Shown piece by piece: positions 1-64,000 of a stretch of 64,000 nt of DNA. The notes below the pieces were generated by a model. That model ran no database searches. It was not told the origin of the DNA and was given only the letters and a program-made list of their open reading frames with translations. The translations under genes and the position numbers were made by a program. This stretch comes from Longimicrobium sp. (GTDB lineage Bacteria; Gemmatimonadota; Gemmatimonadetes; Longimicrobiales; Longimicrobiaceae): assembly GCF_035474595.1 (NCBI RefSeq), contig NZ_DATIND010000107.1, forward strand, positions 62,001 to 126,000, read 5' to 3'. The first letter of the stretch is position 1. The number at the start of each line of letters is the position of its first letter.

Positions 1-65
1 GCGTCCTGCGCCACCACGGGCACCAGGCCGCGGTCGTCGAAGCGGATGGAGTCGAGCCAGGACAT
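1..65 (-). CDS. hisI: Phosphoribosyl-AMP cyclohydrolase HisI, 5' fragment
   Basis: The gene runs off the left edge of the window; only the first 21 codons are visible. Read on the minus strand from an ATG at 65 they give MSWLD followed by SIRFDDRGLVPVVAQDA. That matches the N-terminus of HisI, which opens the pyrimidine-like ring of phosphoribosyl-AMP in histidine biosynthesis (family knowledge: W-L-D..K/R-F-D..G-L-[IV]-P-V-[IV]-x-Q-D). The catalytic metal-binding cysteines lie outside the window. It points away from otsB and from hisZ-hisG-hisD, so histidine genes are split into at least two transcription units here. A D-type repeat lies just upstream. Whether it is HisI alone or a HisIE fusion cannot be seen. 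Confidence 0.8.
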   Translation of the reverse strand, partial: MSWLDSIRFDDRGLVPVVAQD

Positions 66-74
66 CAGGAACCG

Positions 75-112
75 GGTGCGAAAGTACGAAGGTGCGAGAC
101 TGCGAAAGTGTT
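75..112. repeat. D-family short tandem repeat upstream of hisI
   Basis: Reads GTGCGAAAGTACGAAGGTGCGAG on the plus strand in two runs, imperfect copies of an AGTRCGAA unit. On the hisI coding strand this is the pyrimidine-rich form, as at the other gene starts that carry this repeat (4876, 48533, 51645). Confidence 0.6.
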
Positions 113-217
113 GGGGGATGCGGCTCCGGGGCCGATCCCCTACCTTCGGCGCGGAACGTACCGGCGGGCGCGGCGGGGGGCAACCGGCCGCGCGATCTCC
201 ATCTCCCGATTCGCTGG

Positions 218-1015
218 ATGACGATGCTTCCTCATGCGCTGGAGCGGGTCGCGGGGTGGGCCGAGGCGTGGCGCCGCACCGGCAGGCTGGTGCTGCTGCT
301 GGACTTCGACGGCACGCTGGCGCCGATCGTGGACCGCCCCGAGCTGGCGGCGATGCCGGACTTCACGCGCCGCGCGCTGGAGCGGCTGATGGCCATGCCG
401 GGCGTGGAGGTGGCCGTGGTCAGCGGGCGCGGGGAGGCGGACGTGCGCGAGCGTGCGGCCATCCCCGGCATCGCCTACGCGGGAAACCACGGCATGGAGA
501 TCCACGGCCCGGGGATCGACCGCATCCACCCCGAAGCGGCCGCCGCTCGCCCGGTTCTGGAGCGCGCCGCCCGCGAGCTGCGCGACGCCATCGCCGGCAT
601 CCCCGGCGCATTCGTGGAGGACAAGGAGCTGACGCTGTCGGTGCACTTCCGCCTGGCCCCGCGCGAGCGGCTGGGGGAGCTGCACGAGATCATCCGCCGC
701 GTGGTGGACCCCCTCCCCGGCGTGCACCTGACGGAAGGAAAGCAGGTGATCGAGGTGCGGCCGAACGTGGATTGGAACAAGGGAAAGGCTGTGCTTTTCC
801 TGCTGGAGCAGATGCACCCCCCCGCCGGCGCGCCCGTCCTCTACTTCGGCGACGACCGCACCGACGAGGATGCCTTCCGCGCCTTGCGAGACGCCGATGC
901 CGGCGAGGGCGTCCTCATCGCCGAGCAGGTGCCGGAAGAGAGCGCCGCGTCGTCGTATCTCCACGCGCCAGCGGAGGTTGGGGAGGTGTTCGCGCGGCTG
1001 GCGGAGGCGGGATGA
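218..1015 (+). CDS. otsB: Trehalose-6-phosphate phosphatase (OtsB-type HAD hydrolase)
   Basis: Dephosphorylates trehalose-6-phosphate to trehalose, the second step of the OtsA-OtsB route, in the cytoplasm. The protein is about 265 residues, the usual OtsB length. HAD motif I is DFDGTLAP near residue 30, with both catalytic aspartates. GNHGMEIHGP follows in the cap region. HAD motif III/IV is GDDRTDEDAF, with the Mg-binding acidic residues. The start is ATG 218 or ATG 224 (MTMLPHALE or MLPHALE); reading further upstream in the same frame gives unrelated residues with no fold, so those starts are rejected. No otsA is seen in the window, so it is a stand-alone unit. A repeat doublet lies directly downstream. 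Substrate is inferred from family; related sugar phosphatases are a minor alternative. Confidence 0.85.
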   Translation: MTMLPHALERVAGWAEAWRRTGRLVLLLDFDGTLAPIVDRPELAAMPDFTRRALERLMAMPGVEVAVVSGRGEADVRERAAIPGIAYAGNHGMEIHGPGIDRIHPEAAAARPVLERAARELRDAIAGIPGAFVEDKELTLSVHFRLAPRERLGELHEIIRRVVDPLPGVHLTEGKQVIEVRPNVDWNKGKAVLFLLEQMHPPAGAPVLYFGDDRTDEDAFRALRDADAGEGVLIAEQVPEESAASSYLHAPAEVGEVFARLAEAG

Positions 1016-1025
1016 TCCCCGGCAA

Positions 1026-1223
1026 CCCCCAATGGAATTGGGGGGCTACAAAAGCACAAAGTCCCTGCGGGACTGCTGGGCAGCATTGGTGTGCGGGGGA
1101 TGGCTTGGCTCGGGCCTTGGTGTTCTTGCGATCTGGATGCAGAGATGCTTCCCCCTAGCGGGGATGCCCGCCAGCAGTCGCGCAGCGACTTTGTGCGGTT
1201 GTAGCCCCCCAATTCATTGGGGG
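1026..1223. repeat. H-family repeat, inverted doublet
   Basis: Two copies of a hairpin-link-hairpin unit in inverted orientation. The left unit is a CCCCAAT/ATTGGGG palindrome, then GGCTACAAAAGCACAA, then AGTCCC-TGC-GGGACT. The right unit (about 1172-1223) is the reverse: AGTCGC-GCA-GCGACT, TTGTGCGGTTGTAGCC, then CCCCAAT-TC-ATTGGGG. The second stem differs between the two units but stays palindromic. It fills most of the gap between otsB and the next gene. Confidence 0.75.
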
Positions 1224-1262
1224 TAAGCGAGGTGGCATGCACCGGACGGGGGATAAACACAC

Positions 1263-1290
1263 CGCGGGGGCCCCGGTTGGGGCCCCCGCG
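1263..1290 (-). terminator. Strong GC hairpin after the small membrane protein gene
   Basis: A perfect 12-bp stem (CGCGGGGGCCCC / GGGGCCCCCGCG) with a GGTT loop. It lies about 30 bases past the stop of the minus-strand gene at 1319. The following strand is only weakly T-rich. Confidence 0.7.
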
Positions 1291-1318
1291 AGTGTCTGCT
1301 GATCGGTCCGGCCCGTGC

Positions 1319-1480
1319 TTACGCGACGGGGCGGCGGCCGGCGATGATGCGCCAGGCGATCACGATCACGGCGATGATCAGCAGGATCCAGGCAACGCTC
1401 TTCAGCGCCGCGATCACGCCGCCGACGCCAAGCAGGCCGAGCAGCAGCAGCACGATGGCGATGATCAGGATGATGTCCAC
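1319..1480 (-). CDS. Small membrane protein, 53 aa, DUF1328-like
   Basis: A 53-residue, almost wholly hydrophobic protein: MDIILIIAIVLLLLGLLG, a glycine-rich turn, then AALKSVAWILLIIAVIVIAW and a basic tail RRPVA. It has two predicted transmembrane helices and resembles short stress-related inner-membrane proteins of the DUF1328/YtjA type; this is a shape match only, not a firm family call. The start is GTG at 1480 with GAGGGGAGGCACTT just before it, a good ribosome site. It is transcribed away from hisZ, with which it shares the 1481-1632 gap, and ends in a strong hairpin. Function unknown. Confidence 0.7.
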   Translation of the reverse strand: MDIILIIAIVLLLLGLLGVGGVIAALKSVAWILLIIAVIVIAWRIIAGRRPVA

Positions 1481-1632
1481 AAGTGCCTCCCCTCAAGGGT
1501 GAATTCGGGTACTGCACCTTCTCGCCGGGGGATAAAGCAAGCGTTGTGCCGAAACCGTAAATTCGGTGCCGATCCGGATTTGCGCCGAACCCGCGTTGCC
1601 CCCTCCGCGGGGCGCCGATATCTTCCGCCGCC

Positions 1633-2616
1633 ATGCCGACTTCCCTTCTCGCCCAGGTGCCGCCGGGCTCGCTGGATCTGCTCGCCGGCGACGTGCGCCG
1701 CCGCCGCCACGTGCAGCGCGAGTGGTTCGCGCTGGCCGAGGCACACGGCTACCAGGAGGTCATCCCCCCGACCTTCGAGTACGAGGAGGTGTTCACCCGC
1801 AGCGCCGGCCCCGAGCTGGCGTCGCGGCTGATCCGCTTCGTGGACCGCGACGGGCGCCTGGTGGCACTCCGCGCGGACTTCACCTCGGCGATCGCCCGCG
1901 TGGTCGCCACGCGGCTGGCGGACGCGCCGCTCCCGCTGCGGCTGGCGTATGCGGGGAAGGTGTACCGCCAGGAGCCCGAGGCCGTCGGACGGCGGCGCGA
2001 GATCTTCCAGCTGGGCGCGGAGCTGATCGGCGACCCGTCGCCCGAGGCGGACGTGGAGGCACTGCGGCTGGTGATCCTGCAGATGCGCGCGCTGGGGCTG
2101 GGCGAGTTCCAGATCAACCTGGGCGACATCCGCTTCGTGCGGCCGCTGCTGAACGGGCTGCCGCCGGAGCAGGCCGAGGCGCTTCGCATCGCCATCGACC
2201 GCAAGGACCGCGCGGCGCTGGCCGCCAGCGCGCGGGAGATGGGCGCGCCCGCCGCGGTCGCCCGCGCGCTGGTGGAGCTCCCCGAGCTGATCGGCCGCGG
2301 CGAGGTGCTCGCCCGCGCGGGCGCGCTGGCATCGGGCCCGGAGGCGGAGGACGCGATCGAGCGCCTGCGCCGCGTGGACGCGCTGCTGGCGGACGACGAG
2401 CGGCGCCACGTCGTCTACGACCTGGGCGAGATCCGCGGGCTGGGCTACTACTCGGGGATCCAGTTCGAGGTGTTCGTGGCGGGCGTCGGCCGCGCGGTGG
2501 GGTACGGGGGGCGGTACGACGGGCTGCTCGCGCTTTACGGCGCCGACCGCCCGGCCGTGGGCTTCGCGCTGGAGACGGACGCGCTGGCGGATTTGCTGGC
2601 CGTGGAGCCGTCGTGA
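1633..2616 (+). CDS. hisZ: ATP phosphoribosyltransferase regulatory subunit HisZ
   Basis: A 327-residue HisRS-like protein that lacks tRNA-charging function and forms an octamer with short HisG, giving it activity and histidine feedback control (family knowledge). Class II synthetase core motifs are visible: LRADFTSAIARVVATRLAD near residue 80, YAGKVYRQEP near 110, GLGYYSGIQFEVF near 275 and VGYGGRYDGLLA near 300. There is no C-terminal anticodon-binding domain, which separates it from HisS. The ATG at 1633 is used; there is no clear Shine-Dalgarno. Its stop overlaps the hisG start by four bases (GTGA), so translation is likely coupled. The pairing with a short HisG is decisive for the HisZ call. 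Confidence 0.92.
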   Translation: MPTSLLAQVPPGSLDLLAGDVRRRRHVQREWFALAEAHGYQEVIPPTFEYEEVFTRSAGPELASRLIRFVDRDGRLVALRADFTSAIARVVATRLADAPLPLRLAYAGKVYRQEPEAVGRRREIFQLGAELIGDPSPEADVEALRLVILQMRALGLGEFQINLGDIRFVRPLLNGLPPEQAEALRIAIDRKDRAALAASAREMGAPAAVARALVELPELIGRGEVLARAGALASGPEAEDAIERLRRVDALLADDERRHVVYDLGEIRGLGYYSGIQFEVFVAGVGRAVGYGGRYDGLLALYGADRPAVGFALETDALADLLAVEPS

Positions 2617-3266
2617 GCCGCGCGCTCCGCATCGCCCTGCCGAAGGGGCGGATGATGGACGAGGCGCTGCGGCTGTTCGAGGCGATGGGATCTCCCGTCG
2701 ACCCCGCCGCCCGCGACTCCCGCCGCCTGATCCTTCCCTCCGCCGACGCGCGCTTCGAGTTCCTGCCGGTGAAGAGCGGCGACGTGCCTGTCTACGTGGA
2801 ATCGGGCGTCGCGGACGCGGGGGTGGCGGGGCAGGACGTGCTGGAGGAGGCGCAGCCGGACGTGCTGCGCCCGCTGGACCTGGGGTTCGGCGGATGCCGG
2901 CTCTGCGTGGCGGCGCCGGAGGGCGCGCCGTATCCGCGCATCGCGGGGGGCGGCATTCCGCGCGTGGCCACCAAGTACGTGGAGAGCGCGCGCCGCTTCT
3001 TCGCCGCGCGGGGAACGCAGGTGGAGCTGATCCGCATCTCCGGCTCGGTGGAGCTGGCGCCGCTGCTGGGATTGTCGGACTGGATCGTGGACCTGGTGCA
3101 GACCGGGCGCACGCTGGCCGAGAACGGGCTGGTGGTGGTGGACGACGTATCCTCATCCACCGCCCGCCTGATCGTGAACCGCGCCAGCCACAAGCTGCGC
3201 CTGGACGAGCACCAGCGGCTGATCGCGGACCTGGCGTCGGCGCTGGAGCGGGGAGCCGGATCGTAG
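2613..3266 (+). CDS. hisG: ATP phosphoribosyltransferase catalytic subunit, short form
   Basis: First committed step of histidine synthesis: ATP plus PRPP to phosphoribosyl-ATP. The GTG at 2613 overlaps the hisZ stop and gives a 217-residue protein starting MSRALRIALPKGRMMDEAL, the standard HisG N-terminus (IALPKGR binds substrate). VESGVADAGVAGQDVL and DLVQTGRTLAENGL (PRPP loop region) follow. Length and the absence of the C-terminal ~80-residue ACT-like domain mark it as HisG-short, which needs HisZ. An in-frame upstream extension reads through hisZ DNA and is not real. hisD follows after a 198-base gap that contains an H-family repeat. Confidence 0.94.
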   Translation: MSRALRIALPKGRMMDEALRLFEAMGSPVDPAARDSRRLILPSADARFEFLPVKSGDVPVYVESGVADAGVAGQDVLEEAQPDVLRPLDLGFGGCRLCVAAPEGAPYPRIAGGGIPRVATKYVESARRFFAARGTQVELIRISGSVELAPLLGLSDWIVDLVQTGRTLAENGLVVVDDVSSSTARLIVNRASHKLRLDEHQRLIADLASALERGAGS

Positions 3267-3310
3267 CCGGGGCCGGGCGCGATGAATGGATTTGTCGCCC
3301 GCCCGGGCTG

Positions 3311-3364
3311 GGAAGGGCGAATGAATTCGCGGCAACAACGGCCCGAAGTCCGCCTTCGCGGACT
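3311..3364. repeat. H-family repeat, single unit (between hisG and hisD)
   Basis: First stem GCGAAT-GAATTCGC, link GGCAACAACGGCCCGA, second stem AGTCCGC-CTTC-GCGGACT. It is essentially identical to the copy at 4781-4834, so hisD is flanked by direct copies about 1.4 kb apart. Confidence 0.75.
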
Positions 3365-3464
3365 GCTGTCCAGCATCCTGCCGGCACACGGGCATCTGCG
3401 CATGCGTCGGGGGATGTAGGGTGTGACGAGAGCCCCCGGCGGGCTGCGGAATAGAGAGGGAGCA

Positions 3465-4766
3465 GTGCTGAACATCCGGATGATTCGCTCCGCGCCGCCG
3501 TTCGCGGAGCTGCGGGAGATGGCGGCCGCGGCGTCGACCGACGATCCGCAGCTGCGCGAGGCGGTGGCGCGCATCGTGGGCGACGTGGCCGCGCGCGGCG
3601 ATGCGGCGCTGGTGGAGTACACGCGGCGCTTCGACAACCTGGAGGTGGCGACCGGCGCGGAGCTGCGCATCGGCGCGGACGAGCTGGAGCGCGCCGCCGC
3701 CTTCATCGATCCCGAGCTGCTGGCGTCGCTCGGGCGCGCGGCGGAGAACGTGCGCCGCTTCCACGAGCGCCAGCGCGAGCACGGCTTCGTGGACTGGCTG
3801 CCGGACGGCTCGCTCCTGGGCCAGCGCATCACCCCGCTGCGCCGCGTGGGGATCTACGTTCCCGGCGGCCGGGCGGCGTATCCGTCGTCGGTGCTGATGA
3901 ACGCCATCCCCGCCGCGGTCGCGGGGGTGGACGAGATCGCGATGGTGTCGCCGACGCCGGGGGGCGAGGCATCTCCCGTGGTCCTTGCCGCCGCGCACGT
4001 GGCGGGGGTGACGGAGGTGCTGCGCATCGGCGGGGCGCAGGCGGTCGCGGCGCTGGCGCACGGCACCGAGACGATCGGGCGCGTGGACAAGATCGTGGGG
4101 CCCGGCAACAAGTGGGTGGCCGAGGCCAAGCGCCAGGTGTTCGGCCTGGTGGACATCGACATGATCGCGGGGCCGTCGGAGATCCTGGTGATCGCGGACG
4201 AGTGGGCGAACCCCACGCACGTGGCCGCGGACCTGATCGGGCAGGCGGAGCACGACCCCGACGCCATCGCCTGGCTGGTGACGAGCTGCCCGTCGCTCCC
4301 CGAGGCGGTCGTCGCCGAGCTCGACCGGCTGCTGGAGCGCAACCCGCGGCGCGACGTGGCCCGCGCGGCGCTGGAGGCGAACGGCGCCATCGTCGTCGTC
4401 ACCTCGCTCGCCGACGCGGCGGCCGTGGCCGACCTGCGCGCGCCGGAGCACCTGGAGCTGCTGGTGGCCGAGCCGCTGGCGCTGGCGGGGCGTATCCGCA
4501 ATGCCGGCGCGATCTTCCTGGGCGCGCACTCGCCCGAGCCGATGGGCGACTACTTCGCCGGGCCCAACCACGTGCTGCCGACGGGCGGAACGGCGCGCTT
4601 CGCCAGCCCGCTGGGCGTGTACGACTTCGTGAAGCGCACCAGCCTGATCGGCTACTCGCCCGAGCGCCTGCGCGCGCACGCGGCCGACGTCATCCGCCTG
4701 GCCGAGGCCGAGGGGCTGCACGGCCACGCCGAAGCCGTCCGCGTGCGGCTGAGCGGGGAATCGTAG
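3465..4766 (+). CDS. hisD: Histidinol dehydrogenase
   Basis: Zinc enzyme that oxidises L-histidinol to L-histidine in two NAD-linked steps, the last two reactions of the pathway. About 433 residues, the usual length. Family motifs seen: GRAAYPSSVLMNAIPA, GGAQAVAALAHGT, VDKIVGPGNKWVAEAK, DMIAGPSEILVIAD, LIGQAEHDPDA (catalytic His and a metal ligand) and HVLPTGGTARFASPLGVYDF. GTG 3465 is chosen because GAGAGGG lies seven bases upstream; an in-frame start at 3423 would add 14 unrelated residues. It follows hisZ-hisG in the same direction, probably in the same operon, although a repeat with two hairpins sits in the gap. Confidence 0.93.
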   Translation: MLNIRMIRSAPPFAELREMAAAASTDDPQLREAVARIVGDVAARGDAALVEYTRRFDNLEVATGAELRIGADELERAAAFIDPELLASLGRAAENVRRFHERQREHGFVDWLPDGSLLGQRITPLRRVGIYVPGGRAAYPSSVLMNAIPAAVAGVDEIAMVSPTPGGEASPVVLAAAHVAGVTEVLRIGGAQAVAALAHGTETIGRVDKIVGPGNKWVAEAKRQVFGLVDIDMIAGPSEILVIADEWANPTHVAADLIGQAEHDPDAIAWLVTSCPSLPEAVVAELDRLLERNPRRDVARAALEANGAIVVVTSLADAAAVADLRAPEHLELLVAEPLALAGRIRNAGAIFLGAHSPEPMGDYFAGPNHVLPTGGTARFASPLGVYDFVKRTSLIGYSPERLRAHAADVIRLAEAEGLHGHAEAVRVRLSGES

Positions 4767-4780
4767 CGCCGAATCCTCCC

Positions 4781-4834
4781 GGAAGGGCGAATGAATTCGC
4801 GGCAACAACGGCCCGAAGTCCGCCTTCGCGGACT
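4781..4834. repeat. H-family repeat, single unit (after hisD)
   Basis: Same sequence and orientation as 3311-3364: GCGAATGAATTCGC stem, GGCAACAACGG link, AGTCCGC-CTTC-GCGGACT stem. May act as a 3' stabilising or termination structure for hisD. Confidence 0.75.
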
Positions 4835-4875
4835 CCCGGTGCGGGCATCGGCGCGCTCGGCGAGCCGTTGGGCGG

Positions 4876-4912
4876 TTTCGTACTTCCGTACTCTCGTACT
4901 TTCGTACTTCTA
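4876..4912. repeat. D-family short tandem repeat before the DUF6941-like gene
   Basis: Four copies of TTCGTACTYCCG/TCTCGTACT run up to about 15 bases before the start codon at 4928. Pyrimidine-rich strand is the coding strand. Confidence 0.65.
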
Positions 4913-4927
4913 CCTGAACTCTCGCAC

Positions 4928-5332
4928 ATGAAGATTCTCTACGCCCTCCTCTGCGAATCCGCCCAGGAGCGCCCCGACGGAAGACTCGATGTCCACGGCG
5001 TGTTCCACCAGCTGTACGCGCCCGGCTTTCCCGCGCAGCAGGAGCGGATGACGTTCGCCGTCGCGCTGGAGTGGGAGGCGCACGAGCGCGGCCGCATCGA
5101 GTTCTCCATCGAGCTGGTCGATCCGGCGCGCAGCCCCGTGCTCAGCATCACCGGCCACACCGAGGTGGCGGAGCAGCAGCCCATGCAGGGCCCGCCGCAG
5201 ACGCGCGTGGTGATGCCGCTGGACAACGTCGTCTTCCCCGCCGAGGGCACCTACGCCTTCGAGCTGGTGGTGGACGGCGAGCGCCAGCGCCTGACCCCGC
5301 TGCACCTGCTGAAGGACACGGCGATGAACTGA
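4928..5332 (+). CDS. Conserved hypothetical, DUF6941-like
   Basis: 134 residues beginning MKILYALLCESAQERPDGRL, then DVHGVFHQLYAPGFPAQQE. A mixed alpha/beta soluble protein with a beta-rich middle (FSIELVDPARSPVLSITG) and a C-terminal strand pattern (YAFELVVDGERQRLTPLHL). The opening 'MK-[IV]-L-Y-A-x-L-C-[ED]' and the overall plan match a family of unknown function labelled DUF6941; recalled, not checked. No signal peptide. Start ATG 4928 is the only in-frame methionine that begins the conserved core. No operon partner; regulation unknown apart from the D repeat in its leader. Confidence 0.7.
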   Translation: MKILYALLCESAQERPDGRLDVHGVFHQLYAPGFPAQQERMTFAVALEWEAHERGRIEFSIELVDPARSPVLSITGHTEVAEQQPMQGPPQTRVVMPLDNVVFPAEGTYAFELVVDGERQRLTPLHLLKDTAMN

Positions 5333-5418
5333 GCGGGTCGATGGAGACGGGTGTCAGTTCCGGGCGGATCGGGGCGTTCTACGGGTGACCGCAGCCACGA
5401 CCCACCGCCCGCCGGGAG

Positions 5419-6003
5419 ATGCCGATGATCCAGATGCTCCGTTCGCGCTTTACCGCCGTTCTCGCCGCCGCCGGGCTCGTGGCGGCGTCCGCCTCGTGCG
5501 CGGAGACGTTCATCCCGCGGCTGGAGCCCGGGAGCGCGCTGTTCGAGGTGGAGTACACGAACGCCGCGTGGGGCAGGCGGTGGAACGGGTTCTACGTCGA
5601 CGCGCAGGACCGCGTCTATTCGTACGACCTGGGCGACGCCCGGTTCGACCTCGAGGGGAGCGGCGACGAGTTCACGGCCGCCGAGCTGGCGGCGAAGTAC
5701 GCGCACGACGCGAAGCTCGTCACCACGCTCGCGCCCGGCGAGGCGCTGGCGCGGTACGATGGCGTGCGCGCGGTGCTGACCACCCCGCTCACCGCGCCGC
5801 GGGGCATGTGCGCCGACGCGGGGACGCTGCGCTTCAGCGCGCTGGTCTACGACGCGCGCACCGACACCTACCATCGCGTCCTCCTGCACCAGAGCGGCGA
5901 CGTGGCGCAGGCCAACCTCTCTCCCGTGGCGCTCAACCTGTATCACTGGCTCAGTGGCGTCACCGGCACAAGCTCCGGCGCCTGCGACCCGTTCGACGCC
6001 TGA
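5419..6003 (+). CDS. Putative lipoprotein of unknown function
   Basis: About 194 residues. The N-terminus has arginines, a hydrophobic stretch FTAVLAAAGLVAASAS and then a Cys (ASASC at residue 27), consistent with a lipobox. So the protein is probably exported and lipid-anchored. The mature part has many aromatic and acidic residues (ALFEVEYTNAAWGRRWNGFY, RVYSYDLGDARFDLEGSG) and two further cysteines near the end and middle (RGMCADAG, SGACDPFDA) that could form a disulfide. I do not recognise a family. Starts at 5419 or 5425 are both possible; GGGAG precedes them. A long hairpin follows the stop. Confidence 0.65.
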   Translation: MPMIQMLRSRFTAVLAAAGLVAASASCAETFIPRLEPGSALFEVEYTNAAWGRRWNGFYVDAQDRVYSYDLGDARFDLEGSGDEFTAAELAAKYAHDAKLVTTLAPGEALARYDGVRAVLTTPLTAPRGMCADAGTLRFSALVYDARTDTYHRVLLHQSGDVAQANLSPVALNLYHWLSGVTGTSSGACDPFDA

Positions 6004-6017
6004 CCGGAACGGGGGAT

Positions 6018-6064
6018 GGAGATGCGAAGGGCCGCGCGTGCAGCGCGGCTCTTCGCGCATCTCC
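6018..6064 (+). terminator. Hairpin after the 5419 lipoprotein gene
   Basis: Outer stem GGAGATGCGAAG pairs with CTTCGCGCATCTCC, enclosing an inner GCCGCGC/GCGCGGC hairpin. It begins 15 bases after the stop codon. Confidence 0.6.
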
Positions 6065-6132
6065 GGACGGGGTGCGCTCCTTGCGGCGCAATCCGCCGAG
6101 GATCGAGAAACCCGTGACGAGGAGATGAAGCG

Positions 6133-6354
6133 ATGTCCATGATGGACGAGCTCGTAGGCCAGATCAGCCAGCGCACCGGCATCCCCGCCGACAAGGCGCA
6201 GGAGGCGGCCCGCACCGCCGTGGAGTTCCTGGATTCGCGCCTCCCCGCGCCGATCGGCGGCAACCTCGCCAAGATCGTGCAGGGCGGCGGCGGCGGGATG
6301 CCGGACCTCGGCGGCCTCGCGGGCGGCCTCGGCGGGATGTTCGGGGGGAAGTAG
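6133..6354 (+). CDS. Small protein, 73 aa, DUF2267-like with glycine-rich tail
   Basis: Starts MSMMDELVGQISQRTGIP, continues with ADKAQEAARTAVEFLDSRLP (an amphipathic helical region typical of DUF2267-type small proteins) and ends in a Gly/Met repeat tail (GGLAGGLGGMFGGK). Soluble, no signal. GAGGAGATGAAGCG just before ATG 6133 is a strong ribosome site. Followed immediately by a terminator. Function unknown; similar short proteins are common in soil and freshwater bacteria (family knowledge, unverified). Confidence 0.7.
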   Translation: MSMMDELVGQISQRTGIPADKAQEAARTAVEFLDSRLPAPIGGNLAKIVQGGGGGMPDLGGLAGGLGGMFGGK

Positions 6355-6366
6355 ATCGAAATCAGA

Positions 6367-6399
6367 AGGGCCGGCGCCGATGGGGTGCCGGCCCTCTTT
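6367..6399 (+). terminator. Rho-independent terminator after the 73-aa gene
   Basis: AGGGCCGGC...GCCGGCCCT stem closing a short loop, followed by CTTTCC, 12 bases after the stop at 6354. Confidence 0.8.
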
Positions 6400-6435
6400 C
6401 CTCGTTCGATGCGCTTCCCAGGGCACGCCCGGAGA

Positions 6436-6848
6436 GACGTCATCCTGAGTCGAACACCGCGCTGTGCGGGACCACGATGGATGAAAGGGAGGCGTCCTCC
6501 GGAGCCGGGCTTTCGACCCGAACAGCCTCGCGCAGTTTGCGAGGCTTCCCGTAGTTGTTGCTGCGACTTCAGTCGCCGGTGACCGGCTGCGCCCGGAACT
6601 TTCCATTCAGGCCGGCCACACCGCAATCGGCCGCATGATGAATACTCTGCAGGCCGAAGGATCTGTAGCCCGCCAAGCACGTCAACAGAGGATGCATACC
6701 GAGGTTCGTTCCCGCAGCGTGTCGACACGCATGCGAACGAAGCGCAGGTGTGATTCGCAGAGTGACGGGTGAGACAGGCGATAGATCCTTCGGCCTGCGA
6801 GCATTTGCGTGGGGACAGCTACCGTGTGGCCGGCCTCAGGATGACGTC
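6436..6848. repeat. A-family repeat, doublet with an H unit nested inside
   Basis: Left terminus GACGTCATCCTGAG at 6436; internal GCAGGCCGAAGGATCTGTAG near 6650; inverted copy ATAGATCCTTCGGCCTGC near 6782; right terminus GGCCGGCCTCAGGATGACGTC ending at 6848. It is about 180 bases longer than other doublets. The extra part contains an H-type unit at 6525-6576 (GCCTCGC-GCAGTTT-GCGAGGC, GTAGTTGTTGC, GCGACTTCAGTCGC). Apart from these repeats I see no gene in 6400-6886. Confidence 0.7.
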
Positions 6849-6886
6849 GGGGCGGGGACGAACCGGGCGAGAGGTCCATCGTCCTG

Positions 6887-7974
6887 TCACACCGCGTACA
6901 GCGCGCGGTCCAGCAGGCGGACGAACGTCGCGGTCTCGCGGAACCAGTGGATGGGGTGCAGCCAGGCGCCGGTGGAGTGCGCGAACAGGCCGGTGATGGT
7001 GGCGGGCGCGGCGACGTGCGGCGGAAGCATGGAAACCAGCCGCAGCGTTTCGGTGAAGGGGATCAGGCGGTCCTGCCGGCCGTGGCTCAGCACCACCTTT
7101 GCATGGAGATTCGGGAGATGCGGGCGCGGATCCAGCCCCGGGTCGTGCTCCAGCGCCGCCGCGGTGAAGCGCGCCGCCAGCTCCCCCGCCGCCTCGACGT
7201 CCACCGCGACGTCCGTCTTCGGCGCGATGGTCCGCCACACGCGCCGCTCCTCGGGCGTGAAGCCGCGCGAGAGCTCGTCCTTCATGGCGTCGTAGTGCGG
7301 GCCCCACGCCCACTCGCCGCGGCGGCCGCACTCCACCGCCAGGGCCAGCGCGGCGTCGGCCAGCCGTCCCATCTCCCGATATTCGTCCAGCAGCGTCAGG
7401 TAGTTGCCGACCACGATCCAGCGGCCGTACGGGTCGGGGTCGAGGGTGTACTCATCCCCCCGCCACTCGTGGCGGCCGGTGAACAGGCAGCGCAGCATCC
7501 GCCCCAGGTCGCAGTATCCCCCGAAGCCCACCACCGCCTTCAGGTGCCCGCGCATGGCCTCGTCCGCCGATGCCATCAGCACCTGCGTGGCGCCGAAGGA
7601 GAAGCCGATGGCGCCCACGCCGCCCGGCCGCACCTCGCGCATCCCGTCCAGGTGCAGCACGCCCGCCTCCACCGTGGCGCGCGCGGCCTCCACGTCCAGC
7701 CGCAGCTCGCGCCACGCGGGGACGTCGGGGACCAGGACGACGGCGCCGGACGCGGCCAGCGAGCGGACGAAGCGCAGCATGGAGACGTGCCGGCGGCCGG
7801 GGACGGTGAGGCCGTGCAGCACCACCCATCCCGGCGCGGGGTGATCTCGTTGTCCGGGCGGGAGATACAGCGTCGCCTCGCGCTCCTCGCCGGCGACGCG
7901 CACGGTCGTCTCCACCTCGCGGACGCCGCGCGCGCCGGCGACCCACGCGCGCAGGAACTTCGCGGTTCGCGCCT

Positions 7975-7978
<4 letters not shown>
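6887..7978 (-). CDS. Alpha/beta hydrolase, dienelactone-hydrolase-like
   Basis: A 363-residue cytoplasmic serine hydrolase candidate. Visible: WVVLHGLTVPG (oxyanion-hole HG), AIGFSFGATQVLMAS (nucleophile elbow G-F-S-F-G), and SHGRQDRLIPFTET (acid Asp); ITGLFAHSTGAWLHP may supply the catalytic His. Substrate unknown. ATG 7978 overlaps the pyrD stop (ATGA), so the two are likely co-transcribed and translationally coupled; an upstream in-frame extension lies inside pyrD and is rejected. The N-terminus is soluble, with no signal. The link with pyrimidine synthesis is only positional. Confidence 0.75.
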
Positions 7979-9075
<1,097 letters not shown>

Positions 9076-9100
9076 CGGCGCGGGGGCGGCGGGCGTACGC

Positions 9101-9130
9101 AGGCCCGGACCGCGCGTTGCGGTCCGGGCC
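9101..9130 (-). terminator. Hairpin between the DUF2235 gene and pyrD
   Basis: GGCCCGGACCGC-GCGTT-GCGGTCCGGGCC, a perfect 12-bp stem lying 70 bases beyond the minus-strand stop at 9200. Separates that gene from pyrD. Confidence 0.8.
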
Positions 9131-9199
9131 GTCTGTCATCCGCCGAAGCTAGATGCGGCGCGCGGCGGCGGCAAGCGAGGGCCGCGTGCGTCTCGGTGG

Positions 9200-10267
9200 C
9201 TACGCCGGCGGCGGAGGCGGGTTGCGGTCCAGGAACTTCCGCAGGTTCGGCGGATCGTAGCGCGGGTCGAGGGGGGCGCTCAGGCGCTGGTACACGCTCG
9301 GGTGGATGGCCTGGTTGCTCGCCAGCTCGTTCTTCTGCTTGTCGAGAACCTTGTTTCCAATCTCCCGCTCCAGCTTTCCCAGCACTTTCCAGTGGCCCAG
9401 CGAGTCGACGATCTCGCCCTCGAAGCTGCCTTTGACTCTCGATTGGACGAACTCGCTGTCGAACTGCAGCCCGGTACTCTTCGCCTTCTCCACCATCCAC
9501 TCGAACGCGATGTCGGACAGGCCGGCGTCGGGGTAGCCGCCCCCCACGTTGGAATGCACGCCGCAGAACCACACCTGCTCGAAGTGCCGCCTGTCCTCCA
9601 GGTGCGAGCCGGCCTTGATCCCCCACAGCGTGGGCTCGAACGGCTTGCGCTGCTCGTCGATGGAGAGGGCGTGGAACGCGTAGTCCACGGTGCTGCTGAG
9701 CGCCACGTCGTGAAACTCGAAGCGCTTCCTGGCGATGAACCGCATCGCGCCGGGGATGCCCAGCGACCCCACCGTGTCCCACACGCCGATCATCTTGATG
9801 CGAACCGGTATGCTGTATCTCTCGCGGAACTGCACCGCCTCGTCGTCGTCGGGATGGACGCCGCTGCGGTAGAAGTTGAACGCCTCGGGGATGCGGTGGG
9901 TCTCGTTCGGCTTCAGCACGCCGCACTTGCGGATCATTCCGCCCAGGCTGCGCGCGGTGAACGCGCCGCGGCTGAACCCGAACAGGTAGATCTCGTCCTC
10001 GTGCTCGTAGTTGTCGACCAGGAAGCGGTAGCAGTCGCAGATGTTGCGCTCCAGCCCCACGCCGAATCCGCCGCCCAGCACCTTGTCCAGCAGCCCGAAC
10101 CCGGTCCCCACGCCTTCGTGGTAGAAGACGATCTGCGACACGCCGTCGTCGCCGGTGGAGCAGACCGCCCGCGCCATCTTGGTCACGTTGGTGGGGACGG
10201 GCGTGCCGTGCGCGGTCTTGTCGGGGGTGTTCCAGGTGCCGTCGGCACAGATGACGAGGCGTCTCAT
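9200..10267 (-). CDS. DUF2235 family protein (putative alpha/beta hydrolase, phospholipase-like)
   Basis: 355 residues. N-terminus MRRLVICADGTWNTP and then PTNVTKMARAV are the DUF2235 signature; FYHEGVGTG and DEIYLFGFSRGAFTARSLGG carry the G-F-S-R-G nucleophile elbow. Later MIGVWDTVGSLGIPG and VWFCGVHSNVGGGYPDAGLSDIAFEWM complete the family pattern, with Asp and His that could finish a Ser-Asp-His triad. Relatives include Tle1-type antibacterial phospholipase effectors of type VI secretion, but many DUF2235 proteins are not effectors. No secretion genes are visible nearby. Its neighbour on the same strand is a peptidoglycan amidase. Function inferred only at the hydrolase level. Confidence 0.85.
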   Translation of the reverse strand: MRRLVICADGTWNTPDKTAHGTPVPTNVTKMARAVCSTGDDGVSQIVFYHEGVGTGFGLLDKVLGGGFGVGLERNICDCYRFLVDNYEHEDEIYLFGFSRGAFTARSLGGMIRKCGVLKPNETHRIPEAFNFYRSGVHPDDDEAVQFRERYSIPVRIKMIGVWDTVGSLGIPGAMRFIARKRFEFHDVALSSTVDYAFHALSIDEQRKPFEPTLWGIKAGSHLEDRRHFEQVWFCGVHSNVGGGYPDAGLSDIAFEWMVEKAKSTGLQFDSEFVQSRVKGSFEGEIVDSLGHWKVLGKLEREIGNKVLDKQKNELASNQAIHPSVYQRLSAPLDPRYDPPNLRKFLDRNPPPPPA

Positions 10268-10377
10268 CGGTGGGGTCTCCGGGGCGGATGCGTTCGCGGC
10301 GGAAAGGACGGACAGAATTAGAGGGGAGCGATGAAGGGTTTTTCCAGCGATGATTGCACGACCGGCCGGGTGGCGCG

Positions 10378-10408
10378 GGCCCGGAGCGCGTTCGGCGCGC
10401 TCCGGGCC
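10378..10408 (-). terminator. Hairpin after the amidase gene
   Basis: GGCCCGGAGCGCG ... CGCGCTCCGGGCC, a 13-bp stem 20 bases beyond the minus-strand stop at 10430. Confidence 0.8.
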
Positions 10409-10429
10409 GTTCCGATCAGGGGATGGGGA

Positions 10430-11239
10430 TCAGCCGCCCGTTCCCGCCGGCGTGGCGACGTTCGCGACGGGGACCGTGCCCAGCGCGGCGATCACGCGCG
10501 CCCAGTCGAACGCGGGGCCGATGTCCCACTTGCCGTAGCTCTCGGGCTGGTAGTTCACGTGCGTGGTGATCCCGCGGAACTTGGCGACGTCGGCGTACAC
10601 GTCGTAGCGCTTGGCCTCGGGGAGGAAGGCGGCGGGGACCTTGTAGGTGGCGGTCAGGTAGCGCAGCAGCCGGGTCAGGCTGGCGTACTGCGCCTCGGCG
10701 AACGCCGCGTAGCGCGTGCGCTTGCGGAACGGCTGCGGCAGCGTGACGTACGCGTCCCTGTCGGCCACGTTGCAGTACGGCGCGCCGTATGGGTCCAGCA
10801 GCGTGTCGCCCTTGGGCGTCAGGTAGCCCACGTTCGACAGCTCGATCCCCACCCCGCTGCTGCTCATCTCCTTGTTCCCGCCCTGCGCCTTGGGACCCAG
10901 GTGGTACGACCAGTACTTCGACGAGAACAGCTGGTAGATGGTGCCGTCGCGGGCGATGACGAAGGGGGTGGAGACGTGGTTGCCGGGCCTGGTCAGCGCC
11001 GCCAGGTCGCCCTTGAGGTACCCGGCCGTGAAGTGCACCACGATGCGCTGCTTGGGCTTCTCCTCCTTGTAGAAGAAGCTCTCGTCGCCGTTCGCGGGCT
11101 TGCAGGTGACCACGTCCAGCGTCTCCACCGTGCCGGGGATGGTGACCTTGGCCGGCGTGAGCGAGAACTTCTTTCCGTCCGAGTCCACGCCCTTGGCGCG
11201 GAAGTCGGCTTCGTGGGCGGGGATGTTCTTGTAGTTCAT
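10430..11239 (-). CDS. N-acetylmuramoyl-L-alanine amidase (Amidase_2 fold)
   Basis: 269 residues. Cleaves the bond between N-acetylmuramic acid and L-Ala in peptidoglycan (family knowledge). Zinc-site residues can be placed: RIVVHFTAGYLKGDL (His about 69), GITTHVNYQPES (His about 227) and YGKWDIGPAFDW (Asp about 239). The middle has VIARDGTIYQLFSSKYWSYHLG and SSGVGIELSNVG, typical of T7-lysozyme/AmpD-like enzymes. There is no signal peptide, so export or release would need another route. It lies between a DUF2235 protein and a creatininase-like gene, with its own hairpin. Could be a lysin-like effector or a recycling enzyme; the sequence does not decide. Confidence 0.85.
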   Translation of the reverse strand: MNYKNIPAHEADFRAKGVDSDGKKFSLTPAKVTIPGTVETLDVVTCKPANGDESFFYKEEKPKQRIVVHFTAGYLKGDLAALTRPGNHVSTPFVIARDGTIYQLFSSKYWSYHLGPKAQGGNKEMSSSGVGIELSNVGYLTPKGDTLLDPYGAPYCNVADRDAYVTLPQPFRKRTRYAAFAEAQYASLTRLLRYLTATYKVPAAFLPEAKRYDVYADVAKFRGITTHVNYQPESYGKWDIGPAFDWARVIAALGTVPVANVATPAGTGG

Positions 11240-11399
11240 GGCAGGGCTCCGGGGATGGAGACGGGGAAAGGCGGCGCCGTTGGACGCGGCGCGCGAGGAT
11301 ACCGCCGATGATATGATACGCGCCCCGGCGGCGTCTGTTAAGCTTCGCGTCGCCAGACGTTTGTCCGCCGCTGTCGAGCGGGCGCTCCCGGATCCGGCG

Positions 11400-12170
11400 T
11401 CAGGTGTAGAGGTCCGCGGGGTCGGCGGATGCCAGCTCCACCAGGAAGCCGGCGATGCGCGCGGTGACGGCGGCGAAGAAGGCGGCGCCCTTCTCCGGCG
11501 TGGAGGCGCGCGGGTCGCCCACGCCGGTGTCGGCGCTGATCCTGGTCCAGGGGCGCGGGGCCCACGCCCAGCCTTCGCGAAAGCCCGCGATGCGAGACTT
11601 CCGCTCCGCGCCGTCGCCGGCCTGGTCGAGCGGGAGGACGAGATCGGGGGCGAGATGCATCACCACGCTCGTCTCCAGCTCGCCCGCGTGGTCGCCGGGC
11701 TCGCGGAAGAACGGCCGCGGATCGACGCAGCTCCACCAGTCGAGGGTGCAGAGGAAGACGTTCACGCGCGGCTGCAGCTCGCGGATCATGGCGCGGAAGT
11801 CGTTGCCGCCGTGCGCGTTCAGCACCAGCAGCCGGCGGACGCCGTTCCCCGCCAGCGTGGCCGCCACGTCGGCGAGGATGGCCGCCTGCGTGGACGGGTT
11901 CAGGTTGATGCAGAGCGGGATGTCGAGCTGCCCCGTCTGCACGCCGAAGGGGATGGCGGGGAGGACGACCGCCTTCGCGCCCGCCTCCCACGCGATGCGC
12001 GCGGCCTCGGCGGCCACGCTCTCCGCGGCGATGACGTCGGTGGCGTACGGGAGATGGTAGTTGTGCGCCTCCGTGGCGCCCCACGGCAGGACGGCCACGT
12101 CGAACGCGGTGCCGCGCACCGACTTCCAGCTCGTCTCGCCCAGGATGTACGGTCGTCCCGCCACGATCAC
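11400..12170 (-). CDS. Creatininase family protein
   Basis: 256 residues of the creatininase/FAPy-deformylase superfamily, metal-dependent amidohydrolases. Metal-site motifs: LPWGATEAHNYHLPYATDV (Glu and His), LLVLNAHGGNDFRAM (NxHGGN) and EPGDHAGELETSVVMHLAPD (Asp-His-Ala-Gly-Glu). Cytoplasmic, no signal. Substrate unknown; creatinine itself is only one of several for the family, and bacterial genomes use members in cofactor (MftE-like) and guanine-derivative metabolism. Starts at ATG 12170, 37 bases from the next minus-strand stop at 12208, so it may be co-transcribed with that gene. Confidence 0.87.
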   Translation of the reverse strand: MIVAGRPYILGETSWKSVRGTAFDVAVLPWGATEAHNYHLPYATDVIAAESVAAEAARIAWEAGAKAVVLPAIPFGVQTGQLDIPLCINLNPSTQAAILADVAATLAGNGVRRLLVLNAHGGNDFRAMIRELQPRVNVFLCTLDWWSCVDPRPFFREPGDHAGELETSVVMHLAPDLVLPLDQAGDGAERKSRIAGFREGWAWAPRPWTRISADTGVGDPRASTPEKGAAFFAAVTARIAGFLVELASADPADLYT

Positions 12171-12207
12171 GCGTCCCGCGGAAGGTGGAGCACCCGGCCC
12201 GCCGGGC

Positions 12208-12678
12208 TCACAGGGTGCTCGCCCACGACCGGACGGCCGCGGCGAGCTCGTCGAGACTGGAATGGACCGTGTGGTCGCCAGGGCGCGCCAGCTTCAGTTG
12301 CGTCTCTACGTCGAAGCGCCGCTCGTAATCCGGGTGCGCACCCACGAAGAGCGGGTCCGCCCGCTCGCAGTACTTGCCCAGCTCGAACAGCGTGATGGGG
12401 CAGAGGGTTTCGGGCGGGAACCAGAAGAGCCGCGCCCGCGCCAGCCGCAGATGGTGGTGCTCCCACTCGATCTGGAAGCGGCCCATCGCGGGGTCGGCCA
12501 CGTCGAAGTCCCTGCGGCGCGGGTTGATCGCCACGATCCCCGAGCCGGCCAGCCGCTCGGCCATCCACTCCTGCCAGTTCCCGCACCCGGTGATCCCCCC
12601 GCCCAGGAACAGGGTGCGCCGCAGCATCCCGGGATCGTCGGTCTGCAGCATCGCGGGGCATTGAACGTATGCGTCCAT
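12208..12678 (-). CDS. Nucleoside 2-deoxyribosyltransferase-like protein
   Basis: 156 residues. LFLGGGITGCGNWQEWMAE at about residue 23 and IVAINPRRRDFDVADPAM at about 48 are the characteristic opening of the Nuc_deoxyri_tr2 family (L-A-G-G-I-T...W followed by N-P-R-R). FWFPPETLCPITLFELGKYC follows, where E-L-G provides the probable active region. These bind nucleotides or nucleosides; the physiological role is unknown. ATG 12678 is used; a longer in-frame extension overlaps the DUF3574 gene on the same strand and does not look like protein. Likely co-transcribed with the creatininase-family gene downstream. Confidence 0.75.
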   Translation of the reverse strand: MDAYVQCPAMLQTDDPGMLRRTLFLGGGITGCGNWQEWMAERLAGSGIVAINPRRRDFDVADPAMGRFQIEWEHHHLRLARARLFWFPPETLCPITLFELGKYCERADPLFVGAHPDYERRFDVETQLKLARPGDHTVHSSLDELAAAVRSWASTL

Positions 12679-12779
12679 CGATGCGGCAGGGGGGTGAAGG
12701 CGGACAAGACGCCGGGGGATGAGGCGGTCGCTCGAACGTAGCCGTCCGGCCGCGGCAGCGGCAAGCCGGGATGGAGACG

Positions 12780-13205
12780 CTACTCGTAGAACCGCATCCG
12801 CACGGGGGTGGTGATGCGGAGCACCGCGTCCTGGCGGAAGCGGCGCTTGTACTCGTCGGCGATGTCGCGCAGCGCCGCGTCGACCTGCGGCGATGCGGCG
12901 TGGATCACCTCGACGACCATCGACTGCTCGTGCTCCAGCGTGCCGCGCGAGTCCAGCCACTGCCCCTCCGCGCGCCACACCGACAGCCCGTCGGGAAAGC
13001 GTGGCGTCACCACGTCGCGCAGGAACGCCGCCCACTCCTCGTCCGTCACCATCCCCCCGCCGGGAATCGACCGCCCGAAGAACAGCCGGTCCGCCACGGT
13101 GTCGGCATGGGCGACGGCCGCGGGCGCGCTCCCCGGCGCCACGGCGACGGCGGGCGCACACGCAGTTGCCAGTCCGGCAAAGAGCACAATCCAGGTTCCT
13201 CGCAT
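12780..13205 (-). CDS. DUF3574 secreted/lipoprotein
   Basis: 141 residues. N-terminal signal MRGTWIVLFAGLATACAP with a Cys at 16 (ATAC, near lipobox). The mature core DRLFFGRSIPGGGMVTDEEW, then AAFLRDVVTPRFPDGLSVW, is the DUF3574 signature, and the C-terminus (VLRITTPVRMRFYE) also fits. These are small periplasmic or lipid-anchored proteins of unknown function in many Proteobacteria and others. Starts ATG 13205. No operon partner apparent; the following small minus-strand gene ends 13 bases upstream. Confidence 0.82.
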   Translation of the reverse strand: MRGTWIVLFAGLATACAPAVAVAPGSAPAAVAHADTVADRLFFGRSIPGGGMVTDEEWAAFLRDVVTPRFPDGLSVWRAEGQWLDSRGTLEHEQSMVVEVIHAASPQVDAALRDIADEYKRRFRQDAVLRITTPVRMRFYE

Positions 13206-13218
13206 CGTAGCCTGTCAA

Positions 13219-13422
13219 TCAGGTGCTGGTGTTCCGCGCTGCGCGCAGCTTTGCTGCCGCGCTGTCGAGCCTAGCGTGCTTCTCTGGGCGCATCTGGAAG
13301 AGGGCTGCGTGATTACCGAGCGGATCAGGTGGTGTACTGCGCGGATTGTCGATGTTGTACTTCGCGTACCTGATGGATTCGAGAACTTCCGAGATCTCCT
13401 CTGCATCAAGATCAACGAGCAT
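13219..13422 (-). CDS. Small hypothetical protein, 67 aa
   Basis: Begins MLVDLDAEEISEVLESIRYA, a helical acidic segment, then KYNIDNPRSTPPDPLGNHAAL and a basic helix LDSAAAKLRAARN. TAAGGAGCTAAGTC lies directly before ATG 13422, a strong ribosome site that makes it credible despite its size. Base composition is less GC-rich than neighbours. No known family recognised. Soluble, no signal. Confidence 0.55.
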   Translation of the reverse strand: MLVDLDAEEISEVLESIRYAKYNIDNPRSTPPDPLGNHAALFQMRPEKHARLDSAAAKLRAARNTST

Positions 13423-13520
13423 GACTTAGCTCCTTACTCAATTCTCTGGGATGTGAGCAGGAAAACAGATACACCGGATCACACCTTGGCGGAAGAATCT
13501 CCGGCAGTACCATGGCACGA

Positions 13521-13550
13521 AGGCCCGGACGGCGCCTGCCGTCCGGGCCT
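13521..13550 (-). terminator. Rho-independent terminator after ftsH
   Basis: AGGCCCGGACGGC-GCCT-GCCGTCCGGGCCT, 24 bases beyond the ftsH stop at 13574. Confidence 0.85.
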
Positions 13551-13573
13551 TCGAACATCGGTCTCGGCGGTGA

Positions 13574-15517
13574 TCAGACCGCGGCGGCCAGCGCCTCGCG
13601 GGGCTCGCCGACGCCCATGGGGAGGAGCGCGGCGGGGCGGGAGAGGCCCGCCTCCTCCATGATCTCCACCGCCTCGGCGCCGTCGATGGTTTCGCGCTCC
13701 AGCAGCGCCACGGCCAGCGCGGCCATCGCCTCGCGGTTGGCGGCCAGCAGCTCCACCGTCTGGCGGTACAGGCGGTCCAGGATCGCGCGCACCTCGCGGT
13801 CCATGGCCGCGTGCATCTCGGGGCTCAGCGAGCCCGGCTCGCCCTCGTGGATCATGAGACCGGTGTCGGGCCCCATTCCCAGGTGGTACACCATCTTGCG
13901 GGCGATGCCGTTCACCTGCTGCAGGTCGCTCTGGGCGCCGCTGGTCACCGCGTGCGCGCCGAACACCAGCTCCTCGGCCGCGCGCCCGGCAAGGCCCTTC
14001 ATGATGAGGCCCTCCAGGTAGTTGCGGCGGTACAGGAAGCGGTCGTCCTCGGGCGAGAAGAAGGCCACGCCCAGCGCCTGCCCGCGCGCCTGGATGGTCA
14101 CCTTGTGCAGCCCGTCCTCGGGCGCGCACACCACGCCGGCCAGCGCGTGCCCGGCCTCGTGGTAGGCCACCGTGCAGCGCTCGCGGTCCAGCGCGCGGAA
14201 GCCCTTGCGCTCCTTGCCCAGCAGCATGCGGTCGCGCGCCTGCTCCACGTGCGCCCAGCGCACCAGCGTGTCGCCCTCGCGCGCGGCGGCGATCGCGGCC
14301 TCGTTCAGCAGGTTGGCCAGCTCCGCGCCGCTGGCGCCGGGCGTCAGCCGGGCGATGCGCGACAGGTCCACGTCGGCGGCCAGCGGCACGCGGCGGCGGG
14401 TGGCGTGCAGCCGCAGGATCTCCTCGCGGCCGCCGGCCGTGGGCGGGCTCACCGAGATGGTGCGGTCGAAGCGGCCCGGGCGCTTCAGCGCCTCGTCCAG
14501 GTCCTCGGGCCGGTTGGTCGCCGCGATGACGACCACGCCCGCCAGCGGGTCGAAGCCGTCCATCTCCACCAGCAGCTGGTTGAGCGTGCGGTCGTCCTCG
14601 TTGTGGCTGCGGTTGCGCCCGCGCTTGCCGCCCAGCGCGTCGATCTCGTCGATGAAGATCACGCCGCCCTTCTTGCGCGCCTTCTTGAACAGCGACTTGA
14701 TGCGGTGCGCCCCCATCCCCACGATGAAGCCCGTGACCTCCGAGCCGGAAAGGGAAAAGAAGGGCACCCCCGCCTCGCCGGCCACCGCGCGCGCCAGCAG
14801 CGTCTTCCCGGTTCCCGGCGGGCCCACCAGCAGCGCGCCCTTGGGGATGCGCGCGCCCAGCGCCGCGAACGACTCGGGGCGGCGGAGGAACTCCACCATC
14901 TCGCGCAGCTCCTCGGCGGCGCCCTGCGTCCCCGCCACGTCCTCGAAGGTGGTGTCGCTCTTCCCGCCCTGGCCCAGGTCGCCGCTCTGCCCGCCGCGCA
15001 TCTGGCGGAAGAGGAAGAAGACGATGCCCACCAGCACCAGCACCTCCAGCGCCATCCCGATCGTCTTCTGCACGCGCGAGCCGTCGGGCGCGGGCGCCAG
15101 GGTAATGGTGACGCCGTGCGCCTGCGCCTGCTGCGCCAGCGCGTCCACCGTCTGCACCGGATAGGCGACGGTGAAGTCGGGCGCGTCCGTCCTTACCCCG
15201 CCCGCGCGCTTCCACGTGCCCTGCACGTCCGCGCCGGGGCGCACGGTGATGGACTGCACGCGCCCCGCCTCGATCGACGAAAGCAGCTGCGAGTAGGCCA
15301 CGGTGGGAAGGTCCGGCTCGCGGAAGCCCAGCCAGGTGCGCCACCCGCCGTACGCGAGCAGCGCCAGCAGCACCAGGCCGCCCAGCACGCGCGCCAGCAC
15401 CGGCGAAACCGCCAGCTCCAGCCGGTTGCGCGGCTGCTCGCCGGTTGCGGCGGCGGGTTCCTGCCGCGGGGCCGGCTCCTGCCGGGGCGTTTCGGAATCG
15501 GGGAGGTTGGAAGCCAT
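13574..15517 (-). CDS. ftsH: ATP-dependent zinc metalloprotease FtsH (divergent)
   Basis: 647 residues, membrane-bound AAA+ protease that degrades membrane and soluble proteins. N-terminal TM about 41-60, periplasmic domain about 65-150, second TM about 153-170. AAA+: Walker A GPPGTGKT (232-239), Walker B VIFIDEID (286-293), second region of homology with ATNRPEDLDEALKRPGRFDR. Protease: HEAGH at 453-457, zinc site. A second-zinc-ligand Asp is expected in TSGAQSDLQQVN. The pore loop is unusual: the common FVEMFVGVGASR is replaced by VTGFIVGMGAHR. The cytosolic region is also rich in Lys (KKARKKGG). ATG 15517 gives the expected topology; a much longer upstream extension in frame is spurious. 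Probably a paralogue beside a canonical FtsH elsewhere. Confidence 0.95.
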   Translation of the reverse strand: MASNLPDSETPRQEPAPRQEPAAATGEQPRNRLELAVSPVLARVLGGLVLLALLAYGGWRTWLGFREPDLPTVAYSQLLSSIEAGRVQSITVRPGADVQGTWKRAGGVRTDAPDFTVAYPVQTVDALAQQAQAHGVTITLAPAPDGSRVQKTIGMALEVLVLVGIVFFLFRQMRGGQSGDLGQGGKSDTTFEDVAGTQGAAEELREMVEFLRRPESFAALGARIPKGALLVGPPGTGKTLLARAVAGEAGVPFFSLSGSEVTGFIVGMGAHRIKSLFKKARKKGGVIFIDEIDALGGKRGRNRSHNEDDRTLNQLLVEMDGFDPLAGVVVIAATNRPEDLDEALKRPGRFDRTISVSPPTAGGREEILRLHATRRRVPLAADVDLSRIARLTPGASGAELANLLNEAAIAAAREGDTLVRWAHVEQARDRMLLGKERKGFRALDRERCTVAYHEAGHALAGVVCAPEDGLHKVTIQARGQALGVAFFSPEDDRFLYRRNYLEGLIMKGLAGRAAEELVFGAHAVTSGAQSDLQQVNGIARKMVYHLGMGPDTGLMIHEGEPGSLSPEMHAAMDREVRAILDRLYRQTVELLAANREAMAALAVALLERETIDGAEAVEIMEEAGLSRPAALLPMGVGEPREALAAAV

Positions 15518-15871
15518 CAGGATACTGCGATTGCTCGTATGGAGATGAAAATCGGGCGGACGCCGGCCCGCGGCTCCGCCAGAATTCGTAAGTCCGGGTC
15601 GCGCCGGCCGGATGGGGTACCGCGGATCAGGGGGTGGGGTTCCCGCGAAGTCGCGATCCGGCCACGACTTGCGAAAGATAACAAGAGCGCGCCCGGAAGG
15701 GGAGCCCGGCGTCCCCCATCCGCGCGCGGCCTCCACTTCCCGCACCGGCCGGTTGCGGCTCCGCGCGGCGGACCGTAGATCAGGCGCGAGAAACGGATGC
15801 CGGTCGCGTCCGCGTTCTCCGGCCCGTTCCGAGCGGGCCCCACGCCACCCCTCGCACCCCCGGAGCCGCCG

Positions 15872-16195
15872 ATGCGGAGCAAACTGAAGCTCGACGTGGA
15901 ACAGCTGCAGGTGGAGTCGTTTTCCGTGCAGGAGGCGCGGGTGGAGCGCGGAACGGTGCACGGCCTGATGAGCGACGCGCCGCAGGTCTGCATCAGCGAG
16001 GACCCCTCGTGCAACGCGCAGCCCAGCTGCGACGGCACCTGCGCCAGCTGCAACGGGAGCTGCGGGTACAGCTGCGACTACACCTGCGGGTACACCTGCG
16101 AATACAGTTGCGGGTGGACGTGCGGCTCCACCTGTGAGCTCAGCTGCCGCTGCGGCAACACCCTGACCGGCGATCACGACGACGTGACCTTCTAG
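15872..16195 (+). CDS. Leader-bearing Cys-rich peptide 1 (orphan RiPP/lanthipeptide-like precursor)
   Basis: 107 residues. Leader-like N-terminus MRSKLKLDVEQLQVESF, then nine residues and GTVHG; no cysteine in the first 39 residues. The rest has 14 cysteines, 12 of them preceded by Ser or Thr. From about residue 60 they fall into a four-residue ladder (SCGYSCDYTCGYTCEYSC, then GWTCGSTCELSC). The leader pattern KLxLxxxxLxVxSF...GTV is shared with the genes at 20241, 23200, 33608 and 52617. Ser/Thr and Cys alternation fits lanthionine formation, but a disulfide- or metal-rich peptide is also possible. From memory such leaders occur on pinensin-type lanthipeptide genes; not checked. Start ATG 15872, with GGAG 12 bases upstream. 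Single gene, own terminator, no modifying enzyme within the window next to it. Confidence 0.75.
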   Translation: MRSKLKLDVEQLQVESFSVQEARVERGTVHGLMSDAPQVCISEDPSCNAQPSCDGTCASCNGSCGYSCDYTCGYTCEYSCGWTCGSTCELSCRCGNTLTGDHDDVTF

Positions 16196-16225
16196 ATCGC
16201 CGAGCCCGCCCGCCGCAGGCGCCCC

Positions 16226-16251
16226 GGCCCCGCTCCTCCCGGAGCGGGGCC
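16226..16251 (+). terminator. Terminator after peptide gene 1
   Basis: GGCCCCGCTCC-TCCC-GGAGCGGGGCC followed by GTTCC, 30 bases after the stop at 16195. Confidence 0.8.
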
Positions 16252-16321
16252 GTTCCGCGGGGCGCCCCCCGCGCCCGCCGGAGCGGTGAACCGGGCTCAC
16301 CCCCGCGGGCCGGAAGTCCGC

Positions 16322-16350
16322 TTGACGCAACGATCTCGGGCCGGTATTCT
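16322..16350 (+). promoter_or_regulatory. Sigma-70-type promoter for the thiolase gene
   Basis: TTGACG (16322-16327), 17-base spacer, TATTCT (16345-16350). Places the transcript start about 50 bases before ATG 16408. Confidence 0.6.
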
Positions 16351-16407
16351 GCCCCGCTTCCCTTCCGGCTGTCAGGTCAATCCGACGCAACGAGGTCAGA
16401 TCCGCAT

Positions 16408-17628
16408 ATGGCTACGCAGGGCAAGGATACAGACGTCGTCTTCCTCTCCGCCAAGCGCACGGGGATGGGCACCTTCGGCGGCGCGCTGAAGGACTTCTCG
16501 GCCACCGACCTGGGCGTCTTCGCCGCCAAGGGGGCGCTGGACGCCGCCGGCGTGAACGCCGCCGACGTGGGGCACGTGGTGTTCGGCAACGCGCTGCAGA
16601 CCAGCGCCGACGCCATCTACCTGGCCCGCCACATCGGCCTGCGCGCCGGGCTGGGGATCGAGGTTCCCGCCCTCACCCTCAACCGCCTCTGCGGCTCGGG
16701 GTTCCAGGCCATCGTCACCGGCGCGCAGGAGATCCTGCTGGGCGAGTGCGAGGTGGCGCTGTGCGGCGGCACCGAGAGCATGTCGCAGGCGCCGCACGTG
16801 ATCCGCGGCGCGCGCTGGGGCGACCAGCGGCTGGGGCCCGCCGGCAAGTTCTACGAGGACCTGCTGTGGGAGGCGCTCACCGACCCGTTCGCCGGGTGCA
16901 GCATGGCGGTGACGGCCGAGAACCTGGCCGACCTGCACGGCATCAGGCGGGAAGACGTGGACGCCTATGCCTGCACCTCGCAGACGCGCGCCAAGGCGGC
17001 GTGGGACGCGGGGCACTTCACCGAGGAGCTCACCCCCGTCACCATCAAGACGCGCAAGGGCGAGACGCAGTTCATGGCCGACGAGCACATGCGCCCGGAG
17101 ACCACGCCGGAGTCGCTGGGCAAGCTGAAGCCGTACTTCAAGGAGGGCGGCACCGTCACCGCCGGCAACGCCTCCGGGATCGGCGACGGGGCGGCGGCGG
17201 CGGTGATCGCCAGCGCCGGGTACGCCGAGCGGAGCGGCCTGCAGCCGATCGGCCGCCTCGTCTCTTGGGGGATCGCGGGGGTGGAGCCCAAGCACATGGG
17301 GATCGGCCCGGTGCCCGCGTCGCGCGCCGCGCTGAAGAAGGCGGGGATGGAGCTGGAGCAGATGGACCTGGTGGAGGTGAACGAGGCGTTCGGCAGCCAG
17401 TACTGCGCGGTGGAGAAGGAGCTGGGCCTCGACCGCGAGCGCACCAACGTCTCCGGCGGCGCCATCGCGCTGTCGCACCCGCTGGGCGCCAGCGGCGCGC
17501 GCATCACCGTGCACCTGCTGCACGAGCTGCGGCGCCAGGGGAAGCGCTTCGGGCTGGGCACCGCCTGCATCGGCGGCGGCCAGGGGATCGCGGTCGTGGT
17601 CGAGGCCTTCCCCGCAAAGAACTCCTGA
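16408..17628 (+). CDS. Acetyl-CoA C-acyltransferase (thiolase)
   Basis: 406 residues. Catalyses thiolytic cleavage or condensation of acyl-CoA. Active-site motifs: NRLCGSGFQAIVTGAQ (acyl-accepting Cys about 92), VEVNEAFGSQYCAVE, GGAIALSHPLGASGAR (catalytic His) and GTACIGGGQGIAVV (second Cys). The full thiolase length and motif set separate it from KAS enzymes. Direction (biosynthetic acetoacetyl-CoA versus beta-oxidation) cannot be told from the sequence; a 3-hydroxyacyl-CoA dehydrogenase gene lies 1.5 kb downstream in the same direction, consistent with a short acyl-CoA module. Start ATG 16408 (MATQGKDTDVVFLSAKRT). Confidence 0.93.
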   Translation: MATQGKDTDVVFLSAKRTGMGTFGGALKDFSATDLGVFAAKGALDAAGVNAADVGHVVFGNALQTSADAIYLARHIGLRAGLGIEVPALTLNRLCGSGFQAIVTGAQEILLGECEVALCGGTESMSQAPHVIRGARWGDQRLGPAGKFYEDLLWEALTDPFAGCSMAVTAENLADLHGIRREDVDAYACTSQTRAKAAWDAGHFTEELTPVTIKTRKGETQFMADEHMRPETTPESLGKLKPYFKEGGTVTAGNASGIGDGAAAAVIASAGYAERSGLQPIGRLVSWGIAGVEPKHMGIGPVPASRAALKKAGMELEQMDLVEVNEAFGSQYCAVEKELGLDRERTNVSGGAIALSHPLGASGARITVHLLHELRRQGKRFGLGTACIGGGQGIAVVVEAFPAKNS

Positions 17629-17689
17629 TCCGCGCCCGCGCCGCCGTCCGTCACTGCCGACGGGCGGCGGCGCGCCGCATGAACCGTCC

Positions 17690-18505
17690 ATGAGCGACCA
17701 GCATCCCGTCCCCGGCGGATCGAACCTGCCCGCGCGCAAGCTGTCCTCCACCGAGCTGGAGGCGGTGATCAAGCGCGCGGTGGAGCTGCAGACCGCGCGC
17801 GAGACGGAGATGACCGACGGCCTTTCCGACGCCGAGGTCGTCCGCATCGGCAAGGAGCTGGGGATCGAGCAGCACCTGGTGCGCCGCGCCATCTCGGAGG
17901 TGCGCAGCCGCCCGCCCGAGGAGCACGGGCTCACGGCGGCGATGATGGGCCCGGGGATCGTCCGCGCCGCGCGCACCATCCGCCGCCCCGCGGTGGAGCT
18001 CGGCATCTTCCTGGAGAAGTACCTGCTCGAGGCCGAGTTCATGGTGGTGGAGCGCCGCTTCCCCGACCGCACGCGCTACGTCCGTGCGCAGGGGATCGGC
18101 GCCGCGGTGGGCCGCACCCTTGGCAAGGTGGGAAGCCGCGTGGCCCCGCTGGACCTGCAGACGGTGGACGTGGGCGTGGCGCTGGCGGACGAGGACTCGT
18201 CGGTGGTCACGCTGCAGGTGGACCTCTCCACCGGCCGCACCTGGGGCGCGGTGGGCGGGCTGCTGGGCGGCACGGCGGGCGGCGGCGGCCTGGCGCTGGC
18301 GGTGCTGGCGACCACGGCGCCGCACATCCTGGCGCTGGCGGGGGTGGGCGTGCTGGCGGCGGGGGTGTTCGGGTCGCGGGGGATCTACCGGATCGTGGCC
18401 CGGACCATCCACAACAAGCTGGAGGCGTTCCTGGACCGCCTGGAGCACGGCGAGCTCCGCCTGCCGCAGCAGAAGCAGGAGTGGCAGAAGCGCTTCGGGC
18501 TGTGA
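17690..18505 (+). CDS. Hypothetical membrane protein with N-terminal helical domain
   Basis: 271 residues, not recognised as a named family. Residues about 15-75 (STELEAVIKRAVELQTARE, then GLSDAEVVRIGKELGIEQHL) look like a SHOCT- or HTH-like helical unit. The middle is a soluble alpha/beta region, and about 178-225 is a glycine-rich hydrophobic double TM (GAVGGLLGGTAGGGGLALAV, LALAGVGVLAAGVFG). The C-terminus is basic and helical. ATG 17690 follows thiolase by 61 bases. The opening module 'ELEAVIxRAxELQ' is, as I recall, frequent in Gemmatimonadota hypotheticals. Function unknown; possibly membrane-associated regulator. Confidence 0.7.
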   Translation: MSDQHPVPGGSNLPARKLSSTELEAVIKRAVELQTARETEMTDGLSDAEVVRIGKELGIEQHLVRRAISEVRSRPPEEHGLTAAMMGPGIVRAARTIRRPAVELGIFLEKYLLEAEFMVVERRFPDRTRYVRAQGIGAAVGRTLGKVGSRVAPLDLQTVDVGVALADEDSSVVTLQVDLSTGRTWGAVGGLLGGTAGGGGLALAVLATTAPHILALAGVGVLAAGVFGSRGIYRIVARTIHNKLEAFLDRLEHGELRLPQQKQEWQKRFGL

Positions 18506-18513
18506 GGCGGCAG

Positions 18514-18861
18514 ATGCGATCCCTCCGCTCGTCCCCGGCCGCCGCGGCGATGCTGGTCGCGCTCGCCGCGTGCGGGCGCGATCCCGCGAAGGCGGTGCTG
18601 GGCGAGTGGAGCAGCGGCACGGGGCGGATGGTCTTCTATCCCGACGGCCAGCTGCTGATCCAGCAGGCCGGCAGCGCCGCCACGGCCTCGGAGGCGCGCT
18701 ACGAGCTCACGGGCAGGCGCCATCGCCTTCTCCGCATCCGCGCGCTGGCGTCGTCGCCCACGGACTACGCGGTCGAGGTGTCGCGCGACAGCCTGGTGCT
18801 CTGCGCCCAGGCCCGCCCCGCCGAGTGCTTCCGCATGAGCCGGGTGAGGACGGATCGCTGA
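18514..18861 (+). CDS. Small putative lipoprotein
   Basis: 115 residues from ATG 18514, preceded by GAGGCGG. The N-terminus MRSLRSSPAAAAMLVALAAC carries a lipobox (LAAC, Cys 20). The mature part has a lipocalin-like or META-like beta pattern (AVLGEWSSGTGRMVFYPDGQ; ARYELTGRRHRLLRIRALA; YAVEVSRDSLVLC) resembling small 'threshold-of-function' lipoproteins that test protein stability, but no firm family. It begins 8 bases after the preceding stop and may be translationally linked to it. Confidence 0.65.
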   Translation: MRSLRSSPAAAAMLVALAACGRDPAKAVLGEWSSGTGRMVFYPDGQLLIQQAGSAATASEARYELTGRRHRLLRIRALASSPTDYAVEVSRDSLVLCAQARPAECFRMSRVRTDR

Positions 18862-18878
18862 GGCAAACGCGTGGAAGA

Positions 18879-19106
18879 GACGTCATCCTGAGGCCGGCCA
18901 CTCTGGACGTGCGGCATGCGCGAGCGTCGGCAGGCCGAAGGATCGATAGCCGAGGCCGGCACTGCGCTTCGGAGACGCTGCAGCGGTGTCACCGTCATGA
19001 GCAGCGGCGCGTCCGAAGCCGACATGCGAGGCAGGCTATGGATCCTTCGGCCTGCAAGCGATGGCGCGGAAGGCCAGGTCGGCGTGGCCGGCCTCAGGAT
19101 GACGTC
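18879..19106. repeat. A-family repeat, inverted doublet
   Basis: Termini GACGTCATCCTGAGGCCGGC and its reverse complement, the inner pair AGGCCGAAGGATCGATAGCC and GGCTATGGATCCTTCGGCCT, and a variable centre of about 80 bases. It fills most of 18862-19172. Confidence 0.85.
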
Positions 19107-19172
19107 TCTCCAGGTGTGACGGGATAAAAGCTGTCCGAACATCTTGAACAACGAACCTGTCAGGAGATACAG

Positions 19173-20057
19173 ATGGCCGAGATCAAGCGCGTGGGCGTGC
19201 TGGGGTGCGGACTGATGGGGAGCGGGATCGCGCAGGTGTGCGCCGCCGCCGGCTACGAGACCATCGTCCGCGAGGTCAGCGACGAGGTGGTGCAGAAGGG
19301 GATCGGCGGCATCGGCAGGCAGCTGGGCAAGCAGGTGGAGAAGGGGAAGCTCGCCGCCGAAGACCGCGACGCGCTGCTCGGCCGCCTGCGCGGCACCTCG
19401 AACCTGGAGGACCTGAAGGACTGCGACATCGTCATCGAGGCGATCGTCGAGAACCTGGACCTGAAGAACGAGATCTGGCGCACGCTGGACGGCCTGTGCC
19501 CGGCGCACACCATCTTCGCGTCGAACACCTCGTCGCTCACCATCGCCGACATGGCGGCGGCCACCAAGCGGCCGGAGCGCATGGTGGGGCTGCACTTCTT
19601 CAACCCCGTGCCGGTGATGAAGCTGGTGGAGGTGGTGAAGACCATCGCCACCGACGCCGCGGTGTTCCAGACCGCGTTCGACTTCGCGAAGTCGCTGGGG
19701 AAGGAGCCCATCGTCTGCAAGGACAACTCGGGCTTCGTGGTGAACCTGCTGCTGGTGCCGTACATGATGGACGCCATCCGCGCGCTCTCGGAGGGCGTGG
19801 CCAGCATCGAGGACATCGACAAGGGGATGCGGCTGGGCACCGGCTACCCGATGGGCCCGTTCGTGCTCTCGGACTTCGTCGGCCTCGACACGCTGGACAA
19901 GATCGGCGACATCATGTTCAACGAGTACAAGGAGAAGCGCTACGCCTCGCCGCCGCTGCTGAAGCGGATGGTCAGCCTGGGCTACTACGGCCGCAAGAGC
20001 GGCAAGGGCTTCTACGACTACTCGGGCGACGAGCCGAAGCCGATGCCGCTGGTGTGA
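19173..20057 (+). CDS. 3-hydroxybutyryl-CoA dehydrogenase
   Basis: 294 residues. Interconverts 3-hydroxyacyl-CoA and 3-ketoacyl-CoA with NAD(P). Rossmann fingerprint VGVLGCGLMGSGIAQVCAAAG at the N-terminus. Then DCDIVIEAIVENLDLK, ASNTSSLTIADMA (catalytic Ser region), VGLHFFNPVPVMKLVEVV (catalytic His), VCKDNSGFVVNLLLVPYM and GTGYPMGPFVLSDFVGLDTL (Asn/Asp helix). Single-domain form, as in PaaH/Hbd. AGGAGA lies just before ATG 19173. With the thiolase upstream it forms the two-enzyme core of a butyrate, PHB or short-chain beta-oxidation step, though a repeat and two unrelated genes separate them. Confidence 0.93.
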   Translation: MAEIKRVGVLGCGLMGSGIAQVCAAAGYETIVREVSDEVVQKGIGGIGRQLGKQVEKGKLAAEDRDALLGRLRGTSNLEDLKDCDIVIEAIVENLDLKNEIWRTLDGLCPAHTIFASNTSSLTIADMAAATKRPERMVGLHFFNPVPVMKLVEVVKTIATDAAVFQTAFDFAKSLGKEPIVCKDNSGFVVNLLLVPYMMDAIRALSEGVASIEDIDKGMRLGTGYPMGPFVLSDFVGLDTLDKIGDIMFNEYKEKRYASPPLLKRMVSLGYYGRKSGKGFYDYSGDEPKPMPLV

Positions 20058-20085
20058 TCGGCGGGTGCGGGATGATGGACGGGGG

Positions 20086-20109
20086 AGGGCGCCGCGAACG
20101 TGGCGCCCT
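20086..20109 (+). terminator. Terminator after the 3-hydroxybutyryl-CoA dehydrogenase gene
   Basis: AGGGCGCC-GCGAACGT-GGCGCCCT followed by TCTTCGTTT. Confidence 0.85.
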
Positions 20110-20160
20110 TCTTCGTTTCCATCCTTTTCGACGTCACCGTCATTCCGTTCCTTTTGTGAC

Positions 20161-20190
20161 GTAGGTATGGTTCTTGTAATGAGTTACGCG
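20161..20190 (+). promoter_or_regulatory. Conserved block upstream of peptide gene 2
   Basis: GTAGGTATGGTTCTTGTAAT then GAGTTACGCG, 51-80 bases before the start codon at 20241. It matches the block at 23111 upstream of peptide gene 3 at most positions (GTAGGTA..GTT.TTG....TTACGC), while the flanking DNA is unrelated. AT-richer than its surroundings. Probably a shared promoter or operator; which of the two cannot be told. Confidence 0.6.
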
Positions 20191-20240
20191 CAATTCCGGT
20201 CGGGGGACCGGACGGGGAAATCTTCAAGGGGAGGGTGATC

Positions 20241-20411
20241 ATGAAGAAGCTGACGCTGAACCTCGAGACCTTGGACGTGCAGAGCTTCGAGCCCGTCGGC
20301 GCGCGGCAGCAGGCCGGGGGAACCGTATTCGCGGCGGCCTCGCCCTCGAACACCTCACCGGCATGCTGCTACACCTTCGGCTGCGGCGATTCGATCCAGC
20401 AGGCCTGCTGA
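20241..20411 (+). CDS. Leader-bearing Cys peptide 2 (orphan RiPP-like precursor)
   Basis: 56 residues. Leader-like part MKKLTLNLETLDVQSFEPV with GGTV ten residues after SF, then a short linker rich in Ala/Ser/Pro/Thr. The core is PACCYTFGCGDSIQQAC, with four cysteines, all in the last 15 residues. The ending closely parallels peptide 3 (C-[YI]-T-F-[GT]-C-G-D-S-x5-C), so these two form a subgroup. GGGGAGGGTGATC before ATG 20241 is a strong ribosome site. A perfect 28-base palindrome follows as terminator. No processing enzyme adjacent. No signal peptide other than the leader. Confidence 0.75.
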   Translation: MKKLTLNLETLDVQSFEPVGARQQAGGTVFAAASPSNTSPACCYTFGCGDSIQQAC

Positions 20412-20440
20412 GGCGTTTCGCCCCACCGATGATCGTGAAC

Positions 20441-20468
20441 GAGGGGCGCCGCGGCCGCGGCGCCCCTC
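20441..20468 (+). terminator. Terminator after peptide gene 2
   Basis: GAGGGGCGCCGCGG and its exact reverse complement, a 28-base palindrome 30 bases after the stop. Confidence 0.75.
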
Positions 20469-20578
20469 GCCGCATTCCGCGGACGCGCGCCGCTCGGGGG
20501 AAGATTGCGCCGGGGAGGGCTCCCGATCACATTCGCCTGGGCGAAAACGGACCATGCTCGCCGTCACCATCGGGCATC

Positions 20579-21097
20579 ATGAACGACTTCGCGGCAGGGA
20601 CGCGCATCGCGATCCTCGGCAACTCCGGCTCGGGGAAGTCCACGCTGGCGCGGCGGCTGGCGGCGGAGACCGGCGCCGCGGTGCTGGACCTGGACACTGT
20701 GGCGTGGGAGCCGGGGAAGATCGCCGTTCCCCGTGAGCCGGCCGCCGCCGCCGACGACGTGCGGACATTCTGCGGCACGCACGCGCACTGGGTGGTCGAG
20801 GGATGCTACGCCCGCCTCGTCCGCGCCACCTTCGCGTTCCGGCCGCGGCTGGTCTTCCTCGATCCCGGCCTGGAGCAGTGCCTGGCCAACTGCCGGGCGC
20901 GGCCGTGGGAGCCGCACAAGTACGCGTCGAAGGAGGAGCAGGACGAACGGCTGGCGTTCCTGCTCACGTGGGTCGCCGGCTACTACACGCGCGACGGCGA
21001 CCTGTCGCTGGCCGGCCACCAGGCGCTCTACGACGCGTACGACGGGCCGAAGCAGCATCTCCGCGCGCTGGCCGAGGCCGGGCCCGCGCCGGTGTGA
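20579..21097 (+). CDS. P-loop NTPase, adenylate-kinase-like
   Basis: 172 residues. Walker A ILGNSGSGKSTLARRLAAE near residue 12; VLDLDTVAWEPGK near 35 and HWVVEGCYARLV near 73; LVFLDPGLEQCLANCRARPW near 90 (Walker-B-like hhhLD and lid with Arg/Cys). This is the small 'FlaR/shikimate-kinase-like' topology that phosphorylates small molecules, substrate unknown. ATG 20579 follows no clear ribosome site; an in-frame upstream extension crosses peptide 2's terminator and is rejected. Soluble. Confidence 0.75.
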   Translation: MNDFAAGTRIAILGNSGSGKSTLARRLAAETGAAVLDLDTVAWEPGKIAVPREPAAAADDVRTFCGTHAHWVVEGCYARLVRATFAFRPRLVFLDPGLEQCLANCRARPWEPHKYASKEEQDERLAFLLTWVAGYYTRDGDLSLAGHQALYDAYDGPKQHLRALAEAGPAPV

Positions 21098-21142
21098 TAC
21101 CGGATCTGGCTATCATCTGTGCATTACAATCGCACAGAGAGA

Positions 21143-21226
21143 GACGTCATCCTGAGGCCGACCACACCGTCGTTGCCCCTGCACGAGCGATTGCAGGCCG
21201 AAGGATCTATAGGCAAGGTCGCACGT
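21143..21226. repeat. A-family repeat, half element
   Basis: GACGTCATCCTGAGGCCGAC terminus plus the inner GCAGGCCGAAGGATCTATAGG and GCACGTG end, without the inverted second half. Shows that the half is the mobile or basic unit. Confidence 0.75.
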
Positions 21227-21325
21227 GCTTCCGGATTGCACGATCGATCTCCGAATCCGGTATGACGCTTCGCGGTACGACCGATGTCACACCGCTGGTG
21301 ATGGTCCCCTCTCCCGGAGATGACG

Positions 21326-21814
21326 ATGAAGATTCTGAGCGTGGCGGCATTGGCGGTCCTGCTGGCGGCCGGCTCCGCGACGGCGGATGCCGCCCCGCGG
21401 GTGCGCGCCTCCGCGGTGCAGGCCGATTCCGCCCACACGCCCGCGCGCGGCAGCGCCGAGCGGGCGGCGATCATGGACGCGCTGCGGGCGCACCGGCGGC
21501 GGTTCGACGCGCGGCCCGTCATCTTCGTGGTCAACCATCTCCGGGTGCAGCGCGGATGGGCGTGGGCGGCCGTCGCGCCGCAGTCGCCGGACGGGCGTTC
21601 GCGCTACGAGGAGGAGAGCGCGCTGCTGCGCCTGCGCGCCGGCCGGTGGCAGGTGGTGGAGCTGATGCCCGCGTTCGGCGAGCGCGAGGGCACGCCCGAC
21701 GAAGAGGATTGCGCCTGGTTCCAGCACCTGCGCCGCCGCCTCCCCGCCGTTCCCGCCGCCATCCTTCCGGCCGAGGGACGGCGGCCCTGTCTCGCGCCGC
21801 ATCACGGCCACTGA
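21326..21814 (+). CDS. Secreted hypothetical protein
   Basis: About 162 residues. Signal peptide MKILSVAALAVLLAAGSATADA. Mature region: RAAIMDALRAHRRRFDARPV, IFVVNHLRVQRGWAWAAVAP, RYEEESALLRLRAGRWQVVE. The plan (short helix with 'LR', then V-N-x-L-R-V...G-W-A..., then a strand pair) is a recurring periplasmic family of unknown function, seen in Proteobacteria as well. Two cysteines near the end (DCAWFQHL, RPCLAP) may pair. CGGAGA six bases before ATG 21326 supports this start over 21320. Confidence 0.7.
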   Translation: MKILSVAALAVLLAAGSATADAAPRVRASAVQADSAHTPARGSAERAAIMDALRAHRRRFDARPVIFVVNHLRVQRGWAWAAVAPQSPDGRSRYEEESALLRLRAGRWQVVELMPAFGEREGTPDEEDCAWFQHLRRRLPAVPAAILPAEGRRPCLAPHHGH

Positions 21815-21894
21815 TCGGCCGAGGAGCCGGCGAGGATCGATTAGGGCTCCCCGTCGCGTTCGTCACGACGACGCGGCCGGCAGGCGAAAACGAA

Positions 21895-21924
21895 CAGGGG
21901 CGCCGCTGCGATGCGGCGCCCCTG
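21895..21924 (-). terminator. Terminator for the 21945 minus-strand gene
   Basis: CAGGGGCGCCGC-TGCGAT-GCGGCGCCCCTG, 21 bases beyond the stop. It can serve either strand because the upstream plus-strand gene also ends nearby. Confidence 0.8.
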
Positions 21925-21944
21925 CTCGTATCACCCCGGATGGA

Positions 21945-22814
21945 TCACCAGCTCAGGTTGGCGGTGCGGCTGAAGGAGAACGAGCCGTCGGCCCACACCC
22001 CCGAATGCGTCGTGGTCGGGGTCCCGTGCGCGGGCCAGAAGTAGCCCACGTCCCAGGTGTCGTACGCGCTCTGGGTGGGGCAGTGGAAGCAGAAGTTCTG
22101 CGCGCCCGGCGAACCCACCTCCGCGCGGGCCTGGAGGAAATCGATGTTGGTGAGCGGGCTCCCGCCGCTGCAGCCCCCGCCGCCGTCCGCGCCGTACGCG
22201 GCGATGCTGGTCCCGGCCTCGTACCAGCGATGGAACCCGCCGTGATAGAGTGCCCACGGGCTGAACGAGAAGCAGCGCCATGCGAACGGCGATGCGGCGT
22301 ACGCGCTGGGAACGAGGAAGTCGAGGAGCTTGCCGCCGAGCGACGCCTGCCGCTCTCCTCCCTGGACACGGTACGTCTCGTTGTTGATGAACAGGGCGAC
22401 GGGCTCGCCGTTGCGGTCCACCAGCGAACCGTCCGGCCGCGCGGTGAGACCCTTGGCCTGAAGGAGCTCCGGCAGCTCGCGGGGAACGTAGTCGGTGCCG
22501 ACGATGAACAGGCCGGTACCCTGCCTGGCGACGTCGAGCTTCCGGACGTCGTCCACCGACACGAACCGGGCGCCGCGGGCGGCCTCGCGGGGCAGCCCCA
22601 CCGCGCCTCCCGTGACCCGGCTGGCGGTGATGCCGTTCGCGGCTCCATCCTTCGGCCACTCGCCGAGGTCGGTCGTCTTCATCTTCTCCTGCAGGGTGCG
22701 GTGCGGGATGCCGAGGGAATCGAGCTTGCCGGCGTAGCCGGGGTTCTCGTGCTGTGTGCCGCGGTGGTTACACGCGGCGAGGACTACGAGGAACAGGCTC
22801 GCGATGCGTTTCAT
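21945..22814 (-). CDS. Putative lipoprotein with aromatic, Cys-bearing C-terminal half
   Basis: 289 residues. Lipobox VVLAAC at residues 10-15 after MKRIASLFL. Residues about 70-180 resemble a small globular domain (FVSVDDVRKLDVARQGTGLF, VGTDYVPRELPELL). The C-terminal 110 residues are rich in Trp, Tyr, Phe and Gly with cysteines (WRCFSFSPWALYHGGFHRWY; GGGGCSGGSPLTNIDF; NFCFHCPTQSAYDTWDVGYF). They look like a secreted surface-exposed domain. GGAGACCGGAG precedes ATG 22814. No family recognised. It diverges from peptide gene 3, with 385 bases between that hold no other gene. Confidence 0.65.
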   Translation of the reverse strand: MKRIASLFLVVLAACNHRGTQHENPGYAGKLDSLGIPHRTLQEKMKTTDLGEWPKDGAANGITASRVTGGAVGLPREAARGARFVSVDDVRKLDVARQGTGLFIVGTDYVPRELPELLQAKGLTARPDGSLVDRNGEPVALFINNETYRVQGGERQASLGGKLLDFLVPSAYAASPFAWRCFSFSPWALYHGGFHRWYEAGTSIAAYGADGGGGCSGGSPLTNIDFLQARAEVGSPGAQNFCFHCPTQSAYDTWDVGYFWPAHGTPTTTHSGVWADGSFSFSRTANLSW

Positions 22815-23110
22815 CTCCGGTCTCCATTCAGGGGTAGGTCTCGCGGGAAGTACTTCGAGGAGGGCCGGCGAAAGCCGGAGTGCTGCGGAATGTGTCGCAT
22901 GGATGTAGTCGGCACAGGGCATGCCCGCCCGCGCCGGCGTCGGACGATCCGGTCCAACCGCAGCATCTACTTACGCTTGGGCCGCAATCGTAAAGGCCTC
23001 GCGGCGACACTGGGGATGTCCTTCTGCGGCTCAAATGTCCCGCTCTCATGGGGCAGTCGGCCCGTCGGCGTGATTGGCGCGAGCGTGTACGCTTTGCATC
23101 AATTAGCATT

Positions 23111-23140
23111 GTAGGTAGAGTTATTGCAGTGATTTACGCT
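23111..23140 (+). promoter_or_regulatory. Conserved block upstream of peptide gene 3
   Basis: GTAGGTAGAGTTATTGCAGT then GATTTACGCT, 60-89 bases before ATG 23200. Parallels the 20161 block. Surrounding DNA in 22815-23199 shows no gene and no other repeat. Confidence 0.6.
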
Positions 23141-23199
23141 TCCACTCGCCTCGTCGGAGGCGGAGAAGGAGCGGGAGACCAGCAACGCGGAAGGCGATG

Positions 23200-23376
23200 A
23201 TGAAGAAGCTGAGGCTGGAACTGGAGCGGCTCGACGTGCAGAGCTTCGATCTCGTGGATGGGCGCCAGCAGACGCAGGGAACGGTGCTCGGGGCGGACGC
23301 CGCGATGACGCTGCCGGAGTACTGCATCACCTTCACCTGCGGCGACTCGCGAATCCGGCCCTGCCTGGAGGATTGA
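23200..23376 (+). CDS. Leader-bearing Cys peptide 3 (orphan RiPP-like precursor)
   Basis: 58 residues (ATG 23197 would add one Met). MKKLRLELERLDVQSFDLV, then GRQQTQGTVLG (GTV ten residues after SF), then ADAAMTLPEYCITFTCGDSR and a last Cys before LED. Three cysteines, all C-terminal, two in C-ITFT-C. Same subgroup as peptide 2: 'LDVQSF', 'GRQQ/ARQQ', and the C-x-T-F-x-C-G-D-S core are shared. AAGGCGATG before the start. Followed by a hairpin; single gene. Confidence 0.75.
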   Translation: MKKLRLELERLDVQSFDLVDGRQQTQGTVLGADAAMTLPEYCITFTCGDSRIRPCLED

Positions 23377-23421
23377 GCTGCGGGCGGGCGGGCATCGCCG
23401 TCTGGCGAAAGCGGTCGATCG

Positions 23422-23446
23422 GGGGCGTCGCGGATGCGGCGCCCTT
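23422..23446 (+). terminator. Terminator-like hairpin after peptide gene 3
   Basis: GGGCGTCGC-GGAT-GCGGCGCCC with one mismatch, followed by TTTCGC. 45 bases past the stop at 23376. Confidence 0.6.
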
Positions 23447-23584
23447 TCGCTGTCCGGTGATGGCGCGACGCGCGCCTCACCGCCCGCCGCGTCGTCCGGC
23501 GTTGCGCCCGACCGGGTTCCCGATAACTTCGCTCGTGCGGACGATCGGGATTTTCTCCGCGTCGTAAAACCATCGATCTCACTC

Positions 23585-24388
23585 ATGATCATCGCCCTCG
23601 CATCGCCGCGCGTTGCGTCCTCCGTGGGCGGGGCGCTGGAGAAGATCAGGCTGCACATCGCCGAAGCCGCAGGGCGGGGCGCGGAGATCGTGTGCTTTCC
23701 GGAAGCCTATCTCCCGGGCCTGCGCGGGCTGGATTTCGAGGTGCCGCCGTTCGATCGCGAGCAGCAGGAGCAGGCGCTCGCTTCCGTCTCCGGGTGGGCG
23801 CGGACGCAGGGGATCGCTGTCGTTCTCGGGATGGAGTGGATCAGCGACGCCGGGCGGCAGATTGCATCCGTGGTGTTCGACAGCAGCGGGGAGAGCCAGG
23901 GGGTTCAGACGAAGAACCAGCTCGATCCGACCGAGGAGCCGCTGTACGTGCATGGGGACCGGCGGCAGATCTTCGAGATCGGCGGCGTGAAGTTCGGCAT
24001 CGCCATCTGCCACGAGGCGTTCCGCTACCCCGAGACGGTGCGGTGGGCGGCGGTGCGGGGGGCGAAGATCGTCTTCCACCCGCACTGCACGGGAAGCGAC
24101 CGCGCCGGGCCCGAGCTGGCAGAGTGGGGATCGGCCGCCGCGCCGTACTACGAGAAGGCGATGATGTGCCGCGGCCTGGAGAACGGGATCTTCTTCGCCA
24201 GCGTCAACTACGCGTTCCGCTACCAGGAATCGGCGACGACGATCGTCGGCCCGTCCGGCGAGTGCGTGGCGCATCTGCCGTACGGCGAGGAAGGCGTGCT
24301 GGTGCGGGAGATCGACACGGACGCCGCCACGGGCCTGCTCGCATCCCGCTACGCCCCGGAGCGATACCGGGACTCGATCGCGGAGTGA
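23585..24388 (+). CDS. Carbon-nitrogen hydrolase (nitrilase superfamily)
   Basis: 267 residues. Catalytic Glu-Lys-Cys triad located: VCFPEAYLPGLRG (Glu about 40), VQTKNQLDPTEEP (Lys about 110), FGIAICHEAFRYPE (Cys about 147, followed by H-E, as in the amidase-type members). Also VFHPHCTGSD and GLENGIFFASVNYAF. Substrate is unknown; the family hydrolyses amides, nitriles or carbamoyl groups. Cytoplasmic. ATG 23585 begins the first beta-strand IIALASP. No operon partner; the neighbouring HXXEE gene starts 40 bases downstream and may share the transcript. Confidence 0.88.
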   Translation: MIIALASPRVASSVGGALEKIRLHIAEAAGRGAEIVCFPEAYLPGLRGLDFEVPPFDREQQEQALASVSGWARTQGIAVVLGMEWISDAGRQIASVVFDSSGESQGVQTKNQLDPTEEPLYVHGDRRQIFEIGGVKFGIAICHEAFRYPETVRWAAVRGAKIVFHPHCTGSDRAGPELAEWGSAAAPYYEKAMMCRGLENGIFFASVNYAFRYQESATTIVGPSGECVAHLPYGEEGVLVREIDTDAATGLLASRYAPERYRDSIAE

Positions 24389-24428
24389 GCGGTCGGCTCG
24401 CGCGGCAATCACCCTCCTCCGCATCCGG

Positions 24429-24935
24429 ATGTCACGTCGCGCCGCGCTCTGGCTGATCGCGCTCTTCCTCCTCCTCCACAACGCGGAGGAGGCGCTCACC
24501 TTTCCGGCTTATCTCCCCGAAATCCCGCGCCGCCTTCCCGCCGGGATCGCCCGGCTCGTGCACGTCACGTATCCGCAGATGCTCGCCGCGCTCGCGCTCG
24601 CGACCGTCATCCCCATCCTCCTGATCGCCTGGGTCGCGCGCTGTCCCGACCGGCCAACGCGGCTGTGGCTCGCGCTGCTGCTGCAGGCCGTGGTGCTGCT
24701 GAACGTGTTCTCCCACCTCGCATCGGCGGCGCTGGTGATGCGCGGATATTCGCCCGGCCTGCTCACGGCGCTGCTCATCAACCTTCCGTTCTCCATCTAC
24801 CTGCTCCGGCGGGCGATGCGGGAGCGGTGGGTGAGCCGGCGGGCGCTCTGGCTGGCCGTACCCGCGGCGGTCGTGGTGCACGGCCCGCTGCTGATCGGCC
24901 TCGTCCTTCTCGCCGGATCGCTGTCGGGCCGCTGA
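24429..24935 (+). CDS. HXXEE domain membrane protein
   Basis: 168 residues, four or five hydrophobic helices. The family tag HNAEE (H-x-x-E-E) is at residues 17-21 in LFLLLHNAEEALTFP, with aromatic and acidic residues on following loops. Integral inner-membrane protein; the HXXEE motif suggests a metal-binding membrane enzyme, but no activity is established. Starts ATG 24429, close behind the nitrilase-family gene. No other feature of note. Confidence 0.82.
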   Translation: MSRRAALWLIALFLLLHNAEEALTFPAYLPEIPRRLPAGIARLVHVTYPQMLAALALATVIPILLIAWVARCPDRPTRLWLALLLQAVVLLNVFSHLASAALVMRGYSPGLLTALLINLPFSIYLLRRAMRERWVSRRALWLAVPAAVVVHGPLLIGLVLLAGSLSGR

Positions 24936-25086
24936 TCGGACGAGCTGGCCTGCATCCCGACAGCGGCCCGATTTCCGCGCGTCCGGCGACGCGGCGGAAA
25001 TATCCATCCTCCCGTCCTTCCAAGCCTTTGCAGGTGGAGCTGAGCCGGTCCGCGCCCCGCGGGTCCGGGCGCGCCCGCGAATTTCA

Positions 25087-25116
25087 TTGACTTCGGCGCT
25101 TTTTCAGGCATAAACT
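25087..25116 (+). promoter_or_regulatory. Possible promoter for the 25183-28226 gene pair
   Basis: TTGACT, 18-base spacer with a TTTTT run, TAAACT. The rest of 24936-25182 shows no gene. Confidence 0.45.
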
Positions 25117-25182
25117 GCTCGTCCGCAGTCTTCCCGCCTGGAATCCCTCCCCAGCGTCGCTTCCGCCCTCCCGGAGGTTGCC

Positions 25183-26472
25183 ATGTTCGGCTCCGAGATC
25201 CTCGAAGTCGCCATCGGGATCATCTTCATCTACATCCTGGTCAGCGTCATCTGCTCGGCGGTGCGCGAGGGGATCGAGGCGTTCATGAAGACGCGCTCGG
25301 CGTACCTGGAGCACGGCATCCGCGAGCTCCTGCACGACGCCGACGGCAAGGGGCTGGCGGAGAGCTTCTTCAAGCATCCGCTGATCTACGGGCTGTACCT
25401 GGACGAGTACAAGCCGCGGCCGCCGCTGTCCGTGAAGGGCCTGTTCCCGTGGACCCGGGGCCGGCGGCCCAGCTACGCGGCCAAGGGCTCGGGGCTGCCG
25501 TCGTACATCCCCACGAAGAGCTTCGCGCTGGCGCTGATGGACCTGGCGGCGCGCGGCCCCGCCACCAACGCCATCAGCAGCTCGCCCGAGTCCACGCGCA
25601 TCTCGCTGGACTCGATCCGGCAGAACGTGGAGAACCTGGGCAACCCGGGGGTGCAGCGCGCGCTGCTGACCGCGCTGGACACCGCGCAGAACGACCTGGA
25701 CAAGCTGCAGGCCAACCTGGAGGCGTGGTACGACAGCGCCATGGACCGCGTGTCCGGGTGGTACAAGCGCTCGTCGCAGTGGATCATCCTGGTCATCGGG
25801 TTCGCGGTGGCGGTCGCCTTCAACGTGAACACCCTCACCATCGCCGACTACCTGTACCGCAACGACGCCGCGCGGCAGGCGCTGGTCGCCCGCGCCGAAA
25901 CGGCCGCGCGAGACAGCACCTTCGTCGACTCGATGAACTACAAGCGGGCGAGGCTCGCGCTGGACTCGCTGAGCCTGCCCATCGGGTGGACCCAGAAGCG
26001 CATCGTGCCGAAGGAAGTGGATACGGGGCTGGAGAGGGCATGGTTCTTCATCGGGATTCCCTTCTTCGGCTGGCTGATGACGGGGATCGCGGCCACCATG
26101 GGCGCGCCGTTCTGGTTCGACCTCCTGAACAAGGTGATGGTGATCCGCTCGACGGTGAAGCCGCGCGAGAAGAGCCGGGAAGAGGGCTCGGAGGACCGCC
26201 AGCCGAAGAAGGACGCGGCGCAGCCGCAGGTGGTGGTGCAGGTGCCCCCGGCCGCGCCCGCGGGAGGCGGCGGCGCGGGCGGAGGCGGTGGCGGAGGCGG
26301 CGGACCCGGCGCGGCGGCACCGCCGGCGGCATCCCTGCCGCCCGCGCCCGGATCGCCCGGCGCGCCGGACCCCGGCGACGTGGAGGCCGACGTGGACGCC
26401 TGCGCGATGGAGATGGACGACGAGACGCCCGACGACGAGCTGCCGGCGGCGGAAGGAGGGGTGCAACCATGA
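25183..26472 (+). CDS. Conserved membrane protein, unknown function
   Basis: 429 residues. TM1 about 5-28 (EILEVAIGIIFIYILVSVIC), TM2 about 202-222 (WIILVIGFAVAVAFNVNTLT), TM3 about 285-310. Between them lies a cytoplasmic region with KHPLIYGLYLDEY and LPSYIPTKSFALALMDLA; the C-terminal end has GAPFWFDLLNKVMVIRSTVK. These elements match, from memory, a widespread uncharacterised bacterial membrane family. After about residue 345 it is low-complexity (Lys/Pro/Ala, then a nine-residue Gly run, then acidic) and likely disordered. Its stop overlaps the start of the lytic enzyme gene at 26469 (ATGA), so the two proteins are made together. It may anchor or transport that enzyme (inference). Confidence 0.8.
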   Translation: MFGSEILEVAIGIIFIYILVSVICSAVREGIEAFMKTRSAYLEHGIRELLHDADGKGLAESFFKHPLIYGLYLDEYKPRPPLSVKGLFPWTRGRRPSYAAKGSGLPSYIPTKSFALALMDLAARGPATNAISSSPESTRISLDSIRQNVENLGNPGVQRALLTALDTAQNDLDKLQANLEAWYDSAMDRVSGWYKRSSQWIILVIGFAVAVAFNVNTLTIADYLYRNDAARQALVARAETAARDSTFVDSMNYKRARLALDSLSLPIGWTQKRIVPKEVDTGLERAWFFIGIPFFGWLMTGIAATMGAPFWFDLLNKVMVIRSTVKPREKSREEGSEDRQPKKDAAQPQVVVQVPPAAPAGGGGAGGGGGGGGGPGAAAPPAASLPPAPGSPGAPDPGDVEADVDACAMEMDDETPDDELPAAEGGVQP

Positions 26473-28226
26473 CGTTCAAGCTGACCTGGCTGCCCAGGGT
26501 GCTGAAGGACGCGGGGCTGAAGGTGGCGCTGGTGGACGGGTGGGAGGAGCGCGGCCGCGGCGACGTGGGCACCATCCGCGGCGTGATCTGCCACCACACC
26601 GAGGGCTCGCGCACCGGCAACATGCCCAGCCTGAAGCTGCTCATCCACGGCCGCTCGGACCTGCCGGGGCCGCTGGCGCAGCTGGGGCTGGGGCGCGACG
26701 GGACCTTCTACGTGATCGCCGCCGGCCGCTGCAACCACGCCGGCAAGGGCGAGTGGCAGAAGATCACCACCGGCAACAGCAGCTTCATCGGGATCGAGGC
26801 CGAGAACACCGGCTCCATCAAGGACTTTCCCTGGCCGGCGGTGCAGATGGACGCCTACCAGCGGGGCGTGGCCGCCATCCTGGCCCACGTGGGCAGCGGC
26901 GCCGAGTTCTGCGCCGCGCACCGCGAGTACGCGCTGCCCAAGGGGCGCAAGGTCGACCCCATCTTCGACATGACGGCGTTCCGGGCGAGCGTGGCCGCCT
27001 TCATCAAGAACCCCGCGCCTGCGCTCATTCCCAAGGTGGAGACGGGCGGCGCCGGGCGCGCCACGCTGCGGCGCGGCGACACCGGCGCGCTGGTGAAGCA
27101 GGTGCAGGCGAAGCTGGGGATCGACTCGTCCGCCGGCACCTTCGGCCCGAAGACCGAGGCCGCGGTGCGCGAGTTCCAGCGCGACCACGGGATGGTGCCC
27201 GACGGGATCGTGGGCCCGAAGACGTGGGCCGCGCTGGACGCCTTCAAGCCCGCGCCCGCGGCGATCGTCGTCCCCGCCGCGGCTGCGGCCGGAGGCGGAG
27301 CGCCGCCCGCCGCAGCCGTCCCGCTGCTGCTGGTCCCCGAGGCGACGGTGGAGCCGAACGTCGCCAAGACGCCGCCGCTGCCGCTGACGACGGACGAGCT
27401 GCCGCTGGCGGAGGCGCACGCGGAGCTCGGCCGCGTCACCGGGACGGCGGTGCCGGTGGGGCAGTGGGGCCCCGCGCTCAGCCGGGCGGTGCAGCGCTCG
27501 CTGGCGGAGCTGTACCTGCTGAACCCCGCGGACGACGTGGACGGCAACGCCGGGCCGCGCACGCAGAACGCGTGGTCGCTCTTCCGCGCCGCGGCCGGGG
27601 TCGGCGGCGGGGCGGCCATCGACCAGGCCGCCGCGCGGGAGCTGATCAAGCATTCCAGCAACCGCGCGGGGCTGATCGGCACGCCGCTGGTGAAGCTGGA
27701 GCCGGACTTCGCCTACCGCCGCAACCAGCGCACGGCCAACCGCCAGGCCAGCGCGGCCGCCATCATCCGCGCGGCGAAGGCGCAGGGGCTGTCGCGGGCG
27801 CAGATCGCGTACGTGCTGGCCACGGCGGAGCACGAGTCCGACCGCTTCGCCACGCTGGAGGAGTACGCCAGCGGCGCCGCGTACGAGGGTCGCGCCGACC
27901 TGGGCAACACGCACGCGGGGGACGGAAAGCGCTTCAAGGGGCGGGGATACGTGCAGCTGACCGGCAGGAACAACTACACCGCGTACGCCAAGCGCACGGG
28001 GATCAAGCTGGTGGAGCTGCCGGTGATCCCCATGAACTGGGCGGCCCTCTCGGTGTTCGTGATCGTGGACGGGATGATGCGCGGCGCGTACACCGGCCGG
28101 CGGCTGGACGAGTTCGTGAACAAGGACCGCCAGGACTTCGTGAACGCGCGCCGCGTGGTGAACGGCACCGACCAGAAGGAGAAGATCGCCCAGCAGGCGC
28201 GCGACTGGCTGTCGAAGCTGGACTGA
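26469..28226 (+). CDS. Three-module peptidoglycan lytic enzyme: amidase, PG-binding, GH19-like
   Basis: 585 residues. Module 1, residues 30-180, is Amidase_2: GVICHHTEGSRTG (His 42/43), CNHAGKG (His 91), FCAAHREYALPKGRKVDPIF (His 152, Asp 164). Module 2, about 199-262, is a PG_binding_1 repeat (LRRGDTGALVKQVQAKLG; GTFGPKTEAAVREFQRDHG; DGIVGPKTWAAL). After an Ala/Pro linker there is a second, weaker binding-like repeat at 335-380. Module 3, about 430-585, is GH19 chitinase/lysozyme: LATAEHESDRFATLEEY (probable Glu 457 and 465) and GRGYVQLTGRNNY. So it could cut both the glycan and the stem peptide. No signal peptide. The architecture is phage-endolysin-like but there are no phage genes around. 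Coupled to the membrane protein upstream. Confidence 0.88.
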   Translation: MTFKLTWLPRVLKDAGLKVALVDGWEERGRGDVGTIRGVICHHTEGSRTGNMPSLKLLIHGRSDLPGPLAQLGLGRDGTFYVIAAGRCNHAGKGEWQKITTGNSSFIGIEAENTGSIKDFPWPAVQMDAYQRGVAAILAHVGSGAEFCAAHREYALPKGRKVDPIFDMTAFRASVAAFIKNPAPALIPKVETGGAGRATLRRGDTGALVKQVQAKLGIDSSAGTFGPKTEAAVREFQRDHGMVPDGIVGPKTWAALDAFKPAPAAIVVPAAAAAGGGAPPAAAVPLLLVPEATVEPNVAKTPPLPLTTDELPLAEAHAELGRVTGTAVPVGQWGPALSRAVQRSLAELYLLNPADDVDGNAGPRTQNAWSLFRAAAGVGGGAAIDQAAARELIKHSSNRAGLIGTPLVKLEPDFAYRRNQRTANRQASAAAIIRAAKAQGLSRAQIAYVLATAEHESDRFATLEEYASGAAYEGRADLGNTHAGDGKRFKGRGYVQLTGRNNYTAYAKRTGIKLVELPVIPMNWAALSVFVIVDGMMRGAYTGRRLDEFVNKDRQDFVNARRVVNGTDQKEKIAQQARDWLSKLD

Positions 28227-28230
28227 TATC

Positions 28231-28306
28231 GGGAAGTACGGAAGTACGAGGAGTACGGGAGTACGAAACAGACAGTGCGGAAGTGCGGAAGTGCGGGAGT
28301 GCGCTG
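28231..28306. repeat. D-family tandem repeat after the lytic enzyme gene
   Basis: AAGTACGGAAGTACGAGGAG, TACGGGAGTACG, then AGTGCGGAAGTGCGGAAGTG and GGGAGTGCG: at least seven copies, purine strand on the coding strand of the gene that ends at 28226. Confidence 0.7.
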
Positions 28307-28437
28307 GGCTCGAGCGAGTCCGGCGCACTTCGCGCTTCGGCACCGTATCGCAGGTGCTTGCGCGGGGGGATGCGGCGCGCGCATCGTTCGGCACCCTTTG
28401 CCTGTCACGCGGACCGAGCCTCGCCAGACTCTTGAGG

Positions 28438-28878
28438 ATGATGAAGATGAAGATGGGGTGGAGATGGGCGGCCGCGGCGGCCGTGCTGCTGGCGGGGTGC
28501 GCGACCGGCGGCTCGTCCGCGGCGACGACGCGGCTGCCGGTGGCGCGGGCGAAGCTGGGGGAGAACTTCCGGCTGGCGGTGAAGCAGATCGCGGTCATCG
28601 ACGGCGAGCCGCTGACGGTGCGCTTCGCATCGGTGGTGGCGGACTCGCGCTGCCCGGCGGGCGTGCAGTGCGTCCGCGCGGGCGAGGCGCGGCTGGAGAT
28701 CACCATCCAGCAGGCGGGGATGAACCCGGGGATCGACACGCTGGCGACTGCCCCGCCGCAGCCGCAGCAGGCCTCGTACGGCGCCTACGACGTCGCCGTC
28801 GTGGGGCTGGAGCCGCAGCGGCGGCAGGACGTGCCCGCCCCCGCCTACGTCGCCACGCTCCGGGTCACGAAGCGCTGA
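28438..28878 (+). CDS. Putative lipoprotein with 'SRCP-x-GVQC' core
   Basis: About 142-146 residues; the exact ATG among 28438, 28441, 28447 and 28453 is unsure. Signal WRWAAAAAVLLAGC with a lipobox (LAGC). Core FRLAVKQIAVIDGEPLTVRF, then ADSRCPAGVQCVRAGEARLE. The SRCP...QC cysteine pair followed by G-E-A recurs in a widespread small lipoprotein family of unknown function (recalled). The second half is Pro/Gln-rich, then a beta-hairpin end. Envelope location likely. Confidence 0.72.
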   Translation: MMKMKMGWRWAAAAAVLLAGCATGGSSAATTRLPVARAKLGENFRLAVKQIAVIDGEPLTVRFASVVADSRCPAGVQCVRAGEARLEITIQQAGMNPGIDTLATAPPQPQQASYGAYDVAVVGLEPQRRQDVPAPAYVATLRVTKR

Positions 28879-28918
28879 CGGCTTGGCTGGGCGCACAACG
28901 AGGCACGGACACAGAGAG

Positions 28919-28948
28919 GCACGGAGAACTCATTGCGGTTCTCCGTGC
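28919..28948. terminator. Hairpin between convergent genes (28438 plus, 28979 minus)
   Basis: GCACGGAGAAC-TCATTGCG-GTTCTCCGTGC, extended by a weaker outer CACGGACACAGAG / TCCGTGTCTCCG stem. Can end both genes. Confidence 0.7.
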
Positions 28949-28978
28949 TTCCGTGTCTCCGAGTGATTCCAACAACGG

Positions 28979-30526
28979 TCAGGGCGGCGACATGGCCCCG
29001 TAGCGCGCTTCGAAGTCGCGGAAGGCGAGCTCCAGGTTGCGCTGCAGCCGGGCGCGCGTGCTGCGGCCGGCCAGCGCGGCGCAGCGGGCGCCCGCCCATC
29101 CCCCCGCGGCGGGGGCGCAGTCGGCCACGGGGGTGAAGCCGCGGCCGTCGCGCCAGACGCCGTCGCCGTCCAGGAAGGCGTGGCGGAGCGAGGTGCGCGC
29201 CATCTCCTTCAGATCCCCGTAGCCCAGCCCCTGCTCCTCCACCGCCTTCTGGTACTCGCGCGGCATCTCCGAGCGGGCCACGCCCTGGTCGTCGGTGGCC
29301 AGGGCGACGGGGACGCCCGCGCGGCGGTACGCGGCCAGCGGGTGGTCGCGCCCGCGGACGCCCAGGATCACGTCGTTGCTGGTGAGCGCGATCTCCACCA
29401 TCACCCCGCGCGCCGCCATCTCCCGCAGCAGCTCGTGCGGCCGGTCCTCGTACATCACGTCCACCCCGTGGCCGATGCGGCTGGCGTGGCCCAGCTCCAC
29501 GGACTGGCGGATGTGGAAGCGCATCCCCTCGGGCGGCACCAGCCCCGCCGACAGCTCGCCCGCGTGCAGGGCGATCCTCACGCGCGGATACAGCGCGTGC
29601 AGGAAGTCGATCATGCGCATCTGCAGGGTGAAGTCGCGCGTGGAGACGAGCCCGTCTTCCGGCATCACCAGGTTGAAGCCGACCACGCGCGGGTCCGCCT
29701 GCGCCAGCTCGAAGCCGGTGAGGATCTGCGCGAACACCTGCGCCGGCTGCCGCCCGCGCCCCACCTGGTACAGCCACCGCACCTCCACGCCGCACCCCGC
29801 GTCCGCCGACGCCCGGCCGCACCCCAGCACCGTGTCGCGCCGCGCGGCGATGCGCGTCAGCGCCCGGCGCGCCGAATCCAGCACCGGCGCCATCCGCGGC
29901 AGCAGCGCCTGCCGAGCCGCCGCGAAGTCCGGCGTGGTCCCCGGCGCGAAGGCGTTGCCGAGCACCGCCGAGCCGAGATTCGACGCCATCGACCCGTCGG
30001 GCGTCAGCATCAGCTCCAGGTAGCTCACGCGCCCGTCGGCCGCGCGCGCCTGCGCCTCGGCCAGCTCGTCGCCGATGCGGCGCGGCTGGGCGCCGAAGCG
30101 GGCGAAGGCGTCGAAGAACTGGTCATGGCCGCTGCGCTGCGCCGGGTTCCAGTTCCGCATCGACCACGCGTCGATCAGCTGCCCGTACAACGTGCCGTCG
30201 CCCAGCGCGGCGGCGGCGGGGACGGTGTCGCCCTGCGTGCCCGTGCAGGGGCTCCACACCATCGCCAGCGCGCTGCGGCTCACGCAGAGCGAGTCCTCGG
30301 CGGCCCAGCGCAGGAAGCTCTCGGCGTACACGGCGCCCGAGAGGTGGCTGTGCAGGTCGGCGCCCTTGGGCATCTCGCGGACGAAGGCGTACAGCAGCGG
30401 CGGCCGCTCGCGCACGGAGGCCAGGTACGCGGCCGTCCGCGCCTCGTTCGTCGCCTGCGCGTGCACCGGCCCCGCGATCGCCATCAGCGCGGCGGCGATG
30501 GCCGCGGAACGGAATCTCATCATCAT
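28979..30526 (-). CDS. Exported adenosine/AMP deaminase family protein
   Basis: About 515 residues with a clear signal peptide (MRFRSAAIAAALMAIAGPVH then AQ). Zn-hydrolase motifs: KGADLHSHLSGAVY (His 59 and 61, metal), VRIALHAGELSAG (catalytic Glu), SVELGHASRIGHG (His) and VPVALATDDQGVA (T-D-D, metal and proton acceptor). This is the large secreted ADA/ADGF-like type, deaminating extracellular adenosine (or AMP); an Ala-rich insert with cysteines (CGRASADAGCG) could form a disulfide. One of three tandem ATGs at 30526, 30523 and 30520 is the start. Acts in the periplasm or outside, probably in nucleoside salvage. Confidence 0.88.
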   Translation of the reverse strand: MMMRFRSAAIAAALMAIAGPVHAQATNEARTAAYLASVRERPPLLYAFVREMPKGADLHSHLSGAVYAESFLRWAAEDSLCVSRSALAMVWSPCTGTQGDTVPAAAALGDGTLYGQLIDAWSMRNWNPAQRSGHDQFFDAFARFGAQPRRIGDELAEAQARAADGRVSYLELMLTPDGSMASNLGSAVLGNAFAPGTTPDFAAARQALLPRMAPVLDSARRALTRIAARRDTVLGCGRASADAGCGVEVRWLYQVGRGRQPAQVFAQILTGFELAQADPRVVGFNLVMPEDGLVSTRDFTLQMRMIDFLHALYPRVRIALHAGELSAGLVPPEGMRFHIRQSVELGHASRIGHGVDVMYEDRPHELLREMAARGVMVEIALTSNDVILGVRGRDHPLAAYRRAGVPVALATDDQGVARSEMPREYQKAVEEQGLGYGDLKEMARTSLRHAFLDGDGVWRDGRGFTPVADCAPAAGGWAGARCAALAGRSTRARLQRNLELAFRDFEARYGAMSPP

Positions 30527-30623
30527 CAACCCAGCCTTTGTCGTTTGATTTACGATCGATTTACGATCCTGGAATCTCACGTCGGCCTCCTCGGCGCCCT
30601 CTGCATGAGATTATTTCGATCTT

Positions 30624-31940
30624 CTACTGGATGCGGCGGACCAGCGCGTCGTAGACCTCGCGGCCCAGCTCGTCGCTCAGACCGGAGACCAGCTCGCGCA
30701 CCGTCTCGCGGCCGTATCCCCGGTCGCCCTCGTCGAAGAGCACGCGGTCGCTGGCCGGGAGGACGAGCGTGCGCCAGTCGCCCCTGTACTCGGCCTTGCG
30801 GAAGTCCGCGCCCGAGCGTGCCGTCGCCGACCCCTGGTCGATCACGCTCCCCCAGCCGGAGGCGTCCACCACGCGCCAGGTGACGCGCGCCCACGTCTCC
30901 ATCCGCCCCTCGCGCACGGTGTAGGCGGTGTCGGCGCCGCTGGTCGTCTTCGCGGTGCGGCGCTGCGTCACCACCTCGCCCTCGGTCTGGCGCACGCTGT
31001 CCAGCGCCATCACCACCGCCAGCCGCGCGCCCATCCGCTGGGCCGCCGAGGCGCCCTGCGACGGCTCCAGCGCTCCGCGGTTGTAGCCGGTGCCCGCGCG
31101 GCCGGACTCGTCGATCACCTCCAGCCACTGCGGCGACTGCCGCCAGAAGCGGTCGGCGAGCTGGCGGTTCAGCGCGGGGAGCACGTTGTCGGGCAGCCGG
31201 TTGCGCGTGTTGGGGAGCGTGCCCACGTGGAAGATGGCCACGCGCACGGTGCCGCGGCGCAGCGCCTCGCGCTGGAGCGACTCGGCCATTCCGTTGCCGT
31301 CGAAGCCCAGCGTGGCCGCCTGCCCGGCGCGCTCGTACGCCGAGCGGAAGCGCCCGGCCTGCATCTCCGCCTGCGCCCAGCCGTAGAGCGCGTCGTAGCG
31401 GGTGCGGTCCAGCCGGCCGCGCACCGCCGGGCCGGGCTCCCACTGGCGGCCGGCGCGGTCCAGCCAGCGCACCGCCTCGGCGTACTCGCGGCGCTCCATC
31501 GCGGCGCTCGCCTCGCTGACGGCCTGGTCGGCCGCGCGGTCGAAGGTCGCGCGGCGCCGCGCCAGGTAGTCGGCGGGGGCGGCGAGCTGGACACCGACGC
31601 CGGCCGCGTCGGCGCGGAGGGCGTCCAGCCGCGCGAGGGCGTCGGCGGCCTCGGCGTAGCGCTGGGCCGTCTCGTCGGCGTCGGCCTCGCGCAGGAAGTC
31701 GGCGACGGCCAGGTCGCCCGACTGCTGCAGCCGCGCGCGGGCGTCGGCCAGCGAGCGGTCCTTCTTCAGCGCCTGGATGTAGCGCTGGGCGGCGTCCACG
31801 TTGCGGCCCTGCTGCTCCATCCGCACTCCCTGCTCGTAGCGCTTGTTGGCGCTGGCGCAGGCGGCGAGCGCGGCGGCGGCCAGGACGGCGGCGGCGCCGA
31901 GGCGGAGGCGGGTGCGGAGGTGCGTCGGTGTGCGGCGCAT
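30624..31940 (-). CDS. TPR-like lipoprotein
   Basis: 438 residues. Lipobox LAAC at residue 24-27 after RLRLGAAAVLAAAALAACAS. Residues 28-210 are alpha-helical with tetratricopeptide-like repeats (RYEQGVRMEQQGRNVDAAQR; AMERREYAEAVRWLDRAGRQ). The C-terminal half has a mixed alpha/beta domain (RVAIFHVGTLPNTRNRLP; RMGARLAVVMALDSVRQTEG; WARVTWRVVDASGWGSVIDQ) that resembles LpoB/CsgG-like or TolB-N lipoprotein domains involved in envelope assembly. Family not pinned down. The next gene on the strand is a beta-lactamase, separated by 39 bases; they may form one transcript. Confidence 0.75.
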   Translation of the reverse strand: MRRTPTHLRTRLRLGAAAVLAAAALAACASANKRYEQGVRMEQQGRNVDAAQRYIQALKKDRSLADARARLQQSGDLAVADFLREADADETAQRYAEAADALARLDALRADAAGVGVQLAAPADYLARRRATFDRAADQAVSEASAAMERREYAEAVRWLDRAGRQWEPGPAVRGRLDRTRYDALYGWAQAEMQAGRFRSAYERAGQAATLGFDGNGMAESLQREALRRGTVRVAIFHVGTLPNTRNRLPDNVLPALNRQLADRFWRQSPQWLEVIDESGRAGTGYNRGALEPSQGASAAQRMGARLAVVMALDSVRQTEGEVVTQRRTAKTTSGADTAYTVREGRMETWARVTWRVVDASGWGSVIDQGSATARSGADFRKAEYRGDWRTLVLPASDRVLFDEGDRGYGRETVRELVSGLSDELGREVYDALVRRIQ

Positions 31941-31979
31941 GGTGTTCGGGCTCGGTTCGGAGGGTGGGTCCGGCCGGGG

Positions 31980-32966
31980 TCAGCGGGGGCGGCGCGGGCG
32001 CGCGGCCCGGTCGTACACGGCCCGGGAGATGAGGGCGATGGCGCGCTCGGCGGCCTCGGTGCCGCGCGCCGAGCGCTTCGCGAGCACGGCGATGGCGACG
32101 CGGCTTCCGTCCGGCAGGGTGACGATCCCCACGTCGTTCACCACCGCCGTCACGCCACCCACGTCCCCCGCCGTCCCCGTCTTGTGGGCGACGCGCGTTC
32201 CCGCCGGGAGAAGGCCGCGCAGGCGGTTGGGCCCGGTCGGCGTTTCCGTCATCATCCCCAGCAGCAGCGTGGTGGAGGATGGGGAGATGAGCCGCCCGCG
32301 CGCGAGGAGGACGAGCAGCCGCGCCATCCCGTCCGGCGTGGCCGTGTCGCGCGGGTCGCGGAGATACGCCTCGAACGCCGCCTGGCGCCCCGCGGCGGAG
32401 ACGCGCGCGGCCAGCGAGTCGGAGACGCGCTTCGCCTCGCGGCCGGGCGCGTACGCGACGCCGCGGAAGTCCAGCGCCAGCCGCCCCTCGCCGCGGTCCA
32501 CCCGCACGCCGGAGATGCCGAGCGCGCGCAGCTGCCGCGTGACCCCCGCCGGGCCGCCGGCGAGGGGGAGAAGGAGGTCCGCCGCGGTGTTGTCGCTCTC
32601 GCCGGCGGCCAGCCGCAGCAGCTCGCGGACGGTGTAGCGCCCGCCCCCGTTCGGCCAGCGCTCGGCCACGGGGCTGTACCCCGCGCGCAGGTCCGCCGCC
32701 GTGACGGGGATCGACGCATCCAGCCGCACCCGCCCCGCATCCACCCGGCGGAGGAGGGCGATGGCGAGCGGGAGCTTGAACACGCTCTGCATCGGGAACG
32801 CCTCGCCGCCGCGGACGGAGAGCAGCGATTCCCCCGTCTCCACCCGCACCACCGCGACGCCGATCCGCGCGCCGGACGCCGCCGCGATGCGCTCGACCTC
32901 CGCGCGCAGCGAGGTGTCCCGCGGCGCGGCCTGGAGGATGAGGGATGCGGCGAGGGCGGCGAGCAC
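31980..32966 (-). CDS. Class A beta-lactamase (A2-like)
   Basis: 328 residues starting at GTG 32966. A hydrophobic N-terminus (MLAALAASLILQAA) can act as a signal peptide. Active-site elements: SVFK (61-64, Ser nucleophile and Lys), SDN (124-126), probable general-base Glu at about 160 in RVDRGEGRLALDF, and HKTGTAG (262-264). The QSVFKLP motif and the missing E-x-x-L-N omega loop place it with PER/CfxA-like subclass A2. Probably chromosomal and intrinsic. Hydrolytic activity against beta-lactams is inferred; some such proteins are penicillin-binding relatives. Confidence 0.87.
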   Translation of the reverse strand: MLAALAASLILQAAPRDTSLRAEVERIAAASGARIGVAVVRVETGESLLSVRGGEAFPMQSVFKLPLAIALLRRVDAGRVRLDASIPVTAADLRAGYSPVAERWPNGGGRYTVRELLRLAAGESDNTAADLLLPLAGGPAGVTRQLRALGISGVRVDRGEGRLALDFRGVAYAPGREAKRVSDSLAARVSAAGRQAAFEAYLRDPRDTATPDGMARLLVLLARGRLISPSSTTLLLGMMTETPTGPNRLRGLLPAGTRVAHKTGTAGDVGGVTAVVNDVGIVTLPDGSRVAIAVLAKRSARGTEAAERAIALISRAVYDRAARPRRPR

Positions 32967-33118
32967 GGCGGGGCGGGGCAGGGGGGATGACGGTGAGCGA
33001 AGAGGATTTTATCGGCGTGGCGGGGGGCGGAGCAAGCGGGCGCATGCCTTGCCACGTGCATTATGTTCCCGGATCCGGTGGGGATTCCACGATCGGTTGA
33101 CTGCGAATGGGAGCGGTG

Positions 33119-33418
33119 ATGGCGGAGGAAGCGGCCCGCGTGGAGGTTACGCGCAACGAGGAGAAGGAGCAGTGGGAGGCGCACGCCGGCGAGCAGGTGG
33201 GGGTGCTGACCTATTCGGAGAGCGACGGCAAGCTCTTCCTTCTCCACACCGAGGTCCCCGAGGCGCTGGAGGGGCAGGGGATCGGCGGCAGGCTGGTGCG
33301 CGCGGCGATGGACTACGCGCGCGAGGCCGGGGAGAAGGTGGTGCCGTTCTGCCCCTTCGCCCGCGTCTGGCTGGAGCGCCACCAGGACTACGCGGACCTG
33401 GTCGCGGAGTCGGACTGA
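33119..33418 (+). CDS. Small GNAT-like N-acetyltransferase (COG2388-type)
   Basis: 99 residues from ATG 33119, with GGGAGCG nine bases upstream. Acetyl-CoA binding signature LEGQGIGGRLVRAAMDYARE (Q-x-x-G-x-G). TEVPEALEGQGIG and VPFCPFARVWLERHQDYADL match the small YjdJ-type family: about 95 residues, ending C-P-[FY]-x-x-x-[WFY]. Substrate unknown. An ATG at 33107 would add four residues and lacks ribosome-site spacing. Confidence 0.85.
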   Translation: MAEEAARVEVTRNEEKEQWEAHAGEQVGVLTYSESDGKLFLLHTEVPEALEGQGIGGRLVRAAMDYAREAGEKVVPFCPFARVWLERHQDYADLVAESD

Positions 33419-33607
33419 GCCTGCGGGCGGTGGCGCGGCGCCTGTGGCCCGAGGGATCGTGCCGGGATCGGCGCGGCGATATGGCGCTCGACCTGCCTTG
33501 TCTCTATTGTGTCGCCTAACGTGCTGTTTCTGACGCATTCCCCAGGACCGCGCAGACAGGTGACGCGACGCTGGTCCGATCTCACGACACCATCCCTGGA
33601 GGACGCC

Positions 33608-33913
33608 ATGCCGGGCAAGCTGAAGCTGAACCTGGAGCAATTGACGGTGGACTCGTTCGACACGTCGGCGACGAAGACGGAGAAGGGGACGGTGTTCGGC
33701 GAGCAGGTCACCGTTCCTACTCGCCCGGGCGACCCCACGTGCGAAGGGTCGTGCAACGGCTCGTGCGACACCGGCCCTTGTGTCTCGTATTGCGCAAGCT
33801 GCAACAACACCTGCGACGGGTACACCTGCGACGGGCGCTGGAGTGACTGTACGTGCGGATACATCTGCGGGTACACCGCCAACTTTACCAATTGCAACGA
33901 GATCTGCATCTGA
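33608..33913 (+). CDS. Leader-bearing Cys-rich peptide 4 (orphan RiPP-like precursor)
   Basis: 101 residues. Leader MPGKLKLNLEQLTVDSFDTS with GTV nine residues after SF. The core has 13 cysteines, seven preceded by Ser or Thr, in runs such as PTCEGSCNGSCDTGPC, YCASCNNTCDGYTC and DCTCGYICGYTANFTN. It is the closest relative of peptide 1 (long, Tyr/Gly spaced cysteines) but with a looser spacing. GGAGGACGCC precedes ATG 33608. A strong hairpin follows the stop. The next gene is an unrelated flavoprotein; no modifying enzyme is adjacent. Confidence 0.75.
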   Translation: MPGKLKLNLEQLTVDSFDTSATKTEKGTVFGEQVTVPTRPGDPTCEGSCNGSCDTGPCVSYCASCNNTCDGYTCDGRWSDCTCGYICGYTANFTNCNEICI

Positions 33914-33967
33914 TGCACCATGGGCGGGGCGATTCTTCGGCGCCCCGGGAGGCAGGGGAGCGGGTAG

Positions 33968-34000
33968 CAGCCCCGCCGGGCGAATGGCCCGTCGGGGCTG
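33968..34000 (+). terminator. Terminator after peptide gene 4
   Basis: CAGCCCCGCCGGGC-GAAT-GGCCCGTCGGGGCTG with one mismatch, followed by TCTTCTT. Confidence 0.8.
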
Positions 34001-34175
34001 TCTTCTTACCCAGAGGGCCGAGGTACGCAGGAGAAGCGAGCGTTTCACGGTGACGTGGGGACGGTGGTTCCCCGCCTATTCTATGGACCGCGCGAGCCTT
34101 GCCAGCCATGCTAGGTTGACGAGAAGCCCGGCGCACGTCCGCGGCATCTCCATCTCCTCCCATGCTCCCACTGCC

Positions 34176-35831
34176 ATGGCCACCGACTACGAGACCGCGT
34201 TCCCGCGGCTGACCCCCGCGCAGATCCACGCGCTCTGCCCCGCCGGCACGCGCCGCGACACGCGGGACGGCGAGTTCCTGTGGCGCGCGGGCGACCGCGG
34301 GTTCGGCTTCTTCGTGCTCATCTCCGGCCGCGTGGAGATCCTCGACCCCTCCGGCGACGCGCCCCGGCAGGTGGTGATCCACGAGCCCGGCCACTTCACC
34401 GGCGACGTGGACGTGCTCACCGGCCGCGCCAGCCTGGTGGACGCGCGGGTGATCGAGCCGGGCGAGGTGCTGGAGCTGGCCCCCGACGCGCTCCGCCGCG
34501 CCGCGGGCGAGCAGCCGGAGCTCAGCGAGCTGCTGCTGCGCGCCTTCCTCATGCGGCGGACGCTCCTCCTGGACCAGGGATATCAGGGGATCAAGATCAT
34601 CGGCTCCAGCTTCTCGCCCCAGGCGCACCACCTGCGCGAGTTCTGCAGCCGCAACGCCATCCCCTACACCTGGCTGGACCTGGAGGCCGACCCGCACGCC
34701 GAGGAGCTGCTGCGCGCCTTCGGCGTGGGGCCCGAGCAGACGCCCATCGTCATCGGCCGCGACGGAAAGTGGGTCAGCAGCCCGGACGTCGCCGACCTGG
34801 CGCACTACATGGGGCTGGACGTGCGCGTGGCTCCCGGCGCCGTGTACGACCTGGTGGTGGTGGGCGCCGGGCCGGCGGGGCTGGCCGCGTCGGTCTACGC
34901 CAGCTCCGAGGGGCTGAAGACGCTCACGCTGGACGGCGTGGCCGCGGGCGGGCAGGCGGGCACCAGCTCGCGCATCGAGAACTACCTCGGCTTTCCCATG
35001 GGGATCAGCGGCGCCGAGCTCACCCGCAACGCCATGCTCCAAGCGCAGAAGTTCGGCGCGCAGATCTCGGTTCCCGGCACCGTGTCGGCGCTCCGGCTGG
35101 AGGGCGGCTTTCGCGTGGTGACGCTGGAGGACGGGAGCGAGGTGACCGCGCGCTGCCTGGTGATCGCCAGCGGCGCCGAGTACCGCACGCTCGACGTTCC
35201 CGGGCTGCGGCAGATGGAGGGCGCGGGGGTCTACTACGCCGCCACCGAGATGGAGGCGCGGCTCTGCGGCGGCGGCGAGGTGGTGATCGTGGGCGGCGGC
35301 AACTCGGCCGGGCAGGCGGCGATGTACCTGTGCCGCTATGCCCGCGTGGTGCACGTGGTCATCCGCGGCGGCGACCTGGGGAAGAACATGTCGCGCTACC
35401 TGGTGGACCGGGTGGAGCACGCCGGCAACATCCGCGTGCACCGCAACACCGAGGTGGTCGCGGTGGAGGGGAACCCGTCGCTCCACTCCGTCACCCTGCG
35501 CGACGCAGGGAGCGGCGGGGAGACGCCCATCCCCGCCCGCGCGCTCTTCCTGTTCATCGGGGCGCTGCCGAGGACGGAGTGGCTGCGCAACTGCGTGATG
35601 CTGGACCGCGCCGGCTTCGTGCTCACCGGCGACGCGCTGCCGCTGGAGGTGCGCGAGAGCGCCATGTGGCGCGGGGCGGGACGCGCGCCGTTCTTCCTGG
35701 AGACCAGCCTCCCGGGCGTCTTCGCCGTCGGCGACGTGCGCAGCGGCTCCGTGAAGCGCGTCGCCTCCGCCGTGGGCGAGGGCTCCATGGCCGTCAGCTT
35801 CGTGCACGCCCACATCGGCACGCCGGCGTGA
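34176..35831 (+). CDS. cNMP-binding / thioredoxin-fold / flavin oxidoreductase fusion
   Basis: 551 residues in three parts. 1-130: cyclic-nucleotide-binding fold (LWRAGDRGFGFFVLISGRVE; EPGHFTGDVDVLTGR). 135-215: glutaredoxin/thioredoxin-like (FCSRNAIPYTWLDLEADPHA; QTPIVIGRDGKWVSSP) with Ser in place of the usual CxxC. 222-551: thioredoxin-reductase-type flavoprotein (VVVGAGPAGLAASVYASSEG for FAD; VVIVGGGNSAGQAAMYL for NADPH; GVFAVGDVRSGSVKRVASAV). The CATC redox pair of thioredoxin reductases is absent: the site reads GVYYAATEMEARLCGGG. So it should not be called thioredoxin reductase; it may be a ligand-regulated NAD(P)H oxidoreductase. Start ATG 34176. Stand-alone gene. Confidence 0.88.
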   Translation: MATDYETAFPRLTPAQIHALCPAGTRRDTRDGEFLWRAGDRGFGFFVLISGRVEILDPSGDAPRQVVIHEPGHFTGDVDVLTGRASLVDARVIEPGEVLELAPDALRRAAGEQPELSELLLRAFLMRRTLLLDQGYQGIKIIGSSFSPQAHHLREFCSRNAIPYTWLDLEADPHAEELLRAFGVGPEQTPIVIGRDGKWVSSPDVADLAHYMGLDVRVAPGAVYDLVVVGAGPAGLAASVYASSEGLKTLTLDGVAAGGQAGTSSRIENYLGFPMGISGAELTRNAMLQAQKFGAQISVPGTVSALRLEGGFRVVTLEDGSEVTARCLVIASGAEYRTLDVPGLRQMEGAGVYYAATEMEARLCGGGEVVIVGGGNSAGQAAMYLCRYARVVHVVIRGGDLGKNMSRYLVDRVEHAGNIRVHRNTEVVAVEGNPSLHSVTLRDAGSGGETPIPARALFLFIGALPRTEWLRNCVMLDRAGFVLTGDALPLEVRESAMWRGAGRAPFFLETSLPGVFAVGDVRSGSVKRVASAVGEGSMAVSFVHAHIGTPA

Positions 35832-35878
35832 GGGGGATGATGGACGATCAATCATCGAGCCCCACGATGACGTCATCC

Positions 35879-36113
35879 TGAGGCCGGCCACGCCGCAACT
35901 GACGTCCACGCGGATGCTTGCAGGCCGAAGGATCCAAAGCCCGTCGAGCACGTCGGCCGAAGCTTCGCGCCGGACTTGCCTGGCGTGATGCCCCGGACGC
36001 CAGACCAATTGGGTGATCTGGCAGCGCACGTGCGTCCCCGGCTATGGATCCTTCGGCCTGCCGTAATTCGTGAGCGCCACGGATTTCGTCGTGGCCGGCC
36101 TCAGGATGACGTC
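35879..36113. repeat. A-family repeat, inverted doublet
   Basis: Full doublet with GACGTCATCCTGAGGCCGGC at the left, its reverse complement at the right, and the inner GCAGGCCGAAGGATCCAAAG / TATGGATCCTTCGGCCTGC pair. It fills the gap 35832-36143 and ends about 30 bases before the next start codon. Confidence 0.85.
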
Positions 36114-36143
36114 TTTTTGTTGCGAGGGAGAGGGAGGGAGAAG

Positions 36144-36785
36144 ATGAAGGTCGGGATCATCGGCTCGGGGCTGATGGGGGCGGCGCTGGGGCGGCTGTGG
36201 GCGCGCGCGGGCCACGAGATCGTCTACACGTTCGCACACAGCCGCGAGAAGCTGGAAGCGCTGGCGCGCGACTCCGGCCCCGGCGCGCGCGCCGGCGAGG
36301 TGCGCGACGCGGTGCGGGGGACCGACGCGGTCCTCCTCGCCGTGCGCTGGTCCACGCTGGACGACGCGCTCGCGCAGGCCGGCTCGCTCGACGGCAGCAT
36401 CGTCATCACCTGCTCCCTCCCGATGACCGAGGACGATTCGGAGCTGGCGATCGGCCGCACGACCTCGGGCGCCGAGGAGCTGGCCCGCCGCCTCCCCGGC
36501 GCGCGCATCGCCCTCGCCTTCAACACCATCCCCTCCGAGCTGATGACGCTGCGCCTGGAGTCGCACGCCGAGGGCTCGTCGGGCGACGTGATCTACTGCG
36601 GCGACGACGATGAAGCGAAGTCCGTCGCCGCCACGCTGATCCGCGACGCCGGCTTCGATCCCGTGGACGCGGGTCCGCTCCGCATCGCGCGCTACCTGGA
36701 GCCGTTCGCGCTCCTCGTCGGGCAGCTCGCGTACGAGACGGAGCTCGGCCCGGAGCTGGGCTATCGCCTTCTGCCGAGCCGCTGA
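36144..36785 (+). CDS. NADP-dependent oxidoreductase of the F420-reductase (FNO-like) family
   Basis: 213 residues. N-terminal Rossmann fold with MKVGIIGSGLMGAALGRLWARAG. Then VRGTDAVLLAVRWSTLDDAL and GSIVITCSLPMTEDDSELAI, and a C-terminal alpha-helical end with FNTIPSELM. The compact 'IIGxGxMG...' plan fits the NADPH-dependent F420 reductase-like / NAD(P)-binding family, but there is no evidence here of F420. Substrate unknown. GGGAGGGAGAAG gives a strong ribosome site at ATG 36144. Confidence 0.78.
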   Translation: MKVGIIGSGLMGAALGRLWARAGHEIVYTFAHSREKLEALARDSGPGARAGEVRDAVRGTDAVLLAVRWSTLDDALAQAGSLDGSIVITCSLPMTEDDSELAIGRTTSGAEELARRLPGARIALAFNTIPSELMTLRLESHAEGSSGDVIYCGDDDEAKSVAATLIRDAGFDPVDAGPLRIARYLEPFALLVGQLAYETELGPELGYRLLPSR

Positions 36786-36824
36786 AACCGCTGTTCAACT
36801 GAATTCGAGTAGACGGAGGGATTC

Positions 36825-37526
36825 GTGGCGGAGATGAAGACGGCGCTGGTGACGGGCGGCAACCGCGGGATCGGGCTGGAGGTCTGCCGCCAGCTTGCGC
36901 GCCGCGGCTACCGCGTGGTGCTCGGCGCGCGCGATGTCGACCGCGGCGAAGCGGCGGCGCGCGCCCTCGCCGGCGAGGGCGAGATCGTCGCGCGTCGGGT
37001 GGACGTGACCGACTTCGCCAGCCTTCCCGGCGTCGCCGCGGAGATGGAGCGCGAGTTCGGCGGCGTGGACGTGCTCGTCAACAACGCCGGCGTGCTGCTG
37101 GACGAGGAAATGCCGGTGCTGGAGCTGCCGATCGAGACGGCGAAGGCCACGTTCGAGACCAACGTCTTCGGCGCGCTGGCCGCCTGCCAGGCCTTCGTCC
37201 CCGGGATGATGCGGCGCCGCTGGGGCCGTGTGGTGAACGTCTCGTCGGGCGCCAGCCTGCTGGCGTACATGCAGGGCTACGCGCCGTCGTACTCCATGTC
37301 GAAGACGGCGCTGAACGCGGTCACGCGGCAGGTGGCGCACGCCGCGCGCGGCCGCAACGTGCTGGTGAACTCCGTCGACCCCGGCTGGGTGCGCACCGAC
37401 ATGGGCGGGAGCTCCGCGCCGCGCTCGGTGGAGAAGGGCGCCGAGACCATCATCCAACTCGCCACGCTGGACGACGGCGGGCCCACGGGCGGCTTCTTCA
37501 AGGACGGCCAGCAGATTCCCTGGTGA
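36825..37526 (+). CDS. Short-chain dehydrogenase/reductase (SDR)
   Basis: 233 residues from GTG 36825, preceded by GACGGAGGG. NADP-binding TGGNRGIGLEV near residue 10, NNAGVLLDEEMP near 85 and VVNVSSGASLLAYMQ, with the catalytic YSMSK (Tyr/Lys) about 155. DPGWVRTDMGG and GPTGGFFKDGQQIPW close the carbonyl-reductase-like class. Substrate unknown. It follows the F420-reductase-like gene by 39 bases, so the two may be one transcript. Confidence 0.88.
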   Translation: MAEMKTALVTGGNRGIGLEVCRQLARRGYRVVLGARDVDRGEAAARALAGEGEIVARRVDVTDFASLPGVAAEMEREFGGVDVLVNNAGVLLDEEMPVLELPIETAKATFETNVFGALAACQAFVPGMMRRRWGRVVNVSSGASLLAYMQGYAPSYSMSKTALNAVTRQVAHAARGRNVLVNSVDPGWVRTDMGGSSAPRSVEKGAETIIQLATLDDGGPTGGFFKDGQQIPW

Positions 37527-37611
37527 GCCGATCCCGCGCGGCGGGTGGGAAAAGCCGCGCATCGATCCGTCGAATGGAGGGAATCAACGAGATCTCCTCT
37601 TCTTCGGGACG

Positions 37612-37983
37612 ATGATGAACAAGCGAGAGCTGGTCCGCGCGCTGGCGGAGGACGCGACGCTGGGCGTGGCGGAGGCGGCGCGGGTGGTGGAGGCAATCTT
37701 CGGCGTGAGGGGCGGCATCATCCCCGAGGCCATCCGCGCGGGCGAGCGGGTGCGGATCGCCGGCTTCGGCACCTTCGAGCGCAAGAGCCGCGAGGCGCGC
37801 AAGGGCCGCAACCCGCGCACGGGGAAGGAGATCGACATCTCCGCATCGTCATCCCCCGTCTTCCGAGCCGCCCGTAGCCTGAAGGAGGCGATCGCCGCCG
37901 GCGGGGAGCGCGGGATCGTCACGCGCGGCGCCACCGGCACCGGCAGCACCGGCCCGCGCAAGACGCGGCGGGAGCACCGATGA
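37612..37983 (+). CDS. HU-family DNA-binding protein with basic C-terminal tail
   Basis: 123 residues. HU/IHF core: MNKRELVRALAEDATLG, RIAGFGTFERKSREARKGRN and PRTGKEIDI, the arm that wraps DNA. After about residue 90 an extra region EAIAAGGERGIVTRGATG then RKTRREHR is unusual for HU (normally ~90 residues). It is rich in Gly/Thr/Arg and may add DNA contacts. Overlaps the next gene by four bases (ATGA). A nucleoid protein; gene target unknown. Confidence 0.85.
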   Translation: MMNKRELVRALAEDATLGVAEAARVVEAIFGVRGGIIPEAIRAGERVRIAGFGTFERKSREARKGRNPRTGKEIDISASSSPVFRAARSLKEAIAAGGERGIVTRGATGTGSTGPRKTRREHR

Positions 37984-38375
37984 CGACGCTGGCCGAGGCG
38001 CGCGAGTCGTACTACACGCTCTCCGGCAAGGCCAGCGACGCGGTGCGGCAGCTCGGGTTCGCGGGGATCGCGGTGATCTGGGTCTTCAAGTCCGAGACGC
38101 GCGGCGCCGTCTCCGTTCCCGATGCGCTGCTCCTGCCCGGGCTGCTGACCGTGGCCGGCCTCTTCCTGGACCTGCTGCAGTACGTGTTCGCGACGGTGCT
38201 CTGGAGCACCTTCATCCGCCGCCGCGAGCGCGCCGGCACCCTCCCCGGCGACCTCATCACCGCGCCGCCATCGATCAACTGGCCCGCCAACACCTGCTTC
38301 TACCTCAAGATCGCGCTGATCCTCGCGGCCTACGTCGGCATCGGCCTCTACCTTCGCGGCCTGGTAGCCCGGTAG
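37980..38375 (+). CDS. Small membrane protein translationally coupled to HU-like gene
   Basis: 131 residues. Two or three TM segments: about 25-37 (FAGIAVIWVF), 47-73 (ALLLPGLLTVAGLFLDLLQY) and 108-128 (FYLKIALILAAYVGIGLYL). The soluble start MTTLAEARESYYTLSGKASD precedes the first. No family known. Start overlaps the HU-like stop, so it is probably made with it. Followed by an A-family repeat doublet. Confidence 0.7.
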   Translation: MTTLAEARESYYTLSGKASDAVRQLGFAGIAVIWVFKSETRGAVSVPDALLLPGLLTVAGLFLDLLQYVFATVLWSTFIRRRERAGTLPGDLITAPPSINWPANTCFYLKIALILAAYVGIGLYLRGLVAR

Positions 38376-38420
38376 TACCATCTCCCGTGAAGCAGTCCCT
38401 TGAGATTCGCCTCACCCAGA

Positions 38421-38657
38421 GACGTCATCCTGAGGCCGGCCACACCGCAACCCGCTTCCACACAATCATCTGCAGGCCGAAGGATCCATAATCCGATCGC
38501 ACGTCCGCATGGAGACGCAGCGATCTCCTCGTCCGGATACCAGAACGGGGACGATTGTGCAATCCGCCGGCGCACGTGCGGCCTCGGCTATAGATCCTTC
38601 GGCCTGCAACTGCTGGTGCGGAGTCAATGACCGCGTGGCCGGCCTCAGGATGACGTC
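38421..38657. repeat. A-family repeat, inverted doublet
   Basis: Complete: GACGTCATCCTGAGGCCGGC terminus, inner GCAGGCCGAAGGATCCATAA / ATAGATCCTTCGGCCTGC and GTGGCCGGCCTCAGGATGAC end. Occupies most of 38376-38727. Confidence 0.85.
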
Positions 38658-38727
38658 TCTCTGTACGTTTGTAATCCCCAGACCCGGCACGGGATGAAGA
38701 TCGGCCGATCCGCGCCCCGCCGTCCGA

Positions 38728-40071
38728 TCACCGCTGCCGCAGGATTGCGTCGAGCGCCGGATCGCGCCCGGCGAAGTAGTCGCGCGAGGTGAGCGGCGTG
38801 CGGATCTCGGGGGTGATGCGGTCCACGTACAGGTCCATGTAGCGGAACTCGCGCTCGGCGCTCGGCTTCACCCGCGCGTAGCTGTGCATCCAGTTGCCGT
38901 AGTGCAGCGTGAGGCGCGACCGCGGCATCAGCAGGTTTCCGCCCTCGGCCCAGAACTCCGCCGCGTCGCCCGGCCCCTCGCCCACCAGCGTGGCCCCGCC
39001 GAACTGCCGCAGCTGCGCCACGTGGAAGATCCCCGCCGAGAAGGTCGCGGGCCCGGTGATCACGAACAGCCGCGCGTGCCGCTCCCGCGCGAGCGCCGCC
39101 AGCCGCCGCAGCACGCCCTCGGCCACGTAGAAGTTGCCGCCGGTGTTGAAGCGCAGGTCGAACACGATCTTCGCCGGCCGCAGCGAGTCCGCCTGTGCCA
39201 GGAGCCGCCGCCCGAACGCCCGGAACGATTCCATCCCCGCCTGGTCTCCCGCGCGGTTGTACTGCACGTAGAGCGTGCGGTCGCGGGGGAGATACCGGGC
39301 CCAGTACTGGTGGACGGGATCGCGCAGGTAGAGCGGGAGCGCCGCGGAATCGGCCGCCAGCGCGCTCACCCACGGCCCCTGCACCCCGGGATGCGCCGGC
39401 GCCAGGTCCCACCACGCCTCGGTCGCGTCGGTCGAGCGGCGGAGCGGAAGCGGCTCCAGCGTCCGCTCGCCGCGCCGCCCCGCGCGGTCGACGAATGCGA
39501 ATGTCGGCGCAGCGCCCGCCGGGCAGATGCGCACCCCGGCGAGCACTTCGGGGCTGGTCATCGTGTACGCGGCCATGTAGTCCGCCCACGCGCCGCTCCC
39601 GGAGTACAGCGGCCGCACCGCGCGCCGCACCTCGTCCAGCGGCCGCCCGCAGATGCGCAGCAGCCGCGCCCCGAGCAGCGCCTCGTAGCCGGGCTGCGCG
39701 CGCACCACGAACGGCCCGTCCGCGAACCACCAGATCCGCACCGGCAGCCGCCGCACCTCGCTCCGGTTCCGCACCAGGTACAGCCGCGTGTGCGCGTTCT
39801 CCGCGAGCGCCACCGCCCGCGCCAGCCCCACCGTCATCTCCTCGTTCGACAGCCGGTCCGCCGAGTCCGCGAGCGCCCCCACCGCCGCCCGGAACCGCGC
39901 CCGCGCCGCGTCGCTGAAGCTGCGATCGCGCGGCAGGAACGAATCCACCGCGAACCGGAGATCGGCCCGCCACGCCTCCGGCGACATCGCGCTCTGCGCA
40001 CGCGCCGAAACCGCGCTGGAGACAAGGGTGAAGACGAGCGCTGCGGCGCGAACGCAATTCGGGATGGCCAT
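38728..40071 (-). CDS. Secreted S41-like peptidase (C-terminal processing protease fold)
   Basis: 447 residues. Signal peptide MAIPNCVRAAALVFTLVSSA then VSARAQ. The middle has a PDZ-like or substrate-binding region. The C-terminal tail-specific protease fold is recognisable by PAKIVFDLRFNTGGNFYVAE and, 30 residues later, ITGPATFSAGIFHVAQL, where Ser of TFSAG is the nucleophile; GEGPGDAAEFWAEGG follows. The general-base Lys expected at S+4 is not obvious, which may mean it is inactive or uses another dyad. ATG 40071 is used; a longer extension gives no signal peptide. Exported, function unknown. Confidence 0.75.
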   Translation of the reverse strand: MAIPNCVRAAALVFTLVSSAVSARAQSAMSPEAWRADLRFAVDSFLPRDRSFSDAARARFRAAVGALADSADRLSNEEMTVGLARAVALAENAHTRLYLVRNRSEVRRLPVRIWWFADGPFVVRAQPGYEALLGARLLRICGRPLDEVRRAVRPLYSGSGAWADYMAAYTMTSPEVLAGVRICPAGAAPTFAFVDRAGRRGERTLEPLPLRRSTDATEAWWDLAPAHPGVQGPWVSALAADSAALPLYLRDPVHQYWARYLPRDRTLYVQYNRAGDQAGMESFRAFGRRLLAQADSLRPAKIVFDLRFNTGGNFYVAEGVLRRLAALARERHARLFVITGPATFSAGIFHVAQLRQFGGATLVGEGPGDAAEFWAEGGNLLMPRSRLTLHYGNWMHSYARVKPSAEREFRYMDLYVDRITPEIRTPLTSRDYFAGRDPALDAILRQR

Positions 40072-40280
40072 CGGCTGATGGAGGAGGGTTTGGGCGAGAA
40101 TGGGAGCTTGTGGAGGCGGTCCGCGGGCGGATGCAGCCGCAGGTTCATCACTCGCATCTTCCGCGAAATCCGCTTCGCAGATTCGAAGGACGCGATAGGG
40201 CTTGCGGTGAGTTCGTAGGCTCGGATGGTCGGGAGATGCAGAAGGATTGAAAACGGAGACAATCTGCACGAAACGCCAGC

Positions 40281-40308
40281 GGCCCCGCTCCGAAACCGGA
40301 GCGGGGCC
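40281..40308 (-). terminator. Terminator for the radical SAM gene
   Basis: GGCCCCGCTCCG-AAAC-CGGAGCGGGGCC, an 11-12-bp stem 65 bases beyond the minus-strand stop at 40373. Confidence 0.75.
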
Positions 40309-40332
40309 GCATCGACATCTACCGAGAACTTC

Positions 40333-40368
40333 TTTGCGTACTCTCGTACTTCCGTACTCTCGTACTCC
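40333..40368. repeat. D-family tandem repeat after the radical SAM gene
   Basis: On the coding (minus) strand it reads GGAGTACGAGAGTACGGAAG then TACGAGAGTACG, five bases after the stop codon. Purine orientation relative to the gene that ends there. Confidence 0.65.
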
Positions 40369-40372
40369 ATGT

Positions 40373-41716
40373 TCAGACCGTCGCCGGAACCGCCTCTTCC
40401 TCGGTGACTTCCTCCGGCCGGAGCGTGTCCATGAACGAGCTGACGGAGAACACCGCGTTCCCGGCGCCTGCCACGCCGTACCCCGGCGGCGGCTTCAGGC
40501 CGTGCTTCTCCAGCGTCTCGCGGTACACCTCGAGCAGGCGGATGTGGTACTCCAGCGGCGCGCCTTCGGGGTTGTCGCGCCCCAGCGGGGTCGCGGGCTC
40601 CGGACACCAGGTGGTGAAGCGCGGCGTCACCCCGCGGCTCATGAAGTAGTCCAGCCCCTCGGCCGTGGAGGCGATCGCCTCGTCCACCGTCTGGAAGCCG
40701 AACGGCTTCGCCATCTCCACCCCGGCCACGAAGTTGGGGATCACGTACCGCGCCCCGAACACCTCCGCCGCGTCGAAGATGCGCCGGTGCCACTCCTCGC
40801 GGCCCACATAGCGCTCCTTCCCCGGGCAGATGATCTCGAACAGGCGTTTGTCCCACACCTCGTAGTTCGGGTGGTAGATCTTGATGCCGTAGTCCTTGTA
40901 CCGCTGCACGTCCTCGCGCGGCAGCGCCTGCGCCACCACCTTGCCGATCCAGCGGTTGGGGAAGCGCTCCTCGATGGCCTGCGCGTAGCGGCCGTAGAAG
41001 TCCGCCTCCTCCAGCCCGTCCACCTTGCTCGTTACCGAGCCGCCGGTCAGCGTGTACGCCTTGCTCGCCTTCGCCGTGTCGTAGCGGTCGATGATCGCCA
41101 GCGCCTCCAGCACGTCGTCCACCGGCTTCACGCCGGTGTAGGGGCGGCCCTCCTGCTTGTGCTGGCGCCAGTTGTGGTTGATGTCGCAGTACTGGCACTC
41201 CTCCCTGGCGCCGAAGTACTGGCACAGCCGCAGCACGGTCAGGTAGATGAGGTAGCCCCACTGGATGGTGGGCGCCGTCTCCATCACCGTCTTTCCGTTG
41301 GCCAGCGTATGCCGGTAGTACTCCGGCATCGGCGGCAGCCCCACGTCGGCGATGGTGCGCCCGTCCAGCGACAGCCGCAGGCCCCCGGCCTCGTCGCGCG
41401 CCACGCGGTACGGCGAGTCCGGGTTCACGCGCACGGAGACGATGGTGCGGCGCAGCTCGTACGGCCCGCCGGTGAGCGCGATCTCCTCGGGCGGGCGGCG
41501 CCGCGCGGCCTCGCCCAGCTGCGCCAGCGGCTTCTGGTCGAACGAGAAGATGAAGTACGACTTGGGCTTGACCTCGCCGTCCAGGTTGTCGGTCAGCGCC
41601 GAGTCGTCGAACGCGATGCCGGTGCGGAGCAGGTCCTCCTTGAGGACCGCCTCGCGCGGGATGTGCGGAAAGCGGGCGATCAGCCCTTCAACGAGCGCAG
41701 TGCGTGTCTGGTCCAA
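40373..41716 (-). CDS. Radical SAM protein, unclassified, with CX8CX2C cluster motif
   Basis: 447 residues. The iron-sulfur motif reads CQYFGAREECQYC (C-x8-C-x2-C, about residues 165-177), followed by DIN; SAM-binding GGxE-like residues appear as YTLTGGSVTSK. The rest is a TIM-barrel-like pattern (IYHPNYEVWDKRLFEIICPG; PRFTTWCPEPATPLG). It lacks a C-terminal SPASM domain. I do not recognise the family; it could be a biotin-synthase or methyl-transfer relative. Starts ATG 41716 and ends beside a D repeat and a hairpin. Function should be left open. Confidence 0.8.
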   Translation of the reverse strand: MDQTRTALVEGLIARFPHIPREAVLKEDLLRTGIAFDDSALTDNLDGEVKPKSYFIFSFDQKPLAQLGEAARRRPPEEIALTGGPYELRRTIVSVRVNPDSPYRVARDEAGGLRLSLDGRTIADVGLPPMPEYYRHTLANGKTVMETAPTIQWGYLIYLTVLRLCQYFGAREECQYCDINHNWRQHKQEGRPYTGVKPVDDVLEALAIIDRYDTAKASKAYTLTGGSVTSKVDGLEEADFYGRYAQAIEERFPNRWIGKVVAQALPREDVQRYKDYGIKIYHPNYEVWDKRLFEIICPGKERYVGREEWHRRIFDAAEVFGARYVIPNFVAGVEMAKPFGFQTVDEAIASTAEGLDYFMSRGVTPRFTTWCPEPATPLGRDNPEGAPLEYHIRLLEVYRETLEKHGLKPPPGYGVAGAGNAVFSVSSFMDTLRPEEVTEEEAVPATV

Positions 41717-41808
41717 TGCGTCCTTCCGGGTCAGAATGGGCGCATGAATCTATCGACGCCGCAACGAATTGGCTACCGGGCGAAGCCCGAACCGTGGGGA
41801 AAAGCGTT

Positions 41809-42387
41809 CTACTCGGCCGCCGAAAAATCGACCTGCTCGTAAATCTCCGCGAGGGAGATCTCGCAGCCCAGCGTGTCGATCCTGAGCGAGTCCGCGAGGT
41901 CGGAAATGTCGTTGAACACCCAGTGATCGCCATGCCTGACGAAACGCTCTACGCGGATCATGTTCTGCGAGATGAGAATGTACTCCCGGAGTGATTCGAT
42001 TCTGCGATAGTGCGCGAACTTCTCCCCCCGGTCGTGCCGCTCGGTTGATTCGGAAAGCACTTCGAAGATCACGGCGGGGTTCAAGAGCGTATCGCCATAC
42101 GAATCCTCCAGGCGCGGCGGCTCGCAAAGCGCGACCACATCGGGATACGTGTACATCACCGTATGGCTCGCTTTCACCCGCATGTCGTTCGACAGCACGC
42201 TGCAGCCGCGGTTCCGCAACCGGTTCCGGAGACTTGTCAGGATGTTGCCAACGATCGTGTTGTGAACGAAGCTCGCGCCGGTCATCGCGTAGATCTGCCC
42301 GTTGATGAGCTCGCTCTTGTGGTCCGACGCGCGTTCCAGCGCGAGGTACCGCTCGGGCGTGTATCGAGGCTGTGCGAGTGGTGACAT
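41809..42387 (-). CDS. Uma2-family (DUF820) endonuclease-like protein
   Basis: 192 residues. Conserved PD-(D/E)XK-like core: KSELINGQIYAMTGASFVHN (Glu), MYTYPDVVALCEPP (Asp) and NPAVIFEVLSESTERHDRGE (Glu plus Ser-Thr), then KFAHYRRIESLREYILIS. Uma2 proteins are frequent in cyanobacteria and soil bacteria in multiple copies and are of unknown function; nuclease activity is inferred from fold. Base composition is a little less GC-rich than neighbours. ATG 42387. Confidence 0.87.
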   Translation of the reverse strand: MSPLAQPRYTPERYLALERASDHKSELINGQIYAMTGASFVHNTIVGNILTSLRNRLRNRGCSVLSNDMRVKASHTVMYTYPDVVALCEPPRLEDSYGDTLLNPAVIFEVLSESTERHDRGEKFAHYRRIESLREYILISQNMIRVERFVRHGDHWVFNDISDLADSLRIDTLGCEISLAEIYEQVDFSAAE

Positions 42388-42486
42388 ACAGGCTCGTCGA
42401 GGATGAACGTCGGGCGTCGTTGTGCACAGTTGCCTAACAAGAATGTAGACACGGCTCCCGGCGCACCAGACGCCTGCGTCTGTCGC

Positions 42487-43581
42487 CTACGCCGCCTCGA
42501 AAAGCGCGAGCTGGCCGCGCGTGTCGTGCGGGCGGCGGAAGTGCTCCGTGCTGAGCGCCGGGATTCCGCCGGTGAGGCCGGCCTTGCGGCAGGCGGCCTG
42601 GTGCAGCGTGCGCAGCTGGTCCGCATACTGCCCCACGCCCTGCATCCGGCTGCCGAAGTTGGGGTCGTTCAGCTTTCCGCCGCGGATCTCGCGGACGCGG
42701 TGCAGCACCTTCTCCTTGCGGTCGGGGAAGTGCGTCTCCAGCCAGGTCTCGAACAGCTCCTTCAGCACGAACGGCAGGCGCAGGGGGATGTAGTGCACCT
42801 CGCGCGCGCCCGCGTCGGCCGACGCCTTGATGATGGCGGGGAGCTCGTGGTCGTTCAGCCCCGGGATCATCGGCGCGGCCAGGACGCGGACGGGAACGCC
42901 GGCGCGGGTGAGCTTCTCCACCGCCTCCAGCCGCCGCTTCGGCGTGGAGGTGCGCGGCTCCATCACCCGCTGCAGCTTCTCGTCGAGCGAGGTGATGGAG
43001 ACGTTCACCGACGCGCCGCCCCACGAGGCCATCTCGCCCAGGACGTCCACGTCGCGCGTGACCAGGTGGTTCTTGGTGATGAGCGACGTCGGGTTGCGGA
43101 ACTCCGCCAGCACCTCCAGGCAGCCGCGCGTGAGCCGCAGCCTGCGCTCGACCGGCTGGTAGCAGTCGGTCACGCCGCTCATGGCAATCACCTCGGGCTC
43201 GTAGCGCGGGTTGGCCAGGGCGCGGCGGAGCAGTTCCGGCGCGTCCTCCTTCACGAAGATCTTCGTCTCGAAGTCCAGCCCGGCGGAGAGGCCGAAGTAC
43301 TCGTGCGTGGGCCGCGCGAAGCAGTAGATGCAGCCGTGCTCGCAGCCGCGGTACGGGTTCACGCTGGCGCCGAACCCCACGTCGGGGCTGTCGTTGCGCG
43401 CGATGATCGTCTTCGTGTGGTCGCGCAGGAAGACGGTGCGCGGCGCCGGCTCCTCCTCGTCGAGCGCGTCCATCCAGTCGCCGTCGGGGACGAGCTCCTG
43501 CTGGACGAAGCGGTTGGCCGGGTTGTGCGCCGTCCCGCGCCCCCGGATCTGGATCAGCGGCCGGCTCTCCGTCTCCTGCAT
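42487..43581 (-). CDS. PA0069-family radical SAM protein
   Basis: 364 residues. Canonical CEHGCIYC cluster motif (about residues 79-86) in NPYRGCEHGCIYCFARPTHE, plus DFETKIFVKE and IAMSGVTDCYQPVERRL; VSITSLDEKLQRVMEPRTST and RLRLTRGCLEVL are also typical. Spore-photoproduct-lyase-like superfamily, widespread 'SPL-like' but function unknown. Start ATG 43581, diverging from the SGNH gene across a 123-base gap. Not related to the other radical SAM gene apart from the fold. Confidence 0.9.
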   Translation of the reverse strand: MQETESRPLIQIRGRGTAHNPANRFVQQELVPDGDWMDALDEEEPAPRTVFLRDHTKTIIARNDSPDVGFGASVNPYRGCEHGCIYCFARPTHEYFGLSAGLDFETKIFVKEDAPELLRRALANPRYEPEVIAMSGVTDCYQPVERRLRLTRGCLEVLAEFRNPTSLITKNHLVTRDVDVLGEMASWGGASVNVSITSLDEKLQRVMEPRTSTPKRRLEAVEKLTRAGVPVRVLAAPMIPGLNDHELPAIIKASADAGAREVHYIPLRLPFVLKELFETWLETHFPDRKEKVLHRVREIRGGKLNDPNFGSRMQGVGQYADQLRTLHQAACRKAGLTGGIPALSTEHFRRPHDTRGQLALFEAA

Positions 43582-43704
43582 TCCTCATCTCCTGCGCTGG
43601 TTCCGGCATTCGGACTTCCAATCTAGAACCGAATGGAATCCGAAGCAACGTTTCCGCCGTCGCCGCGGGCATCCGGCCGGCAGGAGCGCGCCGTATCTAC
43701 CTGC

Positions 43705-44436
43705 ATGACGAAGAGGATGAGGATGCGAGGCTTGCCCGCGCTCCGGCGCGGTGGTATCTGCGTCTGCGTGCTGGTGGCGTGCGCGGTCGCGGGCGCCTGC
43801 GGAGCGCAGCGGACGAGCGGGGGAGGACGGGTGAGCGGAAGCCTGCGGTACCTGGCGCTGGGAGATTCCTACACGATCGGCGAGGGGGTGGCGCCGGAGG
43901 AGCGGTGGCCCACGCAGCTCGCGGCGATGCTGCGGGCGCGCGGGATCGGCGTCGCCGACCCGGAGATCGTCGCCACGACCGGGTGGACCACGGACGAGCT
44001 GGACGCCGGGATCGATGCCGCGGCGCCGCGCGGGCCCTACACGTTGGTGTCGCTTCTCATCGGCGTGAACAACCAGTACCGCGGCCGCCCGGCGGACGAG
44101 TACCGCGCGCAATTCCGCGCCCTGCTGCGGCGCGCCATCGGCTTCGCGGGGGGAGATGCGGGGCGCGTGGTCGTCCTCTCCATCCCCGACTGGGGGGTGA
44201 CGCCGTTCGCGGAGGGGCGCGACCGCGCGCAGATCGCGCACGAGATCGACGCGTTCAACGCCATCAACCGCGACGCCGCCCGCGAGCTCGGCGCGCGCTG
44301 GGTGGACGTGGCGCCCGCCTCCCGCCTTGCGCCGAGCGCCGTCGTGGGCGACGGGCTGCATCCGTCCGCCGAGCAGTACCGCGACTGGGCCGTGCTCGCG
44401 TTCCCCGAAGCGCTCGCCGCGCTAGGCGCAAACTGA
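43705..44436 (+). CDS. Exported SGNH/GDSL hydrolase
   Basis: About 243 residues. N-terminus MTKRMRMRGLPALRRGGICV then CVLVACAVAGACGAQ is a signal or lipoprotein signal (Cys in AGAC). SGNH blocks: LALGDSYTIGEGV (Ser), SLLIGVNNQYRG (Asn, block III) and VGDGLHPSAEQYRDW (Asp-x-x-His). This esterase/lipase-like fold often deacetylates cell-surface carbohydrates or lipids; substrate unknown. Start 43705 is the ATG before the basic signal region; a later ATG at 43720 is possible. Confidence 0.85.
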   Translation: MTKRMRMRGLPALRRGGICVCVLVACAVAGACGAQRTSGGGRVSGSLRYLALGDSYTIGEGVAPEERWPTQLAAMLRARGIGVADPEIVATTGWTTDELDAGIDAAAPRGPYTLVSLLIGVNNQYRGRPADEYRAQFRALLRRAIGFAGGDAGRVVVLSIPDWGVTPFAEGRDRAQIAHEIDAFNAINRDAARELGARWVDVAPASRLAPSAVVGDGLHPSAEQYRDWAVLAFPEALAALGAN

Positions 44437-44454
44437 TCGCCATCTCCCGAAAAT

Positions 44455-44489
44455 GAAGAAGGCGCCCTCCGAGCGGGGGCGCCTTCTTC
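44455..44489. terminator. Bidirectional terminator between convergent genes
   Basis: GAAGAAGGCGCCC-TCCGAGCG-GGGGCGCCTTCTTC followed by GTTTCG on the plus strand, between stops at 44436 (+) and 44511 (-). Confidence 0.9.
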
Positions 44490-44510
44490 GTTTCGATATC
44501 GTCCGTCGTC

Positions 44511-45593
44511 CTACCGCTTCGCCGCGGTGTCGATCTGCGCGCGGCTGCCGTTCACCTTCAGCGGCACGTGCTCGCCGACGTGGTGGCTGGTGAACTGGGG
44601 GAGCGGCACTTCGGGCGCGTAGGTCTCGCCGTCGCCGTCGCGGAAGGTGATGACGTAGCGCTGCTTCTTCTCGCCCTCGCGCGTGGTGTCGTCGGCCACC
44701 GTGGACGGCCAGCGCGGCTCGGTGTCGGCGCCGTGCTCGCTGAGCAGCGTGTCCGGCACCCAGCGCTTGATGCGGTACTCGTACCTGGTGTCCCAGACGG
44801 GCTCCTGGCGGTAGACCGGGTCCTGGTACGTCTCGGTGTGATACCGCGTCTCGTACGTGGGCCGGGTGCAGGTGCGGTCCTCGAAGTAGCCGTTGCCCTT
44901 GCTGGTCGATCCGCAGGAGTACGACTCCGTTCCCGTCTGCACGCGCTCGGAGACCTGCCGGCTGCGCGTCTCGTAGTGGTCCAGCACGCGCCGGTACTCG
45001 CGGATGGCGCGGTAGGAGCGCACCAGCCGCCCGCCGTCGGGGAGCGACCACCCCTCCTCGGTGACGGTGCGGTACGCCTCCACCTGCACCGAGCGCTCCC
45101 ACTGCTTGGCCGTGACCAGGCCCTCCACGTGGCGCGTCCGGTTCGACCAGCCGATCCACCCGAAGAACGACACCAGCAGGAGGACGAAGACGTTGCGCCC
45201 GAAGTGCGACTTCTTCGCCGGCCTGGCCATGGACGGCGGCGGCTGCATGGCCGTGCGCGGCGTGGCCACGTAGGAGCGGCCGGCGCGGGGGATGTTCTCC
45301 TCGTCGTACTCCGTCACCTCGCGCTCGATGCTGGAGCCGCGCGGCGCGCCGCACCCGGGGCAGTCGGCGTCGGCCGCCCGCGCGCTGCCGCCGCAGTGCT
45401 CGCACACCCAGTCGGCGCCGGCGTTCGCCTGCGCGAGCTGGCCCGCGTCGGTCACCGCAGCCGCATCCTCGGGAAGGTAGAACTGGATTTCCTTCGGGCG
45501 CGGCGAGCCGCACCCGATGCAGTAGACGTGGCGTCCCAGCTGGCCCACGGAGCCGCAGCTCGGGCAGTCCCAGCGTCCTTCGCGAATGGCCAT
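44511..45593 (-). CDS. Zinc-ribbon membrane protein
   Basis: 360 residues. Two zinc-ribbon elements near the N-terminus: WDCPSCGSVGQLGRHVYCIG then CGSP, and WVCEHCGGSARAADADCPGC. A single TM about 137-153 (NVFVLLLVSFFGWIGW) is followed by a 200-residue extracytoplasmic or cytoplasmic domain rich in Tyr, Glu and Arg (ETRYHTETYQDPVYRQEPVW), with Cys in YSCGSTSKGNGYFEDRTC. No family name known; zinc-ribbon plus TM plus Tyr-rich beta domain recurs in bacterial hypotheticals. Start ATG 45593; an in-frame upstream extension has no support. Confidence 0.78.
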   Translation of the reverse strand: MAIREGRWDCPSCGSVGQLGRHVYCIGCGSPRPKEIQFYLPEDAAAVTDAGQLAQANAGADWVCEHCGGSARAADADCPGCGAPRGSSIEREVTEYDEENIPRAGRSYVATPRTAMQPPPSMARPAKKSHFGRNVFVLLLVSFFGWIGWSNRTRHVEGLVTAKQWERSVQVEAYRTVTEEGWSLPDGGRLVRSYRAIREYRRVLDHYETRSRQVSERVQTGTESYSCGSTSKGNGYFEDRTCTRPTYETRYHTETYQDPVYRQEPVWDTRYEYRIKRWVPDTLLSEHGADTEPRWPSTVADDTTREGEKKQRYVITFRDGDGETYAPEVPLPQFTSHHVGEHVPLKVNGSRAQIDTAAKR

Positions 45594-45736
45594 ATGCGGG
45601 AGAGGTGTCGATTCGACCGGAAGATGCGGCAACAACCGCCGCGAGCGAGCAGCGCCCGTAAGATGTGCAATCGCAACGATTCCGGCAACGGGTGAGCCGA
45701 TCGCCAAACTGGAATTCCTGGAATTACTGGACAAAG

Positions 45737-45765
45737 TTTACAGAACATCATTCACTATGTATACT
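45737..45765 (+). promoter_or_regulatory. Sigma-70 promoter for the toxin-antitoxin operon
   Basis: TTTACA, 17-base spacer, TATACT: near-consensus, in a strikingly AT-richer stretch (45690-45840). A second candidate, TTGTGC with 17 bases to TATAAT (45796-45824), would start transcription inside the ribosome site and is less likely. Confidence 0.7.
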
Positions 45766-45838
45766 GGTGCTCCACCGATCGAAGAAAGCAGAGGGTTGTG
45801 CGCAGATACGGAATAACGTATAATCAGGGAGGCAACCG

Positions 45839-46237
45839 ATGGCGGAGTACTATCGAGATGTGGAGATGTATGTTGATGTCGCGGGTCGCTCGGATGTGGC
45901 AGACGCGATCGAACTGCTCTCCAGGAGCGACAGGCGGGCAGGCCGGGCAATCGAGAACAGGATCAACCTTCTCCGGCAGCATCGGGTGCTCGCGGATGCG
46001 CTGGTGACGCAATGGCTCAAGCAGCCGACTCCGCGCATCTACGTGCTTCGGGTTCAGAGTGGGCCGGTATCGTACCGCCTGCCGTTCTTCGAAGCTCCGG
46101 ACCGCGAGGGGAGGCTGGTGATCCTGACGCATTGTGTGCACCGATCGACCCTGAGAGGTGATCGCTACAAGGCACTGATCGAAGCAGCAGAGCGCAGGCG
46201 GCAGGACTGGATCCGACGAAACCCGGGAGGAGAATGA
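45839..46237 (+). CDS. RelE/HigB-like toxin
   Basis: 132 residues. Small basic protein of the HigB/Gp49 mRNA-interferase type: ELLSRSDRRAGRAIENRINL, QWLKQPTPRIYVLRVQSGPV, SYRLPFFEAPDREGRLVILT, then a C-terminal KALIEAAERRRQDWIRRNPG. The pattern L..R.PRI(Y/F).LRV....(Y/F)R....F is the family hallmark; it presumably cleaves mRNA on the ribosome. GGGAGG precedes ATG 45839. Directly followed by, and overlapping, an XRE antitoxin. Less GC-rich than the surrounding genes, consistent with recent transfer. Confidence 0.85.
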   Translation: MAEYYRDVEMYVDVAGRSDVADAIELLSRSDRRAGRAIENRINLLRQHRVLADALVTQWLKQPTPRIYVLRVQSGPVSYRLPFFEAPDREGRLVILTHCVHRSTLRGDRYKALIEAAERRRQDWIRRNPGGE

Positions 46238-46605
46238 TGCGATTCGACGACCTGATGGCAAAGATCCATGCCGAAAATCCTGAAATCATGGAGATCGCCC
46301 ACGAGATCGATCCTCCGTACATCCTTGCGTCCAACGTCCTCCGGGTTCGCAACCAGCGCGGATTGACGCAGGCGCAGCTCGCCGAAGCGGTCGGCGTCGC
46401 GCAGCCGCGCATCGCGGAAGTGGAGCGCGGGGATGCCAATCCGCGGCTGATCACGCTGTCGAAGATCGCGCACGCGCTCGGCATCACCCTCCCCGAGCTG
46501 CTGGAGGACAACCTCTACGGAGACCGGAGCGCCGCATCCGCGAAGCCGAGGGCAGATGCCGTGGAGGCGGCCGCTCCGGAGCCGCGGAGGCGCCGCGCGG
46601 GCTGA
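46234..46605 (+). CDS. XRE-family antitoxin (HigA-like)
   Basis: 123 residues. Helix-turn-helix: LRVRNQRGLTQAQLAEAVGV, then AQPRIAEVERGDANPRL and ITLSKIAHALGI. The N-terminal 30 residues (MRFDDLMAKIHAENPEIMEI) are a HigA-type toxin-binding extension and the C-terminus is low-complexity. Start 46234 overlaps the toxin stop (ATGA). Toxin-first order with a C-terminal HTH antitoxin is the usual HigBA arrangement; autoregulation at 45737 is expected. Confidence 0.87.
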   Translation: MMRFDDLMAKIHAENPEIMEIAHEIDPPYILASNVLRVRNQRGLTQAQLAEAVGVAQPRIAEVERGDANPRLITLSKIAHALGITLPELLEDNLYGDRSAASAKPRADAVEAAAPEPRRRRAG

Positions 46606-46744
46606 TTCAGTCATCGAAGAGAATACATCAGCGGCGTCCGAGCTTCGGTGGCCGCTGCGTCGTTCGGGGCAGGGCGTTGACGGCGGATGCGCGGCCGGAG
46701 TATCGTCCCGGCGACCCTCCCCGATTCCCCCGATCGCGAAGCAG

Positions 46745-48343
46745 ATGAACCGCCGAGAGTTCCTTGCGCGCGGCGCCGCGGCGGCCGCCGGGCTGTCGCT
46801 TCTCCCCAGCGGGGTGGCGCACGCCGCGCGGCTGCCGCTGGACGACCCGGAGTACCGCGAGCTGGCCATGCGCGCGCTGGACGCCGCCCGCACCGCCGGG
46901 GCCACGTACGCCGACGTGCGCATCAACCGCAACCGCAGCCAGGCCGTGTCCACGCGCGAGCGCCGGATCACCGGCTTCCAGGACGCGGAGACCTTCGGCT
47001 TCGGCGTGCGCGTGCTGGCCAACGGCGCCTGGGGCTTCGCCGCGAGCCGCGACGTGAACCTGGACGAGGTGCAGCGCGTGGCCCGCCAGGCCGTGGCCCA
47101 GGCGCGCGCGAACGCCACCATGCGCAAGGAGCCGGTGCGGCTGGCGCCGGTGGAGCGCTACCCCGACGCCAGCTGGCGCTCGCCCATCCAGACCGACCCG
47201 TTCGAGGTGGCGGTGGAGGAGAAGGTGGCGCTCCTCCTCTCGGCCAACGACGCGGCGCTGAAGGCGGGGGCGCGCTTCGCCACCTCGTCGATGTTCTTCG
47301 TGCGCGAGGAGAAGACCTTCGCCAGCACGGAAGGGTCGTTCATCACCCAGACGATCTACCGCGCCTATCCGCAGATGAACGTGACCGCGGTGGCGCCGGA
47401 CGGCTCGGACTTCCAGAGCCGGATGTCCACGCCGGTGCAGCCGATGGGGCTGGGATACGAGCATGTCCGCAACGCGCGGCTGGTGGAGAACGCGCCGGTG
47501 TGGGCCCAGGAAGCCGTTCAGAAGCTCAGTGCCAGGCCGATCCAGCCGGGGCGCTACGACCTGGTGCTCCTCCCTTCGCACCTGTTCCTGACCATCCACG
47601 AGTCCATCGCGCACCCCACGGAGCTGGACCGCATCCTGGGGTACGAGGCCAACTTCGCGGGAACGTCGTTCATCTCCCCCATCCAGGACTACCTGGGCAA
47701 GTTCCGGTACGGGCCCGACATCTTCAACATCCAGGCGGAGCGGTCGGCGCCCGGCTCGCTGGCCACCGCGGGGTGGGACGACGAGGGGGTGCGGCCGGAG
47801 GAGTATCTCATCGTGAAGAACGGCATCCTGAACGACCTGCAGACCACGCGCGAGCAGGCGCCCATGCTGGCCGACTGGTACCGCACGCAGGGGCGCCCGG
47901 TGCGCAGCCACGGCAACAGCTACGCGCAGAGCTGGGCCGACGTGCAGTTCCAGCGCATGCCCAACGTGAACCTGATGCCGCACCCCACGCGCGACGTGAC
48001 GCTGGACGAGCTGGTGGGCGACGTGAAGGACGGCATCCTGATCGAGGGGCGCGGCTCGTACTCGATTGACCAGCAGCGCTTCAACGCGCAGTTCGGCGGG
48101 CAGGTGTTCCACGAGATCAGGGACGGCAAGGTCGGGGGGATGCTGAAGGACGTGGCGTACCAGATCCGCACGCCGGAGTTCTGGAACTCGCTGGACCTGC
48201 TGGGCGGCCGCAGCACCTACTTCGTGGGCGGATCGTTCAACGACGGCAAGGGCCAGCCCTCGCAGTCCAATGCCGTCTCGCACGGCTGCCCGCCGGCCCG
48301 GTTTCGCAAGGTGAACGTGATCAACACGGGTCGGAACGGCTGA
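46745..48343 (+). CDS. TldD/PmbA-family metalloprotease, Tat-exported
   Basis: 532 residues. The N-terminus MNRREFLARGAAAAAGLSLL then PSGVAHA is a Tat signal (R-R-E-F-L). The zinc motif HESIAH at 285-290 in FLTIHESIAHPTELDRILGY is the TldD-type HExxxH active site; ADVRINRNRSQAVSTRERRI and the C-terminal YFVGGSFNDGKGQPSQSNAV fit the family. TldD with TldE cleaves peptide leaders (microcin B17, CcdA) in cytosol; this one is exported and alone (no TldE/PmbA partner next to it). So it may be a periplasmic peptidase. ATG 46745. Downstream: D repeat, hairpin, secD. Confidence 0.88.
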   Translation: MNRREFLARGAAAAAGLSLLPSGVAHAARLPLDDPEYRELAMRALDAARTAGATYADVRINRNRSQAVSTRERRITGFQDAETFGFGVRVLANGAWGFAASRDVNLDEVQRVARQAVAQARANATMRKEPVRLAPVERYPDASWRSPIQTDPFEVAVEEKVALLLSANDAALKAGARFATSSMFFVREEKTFASTEGSFITQTIYRAYPQMNVTAVAPDGSDFQSRMSTPVQPMGLGYEHVRNARLVENAPVWAQEAVQKLSARPIQPGRYDLVLLPSHLFLTIHESIAHPTELDRILGYEANFAGTSFISPIQDYLGKFRYGPDIFNIQAERSAPGSLATAGWDDEGVRPEEYLIVKNGILNDLQTTREQAPMLADWYRTQGRPVRSHGNSYAQSWADVQFQRMPNVNLMPHPTRDVTLDELVGDVKDGILIEGRGSYSIDQQRFNAQFGGQVFHEIRDGKVGGMLKDVAYQIRTPEFWNSLDLLGGRSTYFVGGSFNDGKGQPSQSNAVSHGCPPARFRKVNVINTGRNG

Positions 48344-48347
48344 GACC

Positions 48348-48381
48348 GAGTACGAAAATACGGAAGTACGAGAGTACGGAA
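48348..48381. repeat. D-family tandem repeat after the tldD-like gene
   Basis: GAGTACGAAAATACGGAAGT then ACGAGAGTACGG, purine-rich on the coding strand, four bases after the stop. Confidence 0.65.
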
Positions 48382-48390
48382 CTGCAGGGA

Positions 48391-48465
48391 TCACGCGGAG
48401 GACGCAGAGATCGCGGAGTGGGGATGACTCTCCCTCGGCAACCTCTGCGTCTTCTGCGTGAGGAT
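48391..48465 (+). terminator. Long imperfect hairpin after tldD-like gene
   Basis: ATCACGCGGAGGACGCAGAG pairs with CTCTGCGTCTTCTGCGTGAG across a 30-base loop, then ATCTTTC. Part of a 425-base non-coding stretch (48344-48768) which also holds the D repeat at 48533 and the secD promoter. Confidence 0.55.
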
Positions 48466-48532
48466 CTTTCGGGGGATCGTCGCGCGGAACGCCGATCGAC
48501 GGTCGGGAAGCCGCCCCGCGCAAGGGTGAAGC

Positions 48533-48562
48533 GTACTTTCGTACTCCCTCTACTTCCGTACT
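48533..48562. repeat. D-family tandem repeat before secD
   Basis: GTACTTTCGTACTCCCTCTA then CTTCCGTACT, pyrimidine-rich on the coding strand of secD. Confidence 0.6.
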
Positions 48563-48662
48563 CGTCCGCCGCGGGGAACTTCTTCCCGTGCACCGGTTTA
48601 AGCGACGCTTCAGACCCTCCCGCGGACGGCCCGCAGAGCACCCGAAAGGGGGCCGCGCGCGG

Positions 48663-48692
48663 TTGACAGAGGCCGGTGCGGGGGGCTAGCTT
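48663..48692 (+). promoter_or_regulatory. Promoter for secD-secF
   Basis: TTGACA, 18-base spacer, TAGCTT. The same TTGAC...TAGCTT arrangement stands before mutL (54533). Confidence 0.6.
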
Positions 48693-48768
48693 TGCAAGTT
48701 TCCTGAAGACAACCCAATCCCGTCTTCGCGGAGTTCCTCCAACCTTCTCCGGGAGTCCGCTCCTTCCG

Positions 48769-50346
48769 ATGTTTCAGAATCTAAAGGTCCGCCTGGGCCT
48801 GATCGTCGCCCTCACCATCGCCAGCCTGGCCCTGCTCGCCTACCGGTACAACAAGACCGGGCAGCCGATCACGCTGGGGCTGGACCTGCAGGGCGGGTCG
48901 CACTACGCCATGGAGATCGACGAGTCCAGGACGGTGCTGACCCCCGCCGCACGCAGGGACGCCATCGACCGCGCGCTGAAGGTGGTCCGCCTGCGCGTGG
49001 ACGAGCTGGGCGTGAGCGAGCCGGTGGTGCAGAAGGCCGGCGAAGACCGCATCATCGTGGAGCTGGCCGGGAAGAACACCGACCAGAGCCGGGCCAAGGA
49101 AGTGCTGCAGAAGTCGGCCTTCCTGGAGTTCAAGATCGTGCGCCCGCTGAGCGAGCTGCAGGGCATCCTCCCGCGGATGGAGACGGCCATCGCCGCCGCC
49201 TTCCCGGCCGAGGCGAAGCCCGCGGCCGGCGCGGCTCCGGCCACGGGCGGGCTGCTGCAGAACAAGGCCGGGCAGAACGGCCAGGCGGTGGACTCGCTGA
49301 CCGCGGCCAAGCCGCTGGAAAGCAAGTTCGCCGGGCAGGGCTCGGGCGGGCAGCTCCTGGTCGACACCGCGCAGGTGAAGGCGGTGGAGAAGTACCTGGC
49401 ACTGCCGCAGGTGCAGGCGCTGCTTCCGCGCGGCGCCCAGTTCCTGTGGGGAATGCCGTCGTCCGAGGAGCAGAAGGGCTTCGCCAGCCTCTGGTACGTG
49501 AGCCGCGACGCCATCATGACCGGCGAGCACCTGCAGAACGCGCAGGCGCAGACCGACCAGTTCAACCGCCCCATCGTGGCGTTCGAGCTGTCGCGCCGGG
49601 CGGGGCGCCGCTTCGAGAAGGAGACGGGCGACCACCTGCACGAGCAGATGGCCATCGTGCTGGACCAGCGCGTGTACACGGCGCCGGTCATCAACGGCGC
49701 CATCAACACCCGCGGCCAGATCGAGCTGGGCAAGAGCACCATGGCCGACGCCTCGGACCTGGCGCTGGTGCTGCGCGCCGGCGCGCTTCCCGCGCCCCTG
49801 CACATCGTGGAGGAGCGCAGCGTGGGCCCCTCGCTGGGCGAGGACTCCATCCGCAACGGCCAGATCGCCGCGCTGGTGGGGATCGGGGCGGTGATCCTGA
49901 TCATGATCGGGATCTACCACTTCTCGGGGCTGCTGGCGGTGGTGGCGCTGGCCATCTACGTGATCGTGTCGATGGGGATGCTGGCGCTGCTGGGCGCCAC
50001 GCTGACCTTCCCCGGCATCGCGGGGCTCATCCTCTCGGTGGGCATGGCGGTGGACGCCAACGTGCTGATCTTCGAGCGCATCCGCGAGGAGCTGGACCAC
50101 GGCCGCAGCGTGCGCGCGGCGGTGAACGAGGGCTTCCACCACGCCATGCGCGCGATCGTGGACTCCAACGTGACCACGCTGATCACCTGCGCCATCCTGT
50201 TCTACACCGGCACCGGCCCCATCCGCGGCTTCGCGGTGACGCTGGCGGTGGGCGTGGTGGCCAGCTTCTTCACCGCGGTGTTCACCACCCGCACCTTCAT
50301 GCAGCTTTACCTCGAGCGCCGCAGGGCGCAGAGCCTGTCGATCTAG
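48769..50346 (+). CDS. secD: Protein translocase subunit SecD
   Basis: 525 residues. Uses the proton motive force to pull Sec substrates out at the periplasmic side, with SecF. TM1 about 8-25 (LGLIVALTIASLALLAY), then the motif LGLDLQGGSHYAMEIDE. The large periplasmic P1 domain contains RLRVDELGVSEPVVQKAGED. Five C-terminal TM helices follow, with SVGMAVDANVLIFERIREEL (the conserved D-A-N proton-path motif). ATG 48769 is chosen because the TM begins shortly after it; an upstream in-frame ATG gives an improbable soluble prefix. Followed by secF after 12 bases. Confidence 0.97.
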   Translation: MFQNLKVRLGLIVALTIASLALLAYRYNKTGQPITLGLDLQGGSHYAMEIDESRTVLTPAARRDAIDRALKVVRLRVDELGVSEPVVQKAGEDRIIVELAGKNTDQSRAKEVLQKSAFLEFKIVRPLSELQGILPRMETAIAAAFPAEAKPAAGAAPATGGLLQNKAGQNGQAVDSLTAAKPLESKFAGQGSGGQLLVDTAQVKAVEKYLALPQVQALLPRGAQFLWGMPSSEEQKGFASLWYVSRDAIMTGEHLQNAQAQTDQFNRPIVAFELSRRAGRRFEKETGDHLHEQMAIVLDQRVYTAPVINGAINTRGQIELGKSTMADASDLALVLRAGALPAPLHIVEERSVGPSLGEDSIRNGQIAALVGIGAVILIMIGIYHFSGLLAVVALAIYVIVSMGMLALLGATLTFPGIAGLILSVGMAVDANVLIFERIREELDHGRSVRAAVNEGFHHAMRAIVDSNVTTLITCAILFYTGTGPIRGFAVTLAVGVVASFFTAVFTTRTFMQLYLERRRAQSLSI

Positions 50347-50358
50347 GGGAACGGGACG

Positions 50359-51399
50359 ATGAGATTCTTCCAGAACGCGAACTACCCGTTCCTGCAGTGG
50401 CGCACGCGCGCCTACATGATCACCGCCGCGCTGCTGCTGCTGGGAATCGGGTCGATGGTCTACCACGCCGTCCGCGGCGAGGGCTGGCTGAACTACGGCG
50501 TGGACTTCACCGGCGGCACCGTGGTGCAGGTGCACTTCACGCACCCCGTGAGCGCGCAGCAGATCCGCGCGGCCACCTCGGCCGCCGGCCACGCCGACTG
50601 GGAGATCACCCAGTTCGGCTCGGGGAACGATTACGAGGTGCGCACGCCCAGGTTCGGCCAGGAGGCCGGGGCCGACGCGCAGTCGCGGGTGGCGCAGGCG
50701 CTGCAGACGCGCTTCAAGCCGGTCGTGCAGGGCCAGCGCGCCGGTGACTACTCGATCGTGCGCACCGAGGCGGTGGGCCCCAAGGCGGGCGCCGAGCTGG
50801 AGCAGCGGGCGCTGATCGCCATCCTGCTCTCGTTCGCGGCCATCCTGGTGTACCTGGGGATCCGCTTCGAGTGGCGCTTCGCGCTGGCGGCGGTGATCGC
50901 CACCGTGCACGACATCGTGGTGACGCTGGGCTTCCTGTCGCTCACCCGCACCGAGATCTCGCTGGGCACGGTGGCCGCGGTGCTCACGGTGGTGGGCTAC
51001 TCGATGCACGACACCATCATCGTGTTCGACCGCGTCCGCGAGGACCTGGGGCGGCCGAAGCACGGGCGGACCTTCGTCGACATCCTGAACAAGGCCATCA
51101 ACGAGACGCTGCCGCGCACCACGCTCACGGTGGCCACGGTGATGGCCACGCTGCTGGCGCTGCTGGCGTTCGGCGGCCCGGTGATCTTCGGGTTCGCGCT
51201 GGTGCTGGTGCTGGGCATCGGCATCGGAACGTTCTCGTCGATCTTCGTGGCCAGCCCGGTGCTGTACGAGATCGAGCGGCACTTCCCGCGCAAGGAGAAG
51301 CGCGAGCAGGCGGTGCGCTCGCACTCGGCCAAGCGCCCGAACAACGGCAACCGGCCGCCCAACAACCGGAGCCCGCGCACCGCCGAAGTTCCGCGCTGA
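50359..51399 (+). CDS. secF: Protein translocase subunit SecF
   Basis: 346 residues. Partner of SecD, separated by 12 bases, with GGGGAACGGG before the ATG. LNYGVDFTGGTVVQVHF (D-F-T-G-G motif in P1), then six TMs; TVVGYSMHDTIIVFDRVRED (family Y-S-[IML]-[NH]-D-T-[IV]) is the conserved proton-path region. C-terminus ends with a basic Asn/Pro/Arg-rich tail (KRPNNGNRPPNNRSP) longer than usual, probably disordered and cytoplasmic. Confidence 0.97.
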   Translation: MRFFQNANYPFLQWRTRAYMITAALLLLGIGSMVYHAVRGEGWLNYGVDFTGGTVVQVHFTHPVSAQQIRAATSAAGHADWEITQFGSGNDYEVRTPRFGQEAGADAQSRVAQALQTRFKPVVQGQRAGDYSIVRTEAVGPKAGAELEQRALIAILLSFAAILVYLGIRFEWRFALAAVIATVHDIVVTLGFLSLTRTEISLGTVAAVLTVVGYSMHDTIIVFDRVREDLGRPKHGRTFVDILNKAINETLPRTTLTVATVMATLLALLAFGGPVIFGFALVLVLGIGIGTFSSIFVASPVLYEIERHFPRKEKREQAVRSHSAKRPNNGNRPPNNRSPRTAEVPR

Positions 51400-51401
51400 C
51401 A

Positions 51402-51433
51402 CGGAAGTGCGTGAGTGCGGAAGTGCGGGAGTG
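51402..51433. repeat. D-family tandem repeat after secF
   Basis: GGAAGTGCGTGAGTGCGGAA then GTGCGGGAGTGC, purine-rich, three bases past the stop codon. Confidence 0.7.
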
Positions 51434-51464
51434 CGCTTCCGGTGAAACCATCGGGCAGTTGCGC

Positions 51465-51501
51465 AGCGGGCCGCCGCGGATACCTTCCGCGGCGGCCCGC
51501 T
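51465..51501 (+). terminator. Terminator after secDF
   Basis: AGCGGGCCGCCGCGGA-TACCT-TCCGCGGCGGCCCGCT, a 16-bp perfect stem, followed by GTCGTTCTG. Confidence 0.85.
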
Positions 51502-51558
51502 GTCGTTCTGGGGGAATTGGATGATGTCGGCGATGAGCGACTCCAAGGGTCGGAAAAT

Positions 51559-51607
51559 GCGACTCAAGTCGCGGCTACAACGGCACGCAGTCCGCCTGCG
51601 TGGACTT
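51559..51607. repeat. H-family repeat, single unit upstream of tatD
   Basis: GCGACTCAAGTCGC stem, GGCTACAACGGCACGC link, AGTCCGC-CTGC-GTGGACT stem (one GT wobble). Stem sequences differ from 3311 yet stay paired. Confidence 0.7.
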
Positions 51608-51644
51608 CCCGGATGACGCACATCTGCCAGTTACGGCGAGTTCA

Positions 51645-51668
51645 GCGCACTCACGCACTTCCGCACTT
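51645..51668. repeat. D-family repeat before tatD
   Basis: CGCACTCACGCACTTCCGCA then CTTC, pyrimidine-rich and ending six bases before ATG 51674. Confidence 0.65.
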
Positions 51669-51673
51669 CTCCC

Positions 51674-52447
51674 ATGCAGCTGATCGATTCCCACGCGCAC
51701 CTGGCCGACGAGCGCATCCTTCCCGATGTCGAGGCGGTGGTGGAGCGGGCGCGGGCGGCGGGGCTGGCCGGCATCGTCACCATCGCCACGGATGCGGAGG
51801 ACGCGCGGACGAACCTCGAGCTGGCGGAGCGCTTCGGCTGCGTCTGGTCCACCGCGGGGATCCATCCGCACGCGGCCAGCACCTCGTCGGAAGAGACGCT
51901 GGCGGCGGTGCGGGAGATGGCGATGCATCCGCGCGTCGTCGCGCTCGGGGAGACAGGGCTCGACTACCACTACGACTTCTCGCCGCGCGAGGTGCAGCGC
52001 GCCAACTTCGCGCGGCACCTGGAGCTGGCGCGGGAGACGGGGCTGCCGGTGATCGTCCACTCGCGCGAGTCGGACGACGACCTGCGCGCCATCCTGCGCG
52101 AGGCGGGGCGGGGAACCGTCGGCGTGCTGCACTCCTTCTCCAGCGGCCGCGAGCTGCTGGAAGAGGCGCTGGAGATGGGGTGGTACGCCTCGTTCTCGGG
52201 GATGATCACCTTCAAGAAGTTCGAGGGCGCCGACTTCGTCCGCATCGTTCCCGCCGACCGCATCATGGTGGAGACGGACACCCCGTACCTGGCCCCCGTC
52301 CCCCATCGCGGCAAGACGAACGAGCCGGCCTTCGTCACCCACGTGGCCCGCCGCGCCGCCGAGCTCCGCGGCGAGGACGCGGAGGCGTTCGCCGCGCGGA
52401 CGCTGGCGAACACGCGCCGGTTCTACGGGAGAATGTCGCTCTCCTGA
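51674..52447 (+). CDS. tatD: TatD-family metal-dependent hydrolase
   Basis: 257 residues, TIM-barrel nuclease or deaminase-like superfamily. Metal ligands and motifs: LIDSHAHLADER (His-x-His at residues 6-8), ALGETGLDYHYDFS (Glu), GLPVIVHSRESDDD (His), GVLHSFSSGRELLE (His) and IMVETDTPYLAPVP (Asp). Usually a 3'-5' exonuclease acting in DNA repair or turnover, cytoplasmic. Its 3' end is represented a second time inside the 53132 chimera. ATG 51674 follows the D repeat. Despite the name, not part of Tat secretion. Confidence 0.95.
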   Translation: MQLIDSHAHLADERILPDVEAVVERARAAGLAGIVTIATDAEDARTNLELAERFGCVWSTAGIHPHAASTSSEETLAAVREMAMHPRVVALGETGLDYHYDFSPREVQRANFARHLELARETGLPVIVHSRESDDDLRAILREAGRGTVGVLHSFSSGRELLEEALEMGWYASFSGMITFKKFEGADFVRIVPADRIMVETDTPYLAPVPHRGKTNEPAFVTHVARRAAELRGEDAEAFAARTLANTRRFYGRMSLS

Positions 52448-52616
52448 CCGCCGGGTGCGCTTGCCGTCTCCAGGCGCGCACCTTCGGCCACAGCGGCGCC
52501 CAACATTGCCGGGGAGGTGAGCCCGCCGCGTTAGGTTCCTCTTGCCGGAATGTACTTGACGACAGAATCTTCTACTGGAGCCGGTTGCGGGAACCGTTCA
52601 CACCCCGGAGGGAGCC

Positions 52617-52871
52617 ATGAAGAAGCTGCACCTGGAGCCTGGCGATCTGCACGTCGAGTCGTTCGAGCCGGTCGCGGATCCCGCGCCGCGCCGCGGCACG
52701 GTGGCGGCGCGCGAGCTCACGGAAGCCACGTGCAACCAGTTCACCTGCGGCAATACCTGCGATCCCAACGACTTCAGCTGCAATGGCCAGGTGACGTGCT
52801 ACGGGCCGCGCTGCCCCGCCAGCGCGTATCCCACCTGCTTCCCCGTGTGCCACACCGGCGACATCTGCTGA
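52617..52871 (+). CDS. Leader-bearing Cys-rich peptide 5 (orphan RiPP-like precursor)
   Basis: 84 residues. MKKLHLEPGDLHVESFEPV, with RGTVAA ten residues after SF; the first half of the leader is more divergent (EPGD instead of xLEx). Core ELTEATCNQFTCGNTCDPND, then FSCNGQVTCYGPRCPASAYP, then TCFPVCHTGDIC: nine cysteines, six after Ser/Thr. GGAGGGAGCC precedes ATG 52617. Terminator follows. It lies in the first copy of the tatD-mutL interval; the second copy (53273-54606) does not contain a recognisable homologue. Confidence 0.73.
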   Translation: MKKLHLEPGDLHVESFEPVADPAPRRGTVAARELTEATCNQFTCGNTCDPNDFSCNGQVTCYGPRCPASAYPTCFPVCHTGDIC

Positions 52872-52882
52872 CGCGTGGCTTT

Positions 52883-52917
52883 GCCGGCGCGGCGGAAGTA
52901 CCCTCCGCCGCGCCGGC
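52883..52917 (+). terminator. Terminator after peptide gene 5
   Basis: GCCGGCGCGGCGG-AAGTACCCT-CCGCCGCGCCGGC, a 13-bp perfect stem 12 bases after the stop. Confidence 0.8.
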
Positions 52918-53131
52918 AGCATCCTGCCCATCTCTGCCACACCGGCGAACTCTCCGGGTCGCCATCGGGAGCCATCGGGCGCGGTCTGTCGTCTGCCGCG
53001 CGCGGCGTCGTCCGCGTTCCCCTCGCATCGATCTCCCACACGGTTCCGCAAGACTTTCCGCGGCTCGCCCACGCGGTTAGCTTCTCACCCGAATCCAAGC
53101 CGAACGCTCCGCCGAACGACCGGTCTGCCGA

Positions 53132-53272
53132 ATGCCGCGCCGCATCCACATCCTCCCCGAGAAGCTCGCCAACCAGATCGCCGCCGGGAAGGTGGTGGAG
53201 CGGCCTGCGTTCGCGGCGCGGACGCTGGCCAACACACGCCGGTTCTACGGGAAGATGGCCGGACCGCGCTGA
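53132..53272 (+). pseudogene. Chimeric mutL 5' / tatD 3' remnant (46 codons, in frame)
   Basis: Codons 1-26 (MPRRIHILPEKLANQIAAGK, then VVERPA) match the mutL start at 54607 nearly base for base, with G-to-A (E20K) and a silent change. Codons 27-46 (FAARTLANTRRFYGKMAGPR) match the tatD C-terminus. The join is at GCG-TTCG, where the two genes share a few bases. Upstream the chimera also resembles the mutL leader (GTTAGCTTCTCACCCGAA vs. TCTAGCTTCACCCC). Exactly the junction expected from a tandem duplication. Whether the 46-residue peptide is made is unknown; it is too short to function as either parent. Confidence 0.85.
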
Positions 53273-53363
53273 CGGAATTCTGTACACTTGCGCACGCATT
53301 TCCAACGTTTACCTTTTCCGCTGATTCCAGGAATATCGCCCACCTGTTCCAGCGGCGGTTTTC

Positions 53364-53876
53364 GTGCGCACCGATTCTGGCGATCACGATCTCGTTGCCG
53401 CGCGGGGTGAAGCGCTTTTCTGCGTCCTCATCTCACGGGAGCATCCCACGCGCGGATTCCTATTCGACATCCCGCGACACCTCGGGGAGAAAAAGCGATC
53501 CGTCGACTACTTTGTCGAGGTGCTGGAATCGGGGGATCTGCTTTCGTACTTCTTCGTTCAGGTAAAGACGACCAGGCGGGGGTACACGCGCGATGGGCGA
53601 AGGCTCAAGGTGCGGGTAAGCCGCTCCGATATCGAACGCCTTGCCAGCTATCCCGCTCCGGCCTATGTAGTGGGAATCGATGAAGTCGCCGAACGTGGTT
53701 ACATTGTGTCGGTGGGGAGCGGAACGGGCGGAGCCTTCTCGTCGATCTGCACGGATTACCCGCTCATACCGGAGATTCTCGCGACTCTCCGGGACGAGGT
53801 AGAGGCGTACTGGCGATCGAAGGACCGATCCGTGTTCCGGTCGGAACTGGCCGACCCGCGTTGGAGGGAGGAATGA
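53364..53876 (+). CDS. DUF4365-like protein, first of a pair
   Basis: 170 residues from GTG 53364. A restriction-endonuclease-like core is suggested by DYFVEVLESGDLLSYFFVQV then KTTRRGYTRDGRRLKVRVSR (E...Q-V-K pattern of DUF4365), with ERLASYPAPAYVVGIDEVAE after it. Soluble. Overlaps the second gene by four bases (ATGA). Both are less GC-rich than their surroundings and sit exactly in the second copy of the duplicated tatD-mutL interval. Function unknown; DUF4365 proteins are often found in variable islands. Confidence 0.65.
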   Translation: MRTDSGDHDLVAARGEALFCVLISREHPTRGFLFDIPRHLGEKKRSVDYFVEVLESGDLLSYFFVQVKTTRRGYTRDGRRLKVRVSRSDIERLASYPAPAYVVGIDEVAERGYIVSVGSGTGGAFSSICTDYPLIPEILATLRDEVEAYWRSKDRSVFRSELADPRWREE

Positions 53877-54349
53877 AGAGGAGCCTGCGGGAGTTTCTCG
53901 CAACGCGTGCCGAGAACCTGGCGTTCATTCACCTCACCCGTCGAAACGATCTGGTGGTGAACCGCGTTGCGTCGCCCGATGCCGGTGTGGATTTCCTGGT
54001 GACGGTGACCCGCGACGGGGTTCCGACCGGGCGGATGTTCGGCGTGCAGGTAAGGGCGCGCGAGGGTTCCGTCGCACGGGCGGCGGATCTCGAGGCCTTC
54101 ATCGAGCCGGTGCAGGCCGGGTCCGTTGCCGACGCGACTATCCCCTTCTGCGTCTTCGTCTTCACGATGTCGGACGATCGGGGATATTTCCGCTGGTTGA
54201 AGGAGCCCGCGGTGGGCGCGCGCAGAAAACCCGTGCTGCGGGCCGCGAGCGGGATCGGATGGAGTGACCTGGATCGGGACGCCCTGGACAGGATCGTCGA
54301 TGCCGTGGATTCATGGTACGAAGCGCAGCAGCATCCGCAGGCCGCGTGA
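53873..54349 (+). CDS. DUF4365-like protein, second of a pair
   Basis: 158 residues: MKRSLREFLATRAENLAFIH, TRRNDLVVNRVASPDAGVDF, LVTVTRDGVPTGRMFGVQVR, then a C-terminal helix. The D-x-G-x-D-F...Q-V-[KR] pattern parallels its upstream neighbour and suggests a related nuclease-like fold (catalytic Asp and Gln; the usual Lys is Arg). The overlapping start (ATGA) suggests coupled translation and a heteromer. No methylase, helicase or other defence gene lies near. Confidence 0.6.
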   Translation: MKRSLREFLATRAENLAFIHLTRRNDLVVNRVASPDAGVDFLVTVTRDGVPTGRMFGVQVRAREGSVARAADLEAFIEPVQAGSVADATIPFCVFVFTMSDDRGYFRWLKEPAVGARRKPVLRAASGIGWSDLDRDALDRIVDAVDSWYEAQQHPQAA

Positions 54350-54532
54350 ATCATCCGGAACAGATTTCTTCGACGCCTTCCGCATCTTCGGAGGGCGTTC
54401 GTCGTTCAGGAATCTCCGTCTCGACGACTGCGCTGAACGGGCCGCGGGGGGGAAGGTGGATGCGCACCGCCTCTTGGAGCGAGCCTCACGGCCGCGGCGT
54501 CGGGGGAGCATCGGCGGCGCGAAGTCAAGCCG

Positions 54533-54561
54533 TTGACCCGCCCGGCGCGCCGGTCTAGCTT
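54533..54561 (+). promoter_or_regulatory. Promoter for mutL
   Basis: TTGACC, 17-base spacer, TAGCTT, 46 bases before ATG 54607. The degraded copy upstream of the chimera (53050-53083) keeps TAGCTT but has no clear -35. Confidence 0.6.
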
Positions 54562-54606
54562 CACCCCGCTGAAACCGAACTTCGCCCGAACCGCCGCCGT
54601 TCCGGA

Positions 54607-56442
54607 ATGCCGCGCCGCATCCACATCCTCCCCGAGAAGCTCGCCAACCAGATCGCCGCCGGGGAGGTGGTGGAGCGGCCCGCGTCCGTCGTGAAGGAGC
54701 TGGTCGAGAACGCGCTGGACGCAGGCGCGCAGCGCATCGAGATCACCGTCCGCAACGGCGGGAAGACGGAGATCCGCGTGGCCGACGACGGGCACGGGAT
54801 GGGGCGGGAGGATGCGCTCCTCTCCGTGGACCGCCACGCGACCAGCAAGATCCGCAACGAGGCGGACCTGGCCGCCATCCGCACCCTCGGCTTCCGCGGC
54901 GAGGCGCTGCCGTCCATCGCCTCGGTGTCCCGCTTCGCCATCGAGACGGCGGAGCGCGAGGGCGACGGGACGCGGGTAATGGTGACCGGCGGGCAGATCG
55001 CCGGAGTGGAGGACTGCGCGCGGCGCCGGGGGACGACGGTGTCGGTGCGCAGCCTTTTCTTCAACGTTCCCGCGCGCGCCAAGTTCCTGCGCTCCACCGC
55101 CGCCGAGAACCGCGCCGTCGGCGAGGTGGTGACGACGCTCGCGCTCGCGCAGCCGCAGGTGGCGTTCTCGCTGGATTCGGGCGGGCGCGACGTGCTGGCG
55201 CTTCCCACGGCGGCGACGGTGGGGGAGCGCATCTCCGCGATCTGGGGCGGCGACGCGGCGGGCGAGCTGATCCCCGTCGCCCATCGCGACGGGAGCGTGG
55301 CCGTCACCGGGCTGGTGCAGCGGCCGCACAGCTCGCGGCCGGGCGGGCGCAAGGCGTACCTGTTCGTGAACGGCCGCGCCTTCACCGACCGCTACCTGGT
55401 GAAAGCCGTCGACCGCGCGTACCGGACGACAATCCCGCAGGGCGTGTATCCCTCCCTCTTCCTCTTCCTGGAAGTGCCGGACGGCGAGGTGGACGTGAAC
55501 GTGCACCCCGCCAAGGCCGAGGTGCGCTTCCGCGACCGCATCGGCGTGGAGCGCGCGATCGAGGAGGGGGTGCGCGCCGCGCTGTCGGGGCTGGAGAGCA
55601 CGCCCAGCATCGGGATGCGCGCCGCGGCGGAGGAGCCGGAGCGGGCGCCGTACGGGGCGCCGGAGGGATTCGGCGTCCGCCGTGTGCGCGAGGCGGCGGT
55701 GCCGTTCGGCGCGGCGGCGGTCCCATCGCCGGCGGATGCGGGGCCGTCCGCGGCCGGGGAGCCGTTCGAGCCGCAGATGGCGCTGTTCGTCACCGGTGGC
55801 GGCGCGCCCGTGGCGCCGTCCGCCGAGCCCGCGCAGGCCGTCGCCGCGGCGGAGCTGATCGGCCCGGCGGCGATGATGTGGCAGGTGCACAACACCTACA
55901 TCCTGGCGGAGACGCGCACGGGGCTCATCCTGGTGGACCAGCACTCGGCGCACGAGCGGGTGCTGTACGAGGAGATCGTGCGCGGCTTCGACGGCGGCGA
56001 GTCGTCCAGCCAGCGGCTCCTCTTTCCCATCACCCTGCGCCTTTCACCCGCCGAGTTCGCCATCGTGGAGCAGGTGCGCGGCGTGCTGGAGCGCGCGGGG
56101 TTCGAGGTGGAGCCGTTCGGCGGGCGGGCGATCATCGTGCACTCCGTTCCCAATCCCCATCCCTACTTCGACGCGGAACGGTGTCTGCGCGAGATGATCG
56201 CGGAGCTGACGACCGGCTCGCCGCTGGTGGACAGCGCGCGCACGCAGCACCAGCGGATTGCGCTGACCATGGCGTGCAAGGGCGCCATCAAGGCCGGGCA
56301 GAAGCTGACGCAGCGGGAGATGACGGAGCTGTTCGACCGCCTGTTCGCCACCGAGCTGCCGTATCACGACATCCACGGGCGGCCGACGGTGATCCAGCTG
56401 TCGATTTCCGAGCTGCATCGCCGGTTTGGGCGGAGTGGATGA
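54607..56442 (+). CDS. mutL: DNA mismatch repair protein MutL
   Basis: 611 residues. GHKL ATPase N-terminus: IAAGEVVERPASVVKELVEN, LDAGAQRIEITVRNGGKTEI and TLGFRGEALPSIASV. The linker (about 330-415) is Pro/Ala-rich. C-terminal dimer domain with the endonuclease motif VDQHSAHERVLYEE (canonical DQHAxxERxxxE with Ala to Ser) and HDIHGRPTVIQL, so it is the nicking type of MutL rather than the E. coli type; zinc-site Cys of other MutLs is replaced. Acts with MutS in mismatch repair. Its first 26 codons are duplicated in the chimera at 53132. Confidence 0.96.
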   Translation: MPRRIHILPEKLANQIAAGEVVERPASVVKELVENALDAGAQRIEITVRNGGKTEIRVADDGHGMGREDALLSVDRHATSKIRNEADLAAIRTLGFRGEALPSIASVSRFAIETAEREGDGTRVMVTGGQIAGVEDCARRRGTTVSVRSLFFNVPARAKFLRSTAAENRAVGEVVTTLALAQPQVAFSLDSGGRDVLALPTAATVGERISAIWGGDAAGELIPVAHRDGSVAVTGLVQRPHSSRPGGRKAYLFVNGRAFTDRYLVKAVDRAYRTTIPQGVYPSLFLFLEVPDGEVDVNVHPAKAEVRFRDRIGVERAIEEGVRAALSGLESTPSIGMRAAAEEPERAPYGAPEGFGVRRVREAAVPFGAAAVPSPADAGPSAAGEPFEPQMALFVTGGGAPVAPSAEPAQAVAAAELIGPAAMMWQVHNTYILAETRTGLILVDQHSAHERVLYEEIVRGFDGGESSSQRLLFPITLRLSPAEFAIVEQVRGVLERAGFEVEPFGGRAIIVHSVPNPHPYFDAERCLREMIAELTTGSPLVDSARTQHQRIALTMACKGAIKAGQKLTQREMTELFDRLFATELPYHDIHGRPTVIQLSISELHRRFGRSG

Positions 56443-56474
56443 GTGCGGAAGTGCGGAAGTGCGGAAGTGCGGAA
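56443..56474. repeat. D-family tandem repeat after mutL
   Basis: GTGCGGAAGTGCGGAAGTGC then GGAAGTGCGGAA immediately after the stop, purine-rich on the coding strand. Confidence 0.65.
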
Positions 56475-56522
56475 AGTACGATTGAAGCGCTGGCGCGGCA
56501 AACGTCTGAAGGGGGAGGATCG

Positions 56523-57488
56523 ATGAGGCGGATGCTGCTCGGGATCACGCTTGCCACGCTCGCGATTGCCTCGCGCGCTCCGCTGAGTGCGCAGGCGGCG
56601 GACGGGCTGCGTGCGGGCGAGCATGAGGTGGACGTGAACGGCGTGCGGCTGTGGTACCGCGTGGCCGGAGACAGTGCCACCGGCATGCCGCCCGTCGTGT
56701 TCCTGCACGGCGGGCCGGGGCAGGGGAGCTACCACTTCGCCGAGCTGGTGGGGCCGCGGATGGAGCGGTCGCTGCGGATGGTGTACCTGGACCAGCGCGG
56801 GAGCGGGCGCTCGGGTCGGCCGCGCAGCGGCGAATACTCCATGGCGCTGCTGGTCGAGGACGTGGAGGCGCTGCGGCAGGTCCTCGGCGCGCCCAGGATC
56901 GCGCTGGTGGGGCACTCGTTCGGCGGGACGCTGGCGCTGGAGTACGCGGCGAAGTATCCCGAGCACGTCTCCGCGCTGGTGTTCGCGGCGGGGCTGTGGG
57001 ACGCGCCGGGGCAGACGCGGCTGCGCTGCCGGCGGACGATGGAGATGTTTCCCGACGCGGCCCGGCGCGCGCTCGGCGACTCGGCGGCCACGAAGGACCC
57101 GGCCTGCGACTGGTTCTGGAACCAGCCGGAGGCCGAGCGCGAGGCGATGAACAACGCGCTGATGTTCCCCGACTCGGCCGTGCGCATCCGCTTGGACAGC
57201 GTGCAGGCGGCCAGCGGGCAGCGCAACACCGGCGAGCTGGGGAACGCGCTCTTCCGCAGCGGGCTGCTGCAGTACCGCTTCGCCGCGATGCGGCGGCTGA
57301 CCATGCCGGTGCTGGTCATCGCCGGGCGGCACGACGGCGCGGCGGTGGGCGCGGGGCTGCGGGACCTGGCGCGGCAGCTTCCCCACGCGCGCTACGTGGA
57401 GTACGAGAACAGCGGGCACTTCGTCTACCTGGACGAGCCGGACCGCTTCGCGCGCGACGTGAGCGCCTTCGTCTCCTCCCGTCGCTGA
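56523..57488 (+). CDS. Exported alpha/beta hydrolase (proline-iminopeptidase-like)
   Basis: 321 residues. Signal peptide MLLGITLATLAIASRAPLSA with QA after. Fold motifs: PPVVFLHGGPGQGSYHFAEL (HGGPG oxyanion hole, as in S33 peptidases), MVYLDQRGSGRSGRP (DQRG-x-G-x-S) and IALVGHSFGGTLALEYAAKY (nucleophile Ser). Near the C-terminus VIAGRHDGAAVG gives Asp and ENSGHFVYLDEPD gives His. S33-type aminopeptidase or esterase; substrate unknown. GGGGGAGGATCG before ATG 56523. miaA follows 17 bases on. Confidence 0.87.
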   Translation: MRRMLLGITLATLAIASRAPLSAQAADGLRAGEHEVDVNGVRLWYRVAGDSATGMPPVVFLHGGPGQGSYHFAELVGPRMERSLRMVYLDQRGSGRSGRPRSGEYSMALLVEDVEALRQVLGAPRIALVGHSFGGTLALEYAAKYPEHVSALVFAAGLWDAPGQTRLRCRRTMEMFPDAARRALGDSAATKDPACDWFWNQPEAEREAMNNALMFPDSAVRIRLDSVQAASGQRNTGELGNALFRSGLLQYRFAAMRRLTMPVLVIAGRHDGAAVGAGLRDLARQLPHARYVEYENSGHFVYLDEPDRFARDVSAFVSSRR

Positions 57489-57505
57489 ACGGGCGGGCCG
57501 GGGAG

Positions 57506-58507
57506 ATGATGCCGGACGCGCTCGCCATCGTCGGCCCCACCTCGTCGGGGAAGACGGCGCTGTCGGTGGAGGTGGCGCGGCGGCTGGACGGCGAGGTCGT
57601 CTCCATGGACTCGCGCTCCGTCTACCGCGGGATGGACATCGGCACCGCCAAGCCGACCGCGGAGGAGCGCGGCGACATCCCCCACCACGGCATCGACATC
57701 GCCGACCCTTCCGAGCGCTTCAACGCGGCGCGGTGGGCGCGGTACGCGCGGGAGAAGATCGCGGAGATCCGCGGCCGCGGGCGCGTGCCGATGCTGGTGG
57801 GCGGCACGGGCTTCTTTCTGCGCGCGCTGACGGACCCCATCTTCCGGGAGCCGGAGCTGGATCCCGCGCGCCGCGCCGAGCTTTCCCGCGAGTTGGAGGC
57901 GCTCCCGGACGAGGAGCTGCACCGCCGGCTGGCGGAGGTGGACCCAGAGTCCGCCGCGCGGCTGCGCGACTGGGGCGGGCGGCAGCGGCTGCTGCGCGCG
58001 CTGGAGGTGCCGCTGCTGACCGGAAAGCCGCTCCCCTGGTGGCACCGCAACTCGCCGCCGGAGGCGCCGGGCGTGCCGGTGCTCGCGTTCGTGCTCGACG
58101 TGCCGCGCGAGCGGGTCTACGCGACCGTGAACGCGCGCGTGGACGGGATGGTCGATGCCGGCCTGATCGACGAGGTGCGCGGGCTGGTGGCGAAGTACGG
58201 CGAGGACGCGCCGGGGCTGAACGCGCACGGCTACGCGGAGCTGATCCCGTATCTGCGCGGCGAGCGGACGCTGGACGAGGCGCTGGAACTGGTGCGGAAG
58301 AACACCCGCGCCTACACCAAGCGGCAGCAGACCTGGAACCGCACGCAGCTCCCCGCCGGGGCCATCCACGTGGACGCCACGCGCCCGCGCGCCGAGCTGG
58401 CGGACGAGATCGCCGCCGCCTGGCGCGCCGCCGTTGGACCGCAGGGGGGTGCGGCGGGTACGCCAGACCCTGGATCGTCACACCCCGGGTCGGCCGGCGG
58501 CGTGTGA
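57506..58507 (+). CDS. miaA: tRNA dimethylallyltransferase
   Basis: 333 residues. Adds a dimethylallyl group to A37 of tRNAs that read UNN codons. Walker-like AIVGPTSSGKTALSVEVARR, VVSMDSRSVYRGMDIGTAKP, VPMLVGGTGFFLRALTDPIF and GLIDEVRGLVAKYG, with YTKRQQTWNRTQ at the end. All classic MiaA motifs. Tail of about 20 residues beyond the family's end is Gly/Ser/Pro-rich. Start ATG 57506 (or 57509), with GGGGAG just upstream. Probably co-transcribed with the hydrolase. Confidence 0.95.
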   Translation: MMPDALAIVGPTSSGKTALSVEVARRLDGEVVSMDSRSVYRGMDIGTAKPTAEERGDIPHHGIDIADPSERFNAARWARYAREKIAEIRGRGRVPMLVGGTGFFLRALTDPIFREPELDPARRAELSRELEALPDEELHRRLAEVDPESAARLRDWGGRQRLLRALEVPLLTGKPLPWWHRNSPPEAPGVPVLAFVLDVPRERVYATVNARVDGMVDAGLIDEVRGLVAKYGEDAPGLNAHGYAELIPYLRGERTLDEALELVRKNTRAYTKRQQTWNRTQLPAGAIHVDATRPRAELADEIAAAWRAAVGPQGGAAGTPDPGSSHPGSAGGV

Positions 58508-58527
58508 GCGGGGCCCCCGCCGGCGAC

Positions 58528-58678
58528 AGGTGAATGGAATTCACCTGCAACACCAGCACGAAGTCCCTCCGGGACTGCAGCCATGTATCCACGCAGGAGC
58601 ATGGCCGGCGCATCGAGGTCACCGCCCGCAGTCGCGCAGCGACTTTGTGCTTTTGTTGCCCCCGAATTCATTCGGGGC
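58528..58678. repeat. H-family repeat, inverted doublet
   Basis: Left unit AGGTGAAT-G-GAATTCACCT, TGCAACACCAGCACGA, AGTCCC-TCC-GGGACT; right unit AGTCGC-GCA-GCGACT, TTGTGCTTTTGTTGCC, CCCGAATTCATTCGGG. Same layout as 1026-1223, with changed but still palindromic first stems. Together with the A half that follows, it fills 58508-58900. Confidence 0.75.
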
Positions 58679-58710
58679 ATGCATGGCGGACTCCGCGCGT
58701 CTTCGATGCC

Positions 58711-58794
58711 GACGTGCGAGACGAGTATGGATCCTTCGGCCTGCAAATGATTGTGCGGCTACGGATTGCGGTGTGGCGGGCTCAGGATGACGTC
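58711..58794. repeat. A-family repeat, half element
   Basis: Right half only: GACGTGCGAGACGAGTATGG, ATCCTTCGGCCTGC, ending GGCTCAGGATGACGTC. No left half present. Confidence 0.75.
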
Positions 58795-58900
58795 ATCTCT
58801 GTCATCGCTCCCATCGGAGGCGGATTACCGTGGGTGACGTCTCTCCAGAGGCATTCCTCGTGATACCTGGCACTGGGCACTCGGCACTGGGCACTATCCC

Positions 58901-60064
58901 GTGAAGATCGGCATCACCTGCTATCCGACGTACGGCGGCTCGGGGGCCATCGCGACCGAGCTGGGGATCGCGCTGGCGGAGCGCGGCCACGAGATCCACT
59001 TCATCTCGTACGCCCAGCCCTTCCGGCTTCCCCACTTCATGGAGCGCGTGTTCTTCCATGAGGTGGAGATGGTCCACTACCCGCTGTTCGAGCACAACAA
59101 CTACTCGCTCGCGCTGGCGGCGGTGATGCACGAGGTGGCGCTGCGCGAGCGGCTGGACGTGCTGCACGTGCACTACGCCATCCCCCACGCCACCAGCGCC
59201 TGGATCGCCAAGGAGATGCTGGGCGACCGGCACCCGGTGAAGATCGTCACCACGCTGCACGGCACCGACATCACCCTGATCGGGCAGGAGCGCAACTTCT
59301 GGGAGATCACCCGCTTCTCCATCCAGAAGTCCGACGGGATCACCGCCGTTTCCGACTACCTGAAGCGCGAGACGGTAGACGCCTTCCGCGTGCCGGCCGA
59401 CACCATCGAGGTCATCCCCAACTTCGTGGACCCCGGCCTTTACTCGCGCGACCGCTATCCGTGCTGGAAGACGGCGTTCCTGCGCGACGGCGAGAAGCTG
59501 GTGCTGCACGTGTCCAACTTCCGCCCGGTGAAGCGGGTGCGCGACGTGGTGCGCGTCTTCGCGCGGCTCACGAAGGAAGTGCCCAGCCGCCTGGTGTTCA
59601 TCGGCGACGGGCCCGACCGGCCCGAGGCGGTGGACGAGGCGCGGATGCTGGGGATCACCGACCGCGTGGTGTTCCTGGGGAAGCAGGACTCGGTGGCCGA
59701 GATCATGGCCTGCGCCGACCTGCTCATCCTCCCGTCGCAGAACGAGTCGTTCGGCCTGGTGGCGCTGGAGGGGATGGCCAGCGGGGTGCCGGTGATCGCC
59801 TCGAACGCGGGCGGGCTGCCGGAGGTGGTGGACGACGGGGAGACGGGGTTCATGGCGCCGGTGGGCGACGTGGAGGCGATGGCCGACGGCGCCATCCACA
59901 TCCTGCGCGACCCCGAGACGTGGCGGCGGTTCAGCGCGGCGGCGCGAAGGAGCGCCACCGAGCGCTACGGCGTGGCCAGCATCATCCCGCGGTACGAGCG
60001 CTACTACGAGCGCATCGTGGCCGGCGCCCCCAGCGAGGAGCCGGCCCTGGTGCCCGCGGACTGA
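58901..60064 (+). CDS. bshA: N-acetyl-alpha-D-glucosaminyl L-malate synthase BshA
   Basis: 387 residues from GTG 58901. GT4 glycosyltransferase that makes GlcNAc-malate, the first step in bacillithiol synthesis. BshA hallmarks: MKIGITCYPTYGGSGAIATE, HFISYAQPFRLPHFMERVFF, HVHYAIPHATSAWIAKEML, VTTLHGTDITLIG and DADLL-like CADLLILPSQNESFGLVALE (E-x7-E catalytic pair), then SNAGGLPEVVDDG. The YPTYGGSG and HYAIPHA motifs separate it from general GT4 enzymes. Strong evidence that the organism makes bacillithiol; bshB and bshC are not in the window. Confidence 0.94.
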   Translation: MKIGITCYPTYGGSGAIATELGIALAERGHEIHFISYAQPFRLPHFMERVFFHEVEMVHYPLFEHNNYSLALAAVMHEVALRERLDVLHVHYAIPHATSAWIAKEMLGDRHPVKIVTTLHGTDITLIGQERNFWEITRFSIQKSDGITAVSDYLKRETVDAFRVPADTIEVIPNFVDPGLYSRDRYPCWKTAFLRDGEKLVLHVSNFRPVKRVRDVVRVFARLTKEVPSRLVFIGDGPDRPEAVDEARMLGITDRVVFLGKQDSVAEIMACADLLILPSQNESFGLVALEGMASGVPVIASNAGGLPEVVDDGETGFMAPVGDVEAMADGAIHILRDPETWRRFSAAARRSATERYGVASIIPRYERYYERIVAGAPSEEPALVPAD

Positions 60065-60073
60065 CGTCCGCGC

Positions 60074-60586
60074 TCACGAGCAGGTGGTGAGCGTCAGCGC
60101 GCACTGCGAGGCCGCGTCCAGCCAGCCGGTGAGGTTGGCCACCTGCACGCGGGCCCAGTCTCCCCGGCACCCCAGCAGCGTCACCTGCGTGGGGTTCAGC
60201 CGGCTGACGACCGGGCTTCCGCTGCGCGGCTCGCGGTAGAGCCGCACGGGATGGTTCTCGCTGGTGCTGGTCCCCAGCTTCTGCGCGAACACCCATCCCG
60301 GACCGCGCCAGAAGATCCCCTCCTCGGCCGACGCGTTGCGCACGCGCAGCCACTGCCCGCTGGCACCCGTCACTTCCACGTAGTCGTTCAGGTGCAGCCG
60401 CGTGACCACGCGCGACCCCGTACCCGGCCCGGCACGCACGTTCAGCCCGCGCGGGTCGGGGTCGATCACGTACGCGCCGATGCTGCACGGCGTGACCGTC
60501 TGCGCGGCGCGGGCGGCGGGCGAAGGCGCGGCGGCCAGGAGCGGGAGGGTGAGGAGGAGTGCGGCGGTGCGGGGGAGTGCGGCCAT
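60074..60586 (-). CDS. Secreted bacterial-SH3 domain protein
   Basis: 170 residues. Signal peptide MAALPRTAALLLTLPLLAAA then PSPAARA. Two SH3b-like repeats: GLNVRAGPGTGSRVVTRLHL (N-V-R-x-G-P-G-T) and VRLYREPRSGSPVVSRLNPT. Cysteines near start and end (PCSIGAY; LGCRGDW; SQCALTLTTCS) suggest disulfides. SH3b units usually bind cell-wall or matrix. AGGAGACCCGC precedes ATG 60586. Convergent with bshA (stops nine bases apart). Confidence 0.85.
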   Translation of the reverse strand: MAALPRTAALLLTLPLLAAAPSPAARAAQTVTPCSIGAYVIDPDPRGLNVRAGPGTGSRVVTRLHLNDYVEVTGASGQWLRVRNASAEEGIFWRGPGWVFAQKLGTSTSENHPVRLYREPRSGSPVVSRLNPTQVTLLGCRGDWARVQVANLTGWLDAASQCALTLTTCS

Positions 60587-60764
60587 GCGGGTCTCCTGGA
60601 AGGGGTGAGCGGGTCGGCACTGCGGAGCTGGAACAGATGATGAGCCGCGAGCGCGGTCGCAAGCCCCGGATGCGTCTCCCACGCGTCTGGCGCGCACCGG
60701 GCTCGCGGCGCAGTTTTGTGGCCCTCCCGCGAACTGGCGCGCCGCGGGTTCGTCTCGCACCGAT

Positions 60765-60816
60765 GAAGTCCGCGAAGGCGGACTACGTGCCGTTGTAGCC
60801 GCGACTTCAGTCGCAT
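60765..60816. repeat. H-family repeat, single unit, inverted
   Basis: AGTCCGC-GAAG-GCGGACT stem, TACGTGCCGTTGTAGCC link, GCGACTTCAGTCGC stem. Same unit as 51559 on the other strand. Rest of 60587-60868 shows no gene. Confidence 0.7.
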
Positions 60817-60868
60817 TTTCGTGCCCCTTCCGCACGACGCATCCGGATCACCCTGCGACCTGACGCGC

Positions 60869-61726
60869 ATGCCGCTGCCGCCCGAAGCGCTGAGCCTGAT
60901 CGACGCCGCCCTGGCCGAGGACGTGGGGCCGGGGGATTTCACCACGCTCTGGACCGTTCCCGCCGAGCGGCGCGCGGTCGCGCGGATCGTCGCCAAGGCG
61001 CGGGGGGTGATCGCGGGGATGGAAGTCGCCGCCGAGGTCTTCCGCCGCGTCGATTCCTCGCTCGCCGTCGAGGTGACCGCGGGGGATGGGACCGCCGTCG
61101 CACCGGGGGACGAGGTGATGCGCATCTCCGGCTCCGCGGCGTCGATCCTGACGGCGGAGCGGACGGCGCTGAACTTCCTGCAGCAGCTCTCCGGCGTGGC
61201 CACGCTGACGCGCGTGTACGTGGACGCGATCGCCGGCACCGGCGCGCGGGTGATCGACACGCGCAAGACCACGCCGGGGATGCGGCGGCTGGAGAAGGCG
61301 GCCGTGGTCGCGGGCGGCGGCGCCAACCACCGCGTGGGGCTGTTCGACATGGTGATGATCAAGGACAACCACATCGCCGCGGCGGGAGGGATCACCGCGG
61401 CGGTGCGGGCCGTGCGCGCTCGGAACGACCGCGGCCTGCGCGTGGAGGTGGAGACGACGAATCTCGACGAGGTGCGCGAGGCGCTGGCCGTGGGAGTCGA
61501 CCGCATCATGTTCGACAACATGACGCCGGAGATGATGGGCGATGCCGTCGCCCTCGTCCGCGCCGCGGGGGATGCGCGGCCGGAGACGGAGGCGTCCGGC
61601 GGGATCACGCTGGAGACGATCCGCGGCTACGCGGAGACGGGGGTGGACTTCATCTCCGTGGGCGCGCTGACGCACTCTGCTCCCGCGCTGGACCTGTCGC
61701 TGCGGCTGGAGGCGGCGGGCGCGTGA
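60869..61726 (+). CDS. nadC: Nicotinate-nucleotide pyrophosphorylase (carboxylating)
   Basis: 285 residues. Converts quinolinate and PRPP to nicotinate mononucleotide in NAD synthesis. Motifs: IDAALAEDVGPGDFTTLWTV, AERTALNFLQQLSGVATLT, VIDTRKTTPGMRRLEKAAV, ANHRVGLFDMVMIKDNHIAA and GVDFISVGALTHSAPALDLS. All QPRTase signatures are present. ATG 60869 (MPLPPEALSLIDAAL); an earlier in-frame ATG at 60821 adds 16 residues of no family resemblance. The stop overlaps the birA start (GTGA). Confidence 0.95.
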   Translation: MPLPPEALSLIDAALAEDVGPGDFTTLWTVPAERRAVARIVAKARGVIAGMEVAAEVFRRVDSSLAVEVTAGDGTAVAPGDEVMRISGSAASILTAERTALNFLQQLSGVATLTRVYVDAIAGTGARVIDTRKTTPGMRRLEKAAVVAGGGANHRVGLFDMVMIKDNHIAAAGGITAAVRAVRARNDRGLRVEVETTNLDEVREALAVGVDRIMFDNMTPEMMGDAVALVRAAGDARPETEASGGITLETIRGYAETGVDFISVGALTHSAPALDLSLRLEAAGA

Positions 61727-62541
61727 TCGAGCGGCGGGCGGAGCGGTGGGAGGGCGCCACCGCGGCGGAGCTGGCGGCGCGCTGGGGGCTTCCCGCGGTG
61801 CACCTGTTCGAGCGCGCGGGGTCCACCAACGACGTCGCTCGCGCTCTGGCCGAGGAGGGCGCGCCCGCGGGGACGGCGGTGCTGGCGGAGGAGCAGGTGG
61901 CGGGGCGCGGGCGCGGCGGGAAGGGATGGCAGTCGCCGCCGGGGCTGGGCGTGTGGCTCTCGGTCGTGCTGCGGCCGCCGTCGCTCGCCGCGCCGGGGCT
62001 GCTGCCGATCCTGGTCGGGCTCGCGGCGGCGGAGGCGCTGGACGCGTTCGTCCGCCCCGCGCGGGTGGCGATCAAGTGGCCCAACGACCTGCAGCTGGCC
62101 GGGCGCAAGCTGGCCGGCATCCTCTGCGAGGGAAGCTGGGATTCGGGCGTTCCCGGCCACGTGGTCGCGGGGATCGGCATCAACGTGCTCCATTCGACCG
62201 GCGACTTCGCGCCGGAGCTGCGGGAGAGCGCGACCTCGCTGCGCATCGCGTCCGGGTGGATGCCGCCGCGCGCGGACGTGGCGGGCGCCGTCGCCGGGTC
62301 CATCTTCCGCCGCGTCGCGGAGCCGCCCGCGGAGCTCGGCGGCGCGCTCCTCGAGGCGCTGGGCTCGCGCGACGCGCTCCTGGGTCGCCGCATCCACGTC
62401 ACCGGCGCGGACGCGCTCACGGGCACGGCGATGGGCATCACCCCCGCCGGCGCGCTCCTCGTCCGCACGCCATCAGGCGCGCTGAAGACGGTCCGGTCGG
62501 GCACCGTTCGATTGGCGGAAACAGCGGCGGCGCCGGAGTGA
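61723..62541 (+). CDS. birA: Biotin-[acetyl-CoA-carboxylase] ligase, no HTH domain
   Basis: 272 residues from GTG 61723, overlapping nadC by four bases. Attaches biotin to carboxylase BCCP. HLFERAGSTNDVARALAEEG, EEQVAGRGRGGKGWQSPPG (biotin/AMP loop) and VAIKWPNDLQLAGRKLAGIL (biotin binding, Lys) and GIGINVLHS are BirA motifs. There is no N-terminal helix-turn-helix, so it is a group I enzyme, not a repressor. The C-terminal cap (GRRIHVTGADALTGTAMGIT) is complete. Coupled to nadC, a common arrangement with coaX/pan genes in other bacteria (not seen here). Confidence 0.95.
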   Translation: MIERRAERWEGATAAELAARWGLPAVHLFERAGSTNDVARALAEEGAPAGTAVLAEEQVAGRGRGGKGWQSPPGLGVWLSVVLRPPSLAAPGLLPILVGLAAAEALDAFVRPARVAIKWPNDLQLAGRKLAGILCEGSWDSGVPGHVVAGIGINVLHSTGDFAPELRESATSLRIASGWMPPRADVAGAVAGSIFRRVAEPPAELGGALLEALGSRDALLGRRIHVTGADALTGTAMGITPAGALLVRTPSGALKTVRSGTVRLAETAAAPE

Positions 62542-62557
62542 TCCTCCGGCGCCGCCG
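62525..62557 (+). terminator. Terminator after birA
   Basis: CGGCGGCGCCGGA-GTGATC-CTCCGGCGCCGCCG; the birA stop codon TGA is within its loop. Followed by TGTTCCCTC. Confidence 0.85.
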
Positions 62558-62620
62558 TGTTCCCTCTCCCCGAATCTCCCGGAATCTCCGAATTTCCCGG
62601 AATCCGTGAATCCCCCCGCG

Positions 62621-62873
62621 GACGTCATCCTGAGGCCGACCACGCTGCAACCCCGTTTCTGCACAACTGTTTGCAGGCCGAAGGATCTATAGCCTGTTTC
62701 GCACGCCAGCCAGGATTTCTCACGAATTTTCTTTCGCGTCCGCCATCATCATGCGATCAGGGCGAACACTCGACGCGACTCACCGGCTGACGTGCGAGAC
62801 GATTATAGATCCTTCGGCCTGCAACCGCTTGCGTGAAGAAAGCTTGCGGTGTGGCCGGCCTCAGGATGACGTC
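62621..62873. repeat. A-family repeat, inverted doublet, entering a gene
   Basis: Complete doublet: GACGTCATCCTGAGGCCGAC at the left, GCAGGCCGAAGGATCTATAG / TATAGATCCTTCGGCCTGC inside, GTGGCCGGCCTCAGGATGAC at the right. On the minus strand its right half is read as DVILRPATP plus further residues at the C-terminus of the gene at 62757. Confidence 0.85.
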
Positions 62874-63656
62874 GGCCGGTGAACGCCAGCCTCTCGGCGG
62901 ATTCGGCTCACTCGCCCGCGAGGAGCGGCCAGGGCTGGTGTTGTTGCGCGAGGCCCAGTCCAGGAACCAGCGCGTGTAGACCCGGACCTGCGCGCCGCCG
63001 CCGTACACCTCCACCCGCGCCACGTCCTCGGGCCGGTAGGTGGAGAGCACGTCCAGCCCCACGCCCCACCGCACCTCGTCCACGTAGACGACCGGCACCG
63101 CCGCCCGGCCGCGCACGATCACGCAGTCGTTGCGGGTGAGCCCGCCGCCGGATCCGCTGCACGGCAGGCGGTGCAGCCCCGCGCGCACCTCCAGGAAATC
63201 GCGCATGTCGCTGGACGCCGAGGCGGCCAGGTCGCGCTCGGTCAGCAGCCGCACGCTGCTTCCGTAGGAGCGCCGGCGCGACTCGAAGCGGCTGACCGTG
63301 GCGTTGATTGCGGCAAGGCGCACCGGGTCGCGCTTCAGCGGCAGCGCCACGCCGCTCGCGCCGCCCGCGGCCACCGCGACCGTCGCCGCCGAGGTGCCGT
63401 ACCCCATCGCCGAGCCCCACACCACGCGGTCGCCCACGGGAACGCGGAAGAGGGTGAAGCGCCCCTGCGCGTCCGACATCACCTCGTGGTCGTCGTCGCC
63501 CACGCGGACCAGCGCGCCGGCGACCGGCTGTCCGCTGTCCGCGTCGGTGACCTGTCCGCTGACGGTGACACGCTGGGCGGCCAGCGGCGCGGCGGCGAGC
63601 GCCACGACCGCGACGGCGGCCGCGCAAGCGATTCTGTGCCAGGGAGATGCGTTCAT
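62757..63656 (-). CDS. Carboxypeptidase-regulatory-like / TonB-plug-like secreted protein, C-terminus repeat-derived
   Basis: 299 residues. Signal [20 protein letters not shown] then AAQ. Residues about 30-115 are a CarboxypepD_reg-like beta-sandwich ([40 protein letters not shown]); about 125-235 is a TonB plug-like domain ([57 protein letters not shown]). No beta-barrel follows, so it is not a full receptor. The last ~45 residues (from about [13 protein letters not shown], then RPATP) are encoded by the A-family doublet at 62621-62873: an original stop seems lost and replaced by the first in-frame stop inside the repeat. Confidence 0.8.
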
Positions 63657-63790
63657 GGCCGGGGTCGGTGCGGGGTTGGCCTGCGCGATCGGGTGGCTGG
63701 ATGAACCTGCACGGCGCGTTCCGGTTGCGCGGCGCTCCGCGGAGGATACGTTTCGGCGCCGCACCTGGGTTCACGACTTCGAGCAGACGA

Positions 63791-64000
63791 ATGAGCTTCC
63801 GCATCTCGGGCGACGTGCGCGTCCCCGGCGACAAGTCGGTCACGCACCGCGCGCTGATGTTCGCCGCCGCGGCCCAGGGCGAGAGCCGGCTGAGCGGCCT
63901 TCTCCCCGGCGAGGACTGCCGGAGCACCGCCGCGGTCCTCCGCGCGCTCGGCTGCGACGTTCCCCCGCCGCCCGCGGACGGGAGCGAGATCGTGGTGCGC
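63791..64000 (+). CDS. aroA: 3-phosphoshikimate 1-carboxyvinyltransferase (EPSP synthase), 5' fragment
   Basis: Runs off the right edge; the first 70 codons are visible. [20 protein letters not shown], then [20 protein letters not shown] and [14 protein letters not shown], show the EPSP synthase N-terminus: conserved GDKS (shikimate/phosphate Lys-Ser), [TS]-H-R-A and the L-x-S-x-D-[CVT]-x-x-[ST] segment. Sixth step of the shikimate pathway; joins shikimate-3-phosphate and PEP. ATG 63791 is 134 bases from the divergent neighbour's start. Nothing else can be said without the rest. Confidence 0.9.

Follow-up and report, generated by a model that had tools for sequence, protein, structure and literature searches.

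The ladder of [Ser/Thr]-Cys-x-x units encoded by one open reading frame of the Longimicrobium sp. window (the whole stretch of DNA that was analysed, 64,000 nucleotides) is a genuine, non-chance feature, and this ORF probably specifies the precursor of a class I lanthipeptide modified by a split-LanB (pinensin-type) system that is encoded elsewhere in the genome. In the pathway predicted from the sequences, the enzymes would bind a conserved leader, probably aided by an RRE-like domain that LanC carries; LanB_N would glutamylate Ser/Thr residues of the core and LanB_C would eliminate glutamate to give Dha/Dhb; Cys thiols would be added by LanC; the Ser/Thr of each rung (i) would be joined to the Cys one rung further on (i+5), making approximately eight overlapping rings in the ladder and up to 14 rings in the core; and the leader would be cut off and the peptide exported by an ABC/HlyD pair. 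Ladders grow or shrink by entire rungs. The finished product is most likely a polycyclic peptide that is secreted, resists proteases and interferes with neighbours, its role in interference being the least certain part of this prediction.

Table 1. Precursor genes of the window and the parts of the ladder precursor (positions are those of the window)
Feature	Position	Strand	Basis
Ladder precursor gene, 107 aa	15872..16195	+	ORF translation (ATG at 15872, stop ending at 16195); ribosome-binding site; leader match E=2.7e-13
Leader region KLKLDVEQLQVESFSVQEARVERGTVHG	15881..15964	+	Alignment of 54 paralogue leaders; at least 150 matches in its own genome
Cys-rich core, 76 aa, 14 Cys	15965..16192	+	Translation; shuffles; Ser/Thr-Cys pairing
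Nine-rung [Ser/Thr]-Cys-x-x ladder, aa 59-92	16046..16147	+	Translation; shuffles
Second precursor, same leader, 56 aa	20241..20411	+	Starts within 108-nt direct repeat
Third precursor, same leader, 58 aa	23200..23376	+	Translation; leader; 108-nt direct repeat
Fourth precursor, 101 aa, with a degenerate ladder and kinship to ladder peptides from other species	33608..33913	+	Leader E=7.7e-10
Fifth precursor, 84 aa	52617..52871	+	Leader E=4.6e-9

A GGAG ribosome-binding site lies immediately 5' of the ATG of the ladder ORF, and the encoded peptide has Cys at residues 40, 47, 53, 57, 60, 64, 68, 72, 76, 80, 84, 88, 92 and 94. An earlier note made from the sequence alone had placed ten Cys in exact four-residue register; nine of them (aa 60-92, eight intervals) are so spaced, and the last Cys (94) sits two residues further. 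The note's remark that each ladder Cys follows Ser or Thr, usually with an aromatic residue before the rung, agrees with the translation: Ser/Thr directly precedes all nine ladder Cys, and Tyr or Trp occupies Cys-2 in five of the nine rungs. Among 200,000 shuffles of the 76-aa core, none contained a run of nine Cys, and the longest runs were eight for any Cys and four for Ser/Thr-Cys. The codons vary from rung to rung as had been noted (AGC/AGT/ACC/ACG for Ser/Thr and TGC/TGT for Cys), and neighbouring 12-nt units have 5-10 of 12 bases in common. A Pfam search with the ladder peptide gave no match, and its predicted structure showed no fold (pLDDT 44.8), a result to be expected because the shape would come from thioethers, which the method does not model.

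The likely connectivity of the rings can be estimated from the positions of Ser/Thr relative to Cys in the cores, with Cys positions fixed and the remaining residues shuffled. Ser/Thr is in excess at Cys-1 (z 22) and Cys-5 (z 19), and in a joint logistic model the effects on Ser/Thr persist for Cys at +1, +5 and -3. In the 55 cores that have no four-spaced pair of Cys the +5 effect remains (z 9.0), and the spacing pattern is absent from 161 ordinary proteins encoded at precursor loci. Two-rung ladders that retain one Ser/Thr have kept it on the first rung alone in 32 cases and on the second alone in 6 (p 2.4e-5), and in longer ladders Ser/Thr tends to be missing from the last rung; if each bonds to the Cys one rung further on, the first Ser/Thr should be needed and the last dispensable. 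When every Cys is matched to a Ser/Thr of its own, 3-6 residues upstream, partners are available for 83% of Cys, compared to 58% after shuffling (z 22); pairing at exactly five residues is enriched in the forward direction (z 18) and not in reverse; and all 14 Cys of the ladder peptide can be paired with distinct upstream Ser/Thr residues 4-7 positions away. The best reading of these spacings is that the ladder would become about eight thioether rings in series, each spanning i to i+5 and overlapping the next. Thus, the rings along a rod that the earlier note imagined are kept, and their i,i+4 geometry gives way to a linkage from Ser/Thr(i) to Cys(i+5), favoured by the statistics, in which consecutive rings overlap by two residues.

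Beyond what the earlier note described are a leader, a family of at least 150 paralogues and a split LanB/LanC system. The N-terminus of the ladder peptide (KLKLDVEQLQVESF...GTVHG) belongs to a leader common to the precursor family, for which an alignment of 54 paralogue leaders gives the consensus KLxLxxDxLxVESFxT..GTVxG with K1, L2, L4, L9, F14, G24 and T25 invariant; this leader together with a Ser/Thr/Cys-rich core is the composition of a class I precursor. The model built from these 54 leaders, taken from the window's genome alone (the genomes are drafts), finds at least 150 matches in that genome, all with E<=1.6e-5, and the whole ladder peptide as query finds 101 at E<=10. The precursors are scattered over many contigs, singly or as small tandem groups, and five of them lie inside the window (Table 1). 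A ribosome-binding site precedes 71 of 77 precursors, compared to 13 with shuffled upstream DNA. The cores are highly divergent yet rich in Cys (15.6% in 162 non-redundant cores). In the open-access papers searched for lanthipeptides of Gemmatimonadota or Longimicrobiaceae no account of this precursor family was found; what they report are predicted clusters that resemble no known compound.

Several repeats accompany the precursor genes. The two short precursors of the window are paralogues approximately 3 kb apart that share a 108-nt direct repeat (20230-20337 and 23189-23296, 75% identical) spanning their starts. Tandem groups of at least three precursors with divergent cores occur at L109, L052, L076, L080 and L039, and such groups are products of local duplication of precursor genes. 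A dispersed, REP-like palindromic intergenic repeat is found at 18876-19119 and 21130-21226 of the window, with 76-nt arms that are 78% complementary and more copies approximately 2 kb away. The heptamer CACCTGC was considered as a shared upstream DNA motif and rejected, because most of its occurrences fall in coding sequence, either as Thr-Cys codons of the tandem precursor just upstream or in other genes.

The distribution of the leader among genomes coincides with that of LanB. Leader matches were found in 10 of 61 related genomes (G000, G001, G002, G006, G007, G008, G009, G014, G015 and G020), with a marginal eleventh in G056 (E 0.0078), and LanB (PF04738) exceeds its cut-off in exactly these ten of the 61, with one match below the cut-off in G027. 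If the genomes were independent, the chance of a perfect overlap of ten with ten would be 1.1e-11 for the 61 genomes and 2.8e-6 within the family, and the true probability is less extreme because the genomes are kin. LanC-like genes are more widespread (21 of 61 genomes) and were ruled out as a tracker of the leader, which LanC does not follow because other LanC-like genes also give matches. A survey of 395 genomes of the phylum added only two carriers of the leader (G192 and G194, one match each), both with LanB on the same contig, approximately 1.5 and 3.3 kb away. The sole precursor of G006 lies approximately 1 kb from LanB. It also has a ladder, with a period of three (13 Cys exactly three apart, rich in Ser/Thr; L190 at approximately 4295 on the minus strand, G006:C30 at approximately 19000-19235). 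Scanning GTDB with the ladder subfamily gave no confirmed relative, and scanning with LanB matched only two MAGs; the ladder types taken together vary too much for their alignment to be used in scanning.

The predicted machinery is illustrated by G014, where a cluster encodes LanB_N (1106 aa), LanB_C on an ORF of its own (327 aa, PF14028, TIGR03891) and LanC (673 aa). The glutamylation and elimination domains of a class I LanB are both present on split, adjacent ORFs (PF04738 E 2.5e-46; PF14028 E 1.5e-45), and the separate cyclase LanC (PF05147), which among NCBIfam models is matched best by the cyclase part of LanM, adjoins LanB in G014, in G008 and on contig C23 of the window's own genome. 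No LanB or LanC was seen close to the ladder gene; the LanB and LanC matches of its genome are on other contigs, those to PF04738 being on C4 and C23, both above the cut-off. Each of these contigs ends within LanB, and the ends overlap in LanB coordinates and are not identical; therefore, the genome has either one or two clusters. Near LanB in sister genomes are an ABC exporter without a peptidase domain and its HlyD partner. In G009, a gene close to HlyD in the LanB cluster (L167:1015-1836, minus strand) encodes a subtilase resembling QhpE, and this subtilase is a candidate leader protease because the ABC exporter shows no peptidase domain.

In genomes with many precursors, LanC has a conserved C-terminal stretch of approximately 230 aa (L170:1218-1916, with homologues in L144, L160, L045, L195, L171 and L167). 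An AlphaFold2 model of this extra domain (pLDDT 83.8) has the PqqD-like winged fold of an RRE, and Foldseek matches it to TglI of TglHI (E 1.8e-5), PqqD (probability 1.00), NGO1945 and the RRE of TbiB1 with bound leader (TMt 0.73-0.75); because of these matches the domain is probably a leader-binding RRE. It resembles the RRE domains of TglI, PqqD and TbiB1 in predicted fold and differs in its predicted position at the C-terminus of a LanC cyclase. To our knowledge, no LanC-RRE fusion has been described. The LanC open frame of G006, which has one precursor, is 426 aa, too short for the extra domain, and the modelled fusion may be tied to genomes with many substrates.

The earlier note proposed that homologues be compared for changes of ladder length by whole units, and this is what the ladder subfamily displays: its members have 10 rungs (G001), 8-9 (G009), 7 (three paralogues in G009), 6 and 5 (G002) or 4 (G001), all in the same register and with the flank GEQCTC..CPGCPTC in small variations. 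The outcome by which the note would have called the ladder coincidental, sequence conserved and four-residue register lost, was not seen. In two groups of orthologues the Cys columns are invariant (11 of 11 and 16 of 16) and rung Ser/Thr positions remain Ser or Thr (9 of 9 and 13 of 13) with Ser-Thr swaps, compared to 18 of 42 and 27 of 38 invariant among the other columns. The ladder gene itself is flanked by the genes for an FtsH-type protease and a thiolase, and leader peptides are absent from the equivalent site in all nine members of the genus examined, including G008, in which the thiolase at that site is 90% identical; therefore, the ladder gene either was gained at this site in its own lineage or has disappeared from every other member. 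Because of this absence, it has no syntenic orthologue that would show purifying selection.

Some of the same data can be read in other ways. An excess of Ser/Thr is also present at Cys+3 (partial z 9.6) and reverse spans of 3-6 are above shuffles, and therefore some reverse or nested rings are possible. That the same lanthipeptide system forms a different pattern throughout, either non-overlapping reverse Cys-x-x-Ser/Thr rings or nested rings (outer i to i+5, inner reversed), is unlikely but deserves weight: C94-G-N-T97 is compatible with Cys-x-x-Thr as well, whereas the second-rung Ser/Thr that such a pattern requires is the one lost in two-rung ladders, and neither reverse spans of 4-5 nor exact reverse spans of five are enriched. 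A secreted peptide rich in Cys, held together by disulfides or with the repeated metal site that the earlier note also suggested, would accord with the Cys content of the cores and with a regular spacing that could offer thiols to a metal, but it would leave unexplained the offsets of Ser/Thr, the interchange of Ser and Thr beside fixed Cys and the co-occurrence of the leader with LanB, and structure prediction finds no fold for it; this reading, including the note's repeated metal site, is very improbable.

Modification by an enzyme of the LanM or LanKC type instead of the LanB system is equally hard to credit. Three more LanC-like genes (C25, C136 and C87) have long open frames, and their identity as LanM or LanKC is putative; however, G003, G004 and G005 carry LanC-like genes with neither LanB nor leader, and lone leaders adjoin LanB. 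It is also improbable, if marginally less so, that local slippage of units produced the ladder as a by-product, in a precursor that is silent or in decay. Its lineage-specific insertion between the protease and thiolase genes would fit such an origin, but the ORF is intact, the ribosome-binding site is present, the leader is well conserved, and ladder peptides of several species keep the register of Cys and Ser/Thr while other residues change. The split-LanB pathway with i-to-i+5 rings thus remains the preferred explanation. The broader proposal, that a single class I synthetase, its LanC fused to an RRE, serves at least 150 scattered precursors within one cell and makes rods of up to approximately ten overlapping rings whose lengths evolve by four-residue rungs (three-residue in a relative), is about evenly balanced between right and wrong.

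Two adjacent rings of nisin, D and E, each span i to i+3, and the Thr next to the Cys of one begins the other; here about eight rings of i to i+5 would follow in series. The nisin pair has been described as intertwined (PMC4698656). The pinensins of Chitinophaga (class I lanthipeptides, NF038180) give the best leader match for most of the peptides tested, but the NF038180 cut-off of 24 bits is not reached (7.6 for the ladder peptide, 19.7 for the best of 13 tested). Pinensin has a split LanB, and the LanC proteins of pinensin and relatives are close to LanM domains (PMC7268733), both of which are found here; the differences are at least 150 scattered precursors, long Cys-rich ladder cores and a LanC with an extra RRE-like domain. 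Prochlorosins and synechococsins likewise have scattered precursors with a common leader and very different cores, and are made by one promiscuous class II synthetase (ProcM, SyncM) with up to 79 substrates per strain, the largest one-enzyme lanthipeptide substrate set found in the literature searched (PMC9872173). The system described here differs in having a class I split LanB/LanC instead of LanM, another leader, at least 150 precursors and long Cys-rich cores. It is not of the prochlorosin type (ProcM-group LanM with a Nif11 leader): its leader follows LanB and not LanC-like genes alone, and neither Pfam nor NCBIfam matches it to Nif11.

If the proposal is true, a class I system with approximately twice as many precursors, spread over the genome and gained or lost one at a time, would represent a second, independent way of diversifying peptides in trans, and the ladder would be a length-tunable, genetically encoded rod of fused thioether rings. 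With a single machine acting on many natural substrates whose spacings from Ser/Thr to Cys can be measured, a clean test of how rings are chosen would be possible.
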